Positions 1 to 34,883 of a stretch of 34,883 bases of DNA are shown piece after piece. A program made the translations under genes and the position numbers. The stretch is from the IMG/VR virus record IMGVR_UViG_3300037041_000128, positions 1 to 34,883 of that record; one strand, given 5' to 3'. The notes below the pieces were generated by a model. The model saw only the letters and a program-made list of their open reading frames with translations, was not told where the DNA came from and did no database searches. Source of the stretch: a virus. Position 1 is the first letter of the stretch; each line of letters begins with the position of its first letter.

Positions 1-138
1 TGAGGATGCTGTACGATTTGAGCCAACTAAGGATGGTGAAGAAGAGTTAGCTGATCAGGCTAGTGACATGGCTAATTGGGTATTCTATAAAGACAACGAT
101 GGATTCTTAATCCTGCATAACTGGTTTAAGGATGCATT
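1..138. repeat. Terminal direct repeat, left copy (circular closure)
   Basis: Bases 1-138 match 34746-34883 except at one position: T at 127 against C at 34872. The difference lies in the third position of a Phe codon of the portal gene, so it is synonymous. Joining the ends restores one uninterrupted portal frame. This indicates a circularly permuted or circular genome of about 34,745 bp; the mismatch looks like a population variant or a sequencing error rather than a biological terminal repeat. Confidence 0.93.
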
Positions 139-1906
139 ACTTCAAAAGGTAGGTGTAGCAAAAGCCTATTGGGAAGAGAAGAAAGACGTTACCAAAGAGA
201 AGTACAAAGGTCTTAGCGATGACGAGTTAGCTATGATCATGCAGACAGAAGAGTACGAGATAGTCAAACACTCTACAGACAACATCATTGGTGCAGATGG
301 CATCACCTATCAAAGCCATAACGTAACAATACAACGCACGGATGACAAGAGTCGCATTGTCATTGAAACTGTACCGCCAGAAGAGTTCTTGATTAGTAAA
401 CGTGCCAAGACTATTGAAGATTCGCCATTTACTGCACATCGTAGGATGATTTCTCGTGGTGACTTGATCGCAATGGGATATGACAAGAATGAGGTAGATG
501 CAATTCCATCTGGTGACAGATTAGAGTATGCTCCAGAACGTCTAGCTCGTTTTGGTCGTGATGAACAGCCTGACTATGCACAAAGCACAGATCAGTCAAT
601 GGAAGAGGTAGAAGTATTTGAGTGCTACATCAAGGTAGACACAGGATCAGATGGTCTGCTAGAGATGCGTAGAATCATCATGGCTGGTGAGAAGATCCTA
701 TCAGATGAAGAGTGTGACTACGTGCCATTCCATTCTATATGCCCAATTCCAATTCCACATAAATTCTTTGGTCAATCACTAGCTGATCGTACAATGGATC
801 TACAACTTACTAAGTCTACGATCCTACGTCAGATGCTTGATAACCTATACTTAACAAACAACTATCGTGTTGGTGCTGTAGAAGGTCAGGTAAACCTAGA
901 TGATCTATTGACTAGCACGGCAGGTGGTGTTGTTCGCATGAAGAATCCTAATGCTGTCGTACCATTGACAGTACAAAATACAGCAGGTCAGTCATTCCCA
1001 ATGATGGAGTATCTGGATGCTGTACAGGCTAAACGTACTGGTGTTAGCGATATGCAACAAGGTCTTGATGCTAACGTGCTTCAGAACACTACAGCAACAG
1101 CAGTAGCAGCGATGATGCAACAGTCGGCAGGTAAGTTAGAGCTAATGGCTCGTTTGTTTGCTGAAACAGGTGTCAAATCATTATTCAGAGGTATATTACA
1201 TTTATTGTGTAAATACCAAACGAAAGAAAAAACAATTCGTATGCGAGGTAAGTGGGTATCTTACGATCCTCGTGAGTGGTCTAACCTATACGATGTGAGT
1301 ATCAATGTTGGTCTGGGTAACGGTAATCGTCAAGAGCAGATTGCTATGTTGCAAATGATCATGGCTAAACAGGAAGAGATCATCGGTAAGTATGGTGCTA
1401 ATAATCCATTGGTTACTGTGACTCAATATCGTGGCACTCTAGGTCGTATGATTGAAATGGCTGGGTTCAAGGACACAACATCATTCATTAATGACATTAC
1501 ACCAGAGATAGAGCAACAGATTGCACAGCAAGCATCACAAGCACCAGCAGATCCAACATCTGAGGCTGCTCAACTGTACGCAAAAGTTGAAGCAGATAAA
1601 GTTCAACTGAATGCACAAACAGCACAGGCTAAGTTAGAATTAGATCGTGAAAAAATGCAGTTAGATAATGAACGTAAGCAATTAGAGTTAGAGCAGAAGG
1701 CTGTTAAGATGGAAGCTGACTATCGTGTTAAGCAAGATGAACTACGATTGAAAGAGGCAGAGCTTGAAATTAAGGCTAGTGAGTCAGATAGTAAAACTCA
1801 GTCAGCACAACTTGATTCTATTATGAAAGCGATTTCTAACTTGAATGCAATCGTAAAAGGTGGTATAAATGCTGTACCACAAGATGTAGTAGATAATTTT
1901 GATTAA
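1..1906 (+). CDS. Portal protein, C-terminal part (gene split by the window ends)
   Basis: This is the larger part of the portal gene; its first 73 codons plus two bases lie at 34525-34745 on the far side of the circular junction, giving 708 aa in total, close to the 725 aa of P22 gp1. The portal forms the dodecameric ring at the capsid vertex through which DNA is packaged and ejected. The assignment rests on length, on position directly after the large terminase and before scaffold and capsid, and on the P22-type sequence flavour. The last 100 or so residues are a long charged helix rich in E, K, Q and L, compatible with the C-terminal barrel of P22-type portals. The frame is open from base 2; ATG 68 is an internal Met, not the real start. 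Confidence 0.88.
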   Translation, partial: EDAVRFEPTKDGEEELADQASDMANWVFYKDNDGFLILHNWFKDALLQKVGVAKAYWEEKKDVTKEKYKGLSDDELAMIMQTEEYEIVKHSTDNIIGADGITYQSHNVTIQRTDDKSRIVIETVPPEEFLISKRAKTIEDSPFTAHRRMISRGDLIAMGYDKNEVDAIPSGDRLEYAPERLARFGRDEQPDYAQSTDQSMEEVEVFECYIKVDTGSDGLLEMRRIIMAGEKILSDEECDYVPFHSICPIPIPHKFFGQSLADRTMDLQLTKSTILRQMLDNLYLTNNYRVGAVEGQVNLDDLLTSTAGGVVRMKNPNAVVPLTVQNTAGQSFPMMEYLDAVQAKRTGVSDMQQGLDANVLQNTTATAVAAMMQQSAGKLELMARLFAETGVKSLFRGILHLLCKYQTKEKTIRMRGKWVSYDPREWSNLYDVSINVGLGNGNRQEQIAMLQMIMAKQEEIIGKYGANNPLVTVTQYRGTLGRMIEMAGFKDTTSFINDITPEIEQQIAQQASQAPADPTSEAAQLYAKVEADKVQLNAQTAQAKLELDREKMQLDNERKQLELEQKAVKMEADYRVKQDELRLKEAELEIKASESDSKTQSAQLDSIMKAISNLNAIVKGGINAVPQDVVDNFD

Positions 1907-1935
1907 TCACTATATCTAGTATAAAGGATTATAAT

Positions 1936-2295
1936 ATGGGAATGTCAGCTCAAGGTAGTCAAGGTGGTGTACAGAGTAATGGATCACAGGTATTTTATGA
2001 TTCTGAAACTGGACAATACTATACCCAGCCAGTACAGCAAAAAAGAGCAAATCCTATGATGGCTATGTTTAGTCAATTGGGTGGTAGGGTAAATAATGGC
2101 AAACGTAATTACTTGACTGACTTTAATAGCCCAGCTAGACAAGAAAGTAAGCCATACGATTACATTGATATTAATGCATTATTTCCTCAACTGATGCAAG
2201 GCGCACAGGGTATTGCTCCATCAAATGATGGTTTACTTGGTGATACACAAGGCGCAGCACAATCGGCATCAAGTGGTGCTGGAAGGTTTATGTGA
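1936..2295 (+). CDS. Small hypothetical virion-region protein
   Basis: A 119-aa protein between portal and scaffold. It is rich in Gly, Gln, Ser and Asn, begins MGMSAQGSQGG, and has no membrane segment or recognisable catalytic motif. The low-complexity N- and C-termini (SAQGSQGG and SASSGAGRF) suggest a flexible protein. The start follows AAGGATTATA, an AAGG ribosome site. Its stop overlaps the GTG start of the next gene, so the two are probably translationally coupled. Position in the head module suggests a virion or assembly role, but I do not recognise a family. Confidence 0.7.
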   Translation: MGMSAQGSQGGVQSNGSQVFYDSETGQYYTQPVQQKRANPMMAMFSQLGGRVNNGKRNYLTDFNSPARQESKPYDYIDINALFPQLMQGAQGIAPSNDGLLGDTQGAAQSASSGAGRFM

Positions 2296-2522
2296 CCAAT
2301 TCAGAGTGGGCTAATAATATGCTCCAAGATCAAAAGTTCTTGGATGTGTTTAAAGAGATGGAAGATATACAGATGCAGAGGTGGTCTAACTCACCACTTT
2401 ATGACTACGATGAACGTCAAGATGCATATGTCAAGCTAATAGCTATTCGTGATGTGAAAGCACACATTGAAGCTCTAGCTGATGATAGAAAGATTAACGC
2501 TAAACGCTGGAAGATTTTATAG
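2292..2522 (+). CDS. Small conserved phage protein of the head module
   Basis: A 76-aa protein starting with GTG at 2292, overlapping the preceding TGA (GTGA). It is helical and charged, with W28SNSP followed by a Tyr/Asp/Arg segment and the C-terminal helix VKAHIEALADDRK. Small proteins of this layout (a Trp, then D/E-R, then a helix ending near a Lys-rich tail) commonly follow the portal gene in podoviruses and other phages, and their function is unknown. Placement between portal and scaffold supports a structural or assembly role. No start other than GTG gives a comparable length. Confidence 0.65.
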   Translation: MTNSEWANNMLQDQKFLDVFKEMEDIQMQRWSNSPLYDYDERQDAYVKLIAIRDVKAHIEALADDRKINAKRWKIL

Positions 2523-2537
2523 TATCTATAAAACGTG

Positions 2538-2552
2538 GCTAGGCGCACTAGC
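2538..2552 (+). promoter_or_regulatory. Short hairpin ahead of the scaffold ribosome site
   Basis: GCTAG (2538-2542) and CTAGC (2548-2552) form a perfect 5-bp inverted repeat with loop GCGCA, just upstream of the GGAG that serves the scaffold gene. It may tune scaffold expression or stabilise processed mRNA. It is too short, and lacks a T-tract, to be called a terminator. Confidence 0.3.
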
Positions 2553-2567
2553 ATTATGGAGATTTAA

Positions 2568-3536
2568 ATGACTACCGACACCAACCCATCAGGGAGTGAC
2601 ACACAAAGCAATGGCACTATTAGTGAAGCAACAAATGCATTCTTAGGTCTAATGGGATCAGATGAAGCACCCGAAGAAGGGCAAGCAGAAGCTGCACCAG
2701 AAGAGCAGGAAGAGCAAGGTAATGACGAACAACCAGAAGAGCAAGCAGATGATGGATCAGAGGAGTCTGAATCAGACCAAGACGAACAACGGTACAATGT
2801 TAAAGTCGGTGGCGAAGATAAAGAACTAACCTTAACTGAACTAAAATCACTAGCCCAGCAAGGTGCGGACTATACCAAAAAAACGCAAGGTCTAGCAGAG
2901 CAACGCAAAGTAGTAGAGGCTGAACAACGAGCTATTGATGAAGCCAAGTATATGCGTGATGCTTATGCAGAACGATTGCAAGCAATGGAGCAGTTACTTA
3001 ATGCTCAACAACCACAGGAAGATCTAGCCTCTTTAAAAGAGAATGATCCAATTGGTTACGCTGTAAGGGTGGCAGAAATGTCGCAGAATAAAGAGCAGTT
3101 ATTGGCAATACAAGCTGAAAGATACCGAATTGCAGAACAGCAACAAGCGGAGCAACAGCAAGGTTTGCAACAATACTTATCTCAACAAGCTGCTACGCTA
3201 TCTCAGTCATTACCAGAGTACAGCGATCCAGTAAAAGGCGAGGCACTAAGATCAGATTTGCGTAAGTTTGCAAAGAACTTAGGATTCTCAGACCAAGAGC
3301 TATCTCAAGTACGAGATTCTCGGCACGTTATGGCATTGTACAAAGCAATGCAGTACGATAAATTACAACAGTCTAAGCCTCAACTAAACAAGAGGGTTAG
3401 CGAAGCACCTAGAACGATTAAATCTGGTAACAGTAATACATCCGTAAATACTGATCAGGGCAAACGTGCTATGGCGCAATTACAAAAAACAGGCAGGGTG
3501 CGTGACGCAGCTTCTGCATTTGAAACATTTATTTAA
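2568..3536 (+). CDS. Capsid scaffolding protein
   Basis: A 322-aa protein directly upstream of the major capsid gene. The N-terminal third is extremely acidic (repeated EE, DE, EQ runs around residues 30-75). A small module follows near residues 75-105 (YNVKVGGEDKELTLTELK), then a long Gln/Glu/Ala coiled coil (about 110-230) and a basic C-terminus ending in RDAASAFETFI. Acidic N-terminus, central coiled coil and basic C-terminus are the usual layout of phage scaffolds, in which the C-terminal end contacts the coat. The scaffold would template procapsid assembly and then leave. Start ATG 2568 is preceded by GGAGATTTAA. No protease signature was seen, so exit rather than cleavage is likely. Confidence 0.82.
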   Translation: MTTDTNPSGSDTQSNGTISEATNAFLGLMGSDEAPEEGQAEAAPEEQEEQGNDEQPEEQADDGSEESESDQDEQRYNVKVGGEDKELTLTELKSLAQQGADYTKKTQGLAEQRKVVEAEQRAIDEAKYMRDAYAERLQAMEQLLNAQQPQEDLASLKENDPIGYAVRVAEMSQNKEQLLAIQAERYRIAEQQQAEQQQGLQQYLSQQAATLSQSLPEYSDPVKGEALRSDLRKFAKNLGFSDQELSQVRDSRHVMALYKAMQYDKLQQSKPQLNKRVSEAPRTIKSGNSNTSVNTDQGKRAMAQLQKTGRVRDAASAFETFI

Positions 3537-3545
3537 GGAATTAAA

Positions 3546-4490
3546 ATGGCTACATATCAAAGTTATCAAGCAATTGGGCAACGTGAAGATTTATCTGACG
3601 TTATTTACAACATCTCACCTACAGATACTCCATTCATGACATCTGTTGGTAAAACTAAAGCTACTGCTGTATATCACGAGTGGCAAAAAGACAGCCTTGC
3701 TGCTGTAAACACTTCTAACGCTGTAGTTGAGGGTGCTACTGCATCTGATGCAACATTATCACCATCTACTCGTATTGGTAACCGTACTCAAATCTCACAA
3801 AAAACTGTGAAGATCTCTGGTACGCTAGAAACCGTAAACAAAGCTGGTCGTAAATCAGAAAAGGCTTACCAATTGGCTAAAGCCTCTGCTGAAATCAAAC
3901 GTGACATGGAAGCTATCTTACTTAGCAACCAAGTTGCTGCTGCTGGCGATGCTTCAACTGCTCGTACTTTAGGTGGTTTACAAACATGGTTAGCTTCAAA
4001 CACATCTAACGGTTCTGGTGGTTCTGCTGGTGCTTCTGGTACGACAGCTCGTACTACTGGTACAGATCGTGCTTTTACATCAACATTGTTAAACACAGTA
4101 ATTCAATCTGCTTACACTAACGGTGGTAATCCAACAATCTTGATGGTTACTCCAGCACAAAAAGTAGTTGCATCAACATTCGCTGGTATCGCTACACGTT
4201 ACAAAGATGTACCTAGCAATGTTCAAGCATCAATCATCGGTGCAGCAGACGTTTATGTTTCAGATTTCGGTACAATCTCTATCGTGCCAAATCGTTTCAT
4301 TCCTAACGCTGACTCAGATGACACAGCATTCTTGTTAGATCCAGAAATGGCAGCAGTAGCTTACTTGCGCCCTTTCCAAACTAATGAGCTTGCTAAAACT
4401 GGCGATGCTGATGTAACTCAACTTTTAGTAGAGTACACACTAGAAGTTAAGAACGAAGCAGCTCACGGAATTATTGCTGACCTCACCTAG
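3546..4490 (+). CDS. Major capsid protein (SU10 / DUF5309 type)
   Basis: A 314-aa protein beginning MATYQSYQAIGQREDLSD, with the family's typical segment ISPTDTPFMTSVGK (about 24-37). It matches the HK97-fold coat proteins of the SU10/DUF5309 family seen in many short-tailed phages. A Gly/Ser/Thr-rich stretch (about 155-175) probably forms a surface loop. The C-terminal half holds GNPTILMVTPAQK and VYVSDFGTISIVPNRF, typical of the A-domain strands. It lies 9 bp after the scaffold gene with SD AAGGAATTAAA. A stem-loop follows within 30 bp of the stop and may end most transcripts, in keeping with high capsid expression. The family call is from memory of its motifs; no search was run. Confidence 0.9.
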   Translation: MATYQSYQAIGQREDLSDVIYNISPTDTPFMTSVGKTKATAVYHEWQKDSLAAVNTSNAVVEGATASDATLSPSTRIGNRTQISQKTVKISGTLETVNKAGRKSEKAYQLAKASAEIKRDMEAILLSNQVAAAGDASTARTLGGLQTWLASNTSNGSGGSAGASGTTARTTGTDRAFTSTLLNTVIQSAYTNGGNPTILMVTPAQKVVASTFAGIATRYKDVPSNVQASIIGAADVYVSDFGTISIVPNRFIPNADSDDTAFLLDPEMAAVAYLRPFQTNELAKTGDADVTQLLVEYTLEVKNEAAHGIIADLT

Positions 4491-4498
4491 TTAGTGAT

Positions 4499-4527
4499 TT
4501 GACAAATATGAAATCCAAGAGTAGAAT
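4499..4527 (+). promoter_or_regulatory. Sigma70 promoter for the inserted HNH gene
   Basis: TTGACA (4499-4504), a 17-bp spacer and TAGAAT (4522-4527): consensus -35 and a 5/6 -10. Transcription would start near 4534, about 18 bp ahead of the HNH start and in front of its GGAGG ribosome site. It begins just after the capsid stop codon, so the HNH gene can be expressed independently of the late operon. Confidence 0.65.
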
Positions 4528-4543
4528 TTAGGTTCTACTTTTG
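4518..4543 (+). terminator. Stem-loop after the capsid gene, possible weak terminator
   Basis: AAGAGTAGAA (4518-4527) pairs with TTCTACTTTT (4534-4543), including one G-U pair, around a 6-nt loop (TTTAGG). The T-run is partly inside the stem, so termination would be weak. The stem overlaps the -10 of the HNH promoter. It could limit readthrough from capsid into the downstream genes or protect the capsid mRNA 3' end. Confidence 0.45.
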
Positions 4544-4551
4544 GAGGTCAT

Positions 4552-5133
4552 ATGACTAAATGTAAAGAAATTGATTGTAGTAATAATGTACTTGCTAGCG
4601 GATATTGTGCGAAGCATTACCAAAGACTAAGACGTAGTGGAGTTATTGCTAGTGGGACTAAACCACGAGGCACGACAGAAGAAAGATTTTGGAGATTTGT
4701 TGAAAAGAAATCAGATTCTGAGTGTTGGATTTGGGTAGGTCATCAAGCTGGTAATTATGGTAGCTTCTCTATAGGGGCAAGAACTTTAGGAACGGTATTG
4801 GCTCACAGATTTTCTTGGGCAATGCATAACAATCAGGAAATTCCTAGCGGTATGGTTATAATGCATTCATGCGATAACCCATTATGTGTAAATCCAAATC
4901 ATTTAAGTGTTGGAACACATATGGAAAATACGCACGATATGTTGAAAAAAGGCAGACATACATATATTGCTCATGTTGGTGAAGAAAATGGCAAATCTGT
5001 ATTGAATGCAAAAATAGTAAAAGAAATACGAGAAAGTAAAATGAACCATGCTGAACTTGGAAGGTTTTATGGAGTATCTACCAGTTGCATTCGTGGTGTA
5101 AGAACAGGCAGGACTTGGAGTCACATTACATGA
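4552..5133 (+). CDS. Free-standing HNH endonuclease (homing-type)
   Basis: A 193-aa protein. An N-terminal zinc-finger-like module carries C4, C9, C19 and H22 (CKEIDC..GYCAKHYQRLRRSG). The HNH core is around residues 84-118: AHRFSW, then MHSCDNPLCVNPNHLSVG with H105, C107, C112 and the NPNHL turn. The C-terminus (about 148-190) resembles a NUMOD/HTH DNA-binding tail (GVSTSCIRGVRTGRTW). Such proteins nick or cut DNA and promote their own spread. It sits between capsid and a small head gene, has its own promoter and SD (GGAGGTCAT), and overlaps the next gene by ATGA. It looks like an insertion into a structural operon that was otherwise tightly packed. Confidence 0.85.
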   Translation: MTKCKEIDCSNNVLASGYCAKHYQRLRRSGVIASGTKPRGTTEERFWRFVEKKSDSECWIWVGHQAGNYGSFSIGARTLGTVLAHRFSWAMHNNQEIPSGMVIMHSCDNPLCVNPNHLSVGTHMENTHDMLKKGRHTYIAHVGEENGKSVLNAKIVKEIRESKMNHAELGRFYGVSTSCIRGVRTGRTWSHIT

Positions 5134-5447
5134 GCAATATAATATCCAACGGCATTACAGATACATCATTCATAGATAACGGTGATGAACTAATCATTGC
5201 TAAGAGCCAAGACATAACTGGCATACTTGAGATGAACAAGCGTGAGTACGCTGCTCAAGACGAACGTAAAAGATGGAGCGAGGATGCATTTGGCAACAAG
5301 GTAGCATCTATACCGCTTACAGTTTTCGCAGAATTAGAGAAGCAAGGCATAACACGAGGCTTTGCAGTAATAGATAAGAAACGATTTAACGAATGGTTAA
5401 ACAATCCCGACAATAGGGCATTCAGAACAAGGGCAGGGCGCATATAA
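5130..5447 (+). CDS. Small conserved head-module protein
   Basis: A 105-aa protein starting at ATG 5130, which overlaps the HNH stop (ATGA). An upstream in-frame ATG at 5085 lies inside the HNH gene and is unlikely. The sequence has an acidic N-terminal half, then SEDAFGNKVASIPLTVFAEL, and ends RAFRTRAGRI; it is soluble with no membrane segment. Small proteins ending in a similar N..N..FRT..G.. tail often lie between coat and adaptor genes in short-tailed phages. The role is unknown; head completion is a guess from position. Its stop overlaps the adaptor start (TAATG). Confidence 0.68.
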   Translation: MSNIISNGITDTSFIDNGDELIIAKSQDITGILEMNKREYAAQDERKRWSEDAFGNKVASIPLTVFAELEKQGITRGFAVIDKKRFNEWLNNPDNRAFRTRAGRI

Positions 5448-6067
5448 TGGCATTGACAAATTACTCTGATTTACAGACTACGATTGCCAGCTACCTCGCT
5501 CGTAGTGACTTAACGGCAATGATCCCTGACTTTATTAGGCTTGCCGAAACACGTTTACGCAGAGAACTCCGTATTCGTCAAATGCTAAAGGTAGTAACAA
5601 CGACAGCAGTAGCCGGTGACTCTACAGTAGAGCTACCATCAGACTTCTTGCAGATGCGTGACTTACACATATCAACAAACCCAGCAGCAACATTAGAGTA
5701 TCAATCACCTAGCGCACTATTCCGTAACGCTCGTACTACTCAGTCTGGTCTACCACATCAATACACCGTACTAGCGCAAGAGTTTCAACTAGCTCCAATA
5801 CCGGACAGCAACTATACGCTAAGTATGTTGTACTACGCTGCACCAGTATTTATGAGCGACTCCGTACCATCTAACGCATTCATGGCTATATGCCCAGACT
5901 TGTTGCTTTATGGTGCATTGGGTGAGGCAGAGCCATATATTATGAACGACTCACGTCTACAGACTTGGGCTTCATTGTATGACCGTGGTGTAACTGCTTT
6001 AACCGTATCAGATGACCAAGGCGAGTATGCTGGGTCACCAATTGCAATCTCAATAGCAACACGATAA
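5447..6067 (+). CDS. Head-to-tail adaptor protein
   Basis: A 206-aa protein beginning MALTNYSDLQTTIASYLAR, with DLTAMIPDFIRLAETRLRRE and later LPSDFLQMRDL. This pattern (a helical N-terminus with 'FIxLAExRLxRxLR', a beta-rich middle, then a C-terminal helical region with 'CPDLLLYGALGEAEPY') is shared by SU10-type adaptors and is functionally equivalent to P22 gp4. It would form a ring under the portal and connect it to the nozzle. Location after the capsid genes fits. It starts on the A of the preceding stop (TAATG). Confidence 0.78.
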   Translation: MALTNYSDLQTTIASYLARSDLTAMIPDFIRLAETRLRRELRIRQMLKVVTTTAVAGDSTVELPSDFLQMRDLHISTNPAATLEYQSPSALFRNARTTQSGLPHQYTVLAQEFQLAPIPDSNYTLSMLYYAAPVFMSDSVPSNAFMAICPDLLLYGALGEAEPYIMNDSRLQTWASLYDRGVTALTVSDDQGEYAGSPIAISIATR

Positions 6068-6077
6068 AGGAATTATT

Positions 6078-6464
6078 ATGTCAGAAATGTCAAACTACCT
6101 AGAAAATGCGCTGATTAATGTAACGCTACGAGCTACAGCATACACAGCGCCTACTACAATCTACGTGGCTCTTTACACAAGTGATCCTACAGACGCTAAT
6201 ACAGGTACAGAAGTATCTGGTGGCTCTTATGCACGTACATCCGTAACATTTGCTGCACCATCTAACGGTGTTAGCTTATCTAACGCAGACTGCACATTCC
6301 CACAGGCTACAGCATCATGGGGGACAGTAGGTTGGATTGGTCTAATGGATGCATCAACAAGCGGTAACTTGCTATACCATACTCCACTAGACGCATCTAA
6401 AACAATTGATAATGGCGATATATTCAAGATTGCTTCTGGCAGCCTTTCAGTAACATTATCTTAG
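6078..6464 (+). CDS. Tail fibre-associated structural protein (Gp80-like)
   Basis: A 128-aa beta-rich protein beginning MSEMSNYLENALINVTLRA, with the hallmark TIYVALYTSDPTDANTGTEV and then GGSYARTSVTF, WGTVGWIGLMD and GNLLYHTPLD. This pattern is common in phage structural proteins annotated as tail fibre or Gp80-like. It precedes the collar-domain fibre and probably forms part of the fibre or a decoration on the tail. SD AAAGGAATTATT precedes the start. The exact role is not fixed by sequence. Confidence 0.68.
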   Translation: MSEMSNYLENALINVTLRATAYTAPTTIYVALYTSDPTDANTGTEVSGGSYARTSVTFAAPSNGVSLSNADCTFPQATASWGTVGWIGLMDASTSGNLLYHTPLDASKTIDNGDIFKIASGSLSVTLS

Positions 6465-6472
6465 GATAACAA

Positions 6473-7474
6473 ATGGCTCTTATAGTCAAGGATAGGGTAC
6501 AGGAAACATCGGCTACTACCGGCACAGGTACTTTTACGCTTGCTGGTGCTGTTAGTGGGTTTCAGTCATTCTCCTCTGCAATAGGAAACGGAAACACAAC
6601 TTACTACACGATAGTAAACGGTTCTGAATGGGAGATAGGGATAGGGACTGTTGGTGCTGGTACTTTATCTAGGGACATAGTGCTAGATTCTTCTACAGGC
6701 TCTGCCATATCGTTTACTTCTGGCACTAAAGCTGTATTTGTTACATACCCAGCAGGGAAATCTGTAACTACTGATGGCGCACAAACTCTTACAAACAAAA
6801 CTTTAACAAGTCCAACATTAAGCACACCATCACTTGGTACTCCGGCTAGTGGAACTTTAACTAATTGTACTGGCTTACCTAATGCTGGTTTAGTAAATAG
6901 TGCTATCACTATAAATGGAACTTCTGTTAGTTTAGGTGGCTCAATCTCCACATCAGCCTTTCCATCTGGCGGTATTATTATATGGTCTGGTTCAGCAGCG
7001 TCTATTCCAGTTGGTTGGTTGCTATGTGATGGTACAAGTAGCACTCCAGATTTAAGGGATAGGTTTGTAGTAGGTGCAGGATCAACTTATGCAGTAGGTG
7101 CAACTGGCGGTAGTGCTAATGCTACATTGGTAAGCCATACCCATACTGGTACATCGTCATTTACTGGTTCTGCTCTAGGTACACATACCCATACAGCGAC
7201 TTCTACAGTAACTGACCCTGGTCACTTCCATAACTTGCCAGGTAACACGTCATCAGGTTCTATTCGCCAAACACAAATTGGTGTGAATGCTACTTCAGTT
7301 CTTGCAACGTCATCTACAAAAGTAACTGGGATTACAGTAGGAACGACAAACAGCTCTGAATCAGCAGGTACACCAGCAGGTAGCGTATCAACATCTATTA
7401 GTACAGAAGGTTCAAGTGCTACTAATGCCAACCTACCTCCGTACTACGCTCTTTGCTACATTATGAAGTCTTAA
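6473..7474 (+). CDS. Tail fibre with phage collar domain 1
   Basis: A 333-aa fibre protein. The N-terminus (1-100) is a small beta domain (MALIVKDRVQETSATTGTG). A Ser/Thr-rich link with 'TLTNKTLTSPTLSTPSLGTP' follows, then a collar domain from about residue 166 (GGIIIWSGSAASIPVGWLLC, DLRDRFVVGAG) and a His-rich C-terminus with repeated HTHT and GHFH, ending NLPPYYALCYIMKS. The HxH clusters are typical of metal-binding trimeric fibre tips such as T4 gp12, which carry iron. It would bind host receptors. It shares near-identical DNA with the second collar gene at 8736-9461. Confidence 0.85.
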   Translation: MALIVKDRVQETSATTGTGTFTLAGAVSGFQSFSSAIGNGNTTYYTIVNGSEWEIGIGTVGAGTLSRDIVLDSSTGSAISFTSGTKAVFVTYPAGKSVTTDGAQTLTNKTLTSPTLSTPSLGTPASGTLTNCTGLPNAGLVNSAITINGTSVSLGGSISTSAFPSGGIIIWSGSAASIPVGWLLCDGTSSTPDLRDRFVVGAGSTYAVGATGGSANATLVSHTHTGTSSFTGSALGTHTHTATSTVTDPGHFHNLPGNTSSGSIRQTQIGVNATSVLATSSTKVTGITVGTTNSSESAGTPAGSVSTSISTEGSSATNANLPPYYALCYIMKS

Positions 7475-7475
7475 T

Positions 7476-7955
7476 ATGATACTTAAAAACTTTATTACAG
7501 ATAGCCAATTAGCAGAATTGCTTGTATGGAGTAGCTCTATACTTGATAACAACGAGCCTAATTTTGTTGAGATTGAAACAATACCAAACGCTCCTGTGTG
7601 GTTAGATGAATTAAGGGCTAAGTGTGCTGCCGTTTCTGAGGATGGAGCTTACTTACCTTCTTTAACACCGGACTTTGTATTATCTGTGCCAGTTGATGTA
7701 GAGATAAGCAGCCATGTTGATGGCGGTGCTAATGTTTCTAAAGATGGTATTGCAGGTGATTATAAACACATAAGGTTTGTCATACTTTTGCAGAAGCCGG
7801 AAATGGGTGGCAATTTATGGTCAGATGGTTCGTTAGTATCTTATGAAGAAAAATATTGCTTTATTTTAGATACGTCTTTGCCACATGAGTTAACTAAAGT
7901 AGAGGGTAGCAAAAGATATATGTCACTTGTATTTGGCTTTGAGTATAAGAAGTAA
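7476..7955 (+). CDS. 2OG-Fe(II) oxygenase-like protein in the tail cassette
   Basis: A 159-aa protein with the metal-binding triad H80-V-D82 and distal H137 (SLPHELTKVEG), followed by R147 (GSKRYMSLVFGF), which would bind 2-oxoglutarate. The spacing and the beta strand between them (HIRFVILLQKP) match the double-stranded beta-helix of small prolyl-4-hydroxylase-like dioxygenases. Such enzymes hydroxylate proteins, or nucleobases, using O2 and 2-oxoglutarate. Being co-directional and 1 bp from the fibre gene, it may modify fibre residues or host surface or translation proteins; the substrate is not visible. The motifs are seen; the target is inference. Confidence 0.7.
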   Translation: MILKNFITDSQLAELLVWSSSILDNNEPNFVEIETIPNAPVWLDELRAKCAAVSEDGAYLPSLTPDFVLSVPVDVEISSHVDGGANVSKDGIAGDYKHIRFVILLQKPEMGGNLWSDGSLVSYEEKYCFILDTSLPHELTKVEGSKRYMSLVFGFEYKK

Positions 7956-7958
7956 ATA

Positions 7959-8732
7959 ATGTTTGGGATAACCGCATTTTCTCAAGCACCATTTAGCTCA
8001 TTAGTTAGCCAAATTATATTAGCGTCTGCTGCTATTGATGGCAATGCAGTCGTTACAGCTAATGCCAATAAAATTAGTAGTGCAAATGCTACAATAGTAG
8101 CGAATGCTGACGTAACAGCAAGTGCTTATGCAATACGATTAAATTCGGCTCAAATTAATGGGCTTGCGACCGTTAGTTCAAGTGCAATTAGGACTAGGAC
8201 ATCAACTGGAAGCATTAATGGCTTGGCAAGCGTTTCTAGCGGTTCTAGCGTAATTTATAACGCAAATGCTGTAATAATAGGCAATGCAACCGTATCATCT
8301 GGCTCAATACGGATAAGAACATCAAGCGGTGCTATTAATGGTGTCGCTACAGTAACAAGTGATGCAAGTAGAGTTAGAGCTGCGTCTGGATCAATAAATG
8401 GCACGGCAGTAGTTACTGCTCTTGGCGGTGTACAATATAGCGCAGATGCACATATTAATGGTTATGCTTTCGTAACTGCTTATGCTAATGCAATATATTC
8501 TGCGTATGGTCAAGTATTAGCAACTGCAACTGTGATTGCTAATGGAGCAAATATAGGTGATAACTGGGTAGATGTGCCTGTTGGTGATAATACTTGGACA
8601 GATGCGAATGTAACATCAAATGCTTGGACAGAAACTTCAGTTACAAGCAATACGTGGACAGAAAATAATGTAACAACTAACACATGGACAAATACACCAG
8701 TAAACAGTAATACTTGGCTTTTAAAAGGATAG
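7959..8732 (+). CDS. Repeat-built tail fibre or spike protein
   Basis: A 257-aa protein made almost wholly of repeats. Residues 24-183 are eight consecutive units of exactly 20 residues, each with a core like (G/A)-x-I-N-G-x-A-x-V-(S/T) (for example GSINGLASVSSGSSVIYNAN), plus a ninth partial unit. The C-terminus changes to a 10-residue repeat built on SNTWTENNVT (five Trp-containing units). There are no charged clusters and no Cys. Exact spacing suggests a beta-solenoid or trimeric fibre shaft. It sits between the oxygenase and the second collar fibre. Its function in receptor binding is inferred from context. Confidence 0.72.
   Translation: MFGITAFSQAPFSSLVSQIILASAAIDGNAVVTANANKISSANATIVANADVTASAYAIRLNSAQINGLATVSSSAIRTRTSTGSINGLASVSSGSSVIYNANAVIIGNATVSSGSIRIRTSSGAINGVATVTSDASRVRAASGSINGTAVVTALGGVQYSADAHINGYAFVTAYANAIYSAYGQVLATATVIANGANIGDNWVDVPVGDNTWTDANVTSNAWTETSVTSNTWTENNVTTNTWTNTPVNSNTWLLKG
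8048..8535 (+). repeat. 60-bp tandem coding repeats
   Basis: Degenerate 60-bp units recur in register, each carrying a form of ATTAATGG that encodes I-N-G. About eight units are present. They encode the 20-residue repeats of the fibre gene at 7959-8732. Divergence between units shows they are old or under diversifying selection, although the unit length has not drifted. Confidence 0.7.
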
Positions 8733-8735
8733 ATT

Positions 8736-9461
8736 ATGGCAAAGAATAAGATAAGTGAGTGGAGTGCTACGGCAGCAAACAACACCGACATTGGTGGTAT
8801 AGATATTGCTGAAGGATGTGCGCCATCCGGCATTAATAACGCTATCCGTGAATTGATGGCTCAAGTTAAAGACCAACAAACTGGTACTGACGCAGATAAC
8901 TTTACTGTAGGTGGCAATTTAACTGTTACTGGTACGACTACATTGACTGGAGTTCCTACTGCACCAACTGCTGCTGGTGGTACTAATACAACTCAAATTG
9001 CTACAACTGCTTTTGTAGCAAATGCTTTAATTTCTACATTAGCCACTGCTTATCCAGTAGGCTCTATTTATATATCAACAGTCTCAACTAATCCTAACTC
9101 TTTATTTGGGTTTGGTACATGGGTTGCATTTGGTGCTGGTAGAGTATTAATTGGTGTTGGTGGTGGATTCTCAGCAGGTGCAACTGGCGGTAGTGCTGAT
9201 GCAATTGTAGTAAGCCATACCCATACGGCAACTTCAGTTGTAACAGATCCTGGTCATAATCATAGACTTGGCGGTAGTACAAGCTCAGGTGGAATTATGG
9301 AAACGCAGATTGGTGTTAACTCTACTGCCGTTTCAGCACATTCTGATTCAAATACTACAGGTATTACTGTTGCAACTACTAACGCATCTTCAGGTGTAAG
9401 TGGAACTAATGCTAACCTACCTCCATATATTGTTGTCTATATGTGGACACGGACTGCTTAA
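8736..9461 (+). CDS. Tail fibre with phage collar domain 2
   Basis: A 241-aa protein. The N-terminus (MAKNKISEWSATAANNTDIG, then GCAPSGINNAIRELMAQVKD) is the common podovirus fibre attachment motif. TLTGVPTAPTAAGGTNTTQIATTAF (split here: TLTGVPTAPTAAGG and TTQIATTAFVANAL) is a classic fibre linker. The collar domain begins near 109 (YPVGSIYISTVSTNP, FGFGTWVAFGAGRVLIGVG), and a His-rich tip (SHTHT, DPGHNH) ends in NLPPYIVVYMW. It has no transmembrane or enzymatic motif. Parts of the tip DNA are identical to the first collar gene (6473-7474), pointing to duplication or gene conversion. Its stop overlaps the nozzle start (TAATG). Confidence 0.85.
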   Translation: MAKNKISEWSATAANNTDIGGIDIAEGCAPSGINNAIRELMAQVKDQQTGTDADNFTVGGNLTVTGTTTLTGVPTAPTAAGGTNTTQIATTAFVANALISTLATAYPVGSIYISTVSTNPNSLFGFGTWVAFGAGRVLIGVGGGFSAGATGGSADAIVVSHTHTATSVVTDPGHNHRLGGSTSSGGIMETQIGVNSTAVSAHSDSNTTGITVATTNASSGVSGTNANLPPYIVVYMWTRTA

Positions 9462-10891
9462 TGGCTACTCAGCGCATAACATTTACAGAGTGGACTCCAG
9501 ACTTAGCTGGTGTAGCTGAGAACTTGTCTATTGCACAAAACGTAGTGCCAACTGCACTAGGTTATAACCCATTCCCATTGGCTGTAGATTATTCTGCTGC
9601 TGCTAGTGAAAACCTTAATAACGTATTTGCTGGTAAGTTTAGCTCAACTACAACTGTATTTGCTGGTGGTGCTACTAAGCTATTTAAGTTTGATGGCGCA
9701 GACTTGAGTATGGATAACGTGTCAAAGACTGGCAACTATAGTGGTATTGTTAAATGGAATTTTACTCAATTTGGTAACACTATTATTGCAGCCAATAACG
9801 TCAATAAACTACAGGCATACACGCTAGGCTCAAGCTCTACATTTGATGACTTGAGTGCCGATGCACCTGTCGCTGAGTACGTGACTGTTGTTCGTGACTT
9901 TGTGGTAGCTTCTAGTTTAGATTCTGGTAGCAATTCAAACAAGGTTCAATGGTCTAACATCAATGACGAAACAAACTGGACTACTGGCTCTGCATCACAG
10001 TCTGACTACCAAATAATTAGCGATGGTGGCAACATTCATGGCATGACTGGTGGTGAGGTTGGTCTTATATTCCTAGACCGTGCTATCGTGCGTATGTCTT
10101 ACATTGGATCACCTCTATTCTTCCAGTTTGACACGATTAGTCGTGGTGTAGGTTGCGTAGAAGGTAACACCGTAGTTCAATACGGTAGCATGACTTACTT
10201 CTTAGGTGCAGATGGCTTCTATTCATGTGATGGCACAACCGTTACAGCTATCGGTACACAAAAGGTAGATGCATGGTTCTATGCTAATGCCAACCCATCT
10301 AAACTAAATTTAATGTCATCAACCATTGACCAGATTCGTAAGATTGTTGTGTGGGCATTCATTGATAACTTTGCACAAAATACTTTGCTTATCTACAACT
10401 GGCAAGTTCAAAAGTGGTCTTACTGCACAACTGACGTTGATGTAGTGGCATCATCAGCATCTGCTGGTATGACGCTTGAAGGCTTAGACCTATACGGCAA
10501 CATGGACACATTGACTACCTCACTAGATGACGCATTGTGGTCTGGTGGTAAGTTCTTATTTGCTGGTGCTAGAGATGATAAGATAGTTACCTTTACTGGT
10601 GCAAACTCTGTTGCAGAACTAACTACAGGCGATATAGGAAGCGAAGCTACTTCAGTAATTACACTTGCTAGACCAGTAGTAGATAATGGCTCTGGTAGCG
10701 TAGCAATTGCTTCTAGGATGCTTCTTAATGAAGTGCCACAGTTAGGTTCATACACATCAGCAGACACAGAAAATAGGGTATCATTACGGAGTGCTGGTAA
10801 GTATCATAGACTATCAGTAAAACCAACTGGTGATCGCTGGTCTAATGTAATTGGTGTTGATATTGATATTACCCCACAAGGAACTAGATAA
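9461..10891 (+). CDS. Tail nozzle / DNA stabilization protein (P22 gp10-like)
   Basis: A 476-aa protein starting at ATG 9461, which overlaps the previous stop; an upstream ATG at 9443 lies inside the fibre gene. It begins MATQRITFTEWTPDLAGV and has a beta-propeller pattern, with repeated short blocks such as VFAGGATKLFKFDG and VRDFVVASSLDSG, and the diagnostic 'SNINDETNWTTGSASQSDYQ' and 'YFLGADGFYSCDG'. Length (P22 gp10: 472 aa) and these motifs fit the nozzle that extends the tail channel and retains packaged DNA. It follows the fibres and precedes ejection proteins. Confidence 0.85.
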   Translation: MATQRITFTEWTPDLAGVAENLSIAQNVVPTALGYNPFPLAVDYSAAASENLNNVFAGKFSSTTTVFAGGATKLFKFDGADLSMDNVSKTGNYSGIVKWNFTQFGNTIIAANNVNKLQAYTLGSSSTFDDLSADAPVAEYVTVVRDFVVASSLDSGSNSNKVQWSNINDETNWTTGSASQSDYQIISDGGNIHGMTGGEVGLIFLDRAIVRMSYIGSPLFFQFDTISRGVGCVEGNTVVQYGSMTYFLGADGFYSCDGTTVTAIGTQKVDAWFYANANPSKLNLMSSTIDQIRKIVVWAFIDNFAQNTLLIYNWQVQKWSYCTTDVDVVASSASAGMTLEGLDLYGNMDTLTTSLDDALWSGGKFLFAGARDDKIVTFTGANSVAELTTGDIGSEATSVITLARPVVDNGSGSVAIASRMLLNEVPQLGSYTSADTENRVSLRSAGKYHRLSVKPTGDRWSNVIGVDIDITPQGTR

Positions 10892-11193
10892 TGTATCGCA
10901 AACTTAATCCATCTGGCGCAACACCTCGTGAAATATCAGAGGTAGTAAATGGTTTAATGGAAGGTAAGAGTAATAATGTTGGCGACTTTACTACCACACA
11001 TAGTACAACATCTAGCACCATAAACGATGAAAGAATTGGCTATGACTCGGTAATATTATTTACTCCAATGAATGATAGAGCAGCATCTGAAATGAGTCAT
11101 TTATATGTATCAGCATTAAATAAAGGATCTGCAACAATTGCTCATGGATCACATTCGTTTGCTTGTATTTTTAAATATATAGTGGTGGGATAA
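10891..11193 (+). CDS. Small conserved virion protein
   Basis: A 100-aa protein starting on the final A of the nozzle stop (TAATG). It has the pattern VGDFTTTHSTTSSTINDERI, SVILFTPMNDRAASEM and LYVSALNKGSATIAHGSHSF. This small beta-sandwich-like motif (variable then 'VxDxRxxxxSVIxxxPxxxxAA...LYVSxxxxGxxTxxH') recurs in many phage structural regions and at the ends of fibre proteins. It probably decorates the virion or is a fibre component. No enzymatic residues were seen. Confidence 0.68.
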   Translation: MYRKLNPSGATPREISEVVNGLMEGKSNNVGDFTTTHSTTSSTINDERIGYDSVILFTPMNDRAASEMSHLYVSALNKGSATIAHGSHSFACIFKYIVVG

Positions 11194-11582
11194 TGGATTT
11201 TACTTATGTATTACCAAGTGATTTAAGGCATTGCTGGTGGTGGGTTCGCATGGGGCTTGAGAAAGTACGTGCTAAAGGTCACTCAGAGTGGTTAGCAGAA
11301 GATATTTACTGTGATTGCTACGAGCAAAGATCAATGCTATGGACTCTACCAGATAATAAAGGTTTCATCGTACTACAACCCAATGGCACAGATATGCATA
11401 TTTGGGCAGCTTGGCTAGATTCAGATAAACCAGATGATTTAGCATTTGGTCTTGAGTTTGCCAAAGGCATTGCTAAACAAGGCAACTGCAAGAAGGTTAC
11501 GTTTTCATCCATGCGTAGTGGGTGGGAAATTAGAGCAAAACAATTAGGATTTAGACCAAGAAATTGGGAACTAAGCATTTAG
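11193..11582 (+). CDS. GNAT-like protein of the tail module
   Basis: A 129-aa protein beginning MDFTYVLPSDLRHCWWWVRM, with WLAEDIYCDCYEQ, GFIVLQPNGTDMHIWAAWLD and a C-terminal FSSMRSGWEIRAKQLGFRPR. This pattern is common in podoviruses between nozzle and ejection genes and looks like a reduced GNAT acyltransferase fold: the last segment, with a helix and then 'LGF', resembles the GNAT C-terminus. The acetyl-CoA loop (Q/RxxGxG/A) is not clear, so enzymatic activity is doubtful. A role as an internal virion or assembly protein is possible. Confidence 0.62.
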   Translation: MDFTYVLPSDLRHCWWWVRMGLEKVRAKGHSEWLAEDIYCDCYEQRSMLWTLPDNKGFIVLQPNGTDMHIWAAWLDSDKPDDLAFGLEFAKGIAKQGNCKKVTFSSMRSGWEIRAKQLGFRPRNWELSI

Positions 11583-11591
11583 GGGAATTAC

Positions 11592-12719
11592 ATGAGATAC
11601 AACCATTTTGATATGTTGCCAGAGAAAGCATTTTCACCACTAGGTAAACGCATGACTTTAGAAGGTGGCGGTGGTGGTGGTCAAACACAACAATCACAAA
11701 CTGGTATTGATCCAATCCTCAAGCCATATGTAAGTTACGGTTTAGGTGAGGCTAAAAAGTTATATCAAGGTGCTAGTCCACAATACTATGCAGGTCAGAC
11801 ATACGTTAGCCCTTCTGCTAACACAAATGCAGCTCTAACAGCAGCAGGTAATCGTGCTATGCAAGGTAATCCATTGCTACCAGCAGCGCAACAACAACAA
11901 CAAGATGTTATTAGCGGTAACTACCTAAATAGTAATCCGTACTTTAACCAAGCTCTTGCTGGTGCATCACAAGGTGCAACACAAACTTATATGGATGCAA
12001 TTAAGTCTGCTCAAGGCGGTGCTTCAATGGCAGGTCGTTATGGATCTGGTGTTAGTGCTGATCTACAGAATCGTGCAGCAAATACTCTATCAAATACACT
12101 AGCTAACAAGTACGGTGATCTTGCATACCAAAACTATAACGCTGAACGTGGTAGACAAGAAGCAGCAGTAGCTGGCGCACCTGCATTGGCTAACGCTGAT
12201 TACACAGACATCAATCAATTGCTTAAAACTGGTCAGGCTCAAGAAGATTACGCTAATACTGCTCTACAGGCAGATATTAATCGCTTCAACTACAACGAGA
12301 ACTTACCTACAGCTAAACTTAATCAGTATGCTCAATACCTATCTGGTACACCACAGGGTTCTACTACAACTAGCACATCATCAGGCGGTAAGATTGTCTG
12401 TACTGCAATGAATCAGGCTTATGGGTTCGGTTCATTCCGTCAGGCTATTTGGTTACAACATTCTGCAACTATGCCTAACGCTAAGACAATTGAGAAGGGC
12501 TACCACACATTATTCTTACCTGTCGTAGCCTATGCCTTCAACGGCACACCAAATGCTCTCAGAAACGCTGTAAGACGCATTGCAGAGCATATTGCACGGC
12601 ATCGTACTGCTGACTTATGGAAAGAAATGAGGGGTAAGAAACGTGATCCTCTAGGTCGTATCTATCGTGCTGTAATTGAGCCTATTTGCTACTTAGTTGG
12701 TAAAGTGAAGGGAGCTTAG
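11592..12719 (+). CDS. Ejection / internal virion protein 1
   Basis: A 375-aa protein. A Gly-run (EGGGGGGQ, about 25-31) is followed by Q/A/N-rich helical sequence to about 265. After a Ser/Thr linker (GSTTTSTSSGGK) there is a distinct C-terminal domain with KIVCTAMNQAYGFGSFRQ, GYHTLFLPVVAYAF and a basic end. The C-terminal domain is known from tail and internal proteins of many phages, usually fused to glycine-rich N-termini. The protein probably is ejected with the DNA and helps form the trans-envelope channel. The start follows GGGGAATTAC. Confidence 0.72.
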   Translation: MRYNHFDMLPEKAFSPLGKRMTLEGGGGGGQTQQSQTGIDPILKPYVSYGLGEAKKLYQGASPQYYAGQTYVSPSANTNAALTAAGNRAMQGNPLLPAAQQQQQDVISGNYLNSNPYFNQALAGASQGATQTYMDAIKSAQGGASMAGRYGSGVSADLQNRAANTLSNTLANKYGDLAYQNYNAERGRQEAAVAGAPALANADYTDINQLLKTGQAQEDYANTALQADINRFNYNENLPTAKLNQYAQYLSGTPQGSTTTSTSSGGKIVCTAMNQAYGFGSFRQAIWLQHSATMPNAKTIEKGYHTLFLPVVAYAFNGTPNALRNAVRRIAEHIARHRTADLWKEMRGKKRDPLGRIYRAVIEPICYLVGKVKGA

Positions 12720-12720
12720 T

Positions 12721-13389
12721 ATGGGTTATCCTGCATTGATTGGTGCTGCTATTGGTGCTGCACAAGCTGGTATTCGTGGTAAAAACGTATTAAAAGGTGC
12801 TGCCATTGGCGGTGCAATAGGGGCAACTGGTGGTGCTGCAATGGGAGCAATGGGTGCTGGTGCTGCTGCTGCTGGGGCTGGTACTGCTGCTGGTACGGCT
12901 GGAGCTACTGGAGCTACTGCTGGTGGTCTTTTAGGTGGGGCTGGGGCTGGGATTACTAGCGCAGGTGCAAGTGGAGCTACTGCTACTGGTGGTCTTTTAG
13001 GGGGAAGTGCATTACCATCATTTTCTGGCATGGGCTTACCATCTATTGCTGAAGGCGGTAGTGCTATGGGGGCATTAGATGCTGGTGCTGCTAGTGCAGG
13101 AACTACTGGTTTATCTAACTCATTAATACCTACAATGAATTTAGCTAATTCAACTGGTGCAGCTTCTTCATCAATGATGGATATGCTGAAACAATATGGA
13201 ACTGTTGATAACCTTAAAGGTGCTATGGCAGTAGCTAATATGGCTCAGCCACAGCAACAACCTACTATTCAAGGTGGTGGTAGTGTTAAAGTTGGTCAAG
13301 CACCTACTGGTGATATATATGATGAATTGCGTAAGGTAGGTTATACTTTGCCTAAACGCAGAGAAACAAATTTTAGCTTGTTAGGATAA
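12721..13389 (+). CDS. Gly/Ala-rich ejection protein 2
   Basis: A 222-aa protein, strongly Gly/Ala-rich in its first 130 residues with glycine-zipper runs (GAAIGGAIGATGGAAMGAMG) and conserved repeats of 'GATAGGLLGG'. It lacks a signal peptide. The C-terminus is soluble, with QPQQQPTIQGGGS and ends in RRETNFSLLG. Glycine-zipper proteins of this kind are usual in podovirus ejection sets and can insert into membranes. It starts 1 bp after the preceding stop. The high GC of this stretch comes from Gly/Ala codons and need not mean foreign origin. Confidence 0.72.
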   Translation: MGYPALIGAAIGAAQAGIRGKNVLKGAAIGGAIGATGGAAMGAMGAGAAAAGAGTAAGTAGATGATAGGLLGGAGAGITSAGASGATATGGLLGGSALPSFSGMGLPSIAEGGSAMGALDAGAASAGTTGLSNSLIPTMNLANSTGAASSSMMDMLKQYGTVDNLKGAMAVANMAQPQQQPTIQGGGSVKVGQAPTGDIYDELRKVGYTLPKRRETNFSLLG

Positions 13390-13392
13390 TAT

Positions 13393-14937
13393 ATGGCAAA
13401 CGGATTATTAGATTATTTAAGTGGATTTGGCTCTTCTGCACCAGATTATATGGAAGGCTTGCTAGGTCAGGATGCCACAGATCGTTTAAAAACTCGTGCA
13501 GGTACTACAGGTATAGCTAACGCTGTACTTGGTTACCTTGCTGCACCTAAGAATCAAAACTTAGGTCTAGGTCGTATCATTGGTCAATCACTACAGGCAG
13601 GTATGACAGGCGCACAGGGTGTTTATGATAATGCCGTGCAGGATTACCAAACAAAGGCTAAGATTGATGAAATGAATCGTCAAAAACAACTAGCTGAACG
13701 TGATCTATCAAGACAAACACAAATTGAAGCATTGACTCCACAACTGTTTAAAACTACACCAGCACAGTACAAAGAAACACCTAATAACTACTTCATGCCA
13801 CAAGCTCCAGTAGAAGGTGCAACTGCTCCAAACTTTAATCAACAATATGTTGAAGGTACTCCAACACGAGAAATGATCTCACCAGAGATGAATACCGTAG
13901 ATACTTCTGTGCTACAAAAGATTGCTGCACTATCTAAAGATCCTATGGCTACCCTTACTGCACAGGCTGATCTTATTCCTAAGTTGCGTAAGGCTGGTTT
14001 AGTTCAAACTACTGGACAACAAGATAACCCATTTGAGATGTTCGTTACTGGCGCACAGAGTCCAATAGTACGCAATCTTGCAAACCAATACAGCAAGTCA
14101 TTTCTATCTGGTGCTATTGATCCAGAAACTGCTGATAAACGCATTATGGAACTTGGCAGGATGGATGAAACCTATTCTGGTAAACAAGATTCAGCAGCAG
14201 CATTGAAATCACAACAAGATATTGCAAATAGCTTAAATGAACGTCAATTGGAATTGGCTCAATTAGTTGCTAATGGTAATCTTACTCAACAACAAGCTAC
14301 TAGACAACTTCAAATAGAAGCTGCACAGACTAGGAAAGATGCTGCTGCTGATAAATTCCAAAAACCATTGCCACCTACTGCTCAAAAACTTATTGGGGCG
14401 CATACTGATGCAGCATTTAACAATATTACATTAGCTAATAATCTTGATAATGTTATGACTAAAGTTGTATCAAGTAAGATAGAGTTTAATCCTGCTAACA
14501 ATTTACGTCTAGCAGGTAAGTCTGCATTTGGCAATACAGATGAAGATACTATGGTCTACAATACAGTACAAGAATTTAAGAAGCAATTTGTTAATGCTAA
14601 ATTAGTTCTTAATAAAGGTACTCAGACAGAAGGCGATGCTATCCGTGCAATGGATGAAATTAGTAAAGCAAAAAGCACACCAGATTTAATTCGGTCATTA
14701 GGAAACCTTAGAACTGCTTATGCAAAACTGGCAGAACAAGAAAACTCAATGGCAAAATCAAAACTTAATACATTTGGTTTAACTGAAGATAAGGGTTATC
14801 CATCTTACTTTGCTGTGCCTGTACCACAATTTAATCCAGTAATTTATTCTGATACAAGTGATGAATATAAAAAATTACCAATAGGTGGAACTTACGTTAA
14901 TGGTAAAACTGGTACAACTATGAGAAAGACAAAATAG
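13393..14937 (+). CDS. Ejection / internal virion protein 3
   Basis: A 514-aa protein beginning MANGLLDYLSGF, with GLGRIIGQSLQAGMTGAQGV (about 55-75) and a long Gln-, Ala- and Lys-rich helical segment. The middle contains coiled coil (about 260-320, LNERQLELAQLV). No enzymatic motif was found. Proteins with 'GLLDYL..FGSS.PDY' starts and 'LGYLAAPKNQNLGLGRIIGQ' are common in podovirus internal virion sets. It would be packed in the capsid and ejected. The N-terminal 'MAxGLLD' resembles the MAGLLD start of genes at 18414 and 31219. Confidence 0.72.
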   Translation: MANGLLDYLSGFGSSAPDYMEGLLGQDATDRLKTRAGTTGIANAVLGYLAAPKNQNLGLGRIIGQSLQAGMTGAQGVYDNAVQDYQTKAKIDEMNRQKQLAERDLSRQTQIEALTPQLFKTTPAQYKETPNNYFMPQAPVEGATAPNFNQQYVEGTPTREMISPEMNTVDTSVLQKIAALSKDPMATLTAQADLIPKLRKAGLVQTTGQQDNPFEMFVTGAQSPIVRNLANQYSKSFLSGAIDPETADKRIMELGRMDETYSGKQDSAAALKSQQDIANSLNERQLELAQLVANGNLTQQQATRQLQIEAAQTRKDAAADKFQKPLPPTAQKLIGAHTDAAFNNITLANNLDNVMTKVVSSKIEFNPANNLRLAGKSAFGNTDEDTMVYNTVQEFKKQFVNAKLVLNKGTQTEGDAIRAMDEISKAKSTPDLIRSLGNLRTAYAKLAEQENSMAKSKLNTFGLTEDKGYPSYFAVPVPQFNPVIYSDTSDEYKKLPIGGTYVNGKTGTTMRKTK

Positions 14938-14946
14938 GGGATAATT

Positions 14947-16926
14947 ATGGGATGGGAAACAGACGAGGAAATTGCTAGACAAACAGGTTTGCAACATATA
15001 GGTGATAAATCTTTTGGTATATCTCCAGTTAATGTAACTGCTCCACGTATGACAGAAGAAGAAATTAAAGCAGAGGAATCTGCTTTTGCTCCAGTTAAGT
15101 ATAGCGGTGGTGCTGAAGGTGCTAGGGCATTACTTGGTCAAGGTCTTGGCATGGGGTTCGGTGATGAACTTGAGGCAGGTGTTCGTGCGCCATTTAGTGA
15201 TGAATCATACAAAGAAATTCGTGATCGTTTAAGGTCACAACAAGATCAATTTGCAAAAGATTATCCAGTTACCCACACAGGTCTGGAAATTGCTGGTGGT
15301 CTTGCTATGCCATTTGGTGCTGTAGGTATGGGTGCTAAAGGGGCATTGGCTGCTGGTAAATCTGTTATGGGTACAGCAGGTCGTGGTGCATTAATTGGAT
15401 CAGGTGCAGGTGCTGTATCTGGTGCAGGTACTTCTAAAGAAATGGGTGACGTACCAGCTAATATGCTCACTTCTGGCATTCTTGGCGGTGTAGTAGGCGG
15501 TGTAGCTCCATCTGCTATTAATCTGGCTGGTAAAGCAATTGGAAATGTTATTGATGGTCTTGGTTATTCAAATGCCACGAAGGTAGCAAGCAAAAAACTT
15601 GAAGAGATCCTAGACAAAGAAAACTTAACACCAGACGATGCACGAGCAATGCTTGAAGAGTATCGTAGACTTGGTATACCATCGCCTGTACTAGCTGACT
15701 TAGGTGAGAATCTAAGAGGTCTAGGCTTTGCTGCCTATGCCGTGCCAAATAAAGGTAAAACTGCAACAGCAAGTTTCTTGGATGAACGTCAAACACAACT
15801 TGCAGAAAGGCTTATAAAAGGTCTTGAACAAAAGTCTGGAATCAACTCACAAGGTAAATTCGGATTTGATTATATAGATGATCTAGGTAAGGCTCAACAA
15901 GCTGCTGCAAAAAAAGAATATCCAAAGGCATATAGCCATGACATCACGGCTGTGCCATTCCGTAAGTATGTAGACAGACCAGTTTTTCAAAAGGCTTACG
16001 AGGCTGCTGTAGAACGTAATCAACTTCATACTGGTGATGCAGGTCATGTACCACTACCATCACTAGATCAAATTCGCAATGCTCAGTACATAAGTACAGA
16101 GGTACTACACCAAATTAAAATAGGTTTGGATAGAATTGTTGAGAAAGAAACTGATACGCTAACTGGTAAAATGACAGGCTATGGTGGTGATGTAAATATC
16201 ATTAAAAAAGAATTTAATAACCTGATCAAGTATCACAACAAAGACTATGCTACCGCTAATGCTAAGTTTGCTGACTCTATTGGATTGCAACAAGCCTATA
16301 AAAAAGGTCTTGATTACATGAAGATGGATGAAGGTGAGTTGGTATCAAAACTTAAGAAAATGAAACCAGCAGAGAAAGAGGCATTCAGAGTAGGTATGTT
16401 ATCTGAAATTAAGGATAACCTATCTAAATTTAAGGGTGTTGATTTCACTAACTCAGTATTTAAATCAGAACGTCAAAAGACAGCATTGCGCTATGCCTTT
16501 GATTCCCCTGCTAAATATAAAGAATTTGCAAGTCAAGTTAAGGCTCAAGCAGAGCTAATGAAAACTTACAACCGTGTACGTGGGGGATCTAAAACAACTG
16601 AAACAAGTATTGCTGTACAAGATGCTGGTATGGCTAGTAACATGATTCCAATGGTAGCTAATGCTGCTACTGGTAACTGGCTAGGTGCTGCATCAAATGT
16701 TGCTCGTAGTGGTTTATCTAGGGCTGGCGGTCTTTCACCAGATAGTGCTGTTAGAGTACAACAAGCTCTATTTAATCCAAACCCAAGATCACAGAATGCA
16801 TTGTTTGATATAATGAACAGAAATGCTGATAAACAAGCAAACCCAAACTTTATTAAAGACGCACTACAACAACAAGGTACATATTCTTTTGGTCTAGGTA
16901 ATTTATCTGGTCTGCTAGGACAATAA
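14947..16926 (+). CDS. Ejection / internal virion protein 4 (largest)
   Basis: A 659-aa protein, the longest internal virion candidate. An N-terminal acidic part is followed by a Gly/Ala-rich hydrophobic segment (about 110-205, with GLEIAGGLAMPFGAVGMGAK and GGVVGGVAPSAINLAGKAIG), then a long charged helical region (about 205-540). The hydrophobic segment is compatible with membrane insertion after ejection. No lytic transglycosylase motif (ExxG..) could be placed with confidence. Order in the operon (nozzle, three smaller ejection proteins, then this) matches P22-like gp7/gp20/gp16 sets. It ends GNLSGLLGQ, and the next gene starts 1 bp later. Confidence 0.72.
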   Translation: MGWETDEEIARQTGLQHIGDKSFGISPVNVTAPRMTEEEIKAEESAFAPVKYSGGAEGARALLGQGLGMGFGDELEAGVRAPFSDESYKEIRDRLRSQQDQFAKDYPVTHTGLEIAGGLAMPFGAVGMGAKGALAAGKSVMGTAGRGALIGSGAGAVSGAGTSKEMGDVPANMLTSGILGGVVGGVAPSAINLAGKAIGNVIDGLGYSNATKVASKKLEEILDKENLTPDDARAMLEEYRRLGIPSPVLADLGENLRGLGFAAYAVPNKGKTATASFLDERQTQLAERLIKGLEQKSGINSQGKFGFDYIDDLGKAQQAAAKKEYPKAYSHDITAVPFRKYVDRPVFQKAYEAAVERNQLHTGDAGHVPLPSLDQIRNAQYISTEVLHQIKIGLDRIVEKETDTLTGKMTGYGGDVNIIKKEFNNLIKYHNKDYATANAKFADSIGLQQAYKKGLDYMKMDEGELVSKLKKMKPAEKEAFRVGMLSEIKDNLSKFKGVDFTNSVFKSERQKTALRYAFDSPAKYKEFASQVKAQAELMKTYNRVRGGSKTTETSIAVQDAGMASNMIPMVANAATGNWLGAASNVARSGLSRAGGLSPDSAVRVQQALFNPNPRSQNALFDIMNRNADKQANPNFIKDALQQQGTYSFGLGNLSGLLGQ

Positions 16927-16927
16927 T

Positions 16928-17140
16928 ATGCTAAACAGACGACACGATGATAAGGAAGAGGGCATGACTCCAGAAGAACAAAAAGAGCTTCATAAGCAAG
17001 CAATCAAAGAAGCCATTGGTGAGTGGTTAGACAAGCAATTTATCATAGTAGGCAAATGGACTATAAGGGGTGTTGCTTCAGCAGGTCTAGCAATATTCTT
17101 ATACGGCTACGCTGCTGCACATGGATGGGCAATGCATTGA
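16928..17140 (+). CDS. Small single-span membrane protein, possible lysis partner
   Basis: A 70-aa protein with a charged N-terminal half (MTPEEQKELHKQAIKEAIGE at 13-32) and one hydrophobic segment (about 46-65, IRGVASAGLAIFLYGYAAAH). It may be a small holin-like or virion-associated membrane protein; several podoviruses have 'EWLDKQF..GKWT.RG' proteins here. ATG 16928 follows AGGACAATAAT; ATG 16964, with GGAAGAGGGC upstream, is also a plausible start (58 aa). It lies at the start of the lysis cluster. Confidence 0.65.
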   Translation: MLNRRHDDKEEGMTPEEQKELHKQAIKEAIGEWLDKQFIIVGKWTIRGVASAGLAIFLYGYAAAHGWAMH

Positions 17141-17148
17141 AACAAGTT

Positions 17149-17310
17149 ATGATTAATCGCATTGCATTATGCGAGAAGTGCCGTCAAGCCTTTATCATTA
17201 ATGAGCAGGGTGATGAAACTGTTTGCGATAACTGCCTTGCTGAGAGTGAATTGACTCATGAAATGATAGACTCAGGCGATCTTATTGGAATCTCATATGA
17301 CTGTCCATAA
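17149..17310 (+). CDS. Small zinc-ribbon-like protein
   Basis: A 53-aa protein, ATG 17149, beginning MINRIALCEKCRQAFIINEQ. Two CxxC pairs (CEKC and CDNC, 18 residues apart) form a likely zinc ribbon, and the C-terminus ends ISYDCP. A TTG at 17137, overlapping the previous stop, could add four residues; longer upstream starts run through the membrane gene in another frame and are unlikely. Zinc ribbons of this size bind DNA, RNA or protein; no specific role is visible. Confidence 0.58.
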   Translation: MINRIALCEKCRQAFIINEQGDETVCDNCLAESELTHEMIDSGDLIGISYDCP

Positions 17311-17485
17311 AATAATCCCAGCACTAGACTACTTCAAGCACATGATCGGAAAGAAGATTGAAGAGGTAGCTATCTTTGATGGTGAACTTGTTATATTCCT
17401 TGATGACAAATCTGAGGTGTGTATCTTTGAGAATGATGCAGGTCTAGCCATGCAGATTAATGAAAGACCAGAATTGGATGACTAA
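17297..17485 (+). CDS. Small acidic hypothetical protein
   Basis: A 62-aa protein starting at ATG 17297, which lies inside the end of the zinc-ribbon gene (14-bp overlap). It contains GKKIEEVAIFDGELVIFLDD and ends in acidic residues (NERPELDD). The beta-strand pattern suggests a small beta barrel. No family was recognised. It precedes the holin by 3 bp and is co-transcribed with lysis genes. Confidence 0.55.
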   Translation: MTVHKIIPALDYFKHMIGKKIEEVAIFDGELVIFLDDKSEVCIFENDAGLAMQINERPELDD

Positions 17486-17488
17486 ATT

Positions 17489-17974
17489 ATGTTTACACTA
17501 CTAACTACACTCGTATCATTCTTAACTGGTGGAGTACCAAAAATACTAGACTTCTTTCAGAATAGATCAGATAATAAACATGAGCTTGCTATGGCGCAAT
17601 TGCAGTTTACTCAGCAACTTGAATTGCAAAAAGCTGGATTTACTCTTCAAAAAGACTTAGAGGAAATTAAATATGACGAGATACAAACGACAACTGCTGG
17701 CGCAGAAAGAGTTGCGCTATATCAACATGACGTTGAAATCGGAAAGGGTGCATCAACGTGGGTTATTAACTTACGTGCTATGGTTCGCCCTGCTATTACT
17801 TTTGGCTTGTTTGGTCTACTCGTGCTGGTAGAGATATTTGGCTTTTACTATGCCGTACACTCTGGCACAAGCTACAACGATGCAATGAAGAGTTTATGGT
17901 CTACAGATATGCAAACTGTCTGGGCATCAATCGTAGCATTCTGGTTTGGTACACAAGCATTCAGTAAAAAATGA
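17489..17974 (+). CDS. Holin (GTA-type, 3TM family-like)
   Basis: A 161-aa membrane protein. A short hydrophobic N-terminus (about 3-22) is followed by a Gln/Glu-rich helix (31-85) and two hydrophobic segments (about 101-123, PAITFGLFGLLVLVEIFGFY; about 143-157, TVWASIVAFWFGTQAF). This layout, including 'RAMVRPAITF' and the C-terminal 'FWFGTQAF', matches the holin family with three membrane segments used by gene transfer agents and phages (Pfam Holin of 3TMs). It would open the inner membrane for the endolysin. Its stop overlaps the lysozyme start (ATGA). Confidence 0.8.
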   Translation: MFTLLTTLVSFLTGGVPKILDFFQNRSDNKHELAMAQLQFTQQLELQKAGFTLQKDLEEIKYDEIQTTTAGAERVALYQHDVEIGKGASTWVINLRAMVRPAITFGLFGLLVLVEIFGFYYAVHSGTSYNDAMKSLWSTDMQTVWASIVAFWFGTQAFSKK

Positions 17975-18411
17975 AAACATCGCAACAAGGCTTGGAGCTA
18001 ATAAAGCATTATGAAGGACTCAGACTTAAACCGTATCGCTGTCCTGCTGGACTCTGGACTGTTGGGTATGGTCATCTTATTGGTAACGGTAGTGTATTGC
18101 CTGACAGTTGGAATCGTACATTTTCAGTAGCTGAAGCAAATGCATTACTGGTTACGGATGTCATACGATTTGAACGAGGGGTTACACGTTACTGCCCTGT
18201 CAAACTTTCACAAGGTCAGTTTGATGCTCTGGTTAGCTTTAGCTTCAATCTTGGTCTTGGTACACTTCAGCGAAGTTCACTCCGTCAGAAGATTAATCGT
18301 GGTGATTTTGAAGGTGCTAAAAAAGTGTTACTTAAATATAATAAAGCTAACGGAAAAGTGCTTAAAGGTTTAGATTTAAGACGTAAAGATGAAGCTGTTA
18401 TTTGGGGATAG
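17971..18411 (+). CDS. Endolysin, GH24 lysozyme
   Basis: A 146-aa muramidase. The catalytic pattern E15-8 residues-C24-5 residues-T30 (YEGLRLKPYRCPAGLWTVGY) is the E-D/C-T triad of phage GH24 lysozymes; the middle residue is Cys rather than Asp, an alternative known in the family. The GYGH box and 'QFDALVSFSFNLGLG' are also present. It lacks an N-terminal signal or SAR segment and a cell-wall-binding domain, so it needs the holin. It cleaves peptidoglycan at lysis of a Gram-negative host. Confidence 0.92.
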   Translation: MKTSQQGLELIKHYEGLRLKPYRCPAGLWTVGYGHLIGNGSVLPDSWNRTFSVAEANALLVTDVIRFERGVTRYCPVKLSQGQFDALVSFSFNLGLGTLQRSSLRQKINRGDFEGAKKVLLKYNKANGKVLKGLDLRRKDEAVIWG

Positions 18412-18413
18412 AT

Positions 18414-18971
18414 ATGGCAGGATTATTAGATTCAATAAACAATTGGCTACCAGAAGGTGGAAAACCATATAGAAATTTAGTTTTTAAAGGTGATACATCT
18501 ATTTTAACTCAGCCATCTCAGTTTACTCCAATGACTCAAGAAGATGAACTTGCTATTGCTCTTGGATGGTCACCAATGATTGCTGGGATCAATAAATTAA
18601 ATGTTCCAAGTTCATCAATTATGGATATTATTAAAAATATAAAAAAAGCTGGCGGTATAAGTATTGGTCTTAAAGCTGGCAATAAACCATCAGGTGGCTA
18701 TATGGTAGCACCTAGCAAAACATCAGAGCAGATGCTACCAGTTAGTGATTTAAATAAACAAGCAGTAGAGCAATATATTAATAAAAATTATAAGCCACTT
18801 GGACAGCAAAACAATTATTTAGGCGCATGGGTAAACCCAGAAAATGCCCAAGTATATTTAGATGTTTCAAAAAATATTCCATCTCAATTTTTAGCTAAAA
18901 ATATGGCAAAAAAAGCAGATCAAGAAGCTATATGGGATTTATTAAAAATGCGTGAGATTAGAACGAAGTAA
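18414..18971 (+). CDS. MAGLLD-type effector-like or virion protein
   Basis: A 185-aa protein starting at ATG 18414 (MAGLLDSINNWLPEG), 2 bp after the endolysin stop. The C-terminal half has GGYMVAPSKTSEQMLP, YLGAWVNPENAQVYLDVSKN and ADQEAIWDL. The 'YLDVS...A...(N/D)Q.AIWDL' pattern recurs in large multidomain phage proteins that are delivered into the host, and in isolated form here. The first six residues resemble the N-termini of the proteins at 13393 and 31219, suggesting a common targeting or assembly signal. Catalytic residues were not identified. It is the last gene of the late operon. Confidence 0.62.
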   Translation: MAGLLDSINNWLPEGGKPYRNLVFKGDTSILTQPSQFTPMTQEDELAIALGWSPMIAGINKLNVPSSSIMDIIKNIKKAGGISIGLKAGNKPSGGYMVAPSKTSEQMLPVSDLNKQAVEQYINKNYKPLGQQNNYLGAWVNPENAQVYLDVSKNIPSQFLAKNMAKKADQEAIWDLLKMREIRTK

Positions 18972-19085
18972 TTTTAATTTATCTTTTAATTCTATCAATT
19001 CACGAAGAACAGATTGAGGTGGTGGATATTTTTTATTCCTACTTTCAATTTGTTTTATTTTTTTTAAAATGTCATTTTCTACAAT
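18942..19085 (-). CDS. Possible small protein with an ATT start
   Basis: A 47-codon frame on the minus strand that reads well (KKIKQIESRNKKYPPPQSVL, then RELIELKDKLKLLRSNL) but has no ATG, GTG or TTG in frame. AGGGG lies 5-6 nt before an ATT codon at 19085, in the position held by ATG after the similar GGGGAATAAC of the gene at 20733-20903. An ATT start is rare but known. It overlaps the last codons of the plus-strand gene at 18414-18971 and would be the last gene of the minus operon, 30 bp after the phosphoesterase stop. It could instead be a decayed gene. Confidence 0.38.
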   Translation of the reverse strand: MVENDILKKIKQIESRNKKYPPPQSVLRELIELKDKLKLLRSNLTHF

Positions 19086-19115
19086 ATTCCCCTATTAATT
19101 AAATTATTAAACATT

Positions 19116-20270
19116 CTATTTTAGCATATCGCTATTGATAGTCAGTCTTGAAACTTCACCAAATTGTTTGCTATATGTTATTACCTTTGCATCTCTACCA
19201 GTTAGCCATCCACCTCGTGCAGAATAGGCATCAGCAGGGGCTAATGTTCTGTGTTGCTCCACTACCATCAAATTGTTTTCTTTTACGTCTATATGGTGCA
19301 GGTGTCCTGTATGGGCATATGCGTGTTTAGTTCTGCCAAATATCTCACGGAATTGTCCAGCAAATACTTCAGATACATTATGTACCCTACGTTTATGTCC
19401 GTGATGGAAGAATAGTGCTGTCTTACCAAATTCATATGCATTGTATGGGTTAGGTGATGTATCTACAGATACTCGTGGCTCATTCTCGTACATAACACTA
19501 AACCATTCCCTTAACCATATCTGACTAACTGGATCGTGGTTTGCGTCAGCCATGATGATGTGCAGGTATTGATGTTTCTGTAACAGCATATCAATGATAG
19601 TACGAAGTATTCGTATTGATGATCGTACTAGCTTGGCAAAGCGAGAATCAACGTCTAGTAGGTGTTTAGAGGCTGGTGTTACTGCATCCATTCCATCAAA
19701 GTGTAGGAAGTCTGATAGTTGAGCAAATACCGCAGTATCTGCATTGGGTGATTGTAGGATAGCTTGAGCAAACCATTTAATTATTAACTCTTCTGCAATT
19801 TTCAGATCCCAATCCTCACCACACTCTTCATGCCATGCCAACATACCCATATGGTAATCTGTGATCACATAACAGTTAAGTAGTGTTTCATTGCCAAGTG
19901 TTGGTAGATTGGTCATAGATACTCGTGGTATCTCTTCTTTTAGTGCCTCTACAGCCTCAATCATCATTTGCTGATACTTGTAGTCATCTAGGCGAGTTTT
20001 AACCCATTGGATAACTGGTTTACCATCTTTATACAGGGTAGATGTACCTCTCATGATTAATGGCTCTGGCGATGCATGAATCATGTCATGCTCTGGACTA
20101 TACCCTTGAAGAGTAGCCTTTTTCTTTAATCCCCTAATAGCCCTATCAACAACTGATGATGCAATTTTCAACTGCTTTGCTGCTTTCCTGTTTGATCCTA
20201 ATTCAATTACTTTTTTATAGACTTCCCATTGGCGATCTGTAGCATATTGCTTTAAATTGTCATCAATCAT
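19116..20270 (-). CDS. HTH-metallophosphoesterase
   Basis: A 384-aa protein. The N-terminus (about 8-50) is a helix-turn-helix (YKKVIELGSNRKAAKQLKIA, with SVVDRAIRGLKKK). The rest is a calcineurin-like phosphoesterase: D138-x-H140 (ITDYHMG), LSDFLH at 185-190, the GNHD-equivalent ADANHD (241-246), HHGH (289-292) and GHLHH (322-326). It would bind two metal ions and cleave phosphodiesters, possibly as a nuclease in recombination or DNA processing. Such proteins are frequent in phage early regions. It starts with ATGA overlap with the 56-aa gene upstream and ends the recognised minus-strand early operon. Confidence 0.85.
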   Translation of the reverse strand: MIDDNLKQYATDRQWEVYKKVIELGSNRKAAKQLKIASSVVDRAIRGLKKKATLQGYSPEHDMIHASPEPLIMRGTSTLYKDGKPVIQWVKTRLDDYKYQQMMIEAVEALKEEIPRVSMTNLPTLGNETLLNCYVITDYHMGMLAWHEECGEDWDLKIAEELIIKWFAQAILQSPNADTAVFAQLSDFLHFDGMDAVTPASKHLLDVDSRFAKLVRSSIRILRTIIDMLLQKHQYLHIIMADANHDPVSQIWLREWFSVMYENEPRVSVDTSPNPYNAYEFGKTALFFHHGHKRRVHNVSEVFAGQFREIFGRTKHAYAHTGHLHHIDVKENNLMVVEQHRTLAPADAYSARGGWLTGRDAKVITYSKQFGEVSRLTINSDMLK

Positions 20271-20437
20271 TTTTTATCCCTTGAGGTACATCCATTGCAA
20301 TTGTGATCTATTATATCCTGTTTTGAATACTGACAATCACGAGTAAATATATAATTCCATGATGTTTTTCCATCACTATGAAATACCAAATCACTTTTAC
20401 AGCGATCTGGCACTAAGTCACTATGACATCCATTCAT
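20267..20437 (-). CDS. Small Cys-rich protein
   Basis: A 56-aa protein, MNGCHSDLVPDRCKSDLVFH..., with Cys residues near positions 4, 13, 34, 46 and 49 and a C-terminal HNCNGCTSRDKK, likely metal binding. It overlaps by ATGA both the upstream 80-aa gene (stop at 20434) and the downstream phosphoesterase (start at 20270). Two such precise overlaps make a coincidental frame unlikely. I do not recognise a family. Translational coupling with its neighbours is expected. Confidence 0.68.
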   Translation of the reverse strand: MNGCHSDLVPDRCKSDLVFHSDGKTSWNYIFTRDCQYSKQDIIDHNCNGCTSRDKK

Positions 20438-20676
20438 ATGCTTTTGCCAATATAAGTAGCCTTTGATCCAGAGAAGCTAACCTCTACTGCACATGAAGAT
20501 CCCTTAAACAAATCAAAAACAGATCCCCACAAGATATAACTTATTAATAGCATTGCTATAAATAATAATACTGTACCTAATACAGATATATCCTCTTTCT
20601 TCTTTTTTACACATTGCTTATAAGCTAAAGAATCATCACAGCTCTGGCAATTGCTACATTCTTTCTGGCATGACAT
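20434..20676 (-). CDS. Small Cys-rich membrane protein
   Basis: An 80-aa protein. The N-terminus holds CQKECSNCQSC and C22, a cluster of Cys likely to bind metal or form disulfides; a basic KKKKED follows; one hydrophobic segment (about 31-53, ISVLGTVLLFIAMLLISYIL) is followed by a short C-terminal part with one Cys. The positive-inside rule places the Cys-rich N-terminus in the cytoplasm. SD GGGAGATAGTT precedes ATG 20676. It may be an early membrane-directed protein, for example for superinfection exclusion, but this is a guess from type and position. Confidence 0.65.
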   Translation of the reverse strand: MSCQKECSNCQSCDDSLAYKQCVKKKKEDISVLGTVLLFIAMLLISYILWGSVFDLFKGSSCAVEVSFSGSKATYIGKSI

Positions 20677-20687
20677 AACTATCTCCC

Positions 20688-20746
20688 TATCGGTAATAAA
20701 TGTATCGTAAACTTTACTTTTTACTGCTTTTGTTACTTATCGGTAA
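20688..20746. repeat. TATCGGTAA direct repeat pair
   Basis: TATCGGTAA occurs at 20688-20696 and again at 20738-20746, with a related TATCGTAA between them near 20703. The first lies just upstream of the 80-aa gene on the minus strand, the second in the end of the gene at 20733. Spacing of 50 bp between copies could place two operator sites on one face of DNA, but no promoter was identified here. Confidence 0.3.
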
Positions 20747-20903
20747 CACTATATTCTTCTTTCATTGACTCAATGCCACGCATAAGCAAAACCTCAAAAC
20801 CTAACTGCATTAAGTACATTTTTCCTTCTTCATCTATATCCAGCTCTGCAATACCGCTACCATCTGGATGGTCTTTAATGTTACCAATCAATTCTATTTT
20901 CAT
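20733..20903 (-). CDS. Small acidic early protein
   Basis: A 56-aa protein starting MKIELIGNIKDHPDGSGIAE, with an acidic middle (LDIDEEGK) and ending EYSVTDK. GGGGAATAAC stands before ATG 20903; an in-frame ATG four codons earlier (20915) begins inside the ribosome site. It is soluble with a beta-rich pattern. Proteins beginning with a similar 'G.I.EHPDGS..IE.D.D' are common in phage early regions, function unknown. It is the first gene downstream of the control-like region at 20904-21445. Confidence 0.6.
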   Translation of the reverse strand: MKIELIGNIKDHPDGSGIAELDIDEEGKMYLMQLGFEVLLMRGIESMKEEYSVTDK

Positions 20904-21114
20904 GTTATTCCCCATATCTAAACTAATGGTGTAGTTTTGTGTGTAATTTTAAACCATTTATGCAACACAAACTTTTTTGTCTGTCACGAATTAAACGCAA
21001 AAAAGTGATATATCAACATCCGCAGACAATGCTCATGCAATGCACCTCAAACATAATGTAGATGTAGCTTTAAAGCAAAGTCACTATCCGCCAAATTGTT
21101 CAACTTCTCAAAAT

Positions 21115-21154
21115 GTTCATGTAACGTGAACTATCTGGAATTTCCGAACAGTTC
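21115..21154. promoter_or_regulatory. Cluster of GTTCA/TGAAC dyads
   Basis: GTTCA (21115-21119) and TGAAC (21127-21131) form a dyad with a 7-bp centre; GAACAGTTC (21146-21154) is a perfect palindrome with a one-base centre; another GTTCA lies at 21098. Such dyads are typical of HTH repressor operators. No matched regulator is proven; the XRE protein at 27193 is one candidate. Confidence 0.35.
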
Positions 21155-21173
21155 ATTTTAAATACCTACTCCA

Positions 21174-21206
21174 TTACAAATCGTTGCTGTCAGTATAGAT
21201 TTGTAA
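21174..21206. promoter_or_regulatory. 9-bp inverted repeat (hairpin or operator)
   Basis: TTACAAATC (21174-21182) and GATTTGTAA (21198-21206) are perfect complements with a 15-nt spacer. The stem has few GC pairs and no T-run, so a terminator is unlikely. It could be an operator dyad or an RNA hairpin in the minus transcript. Confidence 0.4.
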
Positions 21207-21279
21207 CAGGCTAGATACTCACATTTTCATAACCACCACAGTTGGGCTGCTGTTTATCTAACTACCTTGCAAGGATTCT

Positions 21280-21414
21280 TTACATCCGCCATCTACCTCT
21301 ATACTTAGTCACTTCATAATATAAGCGTTTGTTATGGTCAGACCTTCTATCAAGTGTTGTTCTACCCGACAACAGTAGCTTTCCATGTAATCTCTTAATT
21401 CTGTGTAATATCAT
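21280..21414 (-). CDS. Possible small basic protein flanked by repeats
   Basis: A 44-aa frame, MILHRIKRLHGKLLLSGRTT... ending YRGRWRM, with 12 Arg/Lys in its first 35 residues. The ATG is 4 bp below the tandem 12-mer repeat, whose minus-strand GGCGGATG could serve as a poor ribosome site, and its stop lies in another repeat copy. Basic small proteins of this size may bind nucleic acid. With no family match, and with repeat DNA at both ends, it could be chance. Confidence 0.33.
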   Translation of the reverse strand: MILHRIKRLHGKLLLSGRTTLDRRSDHNKRLYYEVTKYRGRWRM

Positions 21415-21445
21415 AGAAACATCCGCCAAAACATCCGCCAAATTG

Positions 21446-21619
21446 TCAATCAGACTTACAAATTTCTACAATATCTACCTCAGTCCATGCAGCTAGATGT
21501 ACTACCTGCCCCTTATCGTTTTTGCAATAAGAGTACATACCATCAATACCCTTGAAATCAAACTCTTCACCAGTATCAATTTTTACTCTGGTATCTCTTG
21601 GAACTTCATAAAGTTTCAT
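21446..21619 (-). CDS. Small conserved-type early protein
   Basis: A 57-aa protein, MKLYEVPRDTRVKIDTGEEF..., with FKGIDGMYSYCKNDKGQVVH and LAAWTEVDIV. This small beta-barrel-like pattern ('IDGMYSYC...HLAAWTEV') occurs in many phage early regions, function unknown. Its ATG overlaps the stop of the upstream gene (ATGA). The codons are clean across the frame, and the end is close to the tandem repeats at 21419-21442. Confidence 0.68.
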   Translation of the reverse strand: MKLYEVPRDTRVKIDTGEEFDFKGIDGMYSYCKNDKGQVVHLAAWTEVDIVEICKSD

Positions 21620-21813
21620 TTGTCGTTAGCCTCAGAATAATGCAAACCATCGTTACCATTTTGACCTATGGTATCAATACGATTTTCATCCCACTCAGAA
21701 GGCTTCTTTTTCTTATTCCAGATGCGATCAAAACCTTCTGCATATTTATCCTGCTGCTCTTTATTGCCAACCTTACTAACTAGGCTATCGCCTGTAATGC
21801 TATTACTAGACAT
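21616..21813 (-). CDS. Small hypothetical early protein
   Basis: A 65-aa protein beginning MSSNSITGDSLVSKVGNKEQ, with YAEGFDRIWNKKKKPSEWDE, charged and soluble. GGAG lies 7 nt before this ATG (21813). An in-frame ATG at 21870 would give 84 aa with an extra MKLKWHDLLLKPINLWSLP; that extension has a weaker ribosome site but cannot be excluded. No family is recognised. Its stop overlaps the 57-aa gene (ATGA). Confidence 0.62.
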   Translation of the reverse strand: MSSNSITGDSLVSKVGNKEQQDKYAEGFDRIWNKKKKPSEWDENRIDTIGQNGNDGLHYSEANDK

Positions 21814-21885
21814 AGGTAAACTCCATAGGTTTATTGGTTTTAAAAGAAGGTCATGCCATTTAAGTTTCATAACACGACCTATACG

Positions 21886-22263
21886 TTAGAACGGAATATC
21901 TGATTCTACATCATCCATTGGATCGGCAGCTTTAGCAGGTTTAGCACTACCATCTGCCTTGCTACCAAGTAATGTCACATCAACAATACGGCACTCTAGG
22001 CTTGATTTCTCTGTACCATCCTTTGCAGTATATGGTCGTAAGCTGATCTCGCCTGTAATGCCTATCTGTGATCCCTTTAGAAGCATTGGCGCAAGTGTTT
22101 CTGCACGTTTACCCCAAAGAATGCAGTTTAACCATGTTGTTGTCTGTTTATCGCCATACCCAGCAGTTAGTGATAGTGAGAAATTGCTTACTGGATCACC
22201 ACTAGCTGTGTGTTTCAAAGTTGCGTCTTGACCTAATCTACCTGTTGCATTTAAGTTGTTCAT
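21886..22263 (-). CDS. ssb: Single-stranded DNA-binding protein
   Basis: A 125-aa OB-fold SSB. It starts MNNLNATGRLGQDATLKHTA, has TTTWLNCILWGKRAETLAPM and KGSQIGITGEISLRPYTAKD, and ends with the acidic tip DDVESDIPF that recruits partner proteins such as helicases and nucleases. It covers ssDNA during replication and recombination. It is shorter than the E. coli protein (178 aa), as usual for phage SSBs, with a brief linker (KADGSAKPAKAADP). It is in the same operon as the ERF protein. Confidence 0.93.
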   Translation of the reverse strand: MNNLNATGRLGQDATLKHTASGDPVSNFSLSLTAGYGDKQTTTWLNCILWGKRAETLAPMLLKGSQIGITGEISLRPYTAKDGTEKSSLECRIVDVTLLGSKADGSAKPAKAADPMDDVESDIPF

Positions 22264-22278
22264 TTTATTTCCCTTTAG

Positions 22279-22785
22279 TTATTTAATTTCTAATCTTTCT
22301 GCTTGATCTAAATGTGCGCCATTTACTTCTTTGCCAGCTTTGAGCAATTCTGCAATTGCTTTTTTATCTGGATAAGGCTCTGGTGCTGGTGGTGCTTCTG
22401 GGTACACGTAAAGCTCACAAGGAATAGCTCCAGCATCATCAATAACAACGCTGTGAGGGTTTTTCTTGATCGTTAATGCAAAGTATGGGCATTCTATTTT
22501 TGTGATGCCACAACGCTGCATATTGTCTTTTAAATACTGCTTAATAGATTCAGCCTTCTTCTCTATTGATTTACGTCTATCAGCCATTTCTTTCTCAGCC
22601 AGCTTGATAGATTCAGCACTTGTTTCTAGGTTACGAATGAACATGGCAACATTAATTGCCTTAGTTTCAAGATCACCAGAAGCCCCTTCTAGCGTATCTG
22701 CAATTGTCTGTGCATCGTAATCAGACTCGTTAAGTTTCATTGCTAGTAGCTGAAACTCATTTGTTAGTTGGTATAGTGAAGTCAT
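22279..22785 (-). CDS. Siphovirus Gp157-like protein
   Basis: A 168-aa protein starting MTSLYQLTNEFQLLAMKLNE. An acidic helical N-terminus is followed by coiled coil (about 55-95, EKEMADRRKSIEKKAESIKQ), then YFALTIKKNPHSVVIDDAGA and IPCELYVYPEAPPAPEPYPD and KKAIAELLKAGKEVNGAHLD. These blocks are typical of the Gp157 family (Pfam), often beside ERF and SSB genes, of uncertain role (linked with resistance to host nucleases and with recombination). Its ATG overlaps the stop of the upstream 45-aa gene (TAATG). Confidence 0.85.
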   Translation of the reverse strand: MTSLYQLTNEFQLLAMKLNESDYDAQTIADTLEGASGDLETKAINVAMFIRNLETSAESIKLAEKEMADRRKSIEKKAESIKQYLKDNMQRCGITKIECPYFALTIKKNPHSVVIDDAGAIPCELYVYPEAPPAPEPYPDKKAIAELLKAGKEVNGAHLDQAERLEIK

Positions 22786-22922
22786 TATCGTATTCTCGGA
22801 TAAGGTTTAGAAAGTAAATATTTATGCCCCATTGCCTTAATTGCTTTAGCAATCTTGGCATTACGGCTATCCACCTCTTTCTTGCTTGGTGGAGTTAAGC
22901 CATATAGCGAATTTATGATCAT
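22785..22922 (-). CDS. Small basic early protein
   Basis: A 45-aa protein, MIINSLYGLTPPSKKEVDSR..., rich in Lys, with NAKIAKAIKAMGHKYLLSKP and ending YPRIR. It starts on the A of the ERF gene stop (TAATG) and ends by overlapping the Gp157 start (TAATG). These overlaps at both ends support a real coupled gene. It has no recognisable family; a nucleic-acid-binding role would suit its charge. Confidence 0.63.
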   Translation of the reverse strand: MIINSLYGLTPPSKKEVDSRNAKIAKAIKAMGHKYLLSKPYPRIR

Positions 22923-23521
22923 TATTTAGCCCCTTCTAGCAATGCTTTTGCTGTGTTGTAAACTTTAGATAATTGTTCTTTTTGTACATCATTAGCACGT
23001 TTATATGCACCACCAAATATACCTTTTAGTGTTTCCATGTCATCACAAGCAATCATGGCATTAATACAATCATTACCTTCAGCATCAGTTAGTGCTGGTG
23101 GCTTTAATGCTGGTGCTGGTGACTTAGGTGCTTCATATACTGCTTTAGTAGCAACTTGACCGTCATCATCTTCTTGAGCAATGCCACAGGCTGTCATCAA
23201 AGAATACCTACGAGCATACGACAATGCGCTACCGTAGCCCTGTGGATCTTGTTTAGCTGCTGGAAGGTGTAATCTGCCACACCTAATAAACTCTCCAGAC
23301 TCGTGCAATAAAACTGTTTCAATGGTGATCCCTGTAGCATCAGCACAAGTTTCTTGGTACATAGCAATACCGTTGTTTAGGAAGGCATCATCTACTGCAT
23401 CAAGGCAAGCACCTAGATCTGCGTACTTACTCTTAAAGCCACCATTAACCTTATTCTTTAGTGCTGGGCTAAATTCTTTTTTAGCCTTAATAAATGCTAT
23501 TGCAATATTTTTCATGTGCAT
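22922..23521 (-). CDS. erf: ERF-family single-strand annealing protein
   Basis: A 199-aa protein with IAIAFIKAKKEFSPALKNKV, SKYADLGACLDAVDDAFLNN, and the diagnostic DPQGYGSALSYARRYSLMTA followed by EDDDGQ. These are the motifs of the ERF family of phage single-strand annealing recombinases (P22 Erf). It would anneal homologous ssDNA for recombination and genome circularisation with SSB and nucleases. GGAG is 7 nt before ATG 23521; an alternative Met is two codons later. The C-terminal part is Pro/Ala-linked and helical. Confidence 0.9.
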   Translation of the reverse strand: MHMKNIAIAFIKAKKEFSPALKNKVNGGFKSKYADLGACLDAVDDAFLNNGIAMYQETCADATGITIETVLLHESGEFIRCGRLHLPAAKQDPQGYGSALSYARRYSLMTACGIAQEDDDGQVATKAVYEAPKSPAPALKPPALTDAEGNDCINAMIACDDMETLKGIFGGAYKRANDVQKEQLSKVYNTAKALLEGAK

Positions 23522-23649
23522 TTTGAATCTCCAAGTAATCTTAAATCTGAATTAATTTCTTTGAGCAAACATTCTAGCTCCCACAACTTGTACTCTTCTT
23601 CATTGATTTGGTTTTCACGATCATCACCAAAGTCTGGCATATATTCCAT
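23512..23649 (-). CDS. Small acidic early protein
   Basis: A 45-aa protein starting MEYMPDFGDDRENQINEEEY, then KLWELECLLKEINSDLRLLG. GGGAGCTTAATC precedes ATG 23649; longer in-frame starts overlap the 40-aa membrane gene and are unlikely. The N-terminus is very acidic and the rest a single helix. It overlaps the ERF start by 10 bp. No family was recognised. Confidence 0.6.
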   Translation of the reverse strand: MEYMPDFGDDRENQINEEEYKLWELECLLKEINSDLRLLGDSKCT

Positions 23650-23651
23650 GA

Positions 23652-23774
23652 TTAAGCTCCCAATAAAAAGTAAAGTATACTTAACATCACAACTGATCCA
23701 ACAAAGCAGAATCCAACCAAGAAGCATTCTAGTTTGCTTTCTTTATTAACTACTGAGTTTTTGTAATCAATCAT
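23652..23774 (-). CDS. Tiny single-span membrane protein
   Basis: A 40-aa protein, MIDYKNSVVNKESKLECFLV..., with one hydrophobic helix (about 17-38) that contains a Cys and ends LSILYFLLGA. It overlaps the upstream gene by 8 bp and ends 3 bp before the next start. Its role may be membrane targeting or superinfection exclusion, unproved. The clean helix and packed position support coding. Confidence 0.6.
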   Translation of the reverse strand: MIDYKNSVVNKESKLECFLVGFCFVGSVVMLSILYFLLGA

Positions 23775-24069
23775 TTGAGTACCCCATTGCTTTATTTTCT
23801 TCAGCTAGTGCTACTGCATTTGCTGCATTTTGTTCTGGGGTGAATTGACTTGCTATTTTTATAATATCTTCAAGATCAATCTTAGATTTAAGGCTCTTGA
23901 TAACATCTTTTATTGATTGTGCGTCTAGGGTAGGAAGAAGGTTTACTACATTAGCAACTTCTTCAACTGCGATAATTTCAATGTCATTTACATCGTTGTA
24001 GTAAACATCAAAATCTTTACCTCTGAGCAATTCGTTTTGACTGTAAATTTTTACTGTTTTCAATTTCAT
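23767..24069 (-). CDS. First gene of the minus-strand early operon, hypothetical
   Basis: A 100-aa protein starting MKLKTVKIYSQNELLRGKDF. GGAG stands 7 nt before ATG 24069; a GTG 12 nt upstream (24081) lies inside that ribosome site. The middle, DIEIIAVEEVANVVNLLPTL, is hydrophobic beta, and the C-terminal half is helical (IKSLKSKIDLEDIIKIASQF). I do not recognise it. It is transcribed from the promoter at 24123-24151. Confidence 0.62.
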   Translation of the reverse strand: MKLKTVKIYSQNELLRGKDFDVYYNDVNDIEIIAVEEVANVVNLLPTLDAQSIKDVIKSLKSKIDLEDIIKIASQFTPEQNAANAVALAEENKAMGYSND

Positions 24070-24097
24070 TTTAATCTCCACCGTTTCTATTAAGTTA

Positions 24098-24117
24098 ATC
24101 GCATAATTTGCTGCGAT
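24098..24117. promoter_or_regulatory. Operator-like dyad at the early minus promoter
   Basis: ATCGCA (24098-24103) and TGCGAT (24112-24117) form a perfect dyad with an 8-bp centre. It overlaps the expected transcription start (about 24115) of the minus promoter. It could be a repressor site or a 5' hairpin of the transcript. Confidence 0.45.
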
Positions 24118-24122
24118 GTGTA

Positions 24123-24151
24123 ATAATACTTCATGTAATTTAATAATGCAA
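24123..24151 (-). promoter_or_regulatory. Early minus-strand sigma70 promoter
   Basis: On the minus strand TTGCAT (24151-24146), a 17-bp spacer and TATTAT (24128-24123). Both boxes are close to consensus. It would start near 24115 and drive the whole minus early operon down to 19116. Confidence 0.65.
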
Positions 24152-24178
24152 GCATTATTTCTACATTTATTTAAAATA

Positions 24179-24207
24179 ATTTAATCTATTTAAGTTTACG
24201 GTATAAT
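24179..24207 (+). promoter_or_regulatory. Early plus-strand promoter with perfect -10
   Basis: TATAAT at 24202-24207; the -35 at 17-bp spacing is ATTTAA (24179-24184), which is poor, so activation or other DNA contacts may be needed. The start would fall near 24213, exactly where the structured leader RNA begins. Confidence 0.5.
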
Positions 24208-24211
24208 TACT

Positions 24212-24303
24212 TGTCGGTTGCTGGAGAGCAGGTAAGTTAAAGGTGCTTATTCCACCTGATTGCCGACACACTCACTCAAAGTTGAATAAGGACATATCAT
24301 ATG
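24212..24303 (+). ncRNA. Structured leader RNA with loop complementary to the SD
   Basis: The leader can form a three-way junction: P1 TGTCGG (24212-24217) with CCGACA (24263-24268); P2 TGCT (24219-24222) with AGCA (24227-24230), loop GGAG; P3 AGGTG (24241-24245) with CACCT (24253-24257). The P3 loop is exactly CTTATTC (24246-24252) and is a perfect 7-nt complement of GAATAAG (24284-24290), which holds most of the AAGGA ribosome site before ATG 24301. Pairing would block translation of the HNH gene. This is the architecture of a translational riboswitch or RNA-regulated switch, but no known class was recognised. It is seen only as pairing potential. Confidence 0.5.
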
Positions 24304-25002
24304 CCAATCTATAAAAAATGTATTACTTGTGATAATGAATTTAAAGTTCCGCCATGCAGACATAAGGCTTTATATTGTTCTCAAAAATGTATGCCAAAAG
24401 GTGGTAAAGATAATCCAAATTGGAAGGGCGGTTTAATTAAAACATTATGTAAACAATGTAATGTAGAGTTAAATTTAAAGAAAAAAGATATATTAGAAAG
24501 TGGTAATTTTTGCAGTAGAAGTTGTAGTGCTATATTTAACAGTAAAGTAATGGCTATAAAAGCAAATGAAAATAGAATAAAAAAATATTGCAAAGTCTGT
24601 TCAACACTTATTTTAATAAAAAAATCACATGAGCATACAGAAGGCACTTGTTGTTCTAGAAAATGTTATGCAATTTATATGACCACGTCTTTATTAGGTA
24701 AAGAAAATCCAAATTACAAACATGGCAATGCTCATATTAACAATTGGTATGTTGGAAAAAGAAAAGAAGCAACAGGATCATATCCAAAAGATTACTATAA
24801 AACTTTATTAACATTGCAAAATAATCAATGTATTGTTTGTAAAAATAAACTTATTAAATACCATTTAGATCATATTATGCCTATTGCTTTGGGCGGAACA
24901 AATGATTATAAAAACATACAATTGCTTTGTCCTACTTGTAACCATCAAAAACACGCTAAAAATCCAATAGATTTTATGCAAGAAAAAGGATATTTATTAT
25001 GA
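24301..25002 (+). CDS. Multi-zinc-ribbon HNH endonuclease
   Basis: A 233-aa protein with three successive Cys4-type ribbons (C7/C10...C26/C30; C50/C53...C71/C75; C97/C100...C118/C122) and a C-terminal HNH domain: C177-x2-C180, H188-L-D-H191, LGGTNDYKNIQLLCPTCN (C210, C213) and H218. The ribbons probably recognise DNA and the HNH domain cuts. The gene is AT-rich, notably more so than its neighbours, as expected of a mobile homing-type gene. It directly follows the structured leader and overlaps the VRR-NUC gene by ATGA. It may be an invader that has taken over the early promoter and leader. Confidence 0.85.
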   Translation: MPIYKKCITCDNEFKVPPCRHKALYCSQKCMPKGGKDNPNWKGGLIKTLCKQCNVELNLKKKDILESGNFCSRSCSAIFNSKVMAIKANENRIKKYCKVCSTLILIKKSHEHTEGTCCSRKCYAIYMTTSLLGKENPNYKHGNAHINNWYVGKRKEATGSYPKDYYKTLLTLQNNQCIVCKNKLIKYHLDHIMPIALGGTNDYKNIQLLCPTCNHQKHAKNPIDFMQEKGYLL

Positions 25003-25355
25003 TTAAATTAAGTGAGTATCAAGAGCAATGCTTATTAATAGATTGGTATCGTCTGCAATACAAGCAATACAAGTATCACTTATTTTCAATTCCTAATGGC
25101 GAATATAGACATATTGCTACTGCCGTTAAACTTAAACGATCTGGAGTGCTTGCTGGAGTGTCTGACCTTTTTTTAATGATTCCTAAAAATGGCTATCACG
25201 GTTTGTGGCTTGAGATGAAGGCAAAGACAGGCAACGTATCAGATAGCCAGAAAGAGTTTATGTCTAACGCTAGTGAGATGAACTATGCAACAGTTGTTTG
25301 CTACGGATTTGAGGAAGCTAAAAAAGAAATTAATAATTACTTGCATGATTTTTAA
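24999..25355 (+). CDS. VRR-NUC domain nuclease
   Basis: A 118-aa protein: SEYQEQCLLIDWYRLQY, FSIPNGEYRHIATAVKLKRS, GVLAGVSDLFLMIP, HGLWLEMKAKTGNVSDSQKE. The pattern D-(x)n-E-x-K (D147-like D in GVSDLF, E and K in LEMKAK) is the VRR-NUC variant of the PD-(D/E)XK fold. Stand-alone phage VRR-NUCs can act as Holliday junction resolvases or other structure-specific nucleases. Its start overlaps the HNH stop. It is probably involved in recombination or replication intermediate cleavage. Confidence 0.88.
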   Translation: MIKLSEYQEQCLLIDWYRLQYKQYKYHLFSIPNGEYRHIATAVKLKRSGVLAGVSDLFLMIPKNGYHGLWLEMKAKTGNVSDSQKEFMSNASEMNYATVVCYGFEEAKKEINNYLHDF

Positions 25356-25398
25356 TTATCCTGTAATGTATAAATAACTTACACAAAGGGAGTTATAA

Positions 25399-26121
25399 AT
25401 GGAATGGTTCAGACACGATTCAAATGCAAACTTAGATGAAAAGTTGCAGGAAGTATTACTTGATTATGGGTTAGAAGGTTATGGTCTGTACTGGTACTGC
25501 ATAGAGTTGATCGTAGGTAAAACATCGGCAGATAACATTACGTTTGAGCTGAAGCATGATGCACGAGTGATTGCTCGTAATACAGGATCAAGCGCACAGC
25601 GAGTAGAAGAGATGATGAAGAGATTTATCTCTGTAGGCTTGTTTGAGAACAACGATGGCAAGATTACTTGCATGAAAGTAGCCAAGAGATTAATGAGTTC
25701 TGCTACCAGTAATCCTAAGATGCGACACATGATTCAAGACATTAAGATACAGCATGATACGTCAAGATATGTAGAGAGTCATGACGGCATCATGACGGCA
25801 TCAGATTTCATCACGGCAGAAGAGAATAGAATAGAAGAGAAGAGATTAGATAAGAAAGAAAAGAACATACGTCATGTAGGTATTGATGATGGCTTTGAAA
25901 TGTTCTGGATTAAATATCCTAAGAAGGTAGGTAAAGAAGCGGCTAGAAAATACTGGAGTAAAGCAAAGCCTAGTATTGATGAAGTTATGGTAGCTTTAGA
26001 ATGGCAGACTACCAGCAAGCAATGGATCAAACAGGATGGTGAGTTTATACCAAACCCATCTACTTACATCAATCAAGGTCGCTGGATGGATGAAGCACCT
26101 ACAGAACAAGCACCATTTTAG
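25399..26121 (+). CDS. Replication initiator / replisome organizer
   Basis: A 240-aa protein. The N-terminus (MEWFRHDSNANLDEKLQEVL, then YGLEGYGLYWYCIELI) is the DUF4373/Lin1244-type winged-helix DNA-binding domain of phage replication proteins; the C-terminus has FWIKYPKKVGKEAARKYWSK and the diagnostic FIPNPSTYINQGRWMDE. It would bind the origin and, with the next protein, load host helicase, since no phage polymerase or helicase was found. GGGAGTTATAA is the ribosome site. Confidence 0.85.
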   Translation: MEWFRHDSNANLDEKLQEVLLDYGLEGYGLYWYCIELIVGKTSADNITFELKHDARVIARNTGSSAQRVEEMMKRFISVGLFENNDGKITCMKVAKRLMSSATSNPKMRHMIQDIKIQHDTSRYVESHDGIMTASDFITAEENRIEEKRLDKKEKNIRHVGIDDGFEMFWIKYPKKVGKEAARKYWSKAKPSIDEVMVALEWQTTSKQWIKQDGEFIPNPSTYINQGRWMDEAPTEQAPF

Positions 26122-26133
26122 GGGGAAGAACGG

Positions 26134-26562
26134 ATGATTGATTCAGACAAAAAAGCATTTAAAGAAATGATCAATGCTGTATTTAGTATTTATGGTAAAC
26201 CTTTACCAGAGCAAGAGATGTTGCGTATCTGGTGGCACAAGCTAGAACGATTTGAGTTTGGTGTTGTAGGTCGTGCATTTGATAAGTGGACAGACACACC
26301 TAACAAGCTACCACAGCCAGCAGATATAGTTCAGCTATGTAAGCCTCGTGAATCTGAATATCATGCCTTACCAGCACCTGTAAGCTATGCTGAGAACAAA
26401 GAAAATGTGGATAAGTTAAATAAGTTTATTGCAGACAAACTCAAGCCAAAGCCTAACTATCGTTCATGGATTCCCCGTATATTGGATAATCCTCAAAACT
26501 TCCCTGAGTCATCGGTTGAAGCTGCAAGAAAGGTGTTAGGTGAGAATTATGAACACGTTTAA
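26134..26562 (+). CDS. Helicase-loader-like replication protein
   Basis: A 142-aa protein starting MIDSDKKAFKEMINAVFSIY, with WWHKLERFEFGVVGRAFDKW and TPNKLPQPADIVQLCKPRES, an alpha-helical pattern like that of phage lambda P / DnaB-loader or 'Replicative helicase inhibitor G39P'-type proteins ('FDKWTDTPN.LPQPADI'). It lacks a Walker A site, so it would not be an ATPase loader. It is downstream of the initiator gene with GGGGGAAGAACGG as ribosome site. The call rests on pattern and context. Confidence 0.66.
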   Translation: MIDSDKKAFKEMINAVFSIYGKPLPEQEMLRIWWHKLERFEFGVVGRAFDKWTDTPNKLPQPADIVQLCKPRESEYHALPAPVSYAENKENVDKLNKFIADKLKPKPNYRSWIPRILDNPQNFPESSVEAARKVLGENYEHV

Positions 26563-26986
26563 AGAAGATTTAGAAGCTGGTATTGCAGTAGAACAAAAAC
26601 TTGTAAACCTATTATTAAGAAAATATCCATCAACAACATTAGTCAATAAATTTAAGGGTTATGATATTTGGATTCCAGAGTTACATAAGTCTATTGAAGT
26701 TAAGTTTGATCAGAAAAGCCAACATACAGGAAACATTGTTATTGAAATTGAGATGTACGACAAGCCATCTGGATTACTTACTACTACAGCAGACTATTGG
26801 GTATTTTATGATGGTAACAAATTTATATCTATAACACCAAAAGACATAATCAAATGCATATTTTTATTAAAGTTACATTTTGTTGAGTTTGTTGGAAACG
26901 GTGATACGGTTAAAAAGAAAGCATTTTTAGTGCCAAAAGATAAATTATTTAATTACGGAAAAGAGTTTAACTATGGATTGGCTTAA
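26549..26986 (+). CDS. Candidate PD-(D/E)XK nuclease
   Basis: A 145-aa protein starting ATG 26549 (MNTFKEDLEAGIAVEQKLVN); a GTG at 26540 would add three residues. FKGYDIWIPELHKSIEVKFD carries the D-(x)n-E-x-K signature (D in YDIW, E and K in IEVK), followed by a hydrophilic beta strand (GNIVIEIEMYD). The length and pattern match small phage endonucleases such as Holliday-junction or terminal-end nucleases. It overlaps the loader-like gene by 14 bp. Confidence 0.68.
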   Translation: MNTFKEDLEAGIAVEQKLVNLLLRKYPSTTLVNKFKGYDIWIPELHKSIEVKFDQKSQHTGNIVIEIEMYDKPSGLLTTTADYWVFYDGNKFISITPKDIIKCIFLLKLHFVEFVGNGDTVKKKAFLVPKDKLFNYGKEFNYGLA

Positions 26987-27149
26987 GGTAAATAAATATC
27001 ACATTAAGTCGGGTGAATTTATTATAGCTAAATACTTTTCTAGTATAAAAGTGAGATATGGATTAAGTCATGGAAACAAAAGTATTGGTTACTTTGACTC
27101 AATAGATGAAGCAAAGAAAAAAGCTGAAAGTATATTGACTGATGTATAA
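26973..27149 (+). CDS. Small basic early protein
   Basis: A 58-aa protein, MDWLKVNKYHIKSGEFIIAK..., with YGLSHGNKSIGYFDSIDEAK and KKAESILTDV. It has the beta-beta-beta-alpha pattern of a small AP2-like or 'integrase N-terminal' DNA-binding domain: the conserved Gly-Tyr/F-Asp-Ser-x-(D/E)-E-A-x3-A is similar to 'GSYDSPEEAGMAY' in the protein at 27962. It overlaps the preceding nuclease gene by 14 bp. Function unknown; DNA binding is suggested. Confidence 0.66.
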   Translation: MDWLKVNKYHIKSGEFIIAKYFSSIKVRYGLSHGNKSIGYFDSIDEAKKKAESILTDV

Positions 27150-27164
27150 AGAGTAGACTATAAT
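27135..27164 (+). promoter_or_regulatory. Sigma70 promoter for the HTH-recombination genes
   Basis: TTGACT (27135-27140), an 18-bp spacer and TATAAT (27159-27164). It lies across the end of the 58-aa gene and starts near 27171, ahead of the XRE-type gene. A consensus -10 and 5/6 -35 make it one of the best promoters in the window. Confidence 0.68.
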
Positions 27165-27192
27165 AATTCTATCATCAACTGAGGATAATTAC

Positions 27193-27366
27193 ATGACACA
27201 CGAAGAGCTTAAAGAGTTACGAAGAAATTTAAATATGTCACAGACGGAATTTGGCGCACGGTTATTTAGGACTAGGGATAGTATCGCAAAATATGAATCT
27301 GGAAAGTTTAAGATCCCTGCTTACATTGACGTTTTAGTTAAGGCTACATTTACTGATGGAAATTAA
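27193..27366 (+). CDS. Small XRE-family HTH regulator
   Basis: A 57-aa protein, MTHEELKELRRNLNMSQTEF..., a complete small Cro/C1-type HTH: helix 2 MSQTEFGARL, turn, recognition helix RTRDSIAKYESGK, then IPAYIDVLVKA. It could repress early genes such as a Cro-like factor. It has its own promoter (27135-27164) and a GAGGATAATTAC ribosome site. The dyads at 24098 and 21115-21154 are candidate binding sites, untested. It overlaps the next gene by 11 bp. Confidence 0.82.
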   Translation: MTHEELKELRRNLNMSQTEFGARLFRTRDSIAKYESGKFKIPAYIDVLVKATFTDGN

Positions 27367-27724
27367 AAACTTTAATTTAAGTAATAGCAATTTGCCTTAC
27401 CTAGTTGCAAAAATACAATCTTTAGATCTATCTGTAGGCTATGTATGCAATGTATTACAAAAGCAAAGTAAACGTACACTAGATCAGAATGCAAGGCTCT
27501 GGAAGCTATATACAGCACTTGGCGAGTATATTGGCGAGTTACCAGATAAGGTGCATGAGCTGATGGGGTGGAAATTCTTACGCAGTCAATGTGAAGTAAA
27601 TGGCGAATCATTTGAGGTGGTAAAGAGTACGACTAAACTAACGACTGCTGAGATGGCTCATTACCAAAACAATATTGAGTTATGGGCAGGTAGTATAGGG
27701 TTTGCATTCAATGAGCAAGACTGA
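27356..27724 (+). CDS. NinB-like recombination protein
   Basis: A 122-aa protein with SKRTLDQNARLWKLYTALGE and PDKVHELMGWKFLRSQCEVN, and TTKLTTAEMAHYQNNIELWA. 'K.R(T/S).DQNA.LW' near the start and the two-helix end are the NinB (phage lambda Orf) pattern. NinB proteins bind ssDNA and SSB and replace RecFOR in phage recombination, consistent with the SSB and ERF genes here. It starts inside the HTH gene. Confidence 0.8.
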   Translation: MEIKNFNLSNSNLPYLVAKIQSLDLSVGYVCNVLQKQSKRTLDQNARLWKLYTALGEYIGELPDKVHELMGWKFLRSQCEVNGESFEVVKSTTKLTTAEMAHYQNNIELWAGSIGFAFNEQD

Positions 27725-27965
27725 AAAAGCATACTTTAATCGTGTAGCAGAGTTAGGGTGCATCATCTGTCGTATGCCAGCAGAGATACACCACCTACGA
27801 ACAGGGGCTGGGCTAGGAATGAAGAGCAAAGACGTAATACCTCTATGTCCACATCATCATAGGACAGGAAATCATGGTGAGGCGATCCATGCAGGAAGGT
27901 TAGCATTTGAAGCCAATTTTGGCACAGAGTTAGAGTTACTAGAAAAATTGAAAGGTTTGTTATGA
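27711..27965 (+). CDS. Ref-like RecA-dependent HNH nuclease
   Basis: An 84-aa protein starting ATG 27711 (MSKTEKAYFNRVAELGCIIC); a TTG at 27702 would add three residues. AEIHHLRTGAGLGMKSKDVI and PLCPHHHRTGNHGEAIHAGR and FEANFGTELELLEKL are the Ref / RecA-dependent nuclease HNH motif. P1 Ref cuts D-loops formed by RecA. This short version lacks the disordered N-terminus of P1 Ref. It overlaps NinB by 14 bp, as in many lambda-like recombination clusters. Confidence 0.84.
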   Translation: MSKTEKAYFNRVAELGCIICRMPAEIHHLRTGAGLGMKSKDVIPLCPHHHRTGNHGEAIHAGRLAFEANFGTELELLEKLKGLL

Positions 27966-28576
27966 GTAGTAATGGGATTTATTTTGCAACTACCAAAAGG
28001 AAATGGATTGCTCAATGTAGGGTAAATGGAAAGATCAAGCAAATTGGATCATATGACTCACCAGAGGAAGCAGGTATGGCTTATGTTGTATTTAAGCAAA
28101 ATGTAAAACGTGAGCCTACTGCCAATGACTATGCACGATTGGCTAGATATAAATCTTACTGCGAGTTCTGCAAAACACCTCGCACCATTTCAGAGATGTT
28201 TGCTAACTACCCTAAATCAAATACTGGATCTGTACGACACGTTTCAGACACTCTGGTAGAGCAAGGATTCATCCAAAAAACAATTCAAAATTCAAAGGTA
28301 AATGCTAAAGATAAATATGTTTATGTAACCATAAAAGATTTTAAAGACTCAGATCTTAAGCCTATGGGCAGAGGTCAGATTCAGAAACTTAAATTTGACT
28401 CAACTGGCATTGCTGTTGAATTAGTAGAGCCAACAATTGAGGGTGCTAGGGTAATTAATTTTGATAGAGCAGACCTTAAAGAAAAATATAATCAACAACG
28501 TCACTTAGATAGGTTAGCAATGAAGTCACCTAAAAATTATATAAGTGGATCAACAATGTCAGGGAGTGATTGGTAA
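27962..28576 (+). CDS. AP2-domain plus winged-helix regulator candidate
   Basis: A 204-aa protein. Residues 1-45 resemble an AP2/ERF-type DNA-binding domain (GIYFATTKRKWIAQCRVNGK, then IGSYDSPEEAGMAYVVF). Residues 65-115 look like a winged helix (RTISEMFANYPKSNTGSVRH, VSDTLVEQGFIQKT). The rest is basic and less ordered. It is the penultimate early gene, ending 250 bp before the early/late boundary promoter, so it is a candidate late activator or antitermination factor; this is inference from fold and position only. It starts by ATGA overlap with the Ref-like gene. Confidence 0.65.
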   Translation: MSSNGIYFATTKRKWIAQCRVNGKIKQIGSYDSPEEAGMAYVVFKQNVKREPTANDYARLARYKSYCEFCKTPRTISEMFANYPKSNTGSVRHVSDTLVEQGFIQKTIQNSKVNAKDKYVYVTIKDFKDSDLKPMGRGQIQKLKFDSTGIAVELVEPTIEGARVINFDRADLKEKYNQQRHLDRLAMKSPKNYISGSTMSGSDW

Positions 28577-28839
28577 TGATGTCCTTTAATGAAAGCAAAG
28601 AACGTAGCGATGGATCAACGGCATCTTATTATGAGCTACCAGAAGGGTGTAGTGAGCTACAGGATCTAATTAGCCACAAGAACATGAACGCACAGGTCGG
28701 TGAAATATTCCGTGAGTGTTATCGCTATGGTCAGTCATCTCACTCGGATGAACTACGTGGTATCAAGAAAATAATCTTTTATGCTAATGCCGAACTAAAA
28801 AGAATTGGGAATAACTCTCATATTGATAAAGGCATCTAA
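28576..28839 (+). CDS. Small conserved phage protein (nucleotide-kinase-adjacent type)
   Basis: An 87-aa protein starting at ATG 28576, on the last base of the preceding stop (TAATG). STASYYELPEGCSELQDLIS and NMNAQVGEIFRECYRYGQSS and IIFYANAELKRIG form a pattern seen in many phage early regions; helices after a short acidic start. Function unknown. The -35 box of the late promoter lies within its final codons. Confidence 0.68.
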   Translation: MMSFNESKERSDGSTASYYELPEGCSELQDLISHKNMNAQVGEIFRECYRYGQSSHSDELRGIKKIIFYANAELKRIGNNSHIDKGI

Positions 28840-28851
28840 TTATGTTATATT
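28823..28851 (+). promoter_or_regulatory. Late-boundary sigma70 promoter
   Basis: TTGATA (28823-28828), 17-bp spacer, TATATT (28846-28851): 5/6 matches at both boxes. The start would be near 28857. An intrinsic terminator begins only about 10 nt after that, and the late genes lie beyond it. Confidence 0.7.
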
Positions 28852-28866
28852 AGCGCAACAGTTTAT

Positions 28867-28899
28867 AGTAGGGTAAAAGCATAATTACCTTACTTTTTT
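28867..28899 (+). terminator. Intrinsic terminator just after the late promoter
   Basis: AGTAGGGTAA (28867-28876) pairs with TTACCTTACT (28885-28894) with one G-U pair, loop AAGCATAA, followed by a T-run (28894-28899). It ends readthrough from the early operon and would also stop transcripts from the promoter at 28823 after about 42 nt, unless antitermination acts. Confidence 0.8.
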
Positions 28900-28905
28900 A
28901 TTCTA

Positions 28906-29008
28906 GTGTGGTGGCAACTGCACATGATATACCTTAAGCCCCTTGACGAAGATTGGCAACAGTCCGTGCTACTGATGGTATGAGAAGCACCTTATTCTAA
29001 GGATAGTT
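28906..29008 (+). ncRNA. Structured late leader with candidate pseudoknot
   Basis: Pairings: GTGTGGT (28906-28912) with ACTGCAC (28917-28923); ACG-AA-GATTG (28946-28955) with CAGTC-CGT (28960-28967) around a GCAA tetraloop; GTGCT (28966-28970) with AGCAC (28986-28990); and ATACC (28929-28933) with GGTAT (28977-28981) lying inside the previous loop, forming a pseudoknot. CCTTA (28990-28994) with TAAGG (28998-29002), loop TTC, would hide the ribosome site AAGGA of the gene at 29009. The stem at 28966 competes with part of the GNRA hairpin, so two states are possible. No class recognised. Confidence 0.48.
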
Positions 29009-29398
29009 ATGAAAATGATGTCTAAAGGTTTACTAGATACAAAGACTACTATTGGCTCTGCCAAAGAAATCGCTAGTAATACCAAGAATGCCATTGATAA
29101 CTATTCTCTCGGAGCAGTTAATCCAGATCTACCTAATACTGAGTATTGGGCTAAGATGGCTAAGATGTTTCGCATCACTCCAGCAGAAGTAAAACGTCAG
29201 CGATGTGCTAATTGTGAGTATTACGACAACACACCAGAAATGTTTGAGGCTATGGAAGCTATCCCACTAAACAAGTTTGATCTGTATGATGGTCAGGTGC
29301 AACGTGGCTACTGCCATAAGCTAGACTTTATCTGCCATACTTCTCGCCTATGCAGCGCATGGGAAAAGAAAGACTTTGAAGATCCAACGGAAGAATAA
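29009..29398 (+). CDS. Small four-Cys late protein
   Basis: A 129-aa protein starting MKMMSKGLLDTKTTIGSAKE. The N-terminal half is helical; the C-terminal half has RCANCEYY, then GYCHKLDFICHTSRLCSAWE, i.e. a cluster of five Cys, four of which (CxxC...GxC...C..C) would hold a metal or Fe-S centre. Phage proteins with this 'C.NC.YY...G.C....F.C...R.C..W' pattern are common upstream of terminase. It is the first late gene, expressed from the structured leader. Function unknown. Confidence 0.7.
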   Translation: MKMMSKGLLDTKTTIGSAKEIASNTKNAIDNYSLGAVNPDLPNTEYWAKMAKMFRITPAEVKRQRCANCEYYDNTPEMFEAMEAIPLNKFDLYDGQVQRGYCHKLDFICHTSRLCSAWEKKDFEDPTEE

Positions 29399-29399
29399 A

Positions 29400-29441
29400 A
29401 TGGCTTGTAAACCGAAATCAAAAAAACCACCTAAGAAATGA
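29400..29441 (+). CDS. Tiny 13-residue Lys-rich peptide
   Basis: ATG 29400 begins MACKPKSKKPPKK, 1 bp after the preceding stop, and ends at TGA 29441, overlapping the next ATG. It is too short for confident calling, but similar MA-C/K-K-P-K-rich micro-ORFs are found in other phages near this position. It may be a nucleic-acid-binding peptide or serve to couple translation. Confidence 0.4.
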   Translation: MACKPKSKKPPKK

Positions 29442-29518
29442 ATGACCATTGGTTTATTATTCTATTAGCTGTAACGGCTAACATTACACTTATTTTAAAC
29501 GCAATACATCATTGGTGA
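29438..29518 (+). CDS. Tiny single-helix membrane protein
   Basis: A 26-aa protein, MNDHWFIILLAVTANITLIL..., hydrophobic from residue 5 to 22 and ending HHW. It overlaps the preceding micro-ORF by ATGA and stops 4 bp before the next start. It could be a pinholin-like or membrane-disturbing peptide; context gives no firm role. Confidence 0.45.
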   Translation: MNDHWFIILLAVTANITLILNAIHHW

Positions 29519-29530
29519 TCATATGGCTGG
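29510..29530 (+). repeat. Gene-start repeat, copy 1
   Basis: The 21 bp spanning the start of the gene at 29523 match 31206-31226 with one mismatch (G against A). Shared core TCATATGGCTGG includes the ATG and the MAG codons. This suggests the two genes arose by duplication or that the block was copied as a start signal. Confidence 0.6.
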
Positions 29531-30992
29531 ATTAACACAACAACAATTTATGCAGCTAATGGGCAAGAAGCAAGAGCCTGTTACTGCATCTATCGCATCT
29601 GTGTTAGGTCTAATTAAAAAACCATTAGATTACTATGCACTCAATAAAGACATACCATTAGTTGGTGGTCAATCAGCAGCAGATCTAACTGGTCTTACTG
29701 GCACTCAATCGCTAATACAAGACTTTAGTCAGGGTAAGCCAATGATGCGTGATGGTTTGCCAGACGAAAGATTTATTGATGCTGCTGGGATGATCCCTAT
29801 GATTAAACCTGCTGCGGTAGGGGCAGGTCAGGCAGCAAAGTATCTAGGCAAAGAAGCATTAAGACAGGGATATGAAGGTACTGGTCTGCTCGGAAAGATT
29901 GCTCCAGACGTTAAGATGTATGCCTATCTGCCAAACACTCCAACAAAACCAAATCCATTAGTAGGTACTCGCTTTACTCGTGAATCTCAAGGTAATTTAA
30001 CTCCAGAAGTTTCATTGCCAATTGAAAATATTAAGGGTGCTAGTCTTGTAAAAAACCCATATGACAATGCAAATGCAGATGAATTGATTACAAGCATATC
30101 TGATGATGTAAAGTTAAATAAACCTGTATATACAATGGGTGGTGATGATTTTGGCAGGATATTGAATAACTACAATAACAACATTGGTGGTGCATCTAAT
30201 TATGGCATCGCTAGTAGAGTTAAATCTCGCATTGAAACAGCACGAAAAGAAAACTTAGCAAATAAGGGTACTGGAGAGGTATATACAGCCCCTGTAACTA
30301 TGAGCCAACAACAACCAGCAGAAGCATTTTCTACCTATCCAACTGATGTTGTATTACAAGTATTCAATCAAAATGGTAACAAAAAATCTATTCAAATGTT
30401 TAATGATTGGTTTAGACATTCTCCAGTACAAACACCAAAAGGATTGGTAAGACCATTTGAAAACTTTAGAGGTATAGAAACACCAGAAGGTCAAGCGCAG
30501 TTTTTAACTGGCGAAGGATTTGGTGCTGGTGGTACGGCAGGTAATGCTCGTAAGAATTTATATTCTGGTGCAGCACTAGACAAGTTTGAAAGAGAATTTG
30601 GTTATAACATGGATGATGTTCGTGGTGCTGTGCTAGACAAACGATTTATAGATTTGCCAAAGGGATATTTAAAAGGCAATCTATTTAAGACGTTTGAAGA
30701 TACCTCATTAACACCATCATCTTTGGGATCAAAAATTGGTGCGTATGATACTGATATTGGTGGAAAGTATCACGGTACTTTAAAACCTACACCAATTGAA
30801 ATACTTATGCCAAAGACATATAACAGGATCTTTGCAGAGATGTTAGATAGATACCCAAATGCTCCAACTAACAAACTGCATAATATGACACTTGGCGCAA
30901 TGGAAAAAAGAAAAGATAACTTCTCAGAAGTTATTGATAACCAAGTAATTGATAATTACAATAAGTTTCATGAAGGATTGTTAGGGAAGTAA
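29523..30992 (+). CDS. Phage effector-like or virion protein, MAGL-type 1
   Basis: A 489-aa protein beginning MAGLTQQQFMQLMGKKQEPV. The first 130 residues have Gly/Pro-rich hydrophobic segments (PMIKPAAVGAGQAAKYLGKE). The rest contains YTMGGDDFGRILNNYNNN, and YPTDVVLQVFNQNGNKKSI, patterns seen in multidomain proteins that phages are thought to inject. No catalytic residue set was assigned. It sits before the terminase genes and is separated from the next MAGL gene by a minus-strand gene. ATG 29523 lies within a duplicated start block shared with 31219. Confidence 0.58.
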   Translation: MAGLTQQQFMQLMGKKQEPVTASIASVLGLIKKPLDYYALNKDIPLVGGQSAADLTGLTGTQSLIQDFSQGKPMMRDGLPDERFIDAAGMIPMIKPAAVGAGQAAKYLGKEALRQGYEGTGLLGKIAPDVKMYAYLPNTPTKPNPLVGTRFTRESQGNLTPEVSLPIENIKGASLVKNPYDNANADELITSISDDVKLNKPVYTMGGDDFGRILNNYNNNIGGASNYGIASRVKSRIETARKENLANKGTGEVYTAPVTMSQQQPAEAFSTYPTDVVLQVFNQNGNKKSIQMFNDWFRHSPVQTPKGLVRPFENFRGIETPEGQAQFLTGEGFGAGGTAGNARKNLYSGAALDKFEREFGYNMDDVRGAVLDKRFIDLPKGYLKGNLFKTFEDTSLTPSSLGSKIGAYDTDIGGKYHGTLKPTPIEILMPKTYNRIFAEMLDRYPNAPTNKLHNMTLGAMEKRKDNFSEVIDNQVIDNYNKFHEGLLGK

Positions 30993-31154
30993 TTTTTCTA
31001 ATACTGAGTCAATGTGAATATTAACCATTGCGTATATGTTGTTTTTAACAAATAACCTAGCTTCTTTTTTGTTGTTAATGTAATCAATATTATTTACTTC
31101 TAGCAAATGTTTAACTGCATTTTCTAAATGATCTTTAAATGTTTCATTATTCAT
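30981..31154 (-). CDS. Small minus-strand island gene
   Basis: A 57-aa protein, MNNETFKDHLENAVKHLLEV..., a helical, charged protein (NKKEARLFVKNNIYAMVNIH). GGGAGAATATT precedes ATG 31154, and a TATAAT lies upstream on the same strand (about 31170), so it could have its own promoter. It lies opposite the late genes and overlaps the stop of the previous plus-strand gene by 12 bp. This island is not expected in a late operon and could be a moron-type gene. Function unknown. Confidence 0.62.
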   Translation of the reverse strand: MNNETFKDHLENAVKHLLEVNNIDYINNKKEARLFVKNNIYAMVNIHIDSVLEKLLP

Positions 31155-31205
31155 AATATTCTCCCATGAGATATTATTATAACATATAAATTTAATACAA
31201 CATAG

Positions 31206-31226
31206 CATTGGTAATCATATGGCTGG
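31206..31226 (+). repeat. Gene-start repeat, copy 2
   Basis: Second copy of the block at 29510-29530, one mismatch, spanning the start of the gene at 31219. The ATG sits at the same offset in both copies. Confidence 0.6.
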
Positions 31227-32280
31227 CTTACTAGACGAAGAAAAATACATACGTGGCAACTTACTGCCATTTAAGAAAGACATCAAGACCAAAGAAGTTT
31301 CTTTTGGTATGCCTACTGTTGCTCAAGGTTTATTAGATGCTATAACTGCTCCCATGAGAGCCTATCGTGGTGAGATTGATCCAGATTCGCCACAGGGTAT
31401 ACAAGAAGCCATGAACGTAGGGCTAAATATAATGGGTGGTGGATTTGCTGCACCAACTGCTGGAATGGCTGGTGGAAAGACATTGGCTATGAATCCCCCA
31501 ATAAAATTCTTAGGTAAACCACTAGAGGGTATGCCAAAACTCATTGATGTTGGTGGTGGTAAGCTAGAGTCATTTGGTACAGATCAGCGCATTGTTGATA
31601 TTGCTAGTCAGTACGCAGCAGATCGTGGTCTACCCTACAAGACACAGACTCAATACGCATCAGTAGATCCAATACGAGCAAAAAGAATTGCACAAGCATA
31701 TCAGGTAATGAAAGACAACCCAGCAGACAAGAACGTAAAGGCTGCCTACGATGCATTGGTAAATGAAACTCAAGCACAGTACGAGGCACTAAGAAAGGCT
31801 GGCTATAAATTTGAGTTCATGCCAGAGGGCAAAGACGTATACGGTAATCCAAGAAACGCTATCAATGACATTGTTACCAATAAGCATATGTTCGTGTTTC
31901 CTACGGCATCAGGATTTGGTACAGAGAATGTAGCTAGTGCAGCAAACCCATTGCTAATGAGAACAGGTGAGAAGTGGGGTGGTCAGGATGTAATGGCAAA
32001 CGATTTATTCAGAGCCGTGCATGATGTATTTGGTCACTCTAAGCACGGTGTAGGCTTTAGGGCTGGTGGTGAAGAGAATGCATTCCAATCCCATGCCAAG
32101 ATGTATAGCCCACAGGCACTACCTGCTGCAACAAGTGAAACCAGAGGACAAAACTCATGGCTAAACTTTGGTAAGTACGGTGACAGAAACAGAACAGCAA
32201 ACACAGAGAATACTATATTTGCTGATCAGAAAACAGGATTGATGCCTGATTGGACATGGCAGGAAGGTATACTAAGATAG
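31219..32280 (+). CDS. Phage effector-like protein with VHDVFGH domain
   Basis: A 353-aa protein beginning MAGLLDEEKYIRGNLLPFKK. The N-terminal 110 residues include a hydrophobic Gly/Ala segment (LNIMGGGFAAPTAGMAGGKT). The C-terminal half (about 220-340) has NDLFRAVHDVFGHSKHGVGF, RAGGEENAFQSHAKMYS and ETRGQNSWLNFGKYG, DQKTGLMPDW, a conserved phage module with invariant His residues (HDVFGH, QSH) that could bind metal. This module occurs in multidomain phage proteins that are thought to be injected. Its enzymatic activity is not known to me. It ends immediately against the minus-strand gene at 32281. Confidence 0.62.
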   Translation: MAGLLDEEKYIRGNLLPFKKDIKTKEVSFGMPTVAQGLLDAITAPMRAYRGEIDPDSPQGIQEAMNVGLNIMGGGFAAPTAGMAGGKTLAMNPPIKFLGKPLEGMPKLIDVGGGKLESFGTDQRIVDIASQYAADRGLPYKTQTQYASVDPIRAKRIAQAYQVMKDNPADKNVKAAYDALVNETQAQYEALRKAGYKFEFMPEGKDVYGNPRNAINDIVTNKHMFVFPTASGFGTENVASAANPLLMRTGEKWGGQDVMANDLFRAVHDVFGHSKHGVGFRAGGEENAFQSHAKMYSPQALPAATSETRGQNSWLNFGKYGDRNRTANTENTIFADQKTGLMPDWTWQEGILR

Positions 32281-32640
32281 CTACTTGATGTGTAGAGCTT
32301 CTTTCAAGACTCTATCAATGTAATCCTTGTGGTCAAGATATGAAAGATCTAATGGTAGCTTATTAACGGCATCCATGATTAGGAAGTGATACTCTTTAGG
32401 CTTAAGTATCTTAACTTTAGGACTAAGCCAGTAATACTTAAAGTTCTTTAACCAGAGGGCAGTAAAGAAGAAACCAATAATAAATGATCCCCATTGCTGG
32501 TGGGTGAAGGATGCATAAAACCAGAATGGCTGACCAAGTAAACCAAATATAGATGAATACTTACGATCAGTATATTTAGTAGATTGCATAAGGTACATGG
32601 CAACCAGTTCTGTTGCTGCAATAAAAAATTGTTCTATCAT
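32281..32640 (-). CDS. Multi-span membrane protein (PnuC-like half?)
   Basis: A 119-aa protein. Hydrophobic segments are near 1-18 and 28-68, including FGLLGQPFWFYASFTHQQWG and SFIIGFFFTALWLKNFKYYW; the C-terminal 50 residues are soluble and charged. The pattern 'LGQPFWFY.S..TGQWGxFxxxxxYxxxWxxxxxxxW' recalls small membrane proteins of phages that resemble nicotinamide riboside transporter segments, but too weakly to name. It is one of two adjacent minus-strand genes in the late block and abuts the stop of the gene at 31219. Confidence 0.62.
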   Translation of the reverse strand: MIEQFFIAATELVAMYLMQSTKYTDRKYSSIFGLLGQPFWFYASFTHQQWGSFIIGFFFTALWLKNFKYYWLSPKVKILKPKEYHFLIMDAVNKLPLDLSYLDHKDYIDRVLKEALHIK

Positions 32641-32650
32641 ATTAATTTAC

Positions 32651-32836
32651 TCATTTGTTTATGCTAAAATCGGCAACAAGCAGTATATCACCATCGTAAC
32701 CATCGGGGATATACTCATTTTTGTCTGGCATAGAGGGAAGGACATAATACTCAATAGATCCATTAAAGTAAGATACTTTGATCACTAATTGAGAAAGACT
32801 TTTAGCTTTACTAATTGCATCGTTTAAAGAAACCAT
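32651..32836 (-). CDS. Small minus-strand hypothetical protein
   Basis: A 61-aa protein, MVSLNDAISKAKSLSQLVIK..., with SIEYYVLPSMPDKNEYIPDG and YDGDILLVADF, a beta-rich acidic protein. It precedes the membrane-protein gene by 10 bp on the same strand, so the two may form an operon from the promoter near 32877. No family recognised. Confidence 0.6.
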   Translation of the reverse strand: MVSLNDAISKAKSLSQLVIKVSYFNGSIEYYVLPSMPDKNEYIPDGYDGDILLVADFSINK

Positions 32837-32876
32837 TATTAACCCCTAGTTATGTACCAAATCAGTACAGATACAT

Positions 32877-32906
32877 AATATAGATAAAGTATACACAAAG
32901 CAACAA
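32877..32906 (-). promoter_or_regulatory. Candidate minus-strand promoter
   Basis: On the minus strand TTGTTG (32906-32901), an 18-bp spacer and TATATT (32882-32877). The start would be near 32870, about 35 bp ahead of the gene at 32651-32836. GTAC repeats and a TATGTA...TACATA dyad at 32850-32877 may be an operator. Confidence 0.42.
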
Positions 32907-32953
32907 CTAATTATATTAATTAAGGGTGACCAACCAGCAGGAGTCACAATATC

Positions 32954-33268
32954 ATGACAGAAGAAATAGTAAGGACACATGGTGGTGCTAGAGAAGGATC
33001 AGGTGCGCCAGAGGGAAACCAAAATTCTATAAAATCAAATAGATACTTTGGAGAAACAATCAAGAGGATGGTAACTCAATCTGATGGTGAAGTATTGCGA
33101 AAGATTGCACAGGCATTAATAGATAAAGCATCTGATGGTGACTTGGGTGCTATCAAAGAGTTTGCAGACAGAATAGATGGTAAGGCAATGCAAGAGAATA
33201 AGGTAACAGGTGATCCAGAAGCTCCATTGGTGATACAGGTTATCACAGGCATAGATGACAACTACTAA
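32954..33268 (+). CDS. Small terminase subunit candidate
   Basis: A 104-aa protein with THGGAREGSGAPEGNQNSIK (11-30), RYFGETIKRMVTQSDGEVLR and LIDKASDGDLGAIKEFADRI. The 'HGGAREGSGxPxGNQN' start with a following helical segment is common in small terminase proteins of this class, and it precedes the large subunit with 14-bp overlap. It would recognise pac or cos DNA and load the motor. GGAG lies 10 nt before ATG, somewhat long. Confidence 0.78.
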   Translation: MTEEIVRTHGGAREGSGAPEGNQNSIKSNRYFGETIKRMVTQSDGEVLRKIAQALIDKASDGDLGAIKEFADRIDGKAMQENKVTGDPEAPLVIQVITGIDDNY

Positions 33269-34523
33269 GCCAATTCACTTGGGCTATAAGCCTAGATTGC
33301 CACAGAAAGAGATACACAAGGCAGTAAGAGAGCATCGTTTTGTTGTAGCTGTAGCACATAGACGGATGGGTAAAACTGTATCTGCTATTTTACAATTGGT
33401 AGATTCTGCATTACGGAACACACAAAAGAATCCTCGCTATGCTTATATTGCTCCAACGTATAGCCAAGCAAAGAGGGTAGCATGGGATTACTTAACAGAG
33501 TACACCAGATCTCTTGGTGGTACTGCAAACATCGCAGAGCTACGAGTGGACTTCATGGGCAGAAGGATAAGCCTGTACGGTAGTGAGAACGGTGATAGCT
33601 TACGTGGTCAATACTTTGATGGTGTAGTGCTAGATGAAATTGGCGATCAAGATCCAAAGATTTGGAATGAGATCATTAGACCAGCACTAGCAGATAGAAA
33701 GGGCTACTGCCTATTTATTGGTACACCTAAAGGTAACAACCACTTTAGAGATTTTAAAGAACGTGCATTGGTAACAGAGGGATGGAAATTCCTAGAGTTC
33801 AAGTCAAGTGATACAGGTATCGTTGATCCAGTAGAGCTTGCAAGCGCACGTAATGAGATGGGTGAAGATAAGTTTCTTCAAGAGTTTGAGTGTAGTTTTG
33901 ATGCCCCTGTAGAGGGATCATATTATGGGGCATTACTAAATGACGCAGATACGGAAAATAGAGTTACTAAAATTCCTAAAGACAAACTGGCTAAGATTGT
34001 GTGTAGCTGGGATCTGGGTGTTTCTGATTCAACTTGTATCTGGGTAGCTCAGATAGTTGGTAAAGAGATTCAACTGATAGACTGTACAGAGAATCATGGA
34101 GTAGGATTGGATTACTATGTTAGTTGGTTACGTGATAATGGTTATGATAAAGGTCAGCAAATTCTACCGCACGATGTGAGGGTAAGAGAGATGACAACTG
34201 GTCGTAGTCGTTTAGAAGTATTAATGGAAGCAGGATTAGATGTTACAGTAGCACCAAGCCTATCCATTGCAGATGGCATTCAAGCAGTTAGACGTATTCT
34301 GCCTAGATGCTGGTTTGATACTGAAGGCACTAAGAACGGCAGGATTGCAATAAGAAACTACCGAAGAGAATTTAACGAGAAGCAGAACGTATTTTATGAT
34401 AAGCCAGTTCACGATTGGACATCACACTTTGCTGATAGCTTACGTTACCTTGCAATAGGTTTAGTAGATGTAGATACAACATGGTCAAAACCATTAAAAC
34501 ATAATACAGCATGGGTGGTATAG
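33255..34523 (+). CDS. Large terminase subunit
   Basis: A 422-aa DNA packaging motor. Walker A VAHRRMGKT (33-41), Walker B VVLDE (124-128), and coupling motif FIGTPKG (154-160). The C-terminal RNase H-like nuclease carries D253 (SWDLGVSDST), D307 (LPHDV) and D394 (HFADSLRYLA). It translocates DNA into the prohead through the portal and cuts concatemers. Its start overlaps the small subunit, and the portal starts 1 bp after its stop. The length is close to other short-tailed phage subunits. Confidence 0.94.
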   Translation: MTTTKPIHLGYKPRLPQKEIHKAVREHRFVVAVAHRRMGKTVSAILQLVDSALRNTQKNPRYAYIAPTYSQAKRVAWDYLTEYTRSLGGTANIAELRVDFMGRRISLYGSENGDSLRGQYFDGVVLDEIGDQDPKIWNEIIRPALADRKGYCLFIGTPKGNNHFRDFKERALVTEGWKFLEFKSSDTGIVDPVELASARNEMGEDKFLQEFECSFDAPVEGSYYGALLNDADTENRVTKIPKDKLAKIVCSWDLGVSDSTCIWVAQIVGKEIQLIDCTENHGVGLDYYVSWLRDNGYDKGQQILPHDVRVREMTTGRSRLEVLMEAGLDVTVAPSLSIADGIQAVRRILPRCWFDTEGTKNGRIAIRNYRREFNEKQNVFYDKPVHDWTSHFADSLRYLAIGLVDVDTTWSKPLKHNTAWVV

Positions 34524-34524
34524 A

Positions 34525-34883
34525 ATGAATCAAGAAGAACTTAAAGCACTCGTAGCAGACGAGATCAATAACGCTATTGGCTACTTGGAGTCAGATACAG
34601 TTCAAGCTCGTGCTGAAGCCATGAATTACTATATGCGAGATAAGTATGGTAATGAGGTAGAAGGCAAGTCACAGGTCGTTACTGGTGAGGTGGCAGAGGC
34701 AATTGATGGCGCACTACCGCAATTAATTCGGGTGTTCACATCATGTGAGGATGCTGTACGATTTGAGCCAACTAAGGATGGTGAAGAAGAGTTAGCTGAT
34801 CAGGCTAGTGACATGGCTAATTGGGTATTCTATAAAGACAACGATGGATTCTTAATCCTGCATAACTGGTTCAAGGATGCATT
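34525..34883 (+). CDS. Portal protein, N-terminal part (continues at base 1)
   Basis: Start ATG 34525 lies 1 bp after the terminase stop. It encodes MNQEELKALVADEINNAIGY, then MNYYMRDKYGNEVEGKSQVV and LPQLIRVFTSCEDAVRFEPT, the family's typical portal start. Bases 34746-34883 duplicate 1-138. Joined at the circular junction it continues in frame to 1906. Confidence 0.9.
   Translation, partial: MNQEELKALVADEINNAIGYLESDTVQARAEAMNYYMRDKYGNEVEGKSQVVTGEVAEAIDGALPQLIRVFTSCEDAVRFEPTKDGEEELADQASDMANWVFYKDNDGFLILHNWFKDA
34746..34883. repeat. Terminal direct repeat, right copy
   Basis: Right copy of the 138-bp overlap with the window start; one synonymous mismatch at 34872 against 127. Confidence 0.93.

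Follow-up and report, generated by a model that had tools for sequence, protein, structure and literature searches.

Genomic context of the leader

The window, i.e., the whole stretch of DNA analyzed here (34,883 nucleotides), is a 34.9-kb fragment of a phage genome from IMG/VR. Its leftward genes include SSB, Gp157, ERF and an exonuclease, and its rightward genes start with an HNH gene and a VRR-NUC gene, followed by a replication protein. A structured leader is located in the divergent region immediately before the HNH gene (Table 1). By its portal protein, the window is closest to groundwater phages from Manatee Spring that are uncultured (60.8%), followed by the Methylophilales phage Venkman (54.6%), and from this similarity we take a relative of Methylotenera as the probable host.

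Promoter, leader and HNH gene form a cassette of 817 bp inserted before VRR-NUC. In near relatives the site is empty and VRR-NUC comes directly after AAAATAATT. L003 matches positions 24067-24181 and 25020-25349 of the window with nothing in between, L003/L004 match 24081-24181 at 87%, and the phages closest by VRR-NUC (85% identity) carry neither the leader nor the HNH gene. The HNH gene is thus an insertion missing from close relatives, as is characteristic of free-standing homing endonucleases, and judging from the sequence it appears to be a free-standing homing-type gene controlled by the leader. Since the two reading frames overlap at ATGA, VRR-NUC is probably translationally coupled to HNH after the insertion. 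The target had been described as an HNH/VRR-NUC operon, which has to be qualified, as the inserted cassette merely precedes VRR-NUC and many further genes are served by leaders of this family. In L150 promoter and leader are placed identically before a VRR-NUC gene, but an HNH_3/AP2 gene replaces the HNH gene of the window. A second possible mobile DNA-binding gene, with a weak AP2 match (E 3e-4) and without a leader, is found at positions 27962-28576.

Table 1. Positions of the leader elements, the promoter and the adjoining genes in the window
Feature	Position	Strand	Remarks
Inserted cassette (promoter, structured leader and HNH gene)	24182-24998	+	absent from near relatives
-10 box TATAAT	24202-24207	+	4 nt lie between the box and P1
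P1, 5′ strand UGUCGGU	24212-24218	+	pairs first described: 24212-24217/24263-24268
P2 hairpin, stem UGCU/AGCA	24219-24230	+	stem 24219-24222/24227-24230; invariant GGAG loop 24223-24226
J2/3 junction GGUAAG	24231-24236	+	in the family [GC]G[CU]AA[GC]
P3 hairpin	24237-24261	+	five canonical pairs (24241-24245/24253-24257); up to nine in relatives
P3 loop CUUAUUC	24246-24252	+	5′ strand of the pseudoknot
P1, 3′ strand GCCGACA	24262-24268	+	
Single-stranded tail ACUCACUCA	24270-24278	+	invariant (also a search criterion)
GAAUAAG	24284-24290	+	3′ strand of the pseudoknot; overlaps the SD AAGGA (24288-24292) of ATG 24301
HNH endonuclease, free-standing homing-type	24301-25002	+	Pfam HNH 1.1e-11, HNH_5
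VRR-NUC gene	24999-25355	+	start codon overlaps the HNH stop codon (ATGA)

Fold of the leader and promoter

The preliminary description had proposed a three-way junction of P1, P2 and P3 whose P3 loop is complementary to the ribosome site. All of these pairs are present, P1 even gaining a seventh pair (U24218-G24262), and RNAfold gives exactly this fold as minimum free energy and as centroid structure. The exact complementarity of the loop was likewise verified in the sequence. Throughout the family described below, P1 with 7 bp, P2 with 4 bp and P3 with 5-9 bp are arranged around the junction; P1 directly adjoins both P2 and P3 (0 nt each), and 6 nt separate P2 from P3. P3 comprises nine Watson-Crick or wobble pairs in some members; in others, the window among them, five pairs are accompanied by an internal part rich in purines. 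With z values of -1.41 (61 nt) and +0.27 (101 nt) the folding energy is unremarkable, and the stability of the leader is no argument for its reality. The loop-SD match is unusual: when the leader was shuffled with its dinucleotide composition kept, 1 of 20,000 sequences had a stem of at least five pairs closing a 7-nt loop whose entire length is complementary to a site near the start.

The leader had also been said to begin at the predicted transcription start. The TATAAT promoter is indeed there, but P1, whose first base is the fifth after the box, lies slightly upstream of the expected start, so that the transcript would begin at about the second or third base of P1, which fits the weak outermost pair of this helix (see below). 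No -35 consensus is recognizable at the promoter of the window. In most members the leader starts 4-5 nt behind the box; a perfect TATAAT is present in the searched stretch of 33 of the 49 family leaders compared, nearly always 4-6 nt before P1. A -35 element shared by these 49 leaders was not found, some members only having a -35 box. In the 50 nt upstream, most family leaders show a near-perfect TATAAT with neither a recognizable -35 box nor a TGn extension. Upstream of one leader, which belongs to the antirepressor gene of L316, a tRNA gene ends about 25 nt before P1 (L316:4835-4909).

A family of leaders

Searches with a 24-nt core yielded 20 contigs, a gapped pattern 36 viral contigs plus two real loci in bacterial bins, and a second pattern with a relaxed P2 stem 58 contigs. 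The two DNA patterns combined detect the leader in 61 IMG/VR contigs, and it is also present in two metagenome-assembled bacterial genomes (L182 and L199). Because the search patterns demanded GGAG, GYAA or ACTCACTCA, the invariance of these elements is partly selected. By an independent, protein-first route, 80 loci collected by HNH_3/AP2 similarity gave six leaders. Three of these (L224, L226 and L255), absent from the first alignment, have the same fold with different P2 stems and new pseudoknot sequences, and the tail ACUCACUCA is seen in them independently. The protein-derived members, few as they are, lend independent support to the invariance of the core. With model R1 the window leader reached 99.7 bits and with model R2 it reached 97 bits (E 1.9e-28), the window being part of the training set; L224, L226 and L255, which are outside the training set of R1, scored 79.9, 69.0 and 32.2. 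The window has every feature that defines the new family, namely the P1-P2-P3 junction, GGAG, GYAA, the ACUCACUCA tail and the loop-SD pseudoknot.

Most of the 35 pattern matches in genome contigs were discarded as chance matches, having no flanking P1 and no -10 box and often lying within genes; only L182 and L199 are real leaders. A further candidate (G410/L331, 23.9 bits) was rejected as it lies inside a coding gene and has no P3; by reading, this gene codes for an RsmE-like methyltransferase. Six of the loci (L186, L189, L195, L200, L206 and L211) are a chance match in a near-identical stretch of one Planctomycetia genome (CP054190.1), which is repeated at least six times and looks like a multicopy mobile gene.

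Covariation and conserved core

Two alignments of 27 and of 49 distinct leaders were evaluated. The larger one was fitted to P1-P3 and hence favors these helices; as the pseudoknot was not part of the model, its count is free of this bias. With 27 leaders 88.2% of the cells are paired (pseudoknot 96.2%), and all measures lie above those of 500 out of 500 shuffles. With 49 leaders 89.3% of the cells are paired as compared to 68.4% in shuffled alignments, and two-sided changes occur in 24 of 27 pairs, a number reached by none of 500 shuffles. None of the 500 shuffles attained the observed value in any of the five measures, and structures slid by 1-3 columns drop to 34-49%.

All helices contribute to this result. 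In the larger alignment P1 is paired to 96.2% (two-sided changes in 5 of 7 pairs), P2 to 99.0% (4 of 4), P3 to 75.3% (9 of 9) and the pseudoknot helix to 95.0% (6 of 7). The sole weak pair of P1 is the outermost one, which is unpaired in 11 of the 49 leaders. The stems of P2 include GCU/AGC, GGA/UCC, GCA/UGC, GCG/CGC, GGU/ACC, GUA/UAC, GCC/GGC, GGG/CCC and CCA/UGG, always around GGAG. The preliminary description would have been contradicted by homologues breaking these pairs without compensation; on the contrary, the structure survives the comparison in both alignments with strong covariation. We regard it as confirmed that the RNA shape is real and evolutionarily conserved, the decisive evidence being comparative.

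The helices vary freely around a conserved core of about 17 unpaired nucleotides. Invariant are the GGAG loop, the GYAA junction and the ACUCACUCA tail, an invariance which, as explained, is partly search-selected. GGAG and the CUC of the tail, both invariant, could possibly form a long-range pairing of 3 bp. The complement of the tail, TGAGTGAGT, is absent from the + strand of the window, where ACTCACTCA is confined to the leader; no second site in the window phage can therefore pair with the tail.

Pairing of the loop with the ribosome site

When 21 distinct loops are compared with their own ribosome sites, the mean complementary run is 6.33 nt. Permuting the partners gives 3.66 nt (sd 0.23, maximum 4.62), and none of 2000 permutations reaches the observed value. 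Examples of matching loops and SD regions are CUUAUUC/GAAUAAG (window), CUUGUAC/GUACAAG, CCCUUUU/AAAAGGG, CUUUCAU/AUGAAAG and CCGAUA/UAUCGG. One contig (L152) contains three leaders on the minus strand (12756-12847, 10583-10675 and 6995-7087), each before a different HNH_3 gene, and their loops CTTATAC, CTTATTC and CCCTTTT each fit their own SD. Three leaders with three codes in one contig indicate that the pairing acts in cis, and they make it less likely that another RNA is the switch, as had been considered initially. Most of the SD is covered by the pseudoknot. For the helix of loop and SD, -4.0 to -6.8 kcal/mol are predicted, similar to the SD:anti-SD helix (-5.2 to -5.9), and the loop can therefore compete with the ribosome as expected for a poised switch.

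Two other kinds of leader were noticed in front of endonuclease genes. An HNH_3 gene (L249:1406-1500) is preceded by a different leader after a TATAAT, with a P2-like GGG/CCC, a P3 CCAUG/CAUGG and a loop CUAAUU complementary to AAUUAG near the start; it lacks the GGAG loop and the ACUCACUCA tail and may be another type of leader working by the same principle. Two related endonuclease genes (L231:1376-1500 and L257:1044-1151) have a common leader after a TATAAT with a P1 of UGUGGC/GCCACA, in which the hairpin loop CUUAAGCA is complementary to UGCUUAAG close to the start, so that another loop-start pseudoknot is possible.

Downstream genes and distribution

Most members of the family precede HNH_3 proteins, often with an AP2 domain. 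HNH/HNH_5 proteins are encoded downstream in the window, L162 and L170, another HNH type in L172, a helicase in L163/L199, an antirepressor with Rha and KilAC domains in L316, and a ParB-like protein in L296. Resolvase-like proteins follow in L295, L297 and L305, where the leader has a GC content of 63-64%, and proteins of unknown function in L293 and, a small one, in L307. In a phylogeny of 105 HNH_3 proteins the distribution of the leader requires at least 16 gains or losses versus 26.9 after shuffling, from which we conclude that the leader has in part been passed on along with the gene and in part been exchanged.

Five leader queries found no match among the nucleotide sequences of named phages and plasmids, and the named phages with the nearest portals (Venkman and three Manatee Spring phages) have no real copy. 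Among 150 genomes of the family, 399 of the order and 369 of the class to which the Methylotenera bin belongs, a true copy is present only in that bin, where it adjoins the same kind of endonuclease. As far as searched, the leader family is an element of uncultured, mostly environmental phages.

Proposed mechanism and alternative explanations

The fold, the pseudoknot, its specificity in cis, the conserved core, the placement behind the -10 box and the spread over unrelated genes can all be read from the sequences. We consider it very probable that they represent a new riboswitch-like family of cis-acting, translation-controlling RNA leaders which is not contained in Rfam. In our model the P3 loop pairs through 6-7 nt with the SD region about 15 nt downstream. 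With the pseudoknot formed the 30S subunit would be excluded and the gene off or expressed at a low level, and with the pseudoknot open the gene would be translated. The GGAG loop, the GYAA junction and the ACUCACUCA tail would constitute a recognition core that binds a factor, either a small molecule as in a riboswitch or a conserved host or phage protein, and thereby sets the balance. In three-way junctions with J3/1 shorter than J2/3, P3 bends towards P1. As J1/2 and J3/1 measure 0 nt and J2/3 6 nt, P1 and P2 probably stack and P3 probably bends towards P1, which would bring the loop to the tail. The purpose could be to delay or limit the expression of harmful genes such as homing endonucleases. 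Repression by the pseudoknot and binding of a factor by the core are what we infer from the arrangement; translation may also be enhanced by pseudoknots close to an SD, and the conserved core could be structural only.

As to the nature of the factor, a quite plausible reading, although we would not yet call it the probable one, is an operator for a conserved host protein (ribosomal or CsrA/RsmA-like) or for a protein of the phage, which would attach to the GGAG loop and the ACUCACUCA tail and stabilize or open the pseudoknot. An invariant single-stranded GGAG on a freely varying stem together with an invariant single-stranded tail are typical protein sites, the ribosomal protein S15 and other autoregulators recognize junctions and pseudoknots, and functionally unrelated genes are served here as by a global regulator. 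However, no cellular copies were found in the 150, 399 and 369 genomes of the host group that could link the leader to a host operon. For CsrA in particular the loop is suggestive but the context is poor: good CsrA sites have an ANGGA context, whereas here the GGA is placed in a fully paired tetraloop without it.

The factor may also be a small molecule, and a riboswitch of an undescribed class, in which junction and tail bind a metabolite that changes upon infection and lock or unlock the loop-SD pseudoknot, is a reading that we hold open with some reserve. The anatomy resembles that of translational riboswitches, with about 17 unpaired core nucleotides and freely varying helices, and a riboswitch is already known from methylophages (Melnitz, PMC9004378). 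On the other hand, the leader matches no riboswitch of Rfam, it was not found upstream of cellular genes, and the downstream genes are non-metabolic and share no pathway that would point to a ligand. With similar reserve, one may think of a phage-specific riboswitch class which responds to the condition of the infected cell and thereby gates the translation of selfish endonucleases and of some regulators of the phage, the portable module of TATAAT, aptamer and gene-specific loop-SD code being refitted to each gene by co-evolution of loop and SD.

It is unlikely that the leader senses nothing and only lowers or delays the translation of harmful genes as a constitutive attenuator. Most downstream genes do code for homing-type endonucleases, RBS hairpins restrain the translation of such enzymes in T4-type phages (PMC2988022), and leader and gene travel together as a cassette, but a simple SD hairpin would suffice for this task, the invariant GGAG, junction and tail would be unneeded, and non-endonuclease genes use the leader as well. 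A chance structure or a homing or recombination signal at the DNA level, compatible as it is with the ordinary folding energy and the lack of the leader in near relatives of the window phage, is extremely improbable and was rejected, since the compensatory changes in all four helices and the matching of each loop to its own SD are constraints at the RNA level and the leader also precedes non-endonuclease genes.

To our knowledge few phage genes are under the control of structured aptamer-like leaders, and those described mostly belong to borrowed cellular classes. The family presented here appears to be phage-specific and portable between unrelated genes, and its conserved core implies the recognition of a ligand or protein. 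Knowing this partner would open a direct way to learn how selfish endonucleases and certain regulators of the phage are timed. Being modular and present in three versions in a single contig, the loop-SD code is moreover a natural example of orthogonal translational control.

Comparison with known systems

The preliminary description could not place the leader in a known class, and our searches agree: the window and six diverse relatives have no match in Rfam 15 at the gathering score, only two chance matches far below the cut-off appear at E up to 10, and no description was found in the open literature. Translational riboswitches with loop-SD pseudoknots include preQ1-I/II/III, SAM-II and SAM-V. 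Like these, the leader has a compact aptamer-like fold, a loop pairing with the SD region, which is thereby part of a pseudoknot, and a conserved unpaired core with variable helices. Unlike them, it has no metabolic target genes and is, as far as searched, restricted to phages, and neither sequence nor covariance-model searches detected the consensus sequence and fold of preQ1, SAM-II and similar riboswitches.

Leader operators of ribosomal proteins, such as that of S15 on the rpsO mRNA, exert translational control through the bound protein. As on the rpsO mRNA, a three-way junction and a pseudoknot are found at the ribosome site; in contrast to S15-type operators there is no ribosomal-protein gene downstream and no Rfam match.

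The methylophage Melnitz carries a glutamine (glnA) riboswitch (PMC9004378), another structured regulatory RNA in a phage of the Methylophilales, the host group suggested here. The Melnitz riboswitch, however, is a known Rfam class, shared with cyanobacteria and linked to a tmRNA gene (PMC9004378), and our leader does not match it.

Finally, RBS-sequestering RNA structures have been described for I-TevI, I-TevII, I-TevIII and segB of phage T4 and for mobE of the Aeromonas phage Aeh1, and sequestration delays the translation of the T4 endonucleases and of mobE (PMC2988022). The likeness is a structured leader over the ribosome-binding site of a phage homing-type endonuclease gene, which holds for the HNH gene of the window and for most, not all, members. 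In T4 and Aeh1 the structures are plain hairpins of long transcripts that come from upstream, and a short late transcript escapes them (PMC2988022). Here the SD is not hidden in a simple read-through stem and set free in a short transcript but pairs with a hairpin loop, and since P1 starts 4-5 nt after the -10 box it is the short transcript that carries the fold. In contrast to the T4 and Aeh1 structures, the leader thus combines its own promoter with a three-way junction, a loop-SD pseudoknot and an invariant core, and it recurs across unrelated endonucleases and other genes.
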